DNA of 32,180 bases from a virus. The stretch spans positions 1 through 32,180 of IMG/VR virus record IMGVR_UViG_3300035698_017249. The stretch is one strand, 5' to 3'. Both the position numbers and the translations under genes were made by a program. Positions 1-32,180 of the stretch are shown here, piece after piece (the first letter of the stretch is position 1; each line of letters begins with the position of its first letter). Under the pieces are notes generated by a model. The model had not been told where the DNA came from. It ran no database searches and was given only the letters and a program-made list of their open reading frames with translations.

Positions 1-2
1 AG

Positions 3-140
3 CTCGCATGTGACTCGGCTGAAGGCGTGCTGTTCAAAAATGATAGCCAGGTTTGGGCTATCACAGCTAGAAAGGTATGGAGTAATGACCCGCGCACAGA
101 GATCGTCGTTAGCTGGGACAATGAGCAAGTTCCTGATTAA
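3..140 (+). CDS. hypothetical protein, 3' part (5' end missing at window edge)
   Basis: An open frame enters from the left edge and stops at TAA 138-140, giving 45 residues with ordinary protein composition (VWAITARKVWSNDPRTEIVV is a beta-strand-like stretch). No start codon is needed if the molecule is circular: the last 37 bases of the window supply an ATG at 32144 and read straight into this frame, giving 58 codons before the stop. I do not recognise a family. It lies just upstream of the convergent terminator at 217-249, so it would be the last gene of the rightward late operon. A different frame here also lacks stops (10-252), but its composition looks like a shadow. Confidence 0.55.
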   Translation, partial: LACDSAEGVLFKNDSQVWAITARKVWSNDPRTEIVVSWDNEQVPD

Positions 141-216
141 CAAAGATTCAAGGGTATCCCCTTTCACCAGCACACACAAAATTTTAACAAACAGTAGGAT
201 TAAGTCGCTGTGGGAC

Positions 217-249
217 GAAAACGGAAGGACTGAGGTTTCAGTCGTTTTC
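217..249. terminator. bidirectional terminator between convergent operons
   Basis: GAAAAC (217-222) and GACTGA (228-233) pair with TCAGTC (238-243) and GTTTTC (244-249), around a GGTT loop with a five-base bulge. The outer arm supplies a T-rich tail on either strand. It lies where the rightward gene ending at 140 meets the leftward operon ending at 238, so it can end both transcripts. Confidence 0.7.
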
Positions 250-459
250 TGATTTGTTAGTTTCACACATCAGCATCCCATCCCAGGAACACCAGGTGGG
301 CTCACATTCCTGAGAATCAAGAATATGACAGTCATTCGGGTATTTTTCACAAAGTTTCACGGCTTCATCATGTGAATCGAAAGAGTCTAAAAAATCAAAC
401 ATGCCGCCAGATTCTTCATAGTGAAGTTTACTAAGAACAAGAAACCTATCTATCGTCAT
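238..459 (-). CDS. small hypothetical protein, last gene of leftward operon
   Basis: A 73-residue acidic, cysteine-containing protein with no recognised domain. The middle (about residues 23-50: SFDSHDEAVKLCEKYPNDCH) looks like a short alpha/beta fold, with an aromatic stretch near the end (EPTWCSWDGM). Its start overlaps the preceding gene by 14 bases, in keeping with the compact operon. Its stop codon lies inside the terminator hairpin. No strong Shine-Dalgarno is visible, so translation may depend on coupling to the upstream gene. Confidence 0.65.
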   Translation of the reverse strand: MTIDRFLVLSKLHYEESGGMFDFLDSFDSHDEAVKLCEKYPNDCHILDSQECEPTWCSWDGMLMCETNKSEND

Positions 460-595
460 TTTCTAGGCGTTTTTCCATCACTTTCTTGATAGCCTTTCTA
501 ACATCAGCCTCTTTTAACCGCCCTTTGGTTTTCATCATTTTGATGGTTCGTTCTTTGGGGACAGCTGGTGAAGTCTTACCATTACACTCACTCAT
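446..595 (-). CDS. small basic hypothetical protein (49 aa)
   Basis: A 49-residue lysine- and arginine-rich protein (centre reads KERTIKMMKTKGRLKEADVR) that is predicted to be helical and could bind nucleic acid. The start at 595 has a GAGGA ribosome binding site six bases upstream and overlaps the stop of the preceding gene as ATGAGTGA, a typical coupled junction. Function unknown. It is supported by the coupling and ribosome site rather than by similarity. Confidence 0.6.
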   Translation of the reverse strand: MSECNGKTSPAVPKERTIKMMKTKGRLKEADVRKAIKKVMEKRLENDDR

Positions 596-791
596 CGTTT
601 TCCTCGATTACTTCTTGGCATTCGGGATTGCTACAGATTATCTTAACGTCAACAGGCACGTCGTCGCCCTTGTGTCGAGTTTGTACGTGTCCTCTTATAT
701 CTGCACCTGCGAGCAGATTATGCACCTCTGAGCGTTCCAGCTCGATAGTGACTACTTTTCTCGACTCAATCGTACCGATCATTTTCATCAT
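588..791 (-). CDS. small hypothetical protein (67 aa)
   Basis: A 67-residue protein with beta-rich character in the middle (ESRKVVTIELERSEVHNLL) and two cysteines near the end (CSNPEC), which alone are not a zinc site. AAGGAG lies just before a cluster of candidate starts (ATG ATG AAA ATG), so the exact start could be any of residues 1, 2 or 4. It is followed by the coupled 49-residue gene. No family recognised. Confidence 0.6.
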   Translation of the reverse strand: MMKMIGTIESRKVVTIELERSEVHNLLAGADIRGHVQTRHKGDDVPVDVKIICSNPECQEVIEENDE

Positions 792-798
792 GCTCCTT

Positions 799-876
799 CT
801 AAAGCTTTTTCAGACCAACAGCCTTGATGCTCATGTCGATCATCTTCAGGATAAAGTTTTTTATTTTTATAATCAT
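799..876 (-). CDS. possible 25-residue peptide
   Basis: ATG at 876 opens 25 codons of a basic, hydrophobic peptide (MIIKIKNFILKMIDMSIKAV) ending at TAG 799-801, directly before the AAGGAG site of the next gene. Only a weak GAGGT precedes it. Its position fills a gap in an otherwise gapless operon, which is the main reason to list it. It could equally be non-coding leader. Confidence 0.25.
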   Translation of the reverse strand: MIIKIKNFILKMIDMSIKAVGLKKL

Positions 877-888
877 CGTAGGACCTCA

Positions 889-1068
889 CTAGAACCTGTA
901 AAAATATATTAAAACAAAACATACTACTACAGTGATAGCTGATATCACCAAATTAATCGATGAATATCTTGCAACACGCTCTTGATTATATTTAGCCAGA
1001 CACACACCGACGCTCATAACTTCAAGAAACAAAAAGAACCATACAAAATAATAACAACCGTTTTCCAT
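889..1068 (-). CDS. small two-span membrane protein
   Basis: A 59-residue protein with two hydrophobic segments (about residues 6-25, CYYFVWFFLFLEVMSVGVCL, and 38-57), separated by a short basic loop containing YNQERVARY. I chose ATG 1068, which has GGAG nine bases upstream, over an upstream GTG at 1086. Small two-span proteins in phages can be holins, superinfection exclusion factors or simply unknown. This one lies among early genes, so a holin role is not supported by context. Confidence 0.6.
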   Translation of the reverse strand: MENGCYYFVWFFLFLEVMSVGVCLAKYNQERVARYSSINLVISAITVVVCFVLIYFYRF

Positions 1069-1140
1069 TTTTAAATCTCCATTCACTTTTGACAGTCTTC
1101 AGGATCACTTTCGTTGTGACTCATTAAGCTGTCAAGTTCT

Positions 1141-1371
1141 CTACTCCTCAATTGTTCTTGTAGACTGAAGCGACGACATATCCCGCTTGCAGTTCTCTAA
1201 AGCGTCCCTAAGCCTGGTGATCTCGTTGGCAAACATCTGCTCGTCACGGGAAAGGTCGTTTATCCGGCTTGTAAGCACTCGTATTTGCTTATGTAGCCAT
1301 TTTATCGTGATTTCAGGGTCTCTCCTTGATGGCAGTTGCAGCGTTGAGCAGCACGGTACTAGTGGTCCCAT
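1141..1371 (-). CDS. coiled-coil protein, tandem paralogue of its neighbour
   Basis: A 76-residue, mostly helical protein. Residues about 11-70 share a clear pattern with the upstream 113-residue gene: an LQL...RDP motif, then KWL..QIRVL, a D.S.DE..FA.EI segment and a DAL segment. This indicates a tandem gene duplication. The start at 1371 overlaps the stop of that neighbour as TAATG. The even spacing of hydrophobic residues suggests a coiled coil or helical hairpin. The function of either copy is unknown. Confidence 0.65.
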   Translation of the reverse strand: MGPLVPCCSTLQLPSRRDPEITIKWLHKQIRVLTSRINDLSRDEQMFANEITRLRDALENCKRDMSSLQSTRTIEE

Positions 1372-1712
1372 TACATATTCTCCGTATTAAATCTTACTCT
1401 TGTTCGTCTAGGTGTTTTTGCTCTGTTTACTTCTCCGCGATCAATATTTGTCAGAAGCTGATCTCTCATGCCACGACGGCCTAGCAGACCTGAAAATTCA
1501 TTTTGGAATGTATCTAAAGCACTTTCAATAAGTGAGATCTCTTTTGCAAACTTCTCCTTATCAACTGAAAAGTCGTCGAGCTTAACCTTTAAAATACGTA
1601 TGTGCCTGCCAAGCCATTTAGCTTTTAATACAGGGTCTCGCTCTTCGGGAATCTCAAGCTGTAACGCGCTAGGTACCCTTTGGAATGATGGGTTCATTGT
1701 GTTAAAATTCAT
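1371..1712 (-). CDS. coiled-coil protein, larger tandem paralogue
   Basis: A 113-residue protein whose residues about 16-80 match the downstream 76-residue gene (RDPVLKAKWLGRHIRIL, then D.S.DKEKFAKEI and SAL). It adds a basic C-terminal tail of about 35 residues containing TPRRTRVRF, which could contact nucleic acid. AGGAG precedes the start by about 12 bases. The 78-residue gene at 6725-6961 may be a more distant relative, since it also has K.QWL followed by a helical region. No known family is recognised. Confidence 0.65.
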   Translation of the reverse strand: MNFNTMNPSFQRVPSALQLEIPEERDPVLKAKWLGRHIRILKVKLDDFSVDKEKFAKEISLIESALDTFQNEFSGLLGRRGMRDQLLTNIDRGEVNRAKTPRRTRVRFNTENM

Positions 1713-1713
1713 T

Positions 1714-1923
1714 TTAAATAAATTCTCCTATTTGTTCAATTATAGCCTCTAACCCATCTTTTAGATATTCAGGAATATCTTTGTGCTCAAGAAGTCTAAC
1801 AGCTTCATCATAAACTACTTCTATTGATTCTTGACGGTCTGATATATGCATCTCATATAAAAAACGCTCTTGTGATGGAAGTAGTTGCACGTCTTTTTCA
1901 ATGTCTTGAATACGTCCGCACAT
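1714..1923 (-). CDS. small acidic hypothetical protein
   Basis: A 69-residue acidic helical protein (ends DGLEAIIEQIGEFI). Its ATG overlaps the TAA of the integrase-like gene as TAATG, so the two are probably translated in series. If the upstream gene is a truncated integrase, this gene occupies the place where a catalytic domain would otherwise be encoded, but nothing in it resembles one (no R...HxxR...Y set). Function unknown. Confidence 0.6.
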   Translation of the reverse strand: MCGRIQDIEKDVQLLPSQERFLYEMHISDRQESIEVVYDEAVRLLEHKDIPEYLKDGLEAIIEQIGEFI

Positions 1924-2450
1924 TATTTTTCCTCCTTATTTTTTTGTCTTAGCCAAGAAATAACTTTGATCGGGTGGTTTTCAAGTTCTTTTCCTTCAGA
2001 AATAAGATGATTAATTGCTGCTGAAAGATATGCGTATTTGCGTAGTATCGTCATTGGAGCAGGATTTTTTATTTTTCCTGTATTGTTTTTTCGTGACCCT
2101 CCCCTGCTAATCTTAGTTTTCAGGAGCTCCTTTGCAAGCATAAGAAACTGATCATATGAAATATTTCCAATATATGTATTTTTATACTTATCAAAATACA
2201 TGACTGATTCTTTATATACTCTTGACGTATCACCATACTTCATTGCTAGAATATCTTGGATTGTGTACATGTCTCCTGCTCTAGGTTCAAAGTCATTGAG
2301 CTCCTTAAGAAGCATCTCTTTGTATTTTCCCCAGATAAAAGCCGTTTCATAATCTCGAAACGTCCTGCATATATCCCTGTGTCCCTTTACTCGAACCGCA
2401 ACACGGAACCCTTCTCCACGTTGACCAGTATTTTTTGATATCGAAGCCAT
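1923..2450 (-). CDS. tyrosine-integrase DNA-binding half without catalytic domain
   Basis: A 175-residue protein that reads like the N-terminal half of a phage tyrosine recombinase. Residues 1-50 match the arm-binding fold pattern (MASI.K, then VAVRVKGHRDICRTFRDYET and A..W). Residues about 65-165 match the SAM-like core-binding domain (TIQDI, then TILRKYAYLSAAINHLISEG). It stops where the catalytic domain should begin; no arginine/HxxR/tyrosine set is present here or in the next gene. It may be a decayed integrase or a DNA-binding regulator derived from one. The start at 2450 is favoured because the fold begins there, which means a 104-base overlap with the helicase gene. The domain assignment is from motif pattern only. 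Confidence 0.6.
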   Translation of the reverse strand: MASISKNTGQRGEGFRVAVRVKGHRDICRTFRDYETAFIWGKYKEMLLKELNDFEPRAGDMYTIQDILAMKYGDTSRVYKESVMYFDKYKNTYIGNISYDQFLMLAKELLKTKISRGGSRKNNTGKIKNPAPMTILRKYAYLSAAINHLISEGKELENHPIKVISWLRQKNKEEK

Positions 2451-3756
2451 GTTCTTCTAACAACCTTGTTTTAAGTAATAAGTAGGCGGCGTCCTCCACT
2501 GAAAGAGACCCAAAAATTGGGACACCCATTTCTTTTAGCTTTTCGAGCTGGTGAGCAAAAGCAGGTATTATGAGTGTCTGAGATTTATCATATAGATCAT
2601 GCCGACTACATTCATAAGTGACTTGTTCTATGCTTAATTTGTGACGATCAACTGCGCTAGTTAAACGCTCCCCATCAGAAAACTCAAACTCAGGCTCTAT
2701 ATCTGCTCCACCAAGCATATTGAATGAACAAATATTGTGAATCTCGTCGGATAAATCATAAACGTAGCAGGCTGATTTGTTCTTAAATGGTCTTACTCCA
2801 CGGCCGATCATTTGACAGTACAGAGTCTTGGATTTCGTTGGCCTTGCCAGGATAAGTGATTCAATGCTTGGCTCGTCAAAACCCTCTGTAAGAAGCTGGC
2901 AGTTGCAAAGGACTTCAATCTCTCCAGACCTAAACTGCTGGATTATTTCCCTTCTCCTCTTTTTCCCCATACCACCATAGATGTACTCGGATTTTATCCC
3001 GTGTTTTTGGAATTGATCGGCCATCGTTCTTGAATGGTCCACATTTAGGCAAAATACAAGAGTCTTTTTTCCAGAACATTGGTTTAAATATACGTCTAAT
3101 ATTATTTCGTTTCTTGCATCAACGTCTAATTCTATTAGGACTGAAGGGGCAAGGTCGCCAGCCTGATATTTCATTTCGTTGATTTTATGACTGGTCTTTA
3201 TCTTATAGCACTCTATATCAACAAGATGACCTTTTTTTATCAGGTCGACTAATGTCGACGCATAGGTAAGTTCTTCATACACATCAAGCAGAGATTTTCC
3301 GTCAAGGCGCTCCGGAGTAGCAGTAAGACCTAAAACCTTAACACCTTTAGCAACAAAGTGATCAATAATAGCCTTTAGGCTCTTTGCTTGTGATCTGTGA
3401 GCTTCATCAATAATCAACACCTTTGGATTAAAGTTGTCTAGTTCACCTCTCTTCATTGCAAAGGTCGCTGCCTGGCCGGTCATTACCAAATATTGCTTGT
3501 CTTTCGGCCAATATGATCTCCTTTTAATGTAAACATTGGATTCTCCAACAACATTTTGTCCGGTCTCCTCAATCTGTTCGAGAAGCTCCCTAGTTGGAGC
3601 AATAATCAAAGCCCGCTCGTTCATTTCTCGTAGAACGTGCCACAAAACAACAGTCTTGCCAGAACCAGTTGGGAGCTGTACTAACTGGCTGTTTAGATCA
3701 TCGAATTTTTTTAAGATCGTATCAACACAGGCTTTTTGATAATCTCTAAGTATCAT
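2347..3756 (-). CDS. SF2 DEAH-box helicase (ResIII/UvrB-like)
   Basis: A 469-residue superfamily 2 helicase of the restriction-type ResIII plus Helicase_C architecture. Visible motifs in order: LRDYQ (3-7), Walker A LPTGSGKT (28-35), Ia APTREL (53-58), DEAH (117-120), III LTATPER (144-150), IV LVFCLNVDH (233-241), V LLTEGFDEP (288-296) and VI QMIGRGVRP (315-323). It would be an ATP-driven DNA translocase or branch-remodelling enzyme. Its gene follows the YqaJ nuclease with an ATGA overlap, so it probably works with the recombination set. The last 35 codons or so overlap the integrase-like gene in another frame. Confidence 0.9.
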   Translation of the reverse strand: MILRDYQKACVDTILKKFDDLNSQLVQLPTGSGKTVVLWHVLREMNERALIIAPTRELLEQIEETGQNVVGESNVYIKRRSYWPKDKQYLVMTGQAATFAMKRGELDNFNPKVLIIDEAHRSQAKSLKAIIDHFVAKGVKVLGLTATPERLDGKSLLDVYEELTYASTLVDLIKKGHLVDIECYKIKTSHKINEMKYQAGDLAPSVLIELDVDARNEIILDVYLNQCSGKKTLVFCLNVDHSRTMADQFQKHGIKSEYIYGGMGKKRRREIIQQFRSGEIEVLCNCQLLTEGFDEPSIESLILARPTKSKTLYCQMIGRGVRPFKNKSACYVYDLSDEIHNICSFNMLGGADIEPEFEFSDGERLTSAVDRHKLSIEQVTYECSRHDLYDKSQTLIIPAFAHQLEKLKEMGVPIFGSLSVEDAAYLLLKTRLLEEHGFDIKKYWSTWRRVPCCGSSKGTQGYMQDVSRL

Positions 3757-4643
3757 GATTGGCTTTTCACTTCTTTGATTATCCAGTATCCGATGCCTTC
3801 CTTTGCGTATGATGATAGGTCGATACCTTTATCTTCACATGCCTTTTTGTAGTCTATCGATGATCTGCCGCCTGACCGCGTTAGCTTTAGGTTTCCGATG
3901 ATACAGTTGCCATCGTCCGTAAACTCGAATAAACGCCGTCTAAGCTCGTCTTCTCTCTTTTTGGTGTCCTTCTTCATCGAAAGGATATCTTTCAGCTGGT
4001 CGGCCAGCAAAACGGCCTGAGCGTTATCTATGACAATGTGAGATCCTTCAGGACAAACATCTGCAAGAACGTGGTCATTCCAAAAGCTGACCACACCTGG
4101 GATCAAAATATTATTGATGAAGTCCTCGTCACGCTCGATGCGGGTGAAGGCCAGTTCATCGTTTTTATAAATAACAAAATAGCACAGCTTAGCAGTTTCA
4201 CAAGTTGATAACTGGTGTTGGCACTGCACCCAGTAATCTTTGTAAAGATTCTTTATAGTCTCAATATCGTCGCATAGTGCTGCATCGAACAAGCCCTTAA
4301 TGTTTGAGCATTTTATTTCGCAAATGGCTGTCCTGCAGGTGCTTACACCGTCGAATGAGCTTCGGATCATTGGATAGTTGTCATTTTCAGCGCACAAAGG
4401 AGTAAACGACTCCCCTATAATATCTTCGAACTTTTCCCTCGCAATATCTTCGTTATCTATTCCGCGTTGCATTGCTTCTGTGACTTGCATTGGGAATGCT
4501 CGGCCGCTTTTCTCATTAAAGACGTCAATCGCGGATCCGTACTTTGAGAGCCCTAAAACCTTAGCACTCTCTGACGCGCCGACTCCTTTAGATCGGAACT
4601 CATGCCATTTTTTCGAACGTTGTTGGCCTTCCCATATTCTCAT
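3753..4643 (-). CDS. YqaJ / lambda-exonuclease family recombination nuclease
   Basis: A 296-residue nuclease of the PD-(D/E)XK fold. The family pattern is present: KKWHEFRSKGVGASE near the N-terminus (11-25), GIDNE with E65, SFDG with D98, CEIKC with E109 and K111, and QCQHQL (140-145). Family members digest one strand of double-stranded ends, leaving 3' overhangs for an annealing partner; here that partner is the ERF protein encoded two genes upstream. AAGGG lies before ATG 4643. The C-terminal 60 residues or so are a basic region outside the core, with GGRSSIDYKKA typical of this family in phages. Confidence 0.9.
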   Translation of the reverse strand: MRIWEGQQRSKKWHEFRSKGVGASESAKVLGLSKYGSAIDVFNEKSGRAFPMQVTEAMQRGIDNEDIAREKFEDIIGESFTPLCAENDNYPMIRSSFDGVSTCRTAICEIKCSNIKGLFDAALCDDIETIKNLYKDYWVQCQHQLSTCETAKLCYFVIYKNDELAFTRIERDEDFINNILIPGVVSFWNDHVLADVCPEGSHIVIDNAQAVLLADQLKDILSMKKDTKKREDELRRRLFEFTDDGNCIIGNLKLTRSGGRSSIDYKKACEDKGIDLSSYAKEGIGYWIIKEVKSQS

Positions 4644-4825
4644 TTCATTCCCTTGGTTAGCAAATCAACGAACATAACGTAAAGTTGATCAATTCTAGAT
4701 ATTTGAGCGCTTAGTTGAGCGTCCATCCTTTCAACGTCAGAATGGTTCCTTGAGCTTATCCATGTTAGGACAGTTCCTACAGAGATTATTGCTAAAATAA
4801 TTGCCAGTGTCTGTGCCCAGTTCAC
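4640..4825 (-). CDS. small single-span membrane protein
   Basis: A 61-residue protein with one N-terminal transmembrane segment (about 7-23, LAIILAIISVGTVLTWI) followed by a helical, probably coiled-coil tail (DVERMDAQLSAQISRI). It is wedged between the annealing protein and the nuclease, overlapping both by a few bases. Its role is unknown. It might anchor a complex to the membrane, or be an inhibitor or holin-like peptide; the sequence does not decide. Confidence 0.6.
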   Translation of the reverse strand: MNWAQTLAIILAIISVGTVLTWISSRNHSDVERMDAQLSAQISRIDQLYVMFVDLLTKGMK

Positions 4826-5436
4826 TATTTTTTCTCCTGTTTTTCAGCATCTTCAATGAGTTTCTTCACTGCGGAAACTACGTCGTCAAAGTCCTTCTCA
4901 AGGATGTTGCTAAGTGACTTGTATCTTGTAAGCATTCTTTTTCTAATGCTTGCGTATCCGTTGATCGAAGTCTCCAACTGCTGTACCTGCATCTCAGATA
5001 TCTTTGGGTCACCTGTTTTCTTGGCGTCCATTACGCTAGATTGGAAATTATCTATGTCGAGGTCGTCTGTAGCGATCTGGAAGGTTTTAGTTAGGTAATA
5101 CCGATTAGCGTAAGAAATCAGGCCACCTATTTTCTTAGGGTCCCCAGGCTCGCATTGTAAATACATTGTTTTCTCAATACGCTCTTCAGGATTGTCGCAA
5201 TTAATCCATACGAAAGTAAACCCGATGTTTAACACGTTTTCAGAAATCTCAGGTTTCATCATATCGACCTCTAAGAATAATCCGATTTCGTCCATCTTTG
5301 GACGGATAGCCGACAATACCTGGCTTTCTTTCACATATTGATAGCGATGCCCTGTAGCCTCTTTCTTCAGATACTGCACTTCTTTTCTGACGAGAAGCAG
5401 CTTTTGGTAGATGTTTAGTGGTTTTTTCTCAGTCAT
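4825..5436 (-). CDS. ERF-family single-strand annealing protein
   Basis: A 203-residue protein of the P22 Erf superfamily. Visible features are the N-terminal helix QKLLLVRKEV, the RYQYVKESQV segment (31-40), IRPKMDEIGLFL (44-55) and the hallmark GGLISYANRYYL (104-115), followed by an acidic DDLDID. It would bind single-stranded DNA and anneal complementary strands during recombination and concatemer formation. I chose ATG 5436, with AAGGA just upstream and an ATGACTGA overlap with the previous gene, over an in-frame ATG at 5481. The lysine-rich extra N-terminus from the latter does not belong to the fold. Confidence 0.88.
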   Translation of the reverse strand: MTEKKPLNIYQKLLLVRKEVQYLKKEATGHRYQYVKESQVLSAIRPKMDEIGLFLEVDMMKPEISENVLNIGFTFVWINCDNPEERIEKTMYLQCEPGDPKKIGGLISYANRYYLTKTFQIATDDLDIDNFQSSVMDAKKTGDPKISEMQVQQLETSINGYASIRKRMLTRYKSLSNILEKDFDDVVSAVKKLIEDAEKQEKK

Positions 5437-5620
5437 TTTTCTTTTCCTTTTTAATTTTATCAAATCTTTCTTCTTTTCCAAAAGTCAGGCGATCTTTTTC
5501 TTTAACCTTACACCCACATGATAATAATTGATGTCGGCAGGTTGGACATTCTTCCCAATCACAGCCGCGTATATGAATGGATCCATAAGGAACACCGCAG
5601 TCATAACAATCATCTTCCAT
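5429..5620 (-). CDS. small zinc-ribbon-like protein
   Basis: A 63-residue protein with paired cysteines CYDC, CPTC and CGC in the first 40 residues, a likely zinc-binding ribbon or knuckle, followed by a very basic tail (RLTFGKEERFDKIKKEKK). It could be a nucleic-acid-binding accessory of the recombination genes downstream. No specific family is recognised. The preceding small gene ends only a few bases from its start. Confidence 0.6.
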   Translation of the reverse strand: MEDDCYDCGVPYGSIHIRGCDWEECPTCRHQLLSCGCKVKEKDRLTFGKEERFDKIKKEKKND

Positions 5621-5621
5621 C

Positions 5622-5780
5622 TTATTTCACCTTTTTAACCGTGTGTTTCATTTGTTTTAGGACTCTAAAGCCTAGTCGTTGTCCGCCCCGGACCGCAAGG
5701 TCAACAGCGTCTTCTTGGCTCGGTGCTTTTGCGTAGCTTGTATACGCTGGGCTTGCGAATGTTATTTTATATTTCTTCAC
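5622..5780 (-). CDS. small basic protein, GTG start (52 aa)
   Basis: A 52-residue basic protein (KKYKITFASPAYTSYAKAPS, then a helix EDAVDLAVRGGQRLGF). The GTG at 5780 overlaps the TGA of the upstream gene as GTGA, so translation is probably coupled. The layout, a beta hairpin then a helix with a glycine-rich turn, resembles small nucleic-acid-binding proteins, but no family can be named. It ends one base before the ATG of the zinc-ribbon gene. Confidence 0.55.
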   Translation of the reverse strand: MKKYKITFASPAYTSYAKAPSQEDAVDLAVRGGQRLGFRVLKQMKHTVKKVK

Positions 5781-5986
5781 TTCTCATCACCTATAACGAT
5801 ATCATCTTTCTCGAACACGGCTGCATGAGCATCATCAGACTTTTGTTTTGTCAATATCATATCAAGTAAATCAATGACTTGTACTATCATCTCTCTATTT
5901 CGCTCGATTCTTTTGCTTACAAGATAATCTTTAAATACCGTCATAATCACCCATGCCGGTACGAAAATCATTAAAAACATGTTCAT
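5777..5986 (-). CDS. small single-span membrane protein
   Basis: A 69-residue protein with an N-terminal hydrophobic segment (MFLMIFVPAWVIMTVF), then a basic helix (KRIERNREMIVQVIDLLDMI) and an acidic tail. Its start overlaps the stop of the preceding gene as ATGA. The layout resembles the 61-residue membrane protein at 4640-4825 (N-terminal span plus helical tail), though sequence similarity is not evident. Function unknown. Confidence 0.6.
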   Translation of the reverse strand: MNMFLMIFVPAWVIMTVFKDYLVSKRIERNREMIVQVIDLLDMILTKQKSDDAHAAVFEKDDIVIGDEK

Positions 5987-6378
5987 TTTGAAACCTCTAT
6001 AAATTTAAAGTCTTTGGGTAGCCCTATATCGCTACAGAAACCACCTTTGTGTGCACGCTCTATCTCATGCTCGTCAGCTAAATCCATAGCATACAGGGGG
6101 TCAGTATCTTCTAATACTTTAAGCATTCCGCGTGCTCTTTGTCCCTGATCTACGAAGATGCTATTCCTTCCAGAGCCGATGGTGTGGTAGATCTTTGAGT
6201 CTGCGTAGTACTGAACCGTTTTTGTTAAAGCTTCGATTATTCCGTCTTGATCTTCGATTATTTTGTCTTGAGCATCAAGCTGCTCTATATAGTCGTCCAT
6301 ATCTTCCTCTCTCTCTTTGTATATGTGATCTAGCAGTTGATCGGTTTGGTTTTCGTAAGCTGTGTCTATGCAGTGCAT
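5983..6378 (-). CDS. first gene of the leftward operon, hypothetical coiled-coil protein
   Basis: A 131-residue acidic protein. The N-terminal 55 residues are a likely coiled coil (YKEREEDMDDYIEQLDAQDK). The remainder is mixed, with a conserved-looking YHTIGSGRNSIFVDQG segment. I chose ATG 6378, which has AAGGAG eight bases upstream, over ATG 6405. It lies directly downstream of the candidate leftward promoter and opposite the divergent RHH regulator. No family recognised. Confidence 0.65.
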   Translation of the reverse strand: MHCIDTAYENQTDQLLDHIYKEREEDMDDYIEQLDAQDKIIEDQDGIIEALTKTVQYYADSKIYHTIGSGRNSIFVDQGQRARGMLKVLEDTDPLYAMDLADEHEIERAHKGGFCSDIGLPKDFKFIEVSK

Positions 6379-6408
6379 GTTGGTCTCCTTGTTTGTGTTA
6401 CGCATATA

Positions 6409-6437
6409 ACCTTAGCATAGCGGTGAAAACCGTGCAA
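6409..6437 (-). promoter_or_regulatory. candidate leftward early promoter
   Basis: Read leftward, TTGCAC (6432-6437) is followed after 17 bases by TAAGGT (6409-6414), ahead of the operon's first gene at 6378. The -10 is poor (3 of 6). TATGCT overlaps it but has no well-spaced -35. A small hairpin (CGGT-GAAA-ACCG, 6421-6432) overlaps the -35 edge. Confidence 0.35.
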
Positions 6438-6472
6438 CAAAAAAGATGACAATAAACACCGACCCGTGGTAA

Positions 6473-6484
6473 TTTAGACCTAAA
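6473..6484. promoter_or_regulatory. short palindrome, possible RHH operator
   Basis: TTTAG-AC-CTAAA is a 5+5 inverted repeat between the divergent leftward operon and the RHH gene. RHH repressors of the Arc/CopG type usually bind short palindromes beside their own gene. Assignment is by position only. Confidence 0.3.
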
Positions 6485-6515
6485 CAACAGAAAAACAACG
6501 GTTTTGGAGGATAGA

Positions 6516-6713
6516 ATGCTGTCAGGAAAAGTAACACATCGTATGAGCATCACTTTAGACGAAGTCGAAAGAGCGTCAATAGAGTTGATAGCTGAACACT
6601 ATGAGACATCCAAGTGTGAAATCATCAAACACGCTCTGCATGAGACGTTTAAGAAAGAAATAAGCCAGTTCAGAAACACAAAAGCGATTGAATTTTTTGG
6701 CGACGAGAAGTGA
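6516..6713 (+). CDS. ribbon-helix-helix transcription regulator
   Basis: A 65-residue protein with the RHH (Arc/MetJ/CopG) layout: a beta strand HRMSITL (9-15), helix DEVERASIELIAEHYE, a turn, then helix SKCEIIKHALHETFKKEI. Family members dimerise through the strand and read DNA with it. GGAGG lies five bases before ATG 6516, which I prefer to an in-frame TTG at 6504. It is transcribed away from the leftward early operon, so it is the natural candidate for its repressor and for autoregulation. Confidence 0.75.
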   Translation: MLSGKVTHRMSITLDEVERASIELIAEHYETSKCEIIKHALHETFKKEISQFRNTKAIEFFGDEK

Positions 6714-6724
6714 TTAGCTAAAAT

Positions 6725-6961
6725 TTAATGGTCGCCGATGTAAGAGAGGGGGTGCTTTTCTTGGCACTGGCTTTCCTCAATTGTGAGAAGCCTCCTGTAG
6801 GCATCCCTGACGCATTTAATGACTTGCGTCTCAAGAGGGCTCTTGCAAAGCCTCTGATCAACACAGTTCGTTAAAGACTCCACCTGCCAACGTAGCCACT
6901 GAGCTTTCTCTGTAGACGCACCGTGCTGGATTGGAGTGAACGTATCTTCGATCGGCTGCAT
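6725..6961 (-). CDS. small helical hypothetical protein
   Basis: A 78-residue helical protein. GAGGAGA lies properly upstream of ATG 6961. The segment EKAQWLRWQVESLTNCVDQ recalls the KAKWL...I..L pattern of the tandem pair at 1141-1712, so it may be a third, diverged copy; this is suggestive only. It ends 12 bases from the end of the RHH gene, facing it, with no obvious terminator between them. Function unknown. Confidence 0.6.
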   Translation of the reverse strand: MQPIEDTFTPIQHGASTEKAQWLRWQVESLTNCVDQRLCKSPLETQVIKCVRDAYRRLLTIEESQCQEKHPLSYIGDH

Positions 6962-6995
6962 AACGTCTCCTCTGTTAATGACACTTTACCACATC

Positions 6996-7005
6996 ACTAA
7001 TTAGT
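6996..7005. promoter_or_regulatory. 10-base perfect palindrome
   Basis: ACTAATTAGT lies in the 58-base gap upstream of the leftward gene that starts at 6961. It is a plausible operator, but no regulator can be tied to it. Confidence 0.25.
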
Positions 7006-7019
7006 AAGAACTCACACTT

Positions 7020-7259
7020 TTAGGCATCACTCATGAGCTGCTTCCAAAGCTCACGCTTCCATGATGTTATTTTACCTTTTAGATGATTAACACCGCTGTC
7101 CCATTCGTCACCAGTCCACCACACCATGCCCTCCTTACCTAAAGAGTCTCTTGCAACCACCAGGTCAAAGGCATTAGGCTTTATGCTGTCAGCGTCTTGC
7201 CATTCGCCAAAAGCAGCAAGCTTTGGGCTACTACGTTTCTTTTTTAAAAAATTACCCAT
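7020..7259 (-). CDS. small hypothetical protein
   Basis: A 79-residue protein with a basic N-terminus (MGNFLKKKRSSPK) and a tryptophan-rich core (FDLVVARDSLGKEGMVWWTG, then DEWDS). The pattern of a strand, a turn and an aromatic strand is reminiscent of small phage proteins of the DUF551 kind, but I cannot confirm that. The ribosome site is weak (only GAG directly before ATG 7259). A strong leftward terminator hairpin lies 30 bases upstream, so its expression may need readthrough or a promoter in 7260-7288. Confidence 0.55.
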   Translation of the reverse strand: MGNFLKKKRSSPKLAAFGEWQDADSIKPNAFDLVVARDSLGKEGMVWWTGDEWDSGVNHLKGKITSWKRELWKQLMSDA

Positions 7260-7281
7260 CTCAAATACCTACAGCTTAGAC

Positions 7282-7323
7282 AAAAAAACCCCGCTAGGAG
7301 AACCAAGAGAATTCTAGCAGGGG
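7282..7323 (-). terminator. leftward intrinsic terminator or attenuator
   Basis: Read leftward, CCCCTGCTAG (7323 to 7314) pairs with CTAGCGGGG (7297 to 7289) with one bulged base. Seven T residues follow (7288 to 7282). It lies upstream of the leftward gene at 7259, so it would block transcripts entering that gene unless overcome. Confidence 0.7.
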
Positions 7324-7348
7324 AAGAGGAAAATGAAAAAACCTCTTC
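7323..7348. repeat. hairpin GAAGAGG / CCTCTTC
   Basis: A perfect 7-base inverted repeat (7323-7329 and 7342-7348) around an A-rich 12-base loop. It abuts the leftward terminator and shares base 7323 with it, so the two stems may compete. Confidence 0.45.
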
Positions 7349-7354
7349 TACTTT

Positions 7355-7383
7355 AGAATAGACTTGCACACACTTGATTTCCA
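7355..7383 (-). promoter_or_regulatory. candidate leftward promoter flanked by an inverted repeat
   Basis: Read leftward, TGGAAA (7378-7383) is followed after 17 bases by TATTCT (7355-7360), each 4 of 6. AGACTTG (7360-7366) and CAAGTCT (7391-7397) bracket it, which is a plausible operator arrangement. A rightward TTGCAC (7364-7369) with a 16-base spacing to TATTTC overlaps it. Confidence 0.3.
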
Positions 7384-7494
7384 CCTATTTCAAGTCTTTA
7401 AAATTTAAGAACTTGCAAGATATTGCAGATTTTTTCGGCTTTTACCCTTGGATATTACCGATCGATCGTAGTACAGTCGAACTGTTTAAAAAGA

Positions 7495-7527
7495 AAAAAG
7501 CCACAGATCTCAAGTCCGTGGCTTTTT
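7495..7527. terminator. bidirectional intrinsic terminator
   Basis: AAAAAGCCAC (7495-7504) pairs with GTGGCTTTTT (7518-7527), giving an A-run and a T-run on either strand. Its 13-base loop holds most of GATCTCAAGTC (7506-7516), which is also an exact complement of 7541-7551. Confidence 0.75.
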
Positions 7528-7551
7528 GGGAGATCTCAGTGACTTGAGATC
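7506..7551. repeat. competing inverted repeats around the terminator loop
   Basis: GATCTCAAGTC (7506-7516) is perfectly complementary to GACTTGAGATC (7541-7551). GATCTCA (7532-7538) can instead pair with TGAGATC (7545-7551). The right arm therefore has two possible partners, one of them inside the terminator hairpin. Confidence 0.6.
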
Positions 7552-7574
7552 GTCTTGAGTTTAACAACTCACCC

Positions 7575-7642
7575 CTTTCAAGGGAAACAAGATCTCCAAA
7601 ACAACATTTTTACCAACCCTTTTGGAGAATTTCCCTTGAAAG
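7575..7642. repeat. long imperfect inverted repeat upstream of the O-like gene
   Basis: CTTTCAAGGGAAA (7575-7587) pairs with TTTCCCTTGAAAG (7630-7642) over 13 bases, and TCTCCAAAA (7593-7601) pairs with TTTTGGAGA (7620-7628) over 9. The result is a long stem with one internal bulge and an 18-base loop. There is no T-run after it, so it is not a plain terminator. Confidence 0.6.
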
Positions 7643-7708
7643 AACGAATAGCTTACATTATTCACCATTTTCTTGGTAGCTCCAATCATTCTTTGAGGAG
7701 CGAAATTT

Positions 7709-8500
7709 ATGACATATGCCTTTGAATCACCAAACTACACACAAGTACCAAATATTATTATTGACAAGTTCATGGCTGAATTGTCCCTACCTCAATTTAA
7801 GTGTATGATGCTTATTATACGCGAGACAATGGGATACCATCGATGCGAAGCACATATATCAATAAATGACTTTATTGAAAGAACTGGTTTATCCAATCGT
7901 TGCATAATAAAAACACAAAGAGAATTGGAGAATAAGAAACTAGTCGAAATAACACGTTTCGATGACAAAAATACCGCGTCGAAATTCAAGATAAACATCA
8001 AAATAACCCACAAGAAAAGCGATGATAAACCTAGTAAAGGTAGTGAACCAAAGTCACATCGCGATGTGAACCAAAGTCACATCGGTAGGGAACCAAAGTC
8101 ACATCGTACCCTAGAGCCTAAAGAAAGATTAAAGAAAGAGAAAGAAAATACCCCCCTACCCCCAAAGGGGGCACGCACACAAAAAAAACCTCCTTTCATA
8201 AACAAGCCTTCACAAAACACAAAACAGATCAGAGAGCAGGTTCACCTCACAGATGAACAACATGAAGAGCTCAAGAGCAAGATCCAAAACGACCAACTTG
8301 AAGTGATGTTCGACATGCTAGACAGAAAGCATGAGGAAATAGAACAGGGCCTTACACAGAGGCGTAAGAAGCCATACACAATACGAGTGTTTGATAGGAC
8401 GTCATGGCTATCGCAAGAGGCAAAGAAGTTTCTGCGGCAAGAAGAATGGGGAAACAACAAGAAAATAAATGATGAAAACACAGAAGGATGGATTTTATGA
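7709..8500 (+). CDS. lambda O-like replication initiator
   Basis: A 263-residue protein whose first 100 residues match the phage replication protein O N-terminal winged-helix pattern: NYTQVPNIIID, then LSLPQFKCMMLIIRETMGYH, a SINDFIERTGLS helix-turn-helix with recognition helix, and ELENKKLVEI as the wing. This domain binds origin iterons. Residues 101-170 are a charged linker encoded by the iteron and A-rich DNA. The C-terminal part probably contacts the helicase, as O does with its partner. GAGGAG lies seven bases before ATG 7709. The stop overlaps the helicase start as ATGA, so initiator and helicase are made together. Confidence 0.82.
   Translation: MTYAFESPNYTQVPNIIIDKFMAELSLPQFKCMMLIIRETMGYHRCEAHISINDFIERTGLSNRCIIKTQRELENKKLVEITRFDDKNTASKFKINIKITHKKSDDKPSKGSEPKSHRDVNQSHIGREPKSHRTLEPKERLKKEKENTPLPPKGARTQKKPPFINKPSQNTKQIREQVHLTDEQHEELKSKIQNDQLEVMFDMLDRKHEEIEQGLTQRRKKPYTIRVFDRTSWLSQEAKKFLRQEEWGNNKKINDENTEGWIL
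8043..8150 (+). other. predicted replication origin: three iterons plus purine-rich tract
   Basis: GTGAACCAAAGTCACATCG occurs at 8043-8061 and 8066-8084, and with one change (GGGAACC) at 8088-8106. The spacing is 23 and 22 bases, about two helical turns. Each copy holds GTGA...TCAC dyad symmetry, and the middle copy extends to CGATGTGA/TCACATCG. An A- and purine-rich tract follows (8112-8150). Lambda ori has the same plan: iterons inside the O gene beside an easily melted A-rich tract. The middle copy is in a different reading frame from the others, so the repeat is conserved as DNA, not as protein. Confidence 0.8.
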
Positions 8501-9948
8501 GCAGCGAATACAGTGAGTATGTGAACTTATGCAGAAAAGGAATTGATGAGGAAGGTGAGAAGTGGCTCGCTACCAGGGGACTGTCAACAGAAACAGCACG
8601 TAAGTGCCGAGTGTCAAACGATGGCCCGTTGATTCTCTTTCCCGTAGGTTATCAAGAGCCAATGCCGATACGCTTTAAGGTGATACATGCAGAAACCAAG
8701 AAACAGTTTTTTAGCAACAAGTCACCGATGCACGAAGATGAAGACTGTACAATGCCTTTTTTCAACCAGCAGGATTTCAAAGATAATAGCTACATCATCA
8801 TCACCGAGGGAGAGTGGGATTGTATGTCGTGGATTGAGCTAGGATATGAAAACGTTGTAAGTCTTCCGAATGGTATCAATTGCTCGAAAAGCGCCTTTAG
8901 AAATTGGTTCAAGTGGATCAACTCATACGATAAAATCTTCTTAAGCTTTGATAACGATGACGCAAGCAGACCTGTGACGGAAGAAGTAAAAGAACTGCTG
9001 CCAAAGATGAAATGGAGAGTTATTCACACTCCGCACAAGGATATTAATGATTGTTTGAAGGCTGGCATAACAAAAGATGAGGCGGAAGACCTTATCTCTA
9101 ACGCAGAGAGGTACCACCCACCTGGTGTTGTGCATGCTGGAACCATTCCAATTGACGATATTCTTAAGTCAACCCCGAAGGGTATGTTAACTCACTTCCC
9201 TCTGTTTGATAAGATTTTAGGAGGTCTTCGCTCTGGAGAGGTCACTTGCGTAATTGGAGATACGGGAACCGGTAAAACAACGTTCGGAGCGCAGCTTATA
9301 AATAATATATTGAACGATGGTAGATGTTGTTACATGTCCAGTCAAGAGATGTCAAAAGAAAGGCTCTTGAAAAAGTCGTTTAGCATGGCTCTGCAAAAAA
9401 CAATTTTTGACGAGGGCACTGTTCTTTCAGATGGTGAAAAGGAGTATCTTAATAAATGGTATAAAAAGATGCCGCTGTATGTAGACCCAGATGGCGCAAA
9501 TATGAACGTCGATAACATAGTAGAAAATATTACTTTTGCAGCGACAGCATATAATGCGAAACTGTTTTTAATCGAAGATCTTGGGTTTCTGAAGTCAACA
9601 GCAAAACAGAGAGACTCAACAGAAGATTATGAGTACGTAATTAAAAAGATGCACTCCCTTGCAGTGACGTTGAATGTTCATATTCTTTTGGTATGCCATG
9701 TCAAGCAGGTCGATGATGATAAAGGTGAGGTTGGAATGAGCCACATTAAGGGCTCTAGCGCTATAAAACAATACGCTGACAACGTCGTCGCCATAAGAAA
9801 AATGGATAGGGGAAACGATGATGAAAAGTTCAATGGTATAGTCAAGGTGTCAATCAAGAAAAATAGAGCCCTTGGTAGAGAGGGATACGTTTTTTTTCAT
9901 TACGATGTTGATAAGAGTCGTTATATAGAGAAAATTTTCAGGGGGTAG
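8497..9948 (+). CDS. replicative DNA helicase with TOPRIM domain (T7 gp4B/Twinkle-like)
   Basis: A 483-residue protein. A TOPRIM fold occupies about 95-190, with YIIITEGEWDC holding the catalytic glutamate and SFDNDD holding the metal-binding aspartates. A DnaB/RecA-type helicase follows: Walker A GDTGTGKTT (254-262), a Walker B-like LFLIEDLGFL and the sensor HILLVCHVKQ. The N-terminal zinc-binding domain of primases is absent, so template-directed priming is doubtful, as in T7 gp4B. It would form a hexamer that unwinds the fork. I chose ATG 8497, overlapping the O-like stop, over ATG 8488, which has no spaced ribosome site. Confidence 0.88.
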   Translation: MSSEYSEYVNLCRKGIDEEGEKWLATRGLSTETARKCRVSNDGPLILFPVGYQEPMPIRFKVIHAETKKQFFSNKSPMHEDEDCTMPFFNQQDFKDNSYIIITEGEWDCMSWIELGYENVVSLPNGINCSKSAFRNWFKWINSYDKIFLSFDNDDASRPVTEEVKELLPKMKWRVIHTPHKDINDCLKAGITKDEAEDLISNAERYHPPGVVHAGTIPIDDILKSTPKGMLTHFPLFDKILGGLRSGEVTCVIGDTGTGKTTFGAQLINNILNDGRCCYMSSQEMSKERLLKKSFSMALQKTIFDEGTVLSDGEKEYLNKWYKKMPLYVDPDGANMNVDNIVENITFAATAYNAKLFLIEDLGFLKSTAKQRDSTEDYEYVIKKMHSLAVTLNVHILLVCHVKQVDDDKGEVGMSHIKGSSAIKQYADNVVAIRKMDRGNDDEKFNGIVKVSIKKNRALGREGYVFFHYDVDKSRYIEKIFRG

Positions 9949-9949
9949 T

Positions 9950-10105
9950 ATGAAGCTTTTAAAAGACTTGCTTTCCAAAGCAATGGATGAACTGCATGAA
10001 AACATGAAAAACCGCTTGATTGATATACAACAAGCCGATATGATCGTATCAGAAACAAGCAAAGGTAACAGAAATGACAGGACCAAAAGCGATAATCTCC
10101 AGTGA
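9950..10105 (+). CDS. small helical hypothetical protein (51 aa)
   Basis: A 51-residue helical protein (LLKDLLSKAMDELHENMKNR) starting two bases after the helicase stop, with AGGGGG upstream of ATG 9950. Its last 32 bases overlap the start of the Hc1-like gene in another frame. Position and ribosome site support it as real. No family recognised. Confidence 0.55.
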   Translation: MKLLKDLLSKAMDELHENMKNRLIDIQQADMIVSETSKGNRNDRTKSDNLQ

Positions 10106-10292
10106 GTTGGATACAGCGATCACCTGCATACTAATAGATATTTCGACAATAAGAGAGCAGCTAATCATGGCTTCTAAAGGAAATAAAGCTCAGGCACAGA
10201 GGGCGAGAGTCCTAAGCTTGGAAATAGCAAAGCTAATGAGAGAATTTAGAAAGCTCTCAGTGAGAGAGCTCGACATAAACCAGAAAACATAA
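10074..10292 (+). CDS. histone H1-like (Hc1-type) DNA-binding protein
   Basis: A 72-residue basic helical protein. Residues 35-63 (KGNKAQAQRARVLSLEIAKL, then REFRKLSV) match the pattern of the chlamydial histone H1-like protein Hc1 N-terminal domain: KGNKA.AQR.R..S, then K and RK.S. In Chlamydiae Hc1 condenses the chromosome; related short proteins exist in other bacteria. The long lysine- and alanine-rich tail of Hc1 is missing. Placed among replication genes, it could coat or condense phage DNA or alter host nucleoid structure. The similarity is from recalled motif pattern, not a search. AAAGG lies about eight bases before the start. Confidence 0.6.
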   Translation: MTGPKAIISSELDTAITCILIDISTIREQLIMASKGNKAQAQRARVLSLEIAKLMREFRKLSVRELDINQKT

Positions 10293-10302
10293 GGATAGAA
10301 AA

Positions 10303-10653
10303 ATGAAAATGAAAAAAGAAGAAATGCAGAGAAAAATGCAAACACTAGAGAACCTCAACGATGTGTCAGACACGTTCTTGTTAGAAGCTTGGCCGCTACT
10401 TGGAAACTTTGTAGTCAGGACGCTGGAAAATGGTTTCAACCCGTTCTTTGAAGATTGGTTTGATGTTAACGACGTAGAGATTGTGGTTTCGAGTAAAGTT
10501 AGGGACTTTATCAGGCACTACGCAGAACAGCTTGACGATGTTTGCGATCCCGATGAAGAAAGCGATGAAGACAGACTCAATTCCGATATTTCAGAACACA
10601 TCGAAGCGTTGAAGAAGGTTTTTAGTGAGATGACCCCAAGAAACGATGTTTAA
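10303..10653 (+). CDS. acidic hypothetical protein
   Basis: A 116-residue protein, strongly acidic toward the C-terminus (EQLDDVCDPDEESDEDRL). The N-terminus is a charged helix and the middle has hydrophobic and aromatic patches (NPFFEDWFDVNDVEIVV). AAGGAT precedes ATG 10303. It could be a DNA mimic or a partner for a basic protein such as the neighbour, but nothing proves that. No family recognised. Confidence 0.6.
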   Translation: MKMKKEEMQRKMQTLENLNDVSDTFLLEAWPLLGNFVVRTLENGFNPFFEDWFDVNDVEIVVSSKVRDFIRHYAEQLDDVCDPDEESDEDRLNSDISEHIEALKKVFSEMTPRNDV

Positions 10654-10840
10654 CGCCCGCTGTGAGGAGATCGTTGCTCAAACGGTAAATGATACCACTA
10701 ACACAGAGAAACGCCAACACGGGCCATCTATGACGTCGTGGAGACTTTCTACACGCATAGCTATAGACCCCGATGGAACGCGATGGCTGGAAATAGCCAC
10801 AGCTCCAAACTGGACAGAATACCTAAGGATTGAAAAATAA
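10646..10840 (+). CDS. small hypothetical protein
   Basis: A 64-residue protein whose start overlaps the previous gene by eight bases. The C-terminal half looks like a beta hairpin (SWRLSTRIAIDPDGTRWLEI). The ribosome site is weak. No family recognised. It is followed by the inverted repeat at 10844-10901. Confidence 0.5.
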   Translation: MFNARCEEIVAQTVNDTTNTEKRQHGPSMTSWRLSTRIAIDPDGTRWLEIATAPNWTEYLRIEK

Positions 10841-10843
10841 TAC

Positions 10844-10901
10844 GGTCAGGCTGGCAAAACTATAGTTCCCTACTAGTTAGCTTGCGCTCGCCAGCTTGAC
10901 C
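10844..10901. repeat. 12-base inverted repeat in the gap before the 108-residue gene
   Basis: GGTCAGGCTGGC (10844-10855) pairs with GCCAGCTTGACC (10890-10901) with one G-T pair. The 34-base loop contains the palindrome AACTATAGTT. Only a short TTTT follows, so it is either a weak terminator or an RNA processing or stability element. Confidence 0.5.
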
Positions 10902-10924
10902 ACTTTTGAGGAAAAGGTGATTAC

Positions 10925-11251
10925 ATGGAAGAATTGAAAATCCTAGATAGAATAGCAAAAACCGTTAAAAAAAGTGTTAGGGTTAGAAAAGAAGGACTTA
11001 ATCAATATCCACACATCGACGGTCAAGTCAGGCGTGTCTTGCAGACTTGGTACAATGAGTCCATGGACAGCTTGTTAGAATCCTCACACAGTATGGAATT
11101 ACTTTTTAGTGAAGTCACAATAGACGTACAGAACGACACTGAATGCGCATCGCCTCTATCAATGCCAATAATCTATTACGTAGCATCATTTGATGTCACA
11201 GGACCAAGAGAGTTTGTAGAAAAAATAAGAAATGGAGCAGAAAAACAATGA
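10925..11251 (+). CDS. hypothetical protein upstream of SSB
   Basis: A 108-residue protein with a basic N-terminal half (KTVKKSVRVRKEGLNQYP) and a mixed C-terminal half (MPIIYYVASFDVTGPREF). AAAGGTGA lies upstream of ATG 10925. Its stop overlaps the SSB start by ATGA, so it is probably co-translated with SSB and may act in the same process. No family recognised. Confidence 0.6.
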   Translation: MEELKILDRIAKTVKKSVRVRKEGLNQYPHIDGQVRRVLQTWYNESMDSLLESSHSMELLFSEVTIDVQNDTECASPLSMPIIYYVASFDVTGPREFVEKIRNGAEKQ

Positions 11252-11679
11252 ATACAATTCAAATTTGCGGCTATATGACGAGAGATTGCGAAACACGCGC
11301 AACACAACAAGGCCTTAAGGTCACGACAATCTCTGTCGCTGACAACGTCAGACAAAAAGGCGAAGACACCGTCATCTACTGGCGTTGCACTATCTTCGGC
11401 GATAACTTCGATAAAATGCTTTCGTACCTGAAGAAAGGAAGTGCTGTTGTTATCGATGGAGAGATGCAGCCCCCCTCGCTATACGACAAGAAAGACGGAT
11501 CAGGTAAAGGCATGTCAATGGGTGTCACAGTTCGTAACGTAAGATTCTCACCATTTAAGCAAAAGACCGATGAACAAAATCAAACACAGGCCCCACAACA
11601 GCAGCAGACCCAACAACAACAACCACAACAACAATATCAACCACAGGCTTATCAACAAAATGATGGGGTCCCTTTTTAG
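11248..11679 (+). CDS. ssb: single-stranded DNA-binding protein (SSB)
   Basis: A 143-residue bacterial-type SSB. The OB fold occupies about 1-105 (start NTIQICGYMTRDCETR, then YWRCTIFGDNFDKMLSYLKK and AVVIDGEM). A glutamine-rich flexible linker follows, ending in DGVPF, the acidic-tip type sequence that recruits partner enzymes. It would protect single-stranded DNA during replication and recombination with the ERF and YqaJ proteins. It is the last gene before the hairpin at 11697-11718. Confidence 0.93.
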   Translation: MNTIQICGYMTRDCETRATQQGLKVTTISVADNVRQKGEDTVIYWRCTIFGDNFDKMLSYLKKGSAVVIDGEMQPPSLYDKKDGSGKGMSMGVTVRNVRFSPFKQKTDEQNQTQAPQQQQTQQQQPQQQYQPQAYQQNDGVPF

Positions 11680-11696
11680 AAATTAATTAAGAAGAA

Positions 11697-11718
11697 GGGG
11701 CAGCCTCTTAGCTGCCCC
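11697..11718. terminator. GC-rich hairpin after ssb
   Basis: GGGGCAGC (11697-11704) pairs perfectly with GCTGCCCC (11711-11718) around a six-base loop. The 3' side lacks a clean T-run (ATATTACT), and the other strand has only TTCTTCTT. It is a probable terminator between the rightward replication genes and the leftward pair that follows. Confidence 0.6.
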
Positions 11719-11747
11719 ATATTACTAGTCGATGGGCTCAATTCCCA

Positions 11748-11834
11748 TTAACTGTTATCTGCATCGTAGTCCTCTATAATTTTCCAAAAATAATAAAAAA
11801 TCGCTATCAATTGTATCATCCAAAGGAATCTCAT
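11748..11834 (-). CDS. 28-residue hydrophobic peptide, coupled
   Basis: ATG 11834 overlaps the TGA of the zinc-finger gene as ATGA and opens 28 codons with a hydrophobic core (MIQLIAIFYYFWKII) and an acidic end. It is a plausible single-span membrane peptide. The coupled junction is the main support. Function unknown. Confidence 0.4.
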   Translation of the reverse strand: MRFLWMIQLIAIFYYFWKIIEDYDADNS

Positions 11835-12034
11835 GACTCTTGTTCATCATCCTCGTCTTTTTCAGGCTGTATGCTGTAGTACCAAGCCTCTATGTCAAAA
11901 CCAGGGGGCCTCTTCGGGTGCTTCCCCTCATAATCAGCTAAACACTCTGAACAAATGTTGCTAGTGTCGTCCTTAGGGTTTTCCTCACATTCGCTCTTGT
12001 CAAAATAGTTCTCGCAAAAATCACATCTAAACAT
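11831..12034 (-). CDS. small zinc-finger protein
   Basis: A 67-residue protein with CDFC and CSEC pairs spaced like a treble-clef or ribbon zinc site (residues 4-7 and 28-31), then a proline-rich turn (GKHPKRPPGFD) and a very acidic end (EKDEDDEQES). AGGTG lies six bases before ATG 12034. Oriented leftward inside an otherwise rightward region, it looks like a separately regulated accessory gene. No family recognised. Confidence 0.6.
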   Translation of the reverse strand: MFRCDFCENYFDKSECEENPKDDTSNICSECLADYEGKHPKRPPGFDIEAWYYSIQPEKDEDDEQES

Positions 12035-12070
12035 TGTACACCTGCTTTAACTCCTGGTTGGTTTCTTATG

Positions 12071-12084
12071 GTTACTATCGTAAC
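12071..12084. promoter_or_regulatory. palindrome upstream of the zinc-finger gene
   Basis: GTTAC-TATC-GTAAC is a 5+5 inverted repeat in the gap between the leftward zinc-finger gene and the rightward lipoprotein gene, where an operator would be expected. No regulator is identified. Confidence 0.3.
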
Positions 12085-12132
12085 ACCTTCCCAGCTTTAG
12101 CACAACATAAAAGATCACACATACAGAAAAAC

Positions 12133-12161
12133 TTGCCCTCACACACGCAAAATGCTACATT
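12133..12161 (+). promoter_or_regulatory. candidate rightward promoter for the packaging genes
   Basis: TTGCCC is followed after 17 bases by TACATT in an A/T-rich stretch, 30-40 bases upstream of ATG 12194. Each box matches 4 of 6. Confidence 0.35.
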
Positions 12162-12193
12162 AAAATTTAGTCAATCTTAACCAAGGGAAAATA

Positions 12194-12373
12194 ATGAAAA
12201 ATCTAATACTACTAGCTGTCATCGCTATAACTTGCACAGCCTGCACTGGTCACCTAGGTTACAATTTCGGTGCGTCTGTTGATGCCGCATGCGTTGATAA
12301 ACAAATTGAAGTCGACGCGGGCTTCTCAGGAAAATACAGCCTGGGCCTAGAACTCTTCGACTGTAAAGCATAG
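12194..12373 (+). CDS. small exported protein, possible lipoprotein
   Basis: A 59-residue protein with an N-terminal signal-like segment (MKNLILLAVIAITCTACTG). A cysteine at position 17 follows T-A in a lipobox-like but imperfect context. The mature part (GHLGYNFGASVDAACVDKQ...) has two further cysteines and beta character. AAGGG precedes ATG 12194, and the stop lies eight bases before the small terminase gene. It could be an outer-membrane or periplasmic phage protein. It is not proline-rich like a classic Rz1 spanin. Confidence 0.6.
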   Translation: MKNLILLAVIAITCTACTGHLGYNFGASVDAACVDKQIEVDAGFSGKYSLGLELFDCKA

Positions 12374-12381
12374 GGGAAAGT

Positions 12382-12837
12382 ATGGCTGCGCCTAAAGGGA
12401 ATCAATTTGGCTATGGGAATCACAATACCGGTCGTCCTCGTACATGGACTAAGGAAGTTGTAGATGCCGAAGCTGAGATATTCATTGAGTGGGCTAAGCT
12501 TCCAGACTCTGTAATCCTAAGAGAATTTGCAGGGCTTAGAGGATACGGACACAAACAGCTATATAAGTGGATCGATCCTGAAGATCCAACTTTTAATGAT
12601 GAGTTTTTACACGCTTTCAACTTTGCAAAGACCGTTATAGGGGCTAGACGAGAAAGAGTTGACTTTTCGAAGAGCACACAAAGAGATCTTGGGATGCACT
12701 TTGACGAGCTCGATGCATACGAAAGAGAGCGCGAGGAATTCAAGTCTAAGCTAAGGCAGAAAGAAGCAGAAATCCAAGCGCTTACAGGCGCTGAAGTAGT
12801 GAAACTGGCGGAAAGCGGGAAGCTGTCACAAAAATGA
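12382..12837 (+). CDS. terS: terminase small subunit
   Basis: A 151-residue protein with the common small-terminase opening (KGNQF...GRP), a helix-rich DNA-binding middle (DSVILREFAGLRGYGHKQLY, resembling a helix-turn-helix) and a C-terminal coiled coil (EREREEFKSKLRQKEAEIQ). It would recognise the packaging site and regulate the large subunit. AGGGGAAAG precedes ATG 12382. The stop overlaps the large-subunit start as ATGA, the usual gene order. Confidence 0.8.
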   Translation: MAAPKGNQFGYGNHNTGRPRTWTKEVVDAEAEIFIEWAKLPDSVILREFAGLRGYGHKQLYKWIDPEDPTFNDEFLHAFNFAKTVIGARRERVDFSKSTQRDLGMHFDELDAYEREREEFKSKLRQKEAEIQALTGAEVVKLAESGKLSQK

Positions 12838-13508
12838 TTAATGATAAAATCTGGCGTCTCAACAATCTCTACCGGATCGTAGATAAGTCAGGTTCTTCGA
12901 TACCTTTCAGGCTGAACGCGGTCCAGGCTGTAGTCGCACTAGACAAACATAAGCGCAAGCTAATTCTGAAAGCCCGTCAGCTAGGGATGTCTACGTTCGC
13001 CGTTATCGATCTTCTCGATGATGTACTTTTCAACGAAAACTTAGCTGCCGGTATCGTCTCTTACTCACTTGAACACGCGCAGCACATTTACAAGCGCATC
13101 ATCGGCCACGCTCTAGAGACTATGCTACCGGAGCTCAAGCCTCTGGTTGGCATCGTTAGTCAGTCAGCGCGTGAGATCAGCTTTAAGAACGGCTCTTTTC
13201 TTCGGGTTGATACATCTTTGCGCGGTGGTTCGTACCAGTCAATTCTGGTGTCTGAATTCGGTAAGACTTGCGCTCGCTCACCTCAAAAGGCGGAAGAAGT
13301 GATCACAGGGACGCTGCAGACGGTGCCAATTAGCGGGAAAGTGGTTATTGAGAGCACCGGTGAAGGAAACAGTGGATATTTTTCAGAAATGTGCCATAAA
13401 GCAAACATTCGCGGAAATGATAACCTAGGGGAATTGGAGTATAGAATGCTATTTTTCCCGTGGTATACAGAGATTTCATATGATCTGAGAAGGGTTGTTA
13501 GCGAATAA
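12834..13508 (+). CDS. terL: terminase large subunit, N-terminal ATPase part (split gene)
   Basis: A 224-residue reading frame holding the packaging ATPase: Walker A-like KARQLGMST (46-54), Walker B ILVSE with the catalytic glutamate (137-141), and coupling motif IESTGEG (172-178). It runs through the LFFPWY segment, typical of the end of this domain (206-211), then loses similarity at about residue 218 and stops. The nuclease half is encoded separately at 14151-14987, after an HNH gene. The two halves sum to 502 residues, a normal full length. They are in the same frame modulo 3, so removal of an insert of 3n bases would restore one gene. Confidence 0.88.
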   Translation: MINDKIWRLNNLYRIVDKSGSSIPFRLNAVQAVVALDKHKRKLILKARQLGMSTFAVIDLLDDVLFNENLAAGIVSYSLEHAQHIYKRIIGHALETMLPELKPLVGIVSQSAREISFKNGSFLRVDTSLRGGSYQSILVSEFGKTCARSPQKAEEVITGTLQTVPISGKVVIESTGEGNSGYFSEMCHKANIRGNDNLGELEYRMLFFPWYTEISYDLRRVVSE

Positions 13509-13551
13509 ACTGGCGAGTATGTATGATAATCCCAAATGGAGGTTATTGTAC

Positions 13552-14154
13552 ATGATATACAAAAAGTGTGACAGTTGTGAAAAGCAAGTAAGTTATAAAA
13601 GTAAGATCTGCATGGGGTGCAGGAAAAAGAATGCAGCGATACGGAAACTACCAGCACCCTGTAATCAGTGTGGAGAAAGCAGGGTCCTGCTAGGGAAAAA
13701 GAGAATATGTCAGAAATGTACACACCTAAACTATTATGCTGCAAATAGGGAAATGGTATGTGAAAAAACCTTAGCTTACTCAAGAGCCAAGATTAGAACG
13801 CGAAGGGGTCTTCCTCTTGATCATCCTAGATTAATTGCGGAATTTGGGGAAGGTCACACCTGTAAACGAACAGGGTATAGATACCTAAACAAGAAAGGTC
13901 ATCCAAATGCAAAGGACGTGAACGTGGAAAAGTGTCGGTGGAGAATTGCCGAGCACACGTTTGTCATGAGCGAGCATTTAGGGCGACCACTAAAAGATGG
14001 AGAATCAGTACACCACAAGAACAGTATAAGAAGCGATAACAGGATAGAGAATCTTGAGCTATGGTGTAAGGGTCAACCGAACGGGGGGCGAGTGGACGAC
14101 AAAATAAAATGGGCTATTGAATTTCTGACAGAGTACGGGTACACAGTATCGTGA
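13552..14154 (+). CDS. HNH homing endonuclease inserted in terL
   Basis: A 201-residue protein. Two N-terminal zinc knuckles (CDSC with CMGC, and CNQC with CQKC) precede an HNH_3-type nuclease (HTFVMSEHLGRPLKDGESVH, then HKNSIRSDNRIENLELW) and the common tail VDDKIKWAIEFLTEYG. Such enzymes cut a target allele so that the gene is copied into it. GGAGG lies nine bases before ATG 13552; in-frame upstream codons back to 13495 are not needed. Its stop overlaps a GTG that opens the terminase C-terminal half. About 60 bases of non-matching DNA precede it. Confidence 0.88.
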   Translation: MIYKKCDSCEKQVSYKSKICMGCRKKNAAIRKLPAPCNQCGESRVLLGKKRICQKCTHLNYYAANREMVCEKTLAYSRAKIRTRRGLPLDHPRLIAEFGEGHTCKRTGYRYLNKKGHPNAKDVNVEKCRWRIAEHTFVMSEHLGRPLKDGESVHHKNSIRSDNRIENLELWCKGQPNGGRVDDKIKWAIEFLTEYGYTVS

Positions 14155-14987
14155 ATAAGATAACAATCAGCATAGAACAGACGGACTACTTCGACGCTCT
14201 GGAAAAGAGCGAGGGGGTAACGCTTTCTATTGGTCAACGTGAGTGGTACTGTCACCAGCAATCAATACTTGGTGACAAAGTACGCCAGGAGTTTCCTTCA
14301 ACTGTAAGCGAAGCGTTTTTAAGCAGCTCTGACGCTTATTACTACGCACAGTACATAGAAGATGCTTATCAGTCCAACCGATGCTTGCATACTAGCTTAT
14401 ATGACGCCCTGCTGCCTGTATATGTTGCGATGGATATCGGGGTTAATGACTTGACCGTAATGATCTTCTTTCAGATGACACACGGAGAGATCCGGGTCAT
14501 CGACTACTACGAAGACAAGAACAAGGGCGTCGACTTTTACGCGAAGTTTCTTCTACAAGATAAGAAGTATCACTATAATACCATCTACTTACCTCATGAT
14601 TCGACGCAGCGCAGCAATTTAGACTGTGGCAACACGTATGAACGCGACTTCCGTCGACTGTTTTCTGGTGTAGACACGAAGTTTCAAGTGCTAGAGAGAT
14701 CAGACTTAAACCTTGGCATATCACACGCAAAGCTAAAGTTTGAGCGGTGTGTATTTGCTATCAATAGGGTAAAGCCCTTGTTAGATCATCTTGGTAAGTA
14801 CAGGAAGAAATGGCACGAAGGCACTGGTCGCTACTTAGACGTGCCCCTTCATGATATTCACTCTAACTATGCCGATGCCTACCGTTATATGTGCCAGGCT
14901 GTTACTAAGATAGAGACTGTATCAAATATGGGCGGAGCGATGGAGAGGCATAGAAAAGCGGTTGATATGCGGCGAACAACCATCTAG
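14151..14987 (+). CDS. terL: terminase large subunit, C-terminal nuclease part (split gene)
   Basis: A 278-residue frame that resumes the large terminase at about residue 6 (ISIEQTDYFDALEKSEGVTL, then GDKVRQEFPSTVSEAF). It contains the RNase H-like nuclease with acidic residues in AMDIG (D95), PHD (D150) and NYADAYRYM (D242). It would cut concatemers at the start and end of packaging. The GTG at 14151 overlaps the HNH stop as GTGA, giving it its own coupled start, although the ribosome site is weak. All three nuclease acids survive, so the split pair may be functional if the two chains associate. Confidence 0.88.
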   Translation: MNKITISIEQTDYFDALEKSEGVTLSIGQREWYCHQQSILGDKVRQEFPSTVSEAFLSSSDAYYYAQYIEDAYQSNRCLHTSLYDALLPVYVAMDIGVNDLTVMIFFQMTHGEIRVIDYYEDKNKGVDFYAKFLLQDKKYHYNTIYLPHDSTQRSNLDCGNTYERDFRRLFSGVDTKFQVLERSDLNLGISHAKLKFERCVFAINRVKPLLDHLGKYRKKWHEGTGRYLDVPLHDIHSNYADAYRYMCQAVTKIETVSNMGGAMERHRKAVDMRRTTI

Positions 14988-14988
14988 A

Positions 14989-15038
14989 GTAAGTAAAACT
15001 TGAAACATACTTACGATAAAATCTTAATCTGGTATAAA
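14989..15038 (+). promoter_or_regulatory. candidate promoter for the portal operon, with inverted repeat
   Basis: TGGTATAAA (15030-15038) is a good extended -10 element (TGnTATAAA), with a weak TTACGA (15011-15016) at 16 bases. GTAAGT (14989-14994) and ACTTAC (15009-15014) form an inverted repeat just upstream, and ACTTAC recurs at 15042. Confidence 0.5.
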
Positions 15039-15060
15039 TAGACTTACTACTGGTGTATGC

Positions 15061-17232
15061 ATGCTAAACGACTATGAGACAAAGCAGGAAATCCAAGAAA
15101 ACTACCGATATGCCCATGACTTTTGGGCACCTTTCGTAGAGGATGCTAAGGTATATGGGCTTGCGCAATCGGGCTACACTTGGCACTCAAAAGAGCGCGA
15201 GAAGCTAGTAAAAGACGGTCGAGAGCCTTTAGAATTCAATATCATGCGTCGCCCTTTGCAGTTTTACTCTGGCTATCTTCGTGATAACGTCAACTCGATC
15301 GTTATTGCTCCCATGGAGGGTAGCGACCAAAAAACAGCAGACCAGTTGACGGCTGTCAGTTCTTATATATGGGACAAGGCAGAGGGCTTCCCTGTCTTTC
15401 TTGATTCGTGTGACGAATGTTTCAAGGCTGGCATTAGTCTTACCGGTCTTCGGATGGACTTCACCAAGGATTTTATTAATGGTGACATTGCTTTCTATAA
15501 GCGTACATATAACAGCTTCTATCTAGACCCGACTTTCGAGAACATTAACTTAAGCGACTGTTCTTTTGCTATAATGCGTGATCTAATCAACAAGGAGTCT
15601 GCGAAAGCGCTTTTGCCTTTCGTGCCACAAGAAGCCATCGATGAAATCCAGGGTGGTTTCCGCGATGAGAAGTTCATGAGTTACCATCCTCAGTTTACAT
15701 CTTTTAGCCGCAATCGCAACTTGATGGCATACGATCAGTACTACAAGCGTACGACTAGAAACCGTAAGATGCTGATTGACCAAAGAACGGGTTTTTACAA
15801 AGACATTACCGATGAAAGCGAAGAGAACGTATCGAAGCTAGAGCGCGGAATACACCGCTTTGAGCAATTAAGGCGCGATGCTGACGACATTGGTGTAAAA
15901 CAGGATGACATTCCAAGCGTTGAGATTAAGACTGTTGAACGTCCTTATATCGAGCTAAACGTACTGCTCAACGGTGAGCATGTTTATTCTGGCGACGACA
16001 GGACAGGGATTACCGAAGTTTTCCCATTTGTTCCGAACATTTGCTACTTTGAGCCGTCAATCTGGATGCCATCGCAACGACTTCAGGGCATTTCATCGAC
16101 ACAATGGAGTATGCAGCGGCAGTTCAACAAGCGTCACATGAAGATCATCGACATGATGGATTCGACCATATCGACAGGCTTTAAATACATCTTAGGTACG
16201 GTGCCGGATCCACAAGAGATGCAGCAGTCAGGACAGAACAAGCTTATTGGAGTATCACCAGAGGATAACCCGCTTGGTTTAGGTGCTGTTGAGCAGTTGC
16301 AAGGCGGCGGTGCTAATCCTGCTCTGCTAGAGTACCAGAAAGTACTTGATGATCTCTCCCTAACTTTGGCAAACATCACCGAATCGGTGCTTGGCATTGA
16401 CGAGAAGGGTAACACGCAAGTTAGCGGACGACTGGCGCAAGTCAGGATAGCTCAGGGTCTACGCTCAAACCGTAAGATCTTCGACAATATCGAAACAGCA
16501 CAGCAAGTTTTGGGTGGTCTTGTTCTTCAGGCTATTCAGAAGAACTACCCGCCTGAAAAAATTGAACGTATCCTCAACGAGGAGCCAACAGAGCAGTTTT
16601 ACGAAAAAGACTTTGAGCAATATGATGCGGTTATCAAAGAAGGAGTTCGATCCAAGTCACAAAAAGATGCCTACTACTATGAGCTTATCAACCTTAAGCG
16701 TGATGGTATTGTTGACGTGCCGCAAGCTGAAATCGTTCGTGCTCTCCAAATGTCGGGCCTTTCCGATCTTGAGGAAGCCATCGAAGAACAAGAGCAAAAA
16801 GCAGCAGAGCAGCAAGCTAAGATTGACGAGCAAGAGCAAATGGTTCTTAAGCTAGAGGCTTCCAAGATCGAAAGCAATCTCTCATTATCAAAAGAAAGAT
16901 CTGCTAGGATATTAGCGGACATAGGCCTCGCAGAGGAAAGACACAGCGAGGCGAGTTCCAATAGGGCTGATGCAGTATTAGCACGTGCTAAAGCAATGAC
17001 TGAAATTTCAGCATTGAATGAAGATCGCATATTGAAAGTTCTTGCACTATTGAATCAGTTTCAAGAAGAAGAAACAGCAGCACAAGAGGCTGTTTCTGAT
17101 AAATCTAAGGAATTAGCAGGGGCTATTGATCAGTCTGTTGATCAGGCTGCACAGTCTTTACAGCCTTCTCAATCTCCTCAGCAAAGCTCTTCTCTCGAAG
17201 GTAATTCTTCGTCTTTGGGAGGTGGCCAGTGA
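15061..17232 (+). CDS. portal protein (P22 gp1-like)
   Basis: A 723-residue protein with the podovirus portal pattern: a helical start (YAHDFWAPFVEDAKVYGLAQ), then PLEFNIMRRPLQFYSGYLRD, SSYIWDKAEGFPVFLDSCDE and SFYLDPTFENINLSDCSF. The C-terminal 130 residues are a glutamate- and glutamine-rich coiled coil and a low-complexity tail (SLQPSQSPQQSSSLEGN), as expected of the crown or barrel. It forms the ring through which DNA is packaged and ejected. The ribosome site is weak (GGTG). The last 110 bases are overlapped on the other strand by an HNH gene. Confidence 0.9.
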   Translation: MLNDYETKQEIQENYRYAHDFWAPFVEDAKVYGLAQSGYTWHSKEREKLVKDGREPLEFNIMRRPLQFYSGYLRDNVNSIVIAPMEGSDQKTADQLTAVSSYIWDKAEGFPVFLDSCDECFKAGISLTGLRMDFTKDFINGDIAFYKRTYNSFYLDPTFENINLSDCSFAIMRDLINKESAKALLPFVPQEAIDEIQGGFRDEKFMSYHPQFTSFSRNRNLMAYDQYYKRTTRNRKMLIDQRTGFYKDITDESEENVSKLERGIHRFEQLRRDADDIGVKQDDIPSVEIKTVERPYIELNVLLNGEHVYSGDDRTGITEVFPFVPNICYFEPSIWMPSQRLQGISSTQWSMQRQFNKRHMKIIDMMDSTISTGFKYILGTVPDPQEMQQSGQNKLIGVSPEDNPLGLGAVEQLQGGGANPALLEYQKVLDDLSLTLANITESVLGIDEKGNTQVSGRLAQVRIAQGLRSNRKIFDNIETAQQVLGGLVLQAIQKNYPPEKIERILNEEPTEQFYEKDFEQYDAVIKEGVRSKSQKDAYYYELINLKRDGIVDVPQAEIVRALQMSGLSDLEEAIEEQEQKAAEQQAKIDEQEQMVLKLEASKIESNLSLSKERSARILADIGLAEERHSEASSNRADAVLARAKAMTEISALNEDRILKVLALLNQFQEEETAAQEAVSDKSKELAGAIDQSVDQAAQSLQPSQSPQQSSSLEGNSSSLGGGQ

Positions 17233-17836
17233 GTTTAACAACTTCTAAGCTTTTCTCTAAAGATAGGTCATACTTCTTGGAGGCAGAATGCAAGCGTCTA
17301 TGACAACTAAGACAAAGAATGACAAGGTTCTCCATCACGTTGTTCTTCCTATCTCCATCAACGTGGTGAACCTCAAAACGAATATTATCTCTATGACAAG
17401 CAATACACTTGTTTGGAAGTTCTTCAAGAGCATTTCTTGCGTAAAGTTTGTCCCCGTTTTTATAGTTAGGATTGTCTTTTCCTCTTTGCTTACCCTTAAG
17501 CCTCTCGCTATTCTCACGCGCAAGCCTCTCATACTTACATTTCAGGCTACAATTAGTTCGATACTTAGCAACGCTAGGCGGAAAGTAAGCTGTCTTACCG
17601 CAGTTTTTGCAGATTATAGGAACCAGATCACGAGTATTCCAATCGTGGAAACATCTACGACAGCAAAATATTCTAGCATTGGACCCGTGACAGTTGTTAA
17701 AAGTTTTTTTACAAGATTTACAGTTAGAAATAACTTTGGGAAGCCTGTTTTTTTGACCACAACTGATACAACAAAATCTTTTTCTTGTATCGTAGGTCTT
17801 AAAAGGTTTTTTACAGTATTCGCAGATTTTATCCAT
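17123..17836 (-). CDS. HNH endonuclease, antisense, overlapping the portal gene end
   Basis: A 237-residue protein with three zinc knuckle pairs (CEYC/CCISC, CKSC/CCRRC, CKNC/CSLKC), a KGKQRGKDNPNYKNG linker and a C-terminal HNH nuclease with its own zinc pair (CIAC, FEVHHVDGDRKNNVMENLVI, CLSC). It is a probable mobile homing enzyme. It reads against the structural operon, and its last 36 codons are antisense to the portal tail, which matches its low-complexity end (VQPDQQTDQ). I chose ATG 17836; no good ribosome site precedes it, and a TTG at 17881 would translate through the palindrome. Confidence 0.8.
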   Translation of the reverse strand: MDKICEYCKKPFKTYDTRKRFCCISCGQKNRLPKVISNCKSCKKTFNNCHGSNARIFCCRRCFHDWNTRDLVPIICKNCGKTAYFPPSVAKYRTNCSLKCKYERLARENSERLKGKQRGKDNPNYKNGDKLYARNALEELPNKCIACHRDNIRFEVHHVDGDRKNNVMENLVILCLSCHRRLHSASKKYDLSLEKSLEVVKLTGHLPKTKNYLREKSFAEEIEKAVKTVQPDQQTDQ

Positions 17837-17851
17837 ACTTGGATGATAACG

Positions 17852-17875
17852 CGCTTGACCATTAATGGTCAAGCG
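17852..17875. repeat. 24-base perfect palindrome
   Basis: CGCTTGACCATT is followed directly by its reverse complement with no loop, between the leftward HNH start and the rightward gene at 17896. There is no T-run on either side, so a terminator is unlikely. It could be an operator, a cruciform or a nuclease-related site. Confidence 0.65.
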
Positions 17876-17895
17876 AAACAAGAAGGAGATATTTT

Positions 17896-18105
17896 ATGAA
17901 AGATATGAAAGGTAAGGGCTCAATGAGTTCACCTAAGGGTTACGGGAGCACTCGCTCAAATCCGTTGCCTGAACCTAAAATGACAAAACCTACATCGGGT
18001 TCACCGTTGGCATCACCTGCTAACAGCGACCAGTCTAAGGTTCGTAGCCTTAGAGCTAAAGCATACACAGAGCGTGATTCGCTTCGTGGAACTAACGGCA
18101 TCTAA
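17896..18105 (+). CDS. small low-complexity structural-region protein
   Basis: A 69-residue basic, serine-, proline- and glycine-rich protein (GSMSSPKGYGSTRSNPLPEP). The C-terminal 25 residues are charged and helical (SKVRSLRAKAYTERD). It has a strong AAGGAGA site. It lies between portal and scaffold and is probably disordered until bound. No family recognised. It would have followed the portal gene directly before the HNH gene arrived. Confidence 0.65.
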   Translation: MKDMKGKGSMSSPKGYGSTRSNPLPEPKMTKPTSGSPLASPANSDQSKVRSLRAKAYTERDSLRGTNGI

Positions 18106-18125
18106 TGCAAGTAGTAGAGAGGTAA

Positions 18126-18485
18126 ATGGGCGGTTTGAATACAACAGACGAGTTAATCGAAGGCGCGGCTTCGTTAAAAACGGAAATTAACAAGATTGTT
18201 GAAGATGCTGTGAACAGCGTGACACTAAGGGAGAATTATTTTCTTGTAATGCACGCAAAGTTTGACCCATCAGACCCATCTGTATTTGTTGTAAGCCAAC
18301 TATTAGCTTGCTTAAAGTTACCACCATTCACTAGTAACTCGATGGTTTTCTTGGTTAGTCCCACGAAAGGTATCGTAGAACTATTATGGATGGTACCGGC
18401 CAAGTTACCGGGTGAGAAGATCACCCCACAATTTAATGAAAAAGGTGTCGCTTACCTACAAGCAAAAGGCGCTATGCCATCTTAA
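18126..18485 (+). CDS. hypothetical protein of the head region
   Basis: A 119-residue protein: an N-terminal helix (DELIEGAASLKTEINKIVED), a hydrophobic beta-rich middle (NSMVFLVSPTKGIVELLWMV) and a short tail. AGAGGTAA precedes ATG 18126. It sits between portal and scaffold, where small head or assembly factors are common, but no function can be assigned from sequence. Confidence 0.65.
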   Translation: MGGLNTTDELIEGAASLKTEINKIVEDAVNSVTLRENYFLVMHAKFDPSDPSVFVVSQLLACLKLPPFTSNSMVFLVSPTKGIVELLWMVPAKLPGEKITPQFNEKGVAYLQAKGAMPS

Positions 18486-18519
18486 GAGGCTATCTTAAGT
18501 TTTTAAATACGGAGTTAAC

Positions 18520-19125
18520 ATGGAATATCAGGAAACCGTAACCCCTGAACAAGAAGTTAATGTTGATGAGGCCAATGAGTCTTCAGCGGAACAACCACAA
18601 AAAGCTCAAGAAGTAGTGCAAGAAGAGGATACGCAAGTACCTTTACACGCATTACAGAAAGAGAGGCGTAAAAGGCAAGAAATCGAACAAGAGTTAAAGC
18701 TCTTTAGGGAGCAGCAATTAAAACCTGCTGAACCTGACGAAAGCCGCTACGAATCTGCAACGAAAGAAGATCTTGGTAAAGCTAAATCATCGTTAAAGCG
18801 TGAAATACAAGAAGAAAATTGGGCGCGTGATAATCCTGACAGATACAGGAAGATCAACGACGACTTACCGGAATTTTTAAAACTAAGACCCAATCTAGCT
18901 TCGGCTATTGAGGCGTCTACGAATAGATACGAGGAAGCTTGGACGTTAATGAATGCATTATCACCTAAGCAACAACAGCAAAACTTGCAAAAGCCTAAGC
19001 CACAGGCACCGGGATCACCTTCAGGCATCCCAAAGGCAGCAGCAATGAGCGAAAACGTTGATCTGATGAACATGTCAGATTCCGACTTCAATTCGTGGAG
19101 GCAGCAAAGACGGGGGCGAAGATAG
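18520..19125 (+). CDS. scaffolding protein
   Basis: A 201-residue acidic N-terminus followed by a long charged helix (LQKERRKRQEIEQELKLFRE), a Q/P-rich linker and a basic C-terminal end (FNSWRQQRRGRR). This is the usual scaffold design: a disordered acidic part, a coiled coil, and a basic coat-binding tip. Its place immediately before the coat protein gene supports the call. It would guide procapsid assembly and leave before or during DNA packaging. There is no protease domain or protease gene beside it. Confidence 0.75.
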   Translation: MEYQETVTPEQEVNVDEANESSAEQPQKAQEVVQEEDTQVPLHALQKERRKRQEIEQELKLFREQQLKPAEPDESRYESATKEDLGKAKSSLKREIQEENWARDNPDRYRKINDDLPEFLKLRPNLASAIEASTNRYEEAWTLMNALSPKQQQQNLQKPKPQAPGSPSGIPKAAAMSENVDLMNMSDSDFNSWRQQRRGRR

Positions 19126-19149
19126 GTCTTCTAATAAAGGAAGTTACCT

Positions 19150-20094
19150 ATGGCTAACGCTGTTACAACCACATCAGGCTATGGATCAATGGCTGAAAGC
19201 TGGGCACACCGTGCTTTGCTTCAGCGATCTAAGCCGAATAACGTGCATAACCTTTTTGGTAGCGCGTTTGCACTCCCGCAAAAATCTACTGACACGATGG
19301 TTTTTCGTCGTCAAGAGAACTTAAATTCTGACCCTGTTGTACTGCCTGAAGATGCAGATCCAGCACCGGAGCAGATCCTAAAATTCGACGTTTCCGTTAC
19401 TCCACAAGAATTCGGGAAAGTCGTTCTTTTATCCCGCAAGGTTCTCCTTGTTGTTGAGGATGATACCGCCAATGGCACAGCCGACAACCTAAGTCAGTGC
19501 ATGCACACTATGCTTGACAAGGTGACTCGCGACGTTTGGGCTTCTTCAGTTGCTCAGATTTCTTGCTTGAATGGTGTCAACGGTAATGCAATCACTGAAT
19601 TGACTCAGATTGACGTCAACCGTGCGATTGCTTATCTAGACGAGAACGACACAGAGAAAATGACCCCAACGGTCGATGGCTCTAGTCGTTTTGGAACCGG
19701 ACCTGTTGAAGCAGGATTCTGGGTCACTTCTCATGTGAAACTTAAGCCCGACATTCGTGCTCTTGACGCTTTTACTCCAACATCACAGTATGGCGCACAA
19801 GAAACCGTTTTAAAGACTGAGTTTGGTTCAACTGACGAAGCTCGTTGGGTAACATCGACTCTAGTCAATGTTTCTACCGACTCACCGCCACAGTATAGCA
19901 ACACATTTGTAGGCGCTAACGCTTACGGTTATGTTTCTATCGACCAGATGGCAACAGAAATGATCCTAAAGCCCCTAGGCTGGAACGATTATTTAAACCG
20001 CTTTCAATCAATGGGTTTCACTGCGTTCTTTAACGCTGCGATCCTTGATGACAGCCATATCGTAACGCTTTTATCTACAAAAGCTTTAGCCTAA
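19150..20094 (+). CDS. major capsid protein (N4 gp56 family, HK97-like fold)
   Basis: A 314-residue coat protein. The pattern fits the N4 gp56-type coat family: KSTDTMVFRRQENLNSD early, a PQEFGKVVLLSRKVLLVVED segment, then HVKLKPDIRALDAFTPTSQY and TEFGSTDEARWVTST. There is no N-terminal delta domain, which agrees with a separate scaffold gene. AAAGGAAG precedes ATG 19150. It is expected to be the most abundant virion protein. Confidence 0.85.
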   Translation: MANAVTTTSGYGSMAESWAHRALLQRSKPNNVHNLFGSAFALPQKSTDTMVFRRQENLNSDPVVLPEDADPAPEQILKFDVSVTPQEFGKVVLLSRKVLLVVEDDTANGTADNLSQCMHTMLDKVTRDVWASSVAQISCLNGVNGNAITELTQIDVNRAIAYLDENDTEKMTPTVDGSSRFGTGPVEAGFWVTSHVKLKPDIRALDAFTPTSQYGAQETVLKTEFGSTDEARWVTSTLVNVSTDSPPQYSNTFVGANAYGYVSIDQMATEMILKPLGWNDYLNRFQSMGFTAFFNAAILDDSHIVTLLSTKALA

Positions 20095-20106
20095 GGAGTT
20101 TATAAT

Positions 20107-20856
20107 ATGTCAAATCTACAACTAGGCGCATCAAGATCGGAAGGTTTCCAACTTGTTTCAGGTGGTGCAGCTTATCCACTACAATTTAGCTGGCAGCCTG
20201 ACATGGTTGTTGTTAATAACCTAACAGACTGGGCTGGAACAGCCGGTGGTCTACCCCGTTCATTTTGGTTTCGCGATCAAATGACTGATGTCCATGCATT
20301 CCAACAGCAAGTAATTGATAGCTCCGCTGGTGCTAGCTTTAACTTCTTGGACACTGCTACTAATGGTTTCACGCTTGCTGATACAAATGGTGGTTCTACA
20401 GACTATTCTAGTCTGATTTCTGCTGTGACTGCTGCTGATCCTTGTGTGATCACTACTACCGCCGCTCATGGCCTACAAAGTGAGCAGTTGGTACGAATCA
20501 CAGACCTAGGCTCTGATATGCCAACAGCGCGTGGTATGGACGAGATTAATAACAACCGATACAGGATCACCGTCATTGACAGCACTTCTTTCTCTTTGAA
20601 AGACCCTGTTAGCGACGATGCTATTGATTCTACTAGCTATACCGCATGGGTAGCTGGTGGTCGCATTCAGCTAGAGAGCCGTATGTTAACCCTTAACAAC
20701 CCTTCTACTACATCTTATACATCTAATGGGTTCGAATACGATCCTATTGATTATAAGCTGATACTAGGAACATCTGTCGTTGGTGGCGATGGCGATGTCT
20801 TGTTTGTTGAGTCTTACGGGTTTGGTAAGGTGACAAATCTTGGCGATATTGGGTGA
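20107..20856 (+). CDS. virion protein with FCCH-type beta domain
   Basis: A 249-residue protein, probably structural. Residues 1-85 are beta-rich with FSWQPDMVVVNNLTDWAG. Residues about 105-195 form a repeat domain (DPCVITTTAAHGLQSEQLVR, then TSFSLKDPVSDDAIDSTSYT and WVAGGRI) of the kind annotated in phages as the E1 FCCH fold. A second copy is encoded at 21520-21840 and a third lies in the large tail protein at 23752. It directly follows the coat gene, so it may be a head decoration or head-tail joining protein. An HNH gene separates it from its paralogue. Confidence 0.6.
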   Translation: MSNLQLGASRSEGFQLVSGGAAYPLQFSWQPDMVVVNNLTDWAGTAGGLPRSFWFRDQMTDVHAFQQQVIDSSAGASFNFLDTATNGFTLADTNGGSTDYSSLISAVTAADPCVITTTAAHGLQSEQLVRITDLGSDMPTARGMDEINNNRYRITVIDSTSFSLKDPVSDDAIDSTSYTAWVAGGRIQLESRMLTLNNPSTTSYTSNGFEYDPIDYKLILGTSVVGGDGDVLFVESYGFGKVTNLGDIG

Positions 20857-20880
20857 CGTTAGACAATTGCTAACAAATGT

Positions 20881-20913
20881 CTCCTATGGTATTCTTATGG
20901 GTACCATAGGAGG
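20881..20913 (+). promoter_or_regulatory. hairpin sequestering the HNH ribosome site
   Basis: CTCCTATGGTA (20881-20891) pairs perfectly with TACCATAGGAG (20902-20912) around a 10-base loop. The Shine-Dalgarno AGGAGG (20908-20913) lies in the 3' arm, five bases from ATG 20918. In the folded mRNA the ribosome site is masked. Confidence 0.75.
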
Positions 20914-20917
20914 TTTT

Positions 20918-21523
20918 ATGAAAATATGTACTAAGTGTAAAGAACTTAAAGGGTTAGAATTTTTTACCACAAAATCTGGAAATGTAACATCTAGATGCAA
21001 AAAATGTGCATCAAAAGTCAATTCAGAGTGGAGAAAAAACAACCCAGAAAAATCTAGGAAGATCAAGCAGAGATACTATCAAAAGAATAAAGAAGATAGA
21101 GACAAGTGCAATAGAGAATGGGTTGAAAATAATCGTCAAAAATCAAATGAGATTAAAAAAGCTTACAAGGAAAGAAATCGGGAATCAAAATTAAAACGTG
21201 AACGAGAAAGAGCAAGAGAACGATATTCCGAAGATCCTGAAAAGCATATTGAAAGGCATAAGAAGTGGATTGAAAATAATCCTAAAGAATATAGAGAGAG
21301 TGCAAAGAAATCCTATGATGCAAATCCTGAAAAAATTATAGCGAGAACTCAAGTTAGGTTAGCAATCATAGATGGAACCTTGATCAGACCAAACACCTGT
21401 TTAAGATGTAAAAAAGAAAGTGAGATAGATGCACACCACCCTGACTACTCGAAGCCCTTAGAGGTGGTGTGGCTATGCAAGAAGTGCCATATGGCAGAAC
21501 ATAGAAAAGATGAGATGATATGA
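20918..21523 (+). CDS. HNH endonuclease with basic repeat region
   Basis: A 201-residue protein: an N-terminal zinc site (CTKCKE, then CKKCAS), a long very basic helical region with repeated NPEK/NNP..Y units (KNNPEKSRKIKQRYYQKNK) that probably grips DNA, and a C-terminal HNH-type site (CLRC, EIDAHHPDYSKPLEVVWLCK, CHMAEHR). It is a probable homing endonuclease. ATG 20918 has AGGAGG five bases upstream inside the hairpin at 20881-20913. Its stop overlaps the start of the next FCCH gene as ATATGA. Confidence 0.85.
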   Translation: MKICTKCKELKGLEFFTTKSGNVTSRCKKCASKVNSEWRKNNPEKSRKIKQRYYQKNKEDRDKCNREWVENNRQKSNEIKKAYKERNRESKLKRERERARERYSEDPEKHIERHKKWIENNPKEYRESAKKSYDANPEKIIARTQVRLAIIDGTLIRPNTCLRCKKESEIDAHHPDYSKPLEVVWLCKKCHMAEHRKDEMI

Positions 21524-21840
21524 CTGGTCAAGTAGCATACAGAGCATTAATTTCAGGTGTAACGAGGTCCGATAAGTGCCAGGTTACTACTACTGATGTG
21601 CACGGATATACTACAGATCAAAACGTTAGAATAACCGACGTTGGTGATATGGCTCCTACTAAGCGCGGAATGGTACAAATCAATGGAAAGGAGTTTTCCA
21701 TAGTGGTTGACTCAACTACAACGTTTCTGTTGAGAGATCCAATTACAATGGAATATATAGATTCAACAAATTATGATGAATATGTGACGGGTGGTCGAAC
21801 AAACCTAGAAAACACAACTTTCACATGGATTTATCCATAA
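21520..21840 (+). CDS. single-domain FCCH-type virion protein
   Basis: A 106-residue protein made almost only of one FCCH-like beta domain, a paralogue of residues about 105-195 in the gene at 20107 (SDKCQVTTTDVHGYTTDQNV, then FLLRDPITMEYIDSTNYDEY and VTGGRT). Either a domain duplication or a C-terminal piece cut loose by the HNH insertion could explain it. The domain is complete and has its own ATG, which favours duplication. It is probably a minor virion part. Confidence 0.6.
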   Translation: MTGQVAYRALISGVTRSDKCQVTTTDVHGYTTDQNVRITDVGDMAPTKRGMVQINGKEFSIVVDSTTTFLLRDPITMEYIDSTNYDEYVTGGRTNLENTTFTWIYP

Positions 21841-21878
21841 AACAACACAGACAATAATCTTAACCTGGAGCCTCAGAG

Positions 21879-22361
21879 ATGGGAAGACCTTGCAAGACAA
21901 AAGAGAAGACAGAAGAAGCAGTTGGAGTTAAAGAACCAGAAATGAACAAGATGATTGCTGAATCACCGAAGCCTAACGCAATCGAAGACATGCCACTAAC
22001 GACGTATGAAGAGCATAAGGCGTACAATGCTGCTGCTCGTAAAGAGAACAAGCGTTTACGTGTGTGTAGGCATCCGTGTAAACCGTGTCCTGTTGAGTTA
22101 CACCCCAAGGAGCGTATTGTCTTTGGTCGAATTGACCAACCGCTTAATGCGCTTCCTGTTTTTATCAGCAACCATCTCATTCACTTTGAGCAAGTTCTTT
22201 ATCCTGGAAAGACATATGATTTACCTAGGGTAGTTATTAACTACTTAGTTGAAAAGGGAGTACCTCACTGGAAATGGTACGACAACCCCGACGGTTCCTC
22301 TGAGACACGTATTTCACACAGAGAACCCCGATTCAGCTTAAGAACAACATACGCGGAGTAA
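21879..22361 (+). CDS. hypothetical virion-region protein
   Basis: A 160-residue protein. The first 60 residues are charged and probably disordered (TKEKTEEAVGVKEPEMNKMI). The remainder is compact, with RHPCKPCPVELHPKERIVFG and a YPGKTYDLPRVVINYLVEKG segment. GGAG lies ten bases before ATG 21879. It sits between FCCH proteins and the presumed adaptor, so a capsid or neck role is likely, but no family is recognised. Confidence 0.55.
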   Translation: MGRPCKTKEKTEEAVGVKEPEMNKMIAESPKPNAIEDMPLTTYEEHKAYNAAARKENKRLRVCRHPCKPCPVELHPKERIVFGRIDQPLNALPVFISNHLIHFEQVLYPGKTYDLPRVVINYLVEKGVPHWKWYDNPDGSSETRISHREPRFSLRTTYAE

Positions 22362-22365
22362 TGCG

Positions 22366-23058
22366 ATGACAAGATCGGTTAGTGATGTTTTAAGAATTAT
22401 GCGGCTTGCAATATCGCGGCGTAACGCTAACGATCCTGATTCTAGTGATTCTACTCTACTAAGATACCTCAACGACTTCGTTTCCCTAACCATGGGGAGC
22501 GAAGTACGTTTATTTGAGCAGTACGACACGATCACCTTTAGCATTGACGAAACTAACACTACTGGAGTTTACACGTTCAACGACGTTGGAGCTGCGTTTG
22601 ACCTAGAGAGTATTACTGGTGACGGGTTCATTAGTTTAACAGATCCTCCGTCCGGTTCTTTGTCTTGGACTCCACTTCACATTTATCTAAATCCTGGGGA
22701 GTTCTTTGGTCATTGGGGTGTTGAGAATGATGATGTGTTAACTGCTGGGATGCCAACGGAGATGTTGTTCTACGGGAATGAATTTACTTTTAGGACGATA
22801 CCCGACACAGAATATACGGTAACGCTCTACGGATACAGGAAGAGCGCTGACTTCTCTACTGAGGGGAATCCCGAGCTTGACTATGATTACCAGCTACGTT
22901 TCTTTGCTTATGGTGCAGCGGTAAACTACGGGATGGATTACCGTTTTTCTGATACTGTTATGGCATCTTTAAAGCGTGATTACGTTAGAGAGCGTCGTTT
23001 GATGCTGACTAGAACTCATAACCAGATAAAGGTTGACCGAGGTCTTCCAAGTTTCTAA
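22366..23058 (+). CDS. putative head-tail adaptor
   Basis: A 230-residue protein opening with a helix and a TLLRYLNDFVSLTMGSEVRL segment like that of portal-adaptor proteins in podoviruses. It continues with beta-rich sequence and a C-terminal helical part (SLKRDYVRERRLMLTR). Gene order (after the head genes, before large tail proteins) fits an adaptor joining portal and tail. The assignment rests on order and pattern, not on a decisive motif. Confidence 0.45.
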   Translation: MTRSVSDVLRIMRLAISRRNANDPDSSDSTLLRYLNDFVSLTMGSEVRLFEQYDTITFSIDETNTTGVYTFNDVGAAFDLESITGDGFISLTDPPSGSLSWTPLHIYLNPGEFFGHWGVENDDVLTAGMPTEMLFYGNEFTFRTIPDTEYTVTLYGYRKSADFSTEGNPELDYDYQLRFFAYGAAVNYGMDYRFSDTVMASLKRDYVRERRLMLTRTHNQIKVDRGLPSF

Positions 23059-23076
23059 TAATTAAGGAGATGGAAT

Positions 23077-23751
23077 ATGGCATGGACCGAGATATGGCCT
23101 GATGGCACAAAATCAGTAAAGGCAAACCAGGTTACTGGTGAGGATAATACAACGTATACAAAGACGACAATGAACGTCGATCACTACTGGGATAGTTCTG
23201 GTAACAATGACGGGCATCATAAATGGGTACAGATGACACAGAGCGGCACGGCAGCTGTTCCTGTAGATGAACCTTTAGCTACAGGTATGGACGGTTCTAT
23301 TTATCTTAAAACCAAACTAGCTACTGAAGCTGTAGACAACCAGGATGTACAGCCATTCTATGTGGATAACAACACTACTGGGGTTCCTGGTGTTACCCAG
23401 ATCATGCAGCTTTTGGGTATCCGTGCGATGGGAGTTTTTGATAAAAAGACTACAAATGGTGCTGTGACTTTCCAATACTCACATAATTGTACAGCTGAAC
23501 GCACGGGTGCCGGGACTTATACAGTAACTTTTGGTCCAACAGTTCTTACTCCATTACCTCTTCCGTCAGACAATTATTTAGTTTTTGGTAGTGGAATACG
23601 AATTTCTGAAGCCTCAAATGATGTAGTATTATTTAGCGTTATGAAAGCTGCGGGGGCAAAAACCGTGGATGACTTTAAGTTCAAAACATATAGTTTTACT
23701 GGAGGTCAGGTTGACCTTGAGCAAACATGGTTTGTTGTATTTGGGGGTTAG
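23077..23751 (+). CDS. putative virion beta protein
   Basis: A 224-residue, beta-rich, glycine- and threonine-rich protein (WPDGTKSVKANQVTGEDNTT, then an ending with FTGGQVDLEQTWFVVFGG). AAGGAGA precedes ATG 23077. The aromatic C-terminus and repetitive strands suggest a trimeric fibre, spike or head-fibre subunit. The stop codon abuts the start of the next gene. No family recognised. Confidence 0.55.
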   Translation: MAWTEIWPDGTKSVKANQVTGEDNTTYTKTTMNVDHYWDSSGNNDGHHKWVQMTQSGTAAVPVDEPLATGMDGSIYLKTKLATEAVDNQDVQPFYVDNNTTGVPGVTQIMQLLGIRAMGVFDKKTTNGAVTFQYSHNCTAERTGAGTYTVTFGPTVLTPLPLPSDNYLVFGSGIRISEASNDVVLFSVMKAAGAKTVDDFKFKTYSFTGGQVDLEQTWFVVFGG

Positions 23752-25638
23752 ATGCAAGTCTACGAAATCACAGGTTTTCAGACAGGTGAATCTAAAGAGG
23801 GTGTCAACTTTCTTCAGCCGTCCGACTCATTCCAGAATGTAAGAAACGGATACATCCATCGCCAGGTTCTCCAGTCGAGAAAGGGTTTTCGTAAGTGGTC
23901 CCTTGGTTATAATGCTGGCGCGGGTCTTCCTGGGCATTTGCCTACGCGTGTGATAGGTATTTTTCAGAATGTATTAACCAAGACAAGCACTACCGAACTG
24001 CTAGTTTTTGATACAAATTTTGCCTACAAATATAATGAACTTACCAACTCATTTCTAAGAATTCCGTTTGGTGGAAGTTTAGCTGCAGCTGCATATCCTG
24101 GATTTGGAATAACCGATAGGCAGAATTATATATCTGGAACGACATACCCAGATAAGAATGGTGTTAATCGTTTCGTTTTTACTGGAAATGGAATGAATCA
24201 TGTCTTTTTCTACGACGGTACCAGTATTCTAGACTATACGAGTGTTGCAGATAACCCTGACTACGTGACATTTGCAGGAAAAACCCTTGATTTAGCGAAC
24301 CACGTATTTTGGTTTGGTGAACGTTTAAACTTTGTTGCACCAACTCTTAGCGGTCAGCTATCTCCTCAGGGACTTTTGTATTCTGGAATTAGAGACAGCA
24401 GTGGAAACGGGGACAGTTACAACGCTCCAGGCTCTGGCCTTCTTGAAATAGACACCTACCAGTTAATCAAAGGCGCAGTGATTCTAGGTGATCGCATAGT
24501 ATTGAACGCCAGTCAATCTAACTGGATAATTGAGAAGACAAGAGATGCCTTTAATCCTTATTTTTCGAGAAAAATACCCTCTGTATTAGGAACTGACGCT
24601 TCATTTTCACCAGCAGTATGGAATGATGAAGTACGCTCGATTGGTAAGACTGGGATTATTGCTACAGACGGTCGGCAGTCTCTTAGGATAGATAATAAGA
24701 TCCCATATTTTACTGCTAATGAAATTGATGCTGTTGAATTTGAGCAGACCTATGGTGGTTTTGATAGAGGTACATCACAATTCAAATGGTCGTATGTTGA
24801 TGGTGCTAAAGAGCCTAAATCAACAGCAAACAAGGTGTTGGTTAACAACTACGAAGAGAAAAGCTGGTCAGTCTATGACCAACGATTTAGTGTTTTTGGT
24901 GAGACTATTTTGGGGCAAGAGCTTGTCTGGAATGAGATTGACGCAACCCAAGATCCATCATGGGGAAGGATGGACACTACAGAGAACACTTGGAATAGAA
25001 TCGGTATTGGTAAAGAGGTACATAAGACTCTAGCTGGTGATGACCTTGGATTCATCTATGAGCTTAACCAAGATTTCGACGACTATTTTGTCACTATAAC
25101 AGGGATTTCCAAAGCAGCGTCGGCAGTTATTAGCACAGAAGATCAAGCTCTACAAGTTGGTGACAGGGTGATTATCAAAAACGTCACTGGAATGACTCAG
25201 ATAAACGATACTACTGCTACTATCACGGCTAGGACTCTTAGCTCCGTTACAGTCAACGTAGACAGTCAGCAATATGACAACTGGATATCTGGTGGAACAG
25301 TAAGTAAGTTAATCGAATTCTCTGCCGAGACTATCCCATTTAATCCATTTAGATCATCAGGAGATCAGGTAAGGGTTTCCCATATAGAATTTCTTATCGA
25401 TACTAATTCTGGCAATCTTCTGCTAGATATTTTAATGGATGGTGAAGACGCTCCATTTAAGTCTAATGTTCTGTTGCAGCCAACAAGCACCCGCAAAGAC
25501 AGAGAATGGGTAGCTGTTTCTGTAAACAATACAGCCGACTTTATGACATTAGTATTAAAGCAAGATTCTGTTTCAGAGCAGGTAAAAGTAACAAGCATTC
25601 GTATTCATGCTGAACCAGCAGGAGCGACGACGGACTAA
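23752..25638 (+). CDS. large tail protein (possible P22 gp10-like hub or nozzle)
   Basis: A 628-residue beta-rich protein. The start (FQNVRNGYIHRQVLQSRKGF) and the repeated strand-turn units resemble podovirus tail stabilisation or nozzle proteins. Residues about 445-525 hold an FCCH-like domain (FVTITGISKAASAVISTEDQ, then NWISGGTV). A jelly-roll-like C-terminal part follows (VRVSHIEFLIDTNSGNLLLD). It starts one base after the previous stop. Its exact role is inferred from size and gene order. Confidence 0.5.
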   Translation: MQVYEITGFQTGESKEGVNFLQPSDSFQNVRNGYIHRQVLQSRKGFRKWSLGYNAGAGLPGHLPTRVIGIFQNVLTKTSTTELLVFDTNFAYKYNELTNSFLRIPFGGSLAAAAYPGFGITDRQNYISGTTYPDKNGVNRFVFTGNGMNHVFFYDGTSILDYTSVADNPDYVTFAGKTLDLANHVFWFGERLNFVAPTLSGQLSPQGLLYSGIRDSSGNGDSYNAPGSGLLEIDTYQLIKGAVILGDRIVLNASQSNWIIEKTRDAFNPYFSRKIPSVLGTDASFSPAVWNDEVRSIGKTGIIATDGRQSLRIDNKIPYFTANEIDAVEFEQTYGGFDRGTSQFKWSYVDGAKEPKSTANKVLVNNYEEKSWSVYDQRFSVFGETILGQELVWNEIDATQDPSWGRMDTTENTWNRIGIGKEVHKTLAGDDLGFIYELNQDFDDYFVTITGISKAASAVISTEDQALQVGDRVIIKNVTGMTQINDTTATITARTLSSVTVNVDSQQYDNWISGGTVSKLIEFSAETIPFNPFRSSGDQVRVSHIEFLIDTNSGNLLLDILMDGEDAPFKSNVLLQPTSTRKDREWVAVSVNNTADFMTLVLKQDSVSEQVKVTSIRIHAEPAGATTD

Positions 25639-25639
25639 G

Positions 25640-25903
25640 ATGCCTAAGATTAATGAGACGTTCAACATTGGAAATAGAGACAACCTAACTCCAGAGAATT
25701 TGTTAGAGCTGATTGAAACTTTATATACAGATTTAGCGATAGCAATCAATAGGAAGCCTGATATTTACGAGCGAGCCGTTGATGGACAGGCAACTGATAC
25801 CTTTCTTTCTAATGGAGATATTAACATAAACACGGCAACGGCAAACGTAGAGATCTTAACATCTCATACGAATCCGACAACCGTTGTTTGGACAACTTTA
25901 TAA
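25640..25903 (+). CDS. small tail-region hypothetical protein
   Basis: An 87-residue protein starting one base after the previous stop. An N-terminal helix (NLTPENLLELIETLYTDLAI) is followed by a beta segment (ININTATANVEILTSHTNPT). Such small proteins with a conserved helical start recur between tail genes of podoviruses. I chose ATG 25640 rather than an upstream in-frame ATG at 25607 that would overlap the tail gene. Neither has a strong ribosome site. Function unknown. Confidence 0.6.
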   Translation: MPKINETFNIGNRDNLTPENLLELIETLYTDLAIAINRKPDIYERAVDGQATDTFLSNGDININTATANVEILTSHTNPTTVVWTTL

Positions 25904-25913
25904 GGAGGGTACA

Positions 25914-26507
25914 ATGGACCCAATGACAATGGCGTTAATAACCGCCGGAATAAGTGCCGCAGGCTCGGTAGGTGGTGCTGCATTATCAAACAAGAAGCCA
26001 AAAGAATCTCAAACACAAAAGCAAAAGAGGCTTTTAATAGATGATTTGATGGCATCTATTAAAGGTGACGGTTCATACAACGATCTTTTTGAGATGGACG
26101 ATTCAGCTTTTCAGAAGTCTTTTGTTGATCCGGCTAAATCCAGATTTAAAAATCAGACTGCGCCTCAAATTCAGCAAAGTTTTATTGCTGGTGGTCAGCA
26201 AAGAGGTACAGGTCTAGACGACACTCTGACTAGAGCTGGTGTAGATATGGACCAGCTTATAAATGAGCAATATATGAATTTTCAGAAAGGTGCACAAGAC
26301 AGAAAAGCTAATGCTCTTAGTGGTATTCTAGGCGCTGGTGAAGGTGTTCAGCCTGGAATTAGTAATAGCGAAGCTGCACAACAAGGCGGTGCTGGTTTCC
26401 TTGCTGGTGATAGCTTCAAAGAGCTTTTAGATGAAATTACCAGAAGTTCCGGCGGAAAAACAGCTGCAAATCAACAACCAACACCAAATAGAGAGGGTTT
26501 CGCATGA
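25914..26507 (+). CDS. putative ejection protein with N-terminal membrane segment
   Basis: A 197-residue protein beginning with a small-residue hydrophobic helix (MALITAGISAAGSVGGAALS), then a basic turn and a helical, glutamine-rich body (RFKNQTAPQIQQSFIAGGQQ). This is typical of the first of three internal virion or ejection proteins in P22- and T7-like phages, which leave the capsid first and help form a conduit across the host envelope. AAGGAGG precedes ATG 25914. The stop overlaps the next start as ATGA. Confidence 0.65.
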   Translation: MDPMTMALITAGISAAGSVGGAALSNKKPKESQTQKQKRLLIDDLMASIKGDGSYNDLFEMDDSAFQKSFVDPAKSRFKNQTAPQIQQSFIAGGQQRGTGLDDTLTRAGVDMDQLINEQYMNFQKGAQDRKANALSGILGAGEGVQPGISNSEAAQQGGAGFLAGDSFKELLDEITRSSGGKTAANQQPTPNREGFA

Positions 26508-27766
26508 GCTCCCCATCACCTTTCGAAATAGGACGTGCCGTTAGTAATAATCTAGGTCCTGCAATAAGAGCACCTGGCGACAGATCATCTATTGATGAGA
26601 TCCTTTCGCAAGCTTCTCAATCAGGTAATCCTGCTGACATTGACGCTGCTATGGGTCAGATTCTTTCGCGTGTTTCTGCTGAAAGGCAACCAATGGCGAT
26701 GAAGATTCTTGAAGGAAAGAAAGCTGAGATTGAAAAGGTTAAAAAGCAAGACGCTGATATAGCTGGAGGTTTAGATCCTAGACTTGTTAACGCCTCACCT
26801 GATGTACGTAGAGTTGATTTAGATAGACAAAAGGATGTTGGTGGAGTTACAGCTCAACCGATCCCACCAGAGATAGCTGAAAAAATCAATGAAGTTGTTC
26901 AGAAAAACCCAGAAGCAAGCGCCGAAGACATGACACTTGCTCTTGATGAATCTGGAGTCCCAAGGATTTTTTCAAACTCGTTGATAGAGACACGACGAAA
27001 AAAGCAGGAAAGAGAAGAAACAATAGGGCAGAAAAGGTTTGAAGCTGAGAGGACTTTTCATTCGCAACGAGCCATCCCATTTGTAAAAAAACTTGATGAA
27101 CAAAGGGATTCTTTAGAAGAAAAAGACCAAGCCTTATTTCTGATGAGAAATGCATTTGACGAGGGAGATGAGGAATTCTTCTCTAAGGATAATTTTGCTA
27201 ACTTTATGGGTAGATATGGAGAGGGTTTAAGAACAGGGAAAGGTGCGCAGTTAATAAATGCTCAAAAAGAATTTTTGCTAGGTAATATAGCTAGGGCTGG
27301 TGCACGACCAAACCAATGGATCGAACAGCAGATTAGCAGGATGTTACCTCAAATTGGGAGGTCTGACGAAGCAAACTTAACTGTTGTGGAGTCACTTCAA
27401 GCATCACAAGACCTTCAAAATAAAAAGATGGAAATAGCAGACGGTATTATAGATAAAAGCATGGCTGAACTGGGGTATATACCTGGAAATATTGCGGCTC
27501 AGGTAAATGAAGCTGTTAAAGCTTTCACAAATCAAATTCAAAGCAAACACTCTTATAATCTAAGAAATATCCATGAAAATGAAATGGGAGAGAAAAAGCT
27601 TAAGGCTGGCATCGGTAAAAGAGTGTCAAGAGAAACACCGCTGACTCTTCAAACAGCTGAGTTGTTAGTTAAAAAAACCGGGTCAAAGCAGGCAGCATTT
27701 AAAATGGCAAAAGACCTGGGTTATACTATACCTACTATTGAAGAATATAGGAGTTATACACAGTGA
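26504..27766 (+). CDS. putative ejection / internal virion protein
   Basis: A 420-residue protein, mostly helical and charged, with long runs such as MKILEGKKAEIEKVKKQDAD and RRKKQEREETIGQKRFEAER. No catalytic motif is seen. It is the second gene of a three-gene set (197, 420 and 432 residues) matching the P22 gp7-gp20-gp16 style order by position only. It would be packaged in the head and delivered with DNA. Confidence 0.6.
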   Translation: MSSPSPFEIGRAVSNNLGPAIRAPGDRSSIDEILSQASQSGNPADIDAAMGQILSRVSAERQPMAMKILEGKKAEIEKVKKQDADIAGGLDPRLVNASPDVRRVDLDRQKDVGGVTAQPIPPEIAEKINEVVQKNPEASAEDMTLALDESGVPRIFSNSLIETRRKKQEREETIGQKRFEAERTFHSQRAIPFVKKLDEQRDSLEEKDQALFLMRNAFDEGDEEFFSKDNFANFMGRYGEGLRTGKGAQLINAQKEFLLGNIARAGARPNQWIEQQISRMLPQIGRSDEANLTVVESLQASQDLQNKKMEIADGIIDKSMAELGYIPGNIAAQVNEAVKAFTNQIQSKHSYNLRNIHENEMGEKKLKAGIGKRVSRETPLTLQTAELLVKKTGSKQAAFKMAKDLGYTIPTIEEYRSYTQ

Positions 27767-29061
27767 ACGGATCAATTTTTGACGACCTAGAAGAGCCAAG
27801 AACAGGTACCATATTTGATGTAGCTGAAAAGGTTGATCATATCGTTCCTGATGAGTTTCACGATACATCAATACCGTGGTACAAATCATATGCATCAGCT
27901 GCAGCAAAAGGATTGATAAAAGGTACTGTTGCGCTTGGAAGAACAATGGGTCCGTTACAAGATCCTTTTGATCCAGAAGAGTTAAATAGTGTGTTGGATG
28001 AACTTTTGCCTACTGAAGAAGGCTTTGTTGAGGGGACAATTGAGAGGGCTGGAAAGCTATTTCCTACGGTGTCTACCGGAGGAGGAGGAGCTGGTCAATC
28101 TTTATTAAGAACTGGTGCAGCTGCCCTGTCAGGTGAAACAGCTAAGGCAGCTGGTGCTTCTGAAACGGTACAATCATTAGCAGAACTACCCGCATTGATA
28201 GGACCAGAATTATCTAAAATGATAAAAGCAGGGAAGACGAATAAAGATTTGGTGGAATTTGCTAGAAGAAAAGGCCTAAAAGAAGAGGAAATTGCACCAC
28301 TAATTCAAAGCGCAAAAAAACAACGGGTAGTGGGAAAGTTAGCGTTTAAGCGAGGGTCGGAGACTAGACTTAGACAGTCTAAAGAAGCTGTCGGAAAAGT
28401 TTATGAAGATCTTTACTCAAACCCAAGCGCAAAAAAGGTTTTGTCTGCAGAAGAGTCATCCAAGACATTCTCAAAGATCGATGAAACATTAAAGAAAATG
28501 CCACGAAAATTAAGCAACATGATTGCAGAAGATCTTCAAGATTTAAAAGACAGCCCAAAGGCTGCTGAAGATTTCATGAACTTTTATGCAGACATAAGCG
28601 CAACTTGGGGAAAAAACAAGCAACAAATATCATTGCTTAAAGATCCTGTAACAGGTGCAATAAAATCTATCGATAAGGCGTTGGGAGCTGATTTTTCACA
28701 AACAAACAAACTCTTTTCTAAATGGGCTGAAATTTCTAAAACATTAAAACCTACGTTGGCTTCAGACATCTTTGAAGGTGCAATTCCTTTACGCGCTGCG
28801 ATAGGGATAAAGTTTCCTCCGGTTTTAGGCGAGGTGTTACTTGAAGTAGCTGGAAAAAAAACAGCGACTGAAATGTTGTTAAATCCTAGATTTCAAGGGC
28901 TTGGAAAAAAGATGCTTGATGCACTCAGTAAAAACCAGGTTCCAATAGCTAAGAGTATTTGGGAACAGATGATTTCCGAGGTGGATAAGACTGAAAGTAA
29001 AGCTGCTAAGCAACTTAGGGACGTAGACTTTCTTAATCTAATATCCAATGATGAAGAATAA
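27763..29061 (+). CDS. putative ejection / internal virion protein
   Basis: A 432-residue protein with a GTG start overlapping the previous stop as GTGA. An N-terminal acidic region is followed by amphipathic and small-residue helices (YASAAAKGLIKGTVALGRTM and AGQSLLRTGAAALSGETAKA) that could insert in membranes, then a long helical domain. There is no lysozyme or transglycosylase motif, which some ejection proteins have. It is the last gene before the RHH regulator and the fibre. Confidence 0.6.
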   Translation: MNGSIFDDLEEPRTGTIFDVAEKVDHIVPDEFHDTSIPWYKSYASAAAKGLIKGTVALGRTMGPLQDPFDPEELNSVLDELLPTEEGFVEGTIERAGKLFPTVSTGGGGAGQSLLRTGAAALSGETAKAAGASETVQSLAELPALIGPELSKMIKAGKTNKDLVEFARRKGLKEEEIAPLIQSAKKQRVVGKLAFKRGSETRLRQSKEAVGKVYEDLYSNPSAKKVLSAEESSKTFSKIDETLKKMPRKLSNMIAEDLQDLKDSPKAAEDFMNFYADISATWGKNKQQISLLKDPVTGAIKSIDKALGADFSQTNKLFSKWAEISKTLKPTLASDIFEGAIPLRAAIGIKFPPVLGEVLLEVAGKKTATEMLLNPRFQGLGKKMLDALSKNQVPIAKSIWEQMISEVDKTESKAAKQLRDVDFLNLISNDEE

Positions 29062-29093
29062 TCATCAGTCCTAAGAGTAATATAAACGGCATG

Positions 29094-29270
29094 TTAGTCC
29101 TTCTTGGTTGCTTCTTTTTCGTCATAAAAAATGATTTCTTCTCTTAGAGCAACGCGCATAAATTGAGATACAGTTGTACCAGCTTCAGCAGCTCTTATTT
29201 TAGTTTGTCTGTAAAGCTCTTTAGGCAGGTAAACTGTAGTTCTTTGAAACTTTGAGTTTTCTTTTTCCAT
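29094..29270 (-). CDS. small RHH (CopG/Arc-like) regulator
   Basis: A 58-residue protein with the RHH layout: strand FQRTTVYLP (8-16), helix KELYRQTKIRAAEAG, turn TT, helix VSQFMRVALREEIIFYD. It is encoded against the structural genes. No Shine-Dalgarno precedes ATG 29270. The -10 element CATAAT ends six bases upstream of the ATG, so the transcript is predicted to be leaderless. A 16-base palindrome covers the -10 and the start, which suggests tight autorepression. It may also control the fibre gene promoter to its right. Confidence 0.75.
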   Translation of the reverse strand: MEKENSKFQRTTVYLPKELYRQTKIRAAEAGTTVSQFMRVALREEIIFYDEKEATKKD

Positions 29271-29305
29271 GACATAATTATGTCACTATTATCATTAAAT
29301 CACAA
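29270..29305 (-). promoter_or_regulatory. promoter and operator of the RHH gene
   Basis: Read leftward, TTGTGA (29300-29305) lies 17 bases from CATAAT (29277-29282), a 5 of 6 match. The palindrome TGACATAATTATGTCA (29270-29285) overlaps the -10 and the first base of the ATG. RHH dimers typically bind such sites. Confidence 0.65.
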
Positions 29306-29331
29306 GAAAAGCTTTTTTATGAATTCTGGTG

Positions 29332-29340
29332 TGTTATGTT
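29332..29340 (+). promoter_or_regulatory. candidate fibre gene promoter (extended -10)
   Basis: TGTTATGTT fits an extended -10 (TGnTATnTT) about 40 bases before the fibre start. There is no good -35. It lies about 50 bases from the RHH operator. Confidence 0.35.
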
Positions 29341-29377
29341 AAAATTTTCAACCCACAATCCATAAAAGGAGAATACC

Positions 29378-31156
29378 ATGAGTCGCTACAGTAATCCAGT
29401 TTCATACGCTGGTAGAAAAGCAAACTCTGACCATACGGGTCAAGCGAGATTTGCAAAAGACGCAGAAGTTGTCACAGGTTCATCAGAAGAGCTTATCGTC
29501 TCTCCTTCTGGCTTGCAGGCGATTATTGATACAGACGTTCTTTTTGCATCAGCAAGCGACACGCTTGTACCAAGTCAGTTAGCTACAAAGACTTACGCTG
29601 ACAATCTTGCCATTGCTGGCGCTCCTGTGGCATCAGAAACAGTTTCTGGTATTACTCAGTATTCTACAGCTGCTGAGGCTGTTGCTGTGACTGATGATGC
29701 TACTGCAATGACACCATTGAAAGTTGGTCAAGTATTCGCTGCTCCTCCATCCATGGGTTCTGGCACTCCAGCTGCTGGCGCTTTCAGTACTCTTTCTGCA
29801 AGCGGATTAGCATCATTTGGTGCTTCTGCAACCATTGTTACAGGAGCTGTTGCTCTTAGCCTTGGTGCTGATGCTTCTACAGGTGCGATTAATGTTGGTA
29901 CAGGTGCTGGTGCAAGAACTATCACTATTGGAAACATCACAACTTCAACTGCTGTTGCGATTAATTCAGGTACTCAACACATCACTCTGACATCAACAGG
30001 AACAGGCGATGTTATCCTAGTTGGTGGCGACAAGATTAGTCTTGATGCTGCTGGAACAGTTGAGCTTAACAGTTCTGCTGCTGCTATTAGCATCGGTAAT
30101 GACGACGTTGATCAAGCGGTTAATATTGCAACTGATGGTGAGCGTACCTTGACAATGGGTTCTGCTAACGGAGCTGCTGGTGTTGTTATCCAGGGTGGTA
30201 CAGGAGATGTAAGCATTTCTAACAACGCAATTGCTCACAATCTGACTCTTGGCAACAAGACAGGTGCTACAGCCGTTGCAATGGAAGTTGGTACAGGTAA
30301 CTTTACAATGGATGGTGTTGGCGCAACAACTTATACCGTTGGTGCTTCAACAACAACTGGTACAGTTACTGTTGGTGGCACAGCCCAAACAGGCACAATG
30401 ACACTTGGTGACAGTTCTGGTATTAACATTGTCCAGATTGGTTCTGGTGAGGGACAAGGAACCGTCTCCATAGCTGATGGCGCTACAGCTGCTAAGGCTG
30501 TAACGATTGCCACAGGTGCTGTAGCAAACCTCGTGACTGTTGGAACTGTTTCAGGAGCGGCAAGTTTAGATCTTCTCTGCGGAACCGGTAACTTCACTCT
30601 TGAAGGTGCGACTGCTAGTACATTTGAAATCAGCTCGACCGGCGTGAACACAGGTACTGTAAAACTGGCTTCTGGCACTGGTGCTCGTACAATCGAAATT
30701 GGTGGAGGTGGAACCGGTATTAAGACGATTAATATCGGCGCGGCAGCAACTGCTGACGTTATCACTGTAGGAACAACGACTGCGGCTGGAGATACTACGA
30801 TTAATGCTGGTAGTGGGGGTCTTACTCTTGATGCTGCTGGTATCGTTGATGTTGTCCCTGTAACTGATGGCGGAGCTGCTGCTACTGCTACTGTTAACGC
30901 AAACGTTGGCGTGACAACTCACACAGGGTTGTCTACAGCCTCTGCTGCTGCACAGGTATTTACAATCACTAACAGTGTTTGTACTACAGGTTCTGCGATC
31001 CTGGTTAGTGCCTCGAATCTCGGTGCTAATGATGCTCAGATGACCGTGACACGTGTTACACCTGGAGCTGGAAGCTTCACTGTAACGCTCACCAATAATG
31101 GGGCAGCCGCTCTTAACGGTGATGTAATCCTTTCTTTCTGGATTCTAGCTGCTTAA
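29378..31156 (+). CDS. tail fibre / appendage with beta-repeat shaft
   Basis: A 592-residue protein. The N-terminal 60 residues may attach to the tail. Residues about 75-120 contain LATKTYADNLA and GITQYSTAAEA, common in phage fibres. A long shaft follows of glycine-, threonine- and alanine-rich strand repeats (INVGTGAGARTITIGN and near copies such as GTGARTIEIG). The C-terminal domain is about 90 residues (AQMTVTRVTPGAGSFTVTLT, then ILSFWILAA) and is probably the trimerising or receptor-binding tip. AAAAGGAG lies before ATG 29378. A terminator follows the gene. It is probably the host-binding protein. Confidence 0.8.
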   Translation: MSRYSNPVSYAGRKANSDHTGQARFAKDAEVVTGSSEELIVSPSGLQAIIDTDVLFASASDTLVPSQLATKTYADNLAIAGAPVASETVSGITQYSTAAEAVAVTDDATAMTPLKVGQVFAAPPSMGSGTPAAGAFSTLSASGLASFGASATIVTGAVALSLGADASTGAINVGTGAGARTITIGNITTSTAVAINSGTQHITLTSTGTGDVILVGGDKISLDAAGTVELNSSAAAISIGNDDVDQAVNIATDGERTLTMGSANGAAGVVIQGGTGDVSISNNAIAHNLTLGNKTGATAVAMEVGTGNFTMDGVGATTYTVGASTTTGTVTVGGTAQTGTMTLGDSSGINIVQIGSGEGQGTVSIADGATAAKAVTIATGAVANLVTVGTVSGAASLDLLCGTGNFTLEGATASTFEISSTGVNTGTVKLASGTGARTIEIGGGGTGIKTINIGAAATADVITVGTTTAAGDTTINAGSGGLTLDAAGIVDVVPVTDGGAAATATVNANVGVTTHTGLSTASAAAQVFTITNSVCTTGSAILVSASNLGANDAQMTVTRVTPGAGSFTVTLTNNGAAALNGDVILSFWILAA

Positions 31157-31181
31157 TTTAAGCGTCTTTTAAAATATAAAG

Positions 31182-31214
31182 CATCCTTGTACTTATGTGC
31201 AGGGGTGTTTTATT
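31182..31214 (+). terminator. intrinsic terminator after the fibre gene
   Basis: CATCC and TGTAC (31182-31192) pair with GTGCA and GGGTG (31197-31207), two G-T pairs included, around a TTAT loop. TTTTATT follows. Confidence 0.65.
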
Positions 31215-31258
31215 ATGTTTGTTGTAGGTGAGGGGTTGCTCCCGAGTCTTGTCAATGA

Positions 31259-31282
31259 GTAGGCAAGAGCCTACATTTTCTT
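31259..31282 (+). terminator. hairpin with T-rich tail in front of the HNH gene
   Basis: GTAGGC (31259-31264) pairs with GCCTAC (31269-31274) around AAGA, followed by ATTTTCTT. It is a short intrinsic terminator or a leader hairpin 24 bases upstream of the AGGAG site. Confidence 0.5.
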
Positions 31283-31305
31283 AATCTCTAACTCAGGAGA
31301 GTCTC

Positions 31306-32007
31306 ATGACTAAAGCTTTAGAATTAACGGGCCAAAAATTTGGTCATCTTACTGCGGTTGAACGTATTAAAAACAATAAACATGGTCAATCTAGGTGGCT
31401 ATGTCAATGTAGTTGTGGAAATAAAATAATTTGCGTTGGATCACAACTTTTGAGAAATCATTATAAGTCATGTGGATGTCAACATGGTTTAAAATTACAA
31501 GATTATATAAAAAGTAAAGTAAAGATTACTAAATATGGTGAGTGGCTGTGGCAAGGTTTTTTAGAAAAGAATGGATATGGTCGAGTGAGCTGGAAAGGGG
31601 AAAGTTGGAGTGCACATCGTCTTTCATACACTGCTTTTATTGGAAATATCCCGGATGGATTATACGTTTGTCATAGAAATGATTATCCTCAAGACGTGAA
31701 TCCAAGCAATCTCTTTTTAGGCACTCCTGCTGAAAATTCTGCTGATATGGTAGAAAAGAAACGCTCATTTAGTTCGAAAGGAATTCCTAGAACGTATATG
31801 CAAGGTGAAAAACACAATAAATCAAAGTTGGCCGAAAGAGACGTCATTAAAATTCGACAAATGAGAAAAGAAGGCATCGGAAATACTGAAATGTCTAAGA
31901 TCTACGGAGTCTGCGTTACAACGATTGAAAGAATCGTATACGGCAAAACCTGGCGCCACGTCCCTCTCCCCTCAACCCAAAGCGAGGATTCATCCGATGA
32001 GCAATAA
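31306..32007 (+). CDS. HNH endonuclease with C-terminal helix-turn-helix
   Basis: A 233-residue protein in three parts. The first is an N-terminal zinc domain (GQKFGHLTAVER, then WLCQCSCGNK and KSCGC). The second is an HNH_3-type nuclease (SAHRLSYTAFIGNIPDGLYV, CHRNDYPQDVNPSNLFLGTP). The third is a C-terminal DNA-reading HTH (NKSKLAERDVIKIRQMRKEG, then MSKIYGVCVTTIERIVYG) of the kind found at the end of intron-associated homing enzymes. AGGAG precedes ATG 31306. It sits between the fibre terminator and a small gene it overlaps, so it is probably a mobile insert outside an essential gene. Confidence 0.85.
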   Translation: MTKALELTGQKFGHLTAVERIKNNKHGQSRWLCQCSCGNKIICVGSQLLRNHYKSCGCQHGLKLQDYIKSKVKITKYGEWLWQGFLEKNGYGRVSWKGESWSAHRLSYTAFIGNIPDGLYVCHRNDYPQDVNPSNLFLGTPAENSADMVEKKRSFSSKGIPRTYMQGEKHNKSKLAERDVIKIRQMRKEGIGNTEMSKIYGVCVTTIERIVYGKTWRHVPLPSTQSEDSSDEQ

Positions 32008-32134
32008 AGAAGTAATCGAGTACCTAGAGTCCCTGATAAAGCGTCTTCCTGTGGGATTGATCACCCATCGTGAGATGCTGAAGGTAGCAGTTCGTGTCTT
32101 GAAGGAGCTTAATATGAAAGGGTTTAGCGAGTAA
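31997..32134 (+). CDS. small hypothetical protein
   Basis: A 45-residue helical protein (MSNKEVIEYLESLIKRLPVG, then REMLKVAVRVLKELN). GAGG lies nine bases before ATG 31997. It overlaps the HNH gene by 11 bases. It is followed ten bases later by the ATG of the gene that appears to run across the window ends. No family recognised. Confidence 0.6.
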   Translation: MSNKEVIEYLESLIKRLPVGLITHREMLKVAVRVLKELNMKGFSE

Positions 32135-32143
32135 CTTTTATAC

Positions 32144-32180
32144 ATGATTATATACGTCTATACCTGGGATCGTGTATACA
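32144..32180 (+). CDS. hypothetical protein, 5' part (continues at base 1 if circular)
   Basis: ATG 32144 begins 12 codons (MIIYVYTWDRVY) to the window end. Joining base 32180 to base 1 keeps the frame open, through AAG, into the partial gene 3-140, giving 58 residues in total. The nine-base gap after the previous stop fits the compact gene spacing. No good ribosome site is seen. Confidence 0.45.
   Translation, partial: MIIYVYTWDRVY

Follow-up and report, generated by a model that had tools for sequence, protein, structure and literature searches.

We consider it very likely, at a probability of about 0.88, that positions 8043–8150 of the window (the whole stretch of viral DNA analysed here, 32,180 nucleotides long) would act as the replication origin of this phage, a function read from an ori-lambda-like sequence inside the linker of the phage's own initiator gene. 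Placing the array within the initiator gene is a known design, that of phage lambda, and the window is a new example of it. A lambda-style origin inside an O-like gene had been proposed in an earlier, sequence-only reading, and is supported both by the ori-lambda-like anatomy and by the intragenic arrays found across the family.

The gene occupies 7709–8500 on the plus strand and encodes an O-like replication initiator of 263 amino acids. The protein matches Phage_rep_O (PF04492, E 2e-8) with a Pfam score of 35.1 bits, above the gathering score of 28.7, and PHROG 678, 'replication initiation O-like' (E 1e-20); a single-protein search of viral or genome contigs returned no close relative of it. 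The AlphaFold2 model has the PF04492-type layout, with a winged helix in the first 100 residues, then a linker and a helical C-terminal part (residues 182–248). The predicted winged-helix DNA-binding domain spans codons 12–95 (7742–7993, plus strand), where pLDDT is mostly 74–95 by block, and its recognition helix is approximately GLSNRCIIKTQREL. In structure comparison this domain matched winged-helix proteins, CRP-DNA and the plasmid initiator domain 4pt7 being two of them; these matches speak for the predicted fold and not for function. Codons 103–177 (8015–8239, plus strand) form a linker predicted to be disordered, with pLDDT below 50 over almost all of it, and both the iterons and a purine tract lie within this linker, in agreement with the earlier description of an O-like initiator carrying iterons there.

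The array comprises three 19-base iterons on the plus strand, spaced 23 and then 22 bases apart: GTGAACCAAAGTCACATCG at 8043–8061, an exact second copy of GTGAACCAAAGTCACATCG at 8066–8084, in another reading frame than the first, and GGGAACCAAAGTCACATCG at 8088–8106, which differs by one mismatch (GGGAAC...). The first iteron begins 334 bases into the gene, and the array encodes residues ∼112–133. These positions and the single mismatch verify the two exact and one near-exact copies reported before. By chance, 0.01 matches would be expected at up to three mismatches, and three copies occurred in 0 of 100 shuffled windows. Iterons 1, 2 and 3 are read in frames 1, 0 and 1, giving the peptides SEPKSHRD, VNQSHIGR and REPKSHRT, so that copies 1 and 3 do share a frame (EPKSH) and copy 2 is read in another (NQSHI). 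When the O-like gene was synonymously recoded 150 times, the best three-copy out-of-frame identity was 8 bases, as against the 17 observed, which is in line with the suggestion that selection appears to act on the DNA. A pairwise 19-base repeat did arise once per 2000 synonymous recodings; the argument therefore rests on the out-of-frame triple and not on the pair.

The half-site of these iterons is approximately TGTGA/TCACA with a spacer of N7. Iteron 2 with its flank forms a perfect palindrome with 8-base arms, CGATGTGA-ACCAAAG-TCACATCG (8062–8084), and a perfect 16-base palindrome, TCACATCGCGATGTGA (8054–8069, no strand assigned), lies where iterons 1 and 2 abut. The claim that each copy has internal dyad symmetry holds for iteron 2 but was slightly generous for the other two, since iteron 1 has 4-base arms only and iteron 3 one arm mismatch. 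The linker thus holds at least three phased palindromic iterons in mixed frames, iterons 1 and 3 being imperfect palindromes. The 15-base iteron core had 43 single matches in viral contigs, none arrayed and none in two copies, and the iteron sequence appears, as far as searched, to be private to this phage. An Rfam search gave no match, and an RNA hairpin as the function was rejected: iteron 2 folds alone (−9 kcal/mol), but iterons 1 and 3 lack the arms.

Behind the iterons lies the A-rich purine tract noted previously, at 8120–8150 on the plus strand (28 of 31 bases are purines), which we presume to be the strand-opening region. Its AT content is 69% over 45 bases, and 40-base stretches starting at 8107–8120 fall in the 92nd–96th percentile of instability within the window by nearest-neighbour energies. 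As an exceptional melting site the tract was rejected, its stability being low but unexceptional; 7854–7893, in the same gene, is less stable. The cumulative GC skew, for which a turn near 8.1 kb had been proposed, does reach its minimum close to the array, at 8297, but gene direction switches from leftward to rightward nearby and third-position skew is ∼0 on either side. Because the skew cannot separate an origin from gene direction here, we dropped it as independent evidence.

The gene that follows (8488–9948, plus strand; alternatively from the ATG at 8497, which overlaps the O-like stop codon as ATGA) encodes a TOPRIM and DnaB/RecA-type helicase protein (PF03796, E 1e-20; PF13155, E 1e-9). 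T7-like primase-helicases combine a zinc-binding domain, a TOPRIM domain and a RecA-type helicase, whereas the window protein has TOPRIM and helicase with the zinc domain absent: its match to phrog_239 (phage primase/helicase) begins at model position 108, and in alignment with longer relatives it is without their N-terminal region. In the part of the window's ORF set that was searched, neither a lambda-P-type helicase loader gene nor a DNA polymerase gene was identified. The view that initiator and downstream helicase complete the expected set was right about the helicase, but the module is an O-like gene with a TOPRIM-DnaB helicase lacking the zinc domain, and not lambda O plus P. The pairing of an O-like gene with a TOPRIM-DnaB helicase is not unique, since at the loci L342, L345 and L349 such a helicase likewise comes after the O-like gene. 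A single-strand DNA-binding protein (SSB) is encoded further on (11248–11679, plus strand; PF00436, E 1e-15), and the Pfam search placed ERF annealing and YqaJ exonuclease genes on the opposite strand.

Two structured elements lie upstream. A long stem-loop in the leader (7575–7642), 66 bases before the O-like gene, has 13-base perfect outer arms and a second stem (−26 kcal/mol, z −6.2) and is possibly an antitermination or regulatory RNA; its outer arms had no exact copy in viral contigs. A terminator-like hairpin at 7495–7527, with T/A runs on both sides, separates the block of leftward genes from that of rightward genes and is probably bidirectional. Elsewhere in the window, the large terminase is split into two frames (12834–13508 and 14151–14987) by an HNH endonuclease gene (13495–14154), and relatives match the two halves separately. 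There are further endonuclease-like genes at 17123–17881, 20840–21523 and 31306–32007, two of them with HNH domains. The one at 20840–21523 is HNH-like by eye, had no Pfam match, and is flanked by 20107–20856 and 21520–21840, which share an E1_FCCH-like match. A 175-amino-acid protein encoded on the reverse strand at 1923–2450 begins with what resembles an integrase arm-binding domain; it matched no family, and no integrase catalytic domain was seen.

Among known systems, the closest parallels are lambda and, grouped with it, the Stx phages P27 and 933W, whose iterons start ∼340 bases in and are spaced ∼20–24. In lambda, as in the window, a winged-helix O-family initiator carries iterons in the linker of its gene (PMC7466680), and an A-rich purine tract lies downstream of the iterons. 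Lambda gene O has four annotated iterons that start 348 bases in, compared with 334 here, and are spaced 20/24/23. The differences are that the lambda/Stx group has 4–6 iterons with another half-site, against three in the window, that the O-like protein has 19% overall identity to lambda O, and that lambda is of the O-P loader type, whereas the window has a TOPRIM-DnaB helicase and no P-type loader was found. According to work cited in PMC7466680, lambda can grow with three iterons, and the minimum for unwinding is two iterons plus the AT-rich region. P22 and phage L carry other repeats inside their O-like gene 18, which is followed by the phage helicase gene 12 (PMC8022706); P22 gp12 is a DnaB-type helicase, whereas the window helicase has a TOPRIM domain before the helicase domain. 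The best annotated relatives of the O-like protein, at 34% identity over 84 amino acids, are in the Pasteurella phages Pmp13 and Pm86, which have three intragenic iterons, TGTCAAAAATTTAGACA, spaced 22/23, although there the O-like gene is followed by a P-like helicase loader and not by a TOPRIM-DnaB helicase. The winged-helix domain also resembles staphylococcal plasmid RepA-type initiators (4pt7, 4pql; Z ∼9), but with an rmsd of ∼6, a poor superposition, with no sequence match, and from plasmids, not phages. In staphylococcal RepA-type plasmids, too, iterons are located within rep itself.

We then asked how general the arrangement is. A search with the lambda-like O domain gave 160 loci, which with annotated phages and the window were dereplicated to 62 genes, and the linker of each was scored for chained 17-base repeats, with synonymous recodings as controls. 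A score of at least 30 was reached by 89% of the 62 genes and by 10% of the recodings. At least three intragenic repeats were present in 55 of the 62, spaced mostly 20/24/23 or 24/24, and intragenic iteron arrays are, judged from these genes, the norm in the O family. One group of lambda-like O genes with identical scores (L104–L111), on contigs labelled Streptomyces, Neobacillus, Leeuwenhoekiella, Bradyrhizobium and others, probably reflects lambda DNA contamination in public assemblies.

The iterons vary with the recognition helix of the protein. The helix SRQNVNKAK is paired with the arms GTCTCT/AGAGAC, PRQKVNKAK with GTCACC/GGTGAC, HHTHVCKAK with TTAGCC/GCTAA, LPHKCSAAK with TTACCC/GGTAA and, in lambda, PVKRCNEAK with TCCCTC/GAGGGA. 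When identity in the remainder of the domain was controlled for, the partial Mantel r between helix and arm identity was 0.61, a value reached in 0 of 2000 permutations, and arm identity was 97% with the same helix as against 45% with a different helix, even at >65% rest-of-domain identity; since the survey genes are mostly enterobacterial or related, these figures describe the sample and are not counts of independent events. Since members of the family typically carry an intragenic array, and the arrays track the recognition helix, the best reading is that the window's array would be bound by its own protein.

For the window's own branch, a search with the motif NYTQ(V/I)PN gave 54 loci, and the dereplicated set comprised 40 genes, the window and Pmp13 among them. 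The score of at least 30 was reached by 26 of the 40, against 2% of recodings. At least three copies with a palindromic consensus were found in 19 of the 40, and by this strict count 21 are without a clear palindromic three-copy array. In the comparison with relatives proposed for the iteron spacing, the 23/22 spacing of the window recurred in L300, L305, L328 and L336. The nearest half-site seen was that of L325 (arm AGTGAAC), whose helix, GLSRKGITK, differs from the window's.

Viruses sharing the window's terminase and portal (portal identity 57–83%) were found in environmental contigs only, and the window portal had no match in the annotated phage collection. An O gene above the cut-off was present in one of 37 such records, L285. 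It contains four repeats centred on AATTT, whose positions (484, 508, 529 and 553) were assigned by visual inspection, and A/G-rich sequence comes after them; the array is loose, recoding having reached its score in 2 of 100 cases. An unbiased scan for three palindromic copies over 53 loci and 743 kb, window included, yielded six arrays, five of them within actual or apparent initiator genes (the window, L220, L225, L244 and L294), whereas shuffled versions of the same 743 kb gave none in five sets. The genes of L225, L244 and L294 match initiator PHROGs, and that of L220 matched no family. An array-like match in L250 (1623) was set aside as a coding repeat that lies outside the initiator. In L220, L225, L244, L294 and L285 the initiators are unlike the window's, yet the arrays again lie in the linker with A-rich sequence behind. 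Packaging genes are thus retained in this virus group as initiators are replaced, and in these cases the array is replaced along with the initiator.

These comparisons also bear on other explanations of the repeats. They could be operators at which a phage regulator, be it the O-like protein or some other, controls transcription through the operon, with replication starting elsewhere. Tandem palindromic sites could suit a repressor, and a small ribbon-helix-helix-like protein with a weak repressor match is encoded at 6504–6713. We nevertheless think this unlikely: the same element in lambda is the origin (PMC7466680), the repeats begin 334 bases from the start of the gene and adjoin no promoter-like match, and arrays in the same position recur in the family with unrelated half-sites, followed by an A-rich tract. 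Less probable still is that the repeats are host CRP/FNR-type sites (TGTGA...TCACA) through which replication or transcription of the phage is coupled to the physiology of its host. The CRP site is TGTGA-N6-TCACA, which the TGTGA-N7-TCACA of the iterons resembles, and the structure comparison of the winged-helix domain also returned CRP-DNA; the spacer, however, has 7 bases where that of CRP has 6, the linker contains three phased copies, and relatives keep the position of the array while their half-sites differ, tracking their own initiators. That the EPKSH/NQSH peptide serves, for example, a helicase contact, with the DNA repeat as a by-product, is equally improbable, for although the peptides of iterons 1 and 3 agree, iteron 2 in its other frame encodes a different one, recoding yields at most 8 bases of three-copy identity against the 17 observed, and the stretch is predicted to be disordered.

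If 8043–8150 is an origin, O-like dimers would bind the three palindromic iterons through the winged-helix domain, each half-site being contacted by a single recognition helix. With sites ∼22–23 bp, or two helical turns, apart, the bound dimers could stack into a single complex, which would strain and open the adjacent A-rich purine tract. The C-terminal helical domain may then bring the ring helicase of the neighbouring gene (8497–9948) onto the exposed strand, perhaps directly, as no loader gene was identified; DNA synthesis would presumably fall to the host, no DNA polymerase gene having been identified in the window.

The analysis places a probable origin, with base-level sites, in an environmental virus group for which the phage collection searched contains no close cultured relative, and initiator genes may offer a simple route to phage origins in metagenomes. 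The surveyed initiator genes hold both a DNA-binding helix and its likely target, and so could supply paired protein–DNA data for a recognition code. The general result, that helix and iteron covary and that the initiator is exchanged together with its array, merits a larger, phylogeny-aware test. Somewhat short of even odds, we would tentatively go further: initiator and iterons may form a one-gene replicator cassette that is swapped whole while head and packaging genes stay constant, with helix and half-site co-evolving by a readable rule and, here, with a ring helicase recruited without a separate loader. If so, every gene of this kind would document, in nature, which site belongs to which DNA-binding helix, and the gene by itself would suffice to predict the origin in a phage not yet characterised.

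Follow-up and report, generated by a model that had tools for sequence, protein, structure and literature searches.

Free-standing endonuclease genes are known to divide phage genes whose products then work as separate chains. In Aeromonas phage Aeh1, nrdA is split by the HNH endonuclease gene mobE, and the two chains form an active enzyme; the T4 topoisomerase is divided into 39 and 60 with mobA, and the DNA polymerase of phage 25 into 43A and 43B with a seg gene, in both cases by insertion of a homing endonuclease (or an earlier element) and again with cooperating chains (PMC2988022). The terminase gene terL is itself a target of homing elements, with introns or inteins in Moonbeam, CB7, ICP1, the Bastille-like phages, Vibrio JA1 and IBB_35 (PMC11855218 deals with inteins). 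When T4 gp17 was split in the laboratory at the hinge, or linker, between ATPase and nuclease, translocation was abolished (PMC3012670), and in models of the motor the lid ('transmission') relays force from the ATPase core to the nuclease domain (PMC3012670, PMC5727402). In the accessible portions of the literature searched, in which subscription journals and bioRxiv are sparsely covered, no terL persisting as two genes is described (PMC8861465, PMC4299906, PMC7344957, PMC3670811, PMC10448857, PMC3322345, PMC7824862, PMC2988022, PMC5727402, PMC7468147, PMC11878797, PMC3012670).

The stretch of viral DNA analysed here (the window, 32,180 nucleotides) carries a terL that is divided in this manner. 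As in Aeh1 nrdA, to which the initial annotation had likened it, an intron-less HNH gene divides an essential gene into two coding regions, both of them open and conserved. Unlike nrdA, which encodes a ribonucleotide reductase, the target here is the ATP-driven packaging motor; two endonuclease families occupy the one site, and loss of the endonuclease has not undone the split. The 39/60 and 43A/43B genes likewise differ in their target, although 43A/43B, with a relative, 44RR, divided by a sequence that is no endonuclease, comes closest to one of the contigs described below (L038). In the intron- and intein-bearing terL genes the element is spliced out, or is taken to be, and one chain results, whereas here terL forms two genes, and the searches revealed no splicing element. 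The locus is arranged as follows.

12382..12837, + strand: probable small terminase, 151 aa, named by position only
12834..13508, + strand: TerL chain 1, ATPase (ASCE) core, 224 aa, TAA stop at 13506-13508
13509..13551, + strand: 43-nt gap from the chain 1 stop to the HNH start, read from the sequence
13552..14154, + strand: HNH endonuclease gene, 200 aa from its ATG, the splitting element (HNH_3 match)
14151..14987, + strand: TerL chain 2, lid subdomain and RNase H nuclease, 278 aa, GTG start
15061..17232, + strand: portal protein, open, the next gene of the packaging block (P22_portal, 1.9e-43)

The small terminase is named by position because the 151-aa frame has no match in PHROG and none in Pfam at the cut-off; the frame ends in a stop codon that overlaps the chain 1 start. 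Neither terL half is recognised by Pfam at its cut-off. In PHROG, the chain 1 gene has its top match in phrog_26724 (8.3e-47, no function assigned) and its best named match in phrog_2, terminase (3.5e-11), and chain 2 matches phrog_2472 (1.1e-35, no function assigned). tblastn searches with chain 1 and chain 2 matched 445 and 416 phage records, respectively, the latter including proteins annotated as terminase large subunit. The splitting gene contains an HNH_3 domain at about 13954-14061 (Pfam E 5e-9) and matches phrog_20891 (1.3e-17). An endonuclease gene lies, then, between two in-order pieces of one gene. Neither half was found a second time in the window record (for half 1, on the + strand). 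The window phage also encodes RecE-like and Erf-like recombination proteins.

The signals reported for the insert were borne out. The HNH gene has its own Shine-Dalgarno sequence, GGAGGT at 13538-13543, ahead of the ATG at 13552; an alternative TTG start at 13495 would give a longer frame, with a Shine-Dalgarno match of only 3 bases. The GTG of chain 2 and the HNH stop share 4 nt (GTGA). There is almost no room for an intron core, as had been noted, with 43 nt before the HNH gene.

Both halves were also described as intact, and the motifs and domains listed below agree with this.

12969..12995, + strand: P-loop KARQLGMST (Walker A) with the P-loop arginine, from the alignment
13251..13256, + strand: SE of VSEFGK, present in 53 of 53 intact relatives and the window; presumably the Walker B region, to judge by its position
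13350..13367, + strand: ESTGEG, presumably the coupling motif; its E177 and S178 (L002 numbering) occur in 53 of 53 intact relatives and the window
14154..14333, + strand: lid subdomain as contained in chain 2, approximately residues 2-61, mapped through L002 and the ATPase-domain structures
14334..14984, + strand: nuclease domain of chain 2, nuclease-domain structures starting at model residue 279-283

The window P-loop aligns with RQLGKT of T4 gp17, and K50, R52, G55, S57 and T58 (L002 numbering) are found in the window and all 53 intact relatives. The lid part of chain 2 contains the invariant pair W32-Y33. Three acids of chain 2, D95 (14433-14435), D150 (14598-14600) and D242 (14874-14876), are matched by Asp in 53, 52 and 52 of the 53 intact rows, and from this conservation they are probably the catalytic acids of the nuclease. 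By sequence, the window terL appears to comprise the P-loop ATPase and the RNase H-type nuclease, with its three acidic residues, of a TerL. All 84 residues invariant in the 53 intact relatives are kept in the window, and likewise in each of the split contigs L027, L033 and L038; in L120, where half 2 alone was compared, 31 of 31 are kept. A full set is not exceptional (when each of the 53 intact rows is withheld from the set in turn, 30 of them likewise lack none), and its completeness in the split copies could also reflect a recent split. In a tree of both halves the terminal branch of the window has a length of 0.12, the median being 0.19. The dN/dS of half 1 between L038 and L033 is 0.089, the sole unsaturated comparison; the other 15 of the 16 comparisons were saturated, so the values do not place selection after the split.

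The initial annotation was right that an HNH gene splits terL into two genes; its partition into an ATPase and a nuclease gene did not hold, the pieces being the ASCE core and the lid plus nuclease. The fold modelled for an intact relative matches T4 gp17, P74-26, HK97, D6E, Sf6 and P22. On this model, solved structures of ATPase domains span residues 1 or 7 through 278-289 and solved nuclease-domain structures begin at residue 279-283, whereas the break in the window gene, at 13506, corresponds to about residues 219-223. The cut site is a predicted 13-residue coil leading from the last core strand to the first lid helix. The cut is therefore predicted to lie within the ATPase domain, in a loop joining its ATP-hydrolysing core to its lid and some 58 residues ahead of the domain boundary, and chain 2, by the model, is lid plus nuclease, the lid belonging to the ATPase domain in intact terminases.

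The same interruption recurs in relatives. Ninety records with both halves (80 different sequences) entered the tree; 74 are uninterrupted at this site, including the nearest relatives L001, L002, L003 and L012, 6 are split here, a further 8 contain an intein and 2 show a lone in-frame stop, counts that give no prevalence because some relatives were found with the alignment of the split halves. A seventh split record, L092, has its first half cut by the contig end. The seven split contig records (window, L027, L033, L035, L038, L092 and L120) are all metagenome assemblies, under four IMG dataset numbers; L033 and L035 share 3.8 kb without a difference and could be two assemblies of one phage, in which case two of the four datasets may be one sample. 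Dataset 3300035698 contains uninterrupted and intein-bearing contigs as well as split ones. The splits coincide, with half 1 ending at about residue 218-224 and half 2 having its own ATG or GTG at about the next residue. L069 and L075, each with one stop codon in frame close to this site that may be a sequence error, were excluded from the split count. Among clades named after the tree had been viewed, in a tree made by a quick method, window plus L027 as a single clade was rejected (p = 2.5e-7), a clade of L027, L033, L035 and L038 was not rejected (p 0.61), and the evidence that L120 was split independently of L033/L035 fell short (p = 0.083). At least two lineages were split independently, and the number of splits is put at two or three, below the five changes in the quick tree, because the clade of L027, L033, L035 and L038 is not rejected and fits better than the free tree.

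The occupant of the site varies among these records. The HNH_3 gene is found whole at the site in the window only, and L027 retains a remnant of its C-terminal part, which aligns over 37 codons at 70% identity. L033, L035 and L092 carry an identical 299-aa HNH endonuclease of another family, and L120 a 306-aa relative that is 52% identical to it; neither shows similarity to the window HNH in BLASTP (best E 0.42). L038 is the sole contig of the seven without an endonuclease gene, its two terL genes being separated by 68 nt that retain a leader also present in L033, together with the codons YGYKVIKDE*, which resemble the end of the HNH gene. None of 1000 base shuffles reached these remnant alignments, the edges of which include some terL codons. 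On these sequences, the split outlasts the endonuclease, which can be lost or replaced while the two genes are kept.

Start signals for chain 2 differ between the loci. A 5-base Shine-Dalgarno match, as found at 6% of random window positions, precedes chain 2 in L027, L033, L038 and L120 (in L033, L092 and L120 longer frames with earlier starts exist, and the ATG with a Shine-Dalgarno match was adopted). The window GTG has no match over 3 bases, so that expression of its chain 2 would depend on coupling.

Taken together, we consider it highly probable that an intron-less HNH gene homed into terL and that the resulting two-chain terminase reassembles into a working motor. A free-standing homing endonuclease gene would have been inserted into the terL loop at the core/lid junction, presumably through homing by the HNH endonuclease seen in the window, and the terminase would be made as two polypeptides, the core (224 aa) and the lid plus nuclease (278 aa), the second probably translated by coupling to the HNH stop codon. 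The chains would rejoin through the native core-lid interface and regain packaging activity. Two working polypeptides are suggested by the six other same-site splits, the turnover of the endonuclease and the conservation of the halves.

Other readings were weighed against this. A self-splicing group I or II intron around the HNH gene, or rejoining of the halves at the RNA level, would yield one normal TerL, and introns do occur in terL of other phages, several of them shown to splice (CB7, Moonbeam, ICP1 and Bastille-like phages). However, the covariance-model search, named beforehand as the test that could overturn the split-gene reading, returned no Rfam family at the cut-off in the whole window, none in L027, L033, L035, L038, L092 and L120, and, in a scan of 13300-14400 with the E limit relaxed to 10, three weak matches of which none is an intron. 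Rfam can miss divergent introns; the lengths also argue against one, the 43-nt leader of the window and the 68 nt of L038 comparing with 350 +/- 108 non-coding bases in the Bastillevirinae (PMC11878797), as do the separate stop and start codons at every split locus. We regard splicing as very unlikely. An intein at the split site is ruled out by the in-frame TAA at 13506, which ends half 1, and translational bypass of the 68-nt gap of L038 was set aside because each split has its own start codon. It is still less probable, to the point of being barely credible, that the HNH protein is a working packaging partner, a role proposed for HNH proteins of the HK97 gp74 type, and not a selfish element. 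HNH genes beside terminase genes do act in packaging in some phages (PMC8861465, PMC10448857), but the window HNH gene is missing at this site from the 74 uninterrupted records, survives as a relic in L027, is gone in L038 and is replaced by another family in L033, L035, L092 and L120; a tblastn search with it hit just two of 88 loci, L027 and L049, the latter at another place in the locus.

That the phage is defective and its split terL dead or decaying, or that the split arose in assembly, is unlikely, if less so than splicing. The contigs are environmental and come without a culture, the start of the window chain 2 is weak, and L069 and L075 each have one in-frame stop close to this position. 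Against this stand the complete invariant set over both halves, a window end branch shorter than the median, recurrence of the split across the four dataset numbers, and portal and major head protein genes that are open and recognised.

If the two-chain terminase is what the window encodes, the link between core and lid appears not to be covalent. We think it probable that the motor is stable as a heteromer of core and lid plus nuclease, with force crossing a non-covalent core-lid joint, and that an endonuclease, now dispensable as in L038, was its origin, a selfish element having permanently changed the subunit make-up more than once in the same loop. The T4 gp17 construct likewise has two chains, but it was cut at the domain hinge, whereas the natural cut comes earlier, between core and lid; the natural split is informative because the hinge cut abolished translocation, and a tolerated cut one subdomain before that hinge would separate which connection is needed. 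The series from full endonuclease to relic, replacement and loss would further indicate that selfish genes can leave lasting two-subunit enzymes.

The PHROG matches 26724 and 2472 had hinted at a second split near residue 183, which was rejected, one CDS spanning the terL matches in each of the seven named phages inspected. The single CDS is annotated as terminase in MG592575, H66 (half 2 match alone), Shewanella 3/49 and Pocitis76, and as hypothetical in PBC5, BS5 and PH1. Intein-like inserts are present elsewhere in terL of relatives. Pattern scans with the shared leader (26 stretches) and the chain 2 start (5) placed terL only in five known contigs, and a scan of genome contigs gave two metagenome bins, L191 and L192, in which gaps of 3 and 12 bp separate the match to half 1 from that to half 2. 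Of 5,120 bases compared between L033 and L092, 17 differ, and 16 of these differences are crowded into 85 bp immediately 3' of the endonuclease gene, a cluster as expected of recombination at that edge, in loci whose endonuclease is of another family than that of the window.

Three ORFs, the two terL halves (encoding chains 1 and 2) and an HNH gene, lie between the probable small terminase gene and the portal gene in the window, a virus record of 32,180 bases. The coordinates proposed for them in the initial annotation were borne out:

12382-12837, probable small terminase gene, named by position
12834-13508, terL half 1 ORF, 224 aa
13552-14154, HNH gene, 200 aa from its ATG
14151-14987, terL half 2 ORF, 278 aa, GTG start
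15061-17232, portal gene, open (P22_portal, 1.9e-43, Pfam)

GGAGGT sits 8 bases upstream of the HNH gene ATG at 13552. The start codon of half 2 overlaps the HNH stop (GTGA), with no Shine-Dalgarno match longer than 3 bases. The window also carries an endonuclease gene matching phrog_2340 beside head/tail genes (20840-21523) and a further HNH_3 gene near the record end (31306-32007).

In tblastn, half 1 matched 445 phage records and half 2 matched 416, large terminase being the annotation of many rows among the matches listed for both; neither half was recognised by Pfam at the cut-off. A profile of 53 intact relatives, compared with solved structures, matched T4 gp17 (E 3.5e-5) over residues 22-188 only. 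The predicted structure of the intact relative L002 (L numbers denote terL loci of relatives; mean pLDDT 85, pTM 0.59) matches TerL structures of T4, P74-26, HK97, D6E, Sf6 and P22. All 84 residues invariant in the intact relatives are kept across the two halves of the window.

In L002 numbering, the cut falls at about residues 219-223, inside a predicted coil (216-228) joining strand 207-210 to helix 229-242. On the L002 model, crystallised TerL ATPase domains extend from residue 1 or 7 to residue 278-280 (T4 2o0h/2o0j; P74-26 4zni, 4znj, 4znl and 7ks4) or 289 (P74-26 4znk), and isolated nuclease domains (P22, G20c, SPP1, P74-26 and RB49) align from residue 279-283 onward. Because the ATPase-domain structures reach 278-289, and this domain comprises an ASCE core plus lid according to PMC5727402, the model places the cut at the core-lid junction, with the lid going with the nuclease in chain 2. 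The same paper describes a P-loop arginine of D6E that bonds a lid tyrosine. In the terL family of the window, chain 1 holds the P-loop arginine (R52), and chain 2 the invariant lid residues W253-Y254; by analogy rather than by alignment, these may be the counterpart of the D6E pair.

A set of 125 loci having both halves, to which one contig may contribute several, contains six further contig records split at this site:

L027, 3300035698_008032
L033, 3300025669_001314
L035, 3300005915_000244
L092, 3300035698_012845
L038, 3300035698_012714
L120, 3300009001_002507

The sequences of L033 and L035 agree at every base across 3.8 kb; the two contigs may come from a single phage that was assembled twice. 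With start codons as taken, the stop-to-start distance is 642 nt in the window, 173 in L027, 951 in L033, 68 in L038 and 961 in L120. The tree of 90 records (80 distinct sequences; L092 was left out, its half 1 being cut by the contig end) holds 74 uninterrupted at the site, 8 with an intein, 6 split and 2 with one in-frame stop; the relatives were gathered by short peptide patterns, partly with the split halves as query, and these proportions are not frequencies. The in-frame stops (L069 5658 and L075 4378) lie no more than a few residues from the split site, in a terL that is otherwise uninterrupted; each may be a sequence error, a nonsense variant or an early fission.

The gap is filled differently among the split genes. 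That of the window holds an HNH_3 endonuclease (phrog_20891), and that of L027 a C-terminal relic of this type (37 codons aligned, 70% identical). One and the same 299-aa HNH endonuclease (phrog_374) occupies the gap in L033, L035 and L092, and L120 has a relative 52% identical to it; neither of these showed similarity to the window HNH by BLASTP (best E 0.42). L038 is the only split contig without any endonuclease ORF: its 68 nt consist of a leader alignable with L033, also common to L027, and the codons YGYKVIKDE*, which can be aligned to the relic in L027. On the most economical history, terL of the L027/L033/L038 group was split by an HNH_3 gene, which then decayed in L027 and L038 and gave way to the other endonuclease in L033; this order is our inference.

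In tests on clades chosen after the tree was seen, a single clade was rejected for the window with L027 (p 2.5e-7) and for all six split rows (p 3.7e-5), so at least two, possibly three, independent splits occurred at one site. One clade was compatible with the data for L027, L033, L035 and L038 (p 0.61), and a clade of L120 with L033/L035 was not rejected (p 0.083).

Between L033 and L092 the endonuclease is identical and 17 of 5,120 bases differ, 16 of them directly downstream, at 3155-3239. A short conversion tract at a homing edge would produce such a cluster, and other local recombination could too; the RecE-like and Erf-like proteins encoded by the phage of the window could serve recombination. 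L027, L033 and L038 each keep 84/84 invariant residues, and L120 keeps 31/31 in the one half tested. On these conserved positions the split genes are as well kept as intact ones and no better, since 30 of the 53 intact rows also miss none in a leave-one-out comparison (the others miss 1-5). The one unsaturated dN/dS comparison, L038 against L033 in half 1, gave 0.089.

The anatomy, recurrence, endonuclease loss and conservation of the split terL are properties of the contigs themselves; expression, binding and packaging by two chains are what we propose from metagenome assemblies and sequence conservation, the basis throughout. The endonuclease gene would have entered terL without an intron, and both chains would be translated from one message. 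Chain 2 of the window would be made by coupling to the endonuclease stop, and that of the relatives through their own ribosome site; a Shine-Dalgarno match of 5 bases, of a kind present at 6% of random window positions, precedes chain 2 in L027, L033, L038 and L120. The chains would then rejoin through the core-lid interface. However, a contrary experiment is described in PMC3012670, in which T4 gp17 cut at the hinge retained both enzymatic activities and lost translocation. Aeh1 nrdA, split by an intron-less homing endonuclease, works as two chains, and T4 gene 60 and phage 25 gene 43 are parallels (PMC2988022). Split genes of this kind are known, as is terL with introns or inteins; the literature listings and passages searched yielded no report of a terL remaining as two genes.

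Other elements occur in terL of relatives. An intein-like insert follows chain-2 residue 236 in L007 (5975-6646), L049 (5871-6584), L054 (6635-7318) and L058 (6632-7306), the middle of which codes for an HNH-type protein of 223-237 aa in another reading frame (L007 and L054 were run against Pfam, and both gave HNH_3). In these inserts the terL frame is open (0 stops, against 20-36 in the third frame), and the HNH frame is the better conserved (40-59% versus 29-40%); the L007 insert scored 29.4 bits against Intein_splicing, below the cut-off of 35.8. A precedent for an HNH gene lying out of frame, in a phage methylase insertion that has no splicing domains, is described in PMC11855218. L004 (3732-4493), L105 and L120 have intein-like inserts in the terL P-loop, after RQLGM; that of L004, the sole one tested, matched Intein_splicing above the cut-off (1.7e-10), and L120 combines such an insert with the split. 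Between its terL and portal genes, at 5830-6057, L004 also has a HEARO RNA (RF02033, E 5e-24), whose type takes its name from an association with HNH endonuclease ORFs; this stretch has no + strand ORF of at least 60 aa. Rfam found no HEARO RNA in the 73-bp terL-portal gap of the window. In L065, two ORFs make up the nuclease part of terL, with the break near residue 199-210 (2474-2478); this may be an assembly error. Dataset 3300035698, whose contigs include L001, L002, L004, L012, L013, L017, L027, L038, L046, L049, L069, L092 and L122, holds, within one phage group, terL that is uninterrupted, intein-bearing, and split with an endonuclease, with a relic and without an endonuclease.
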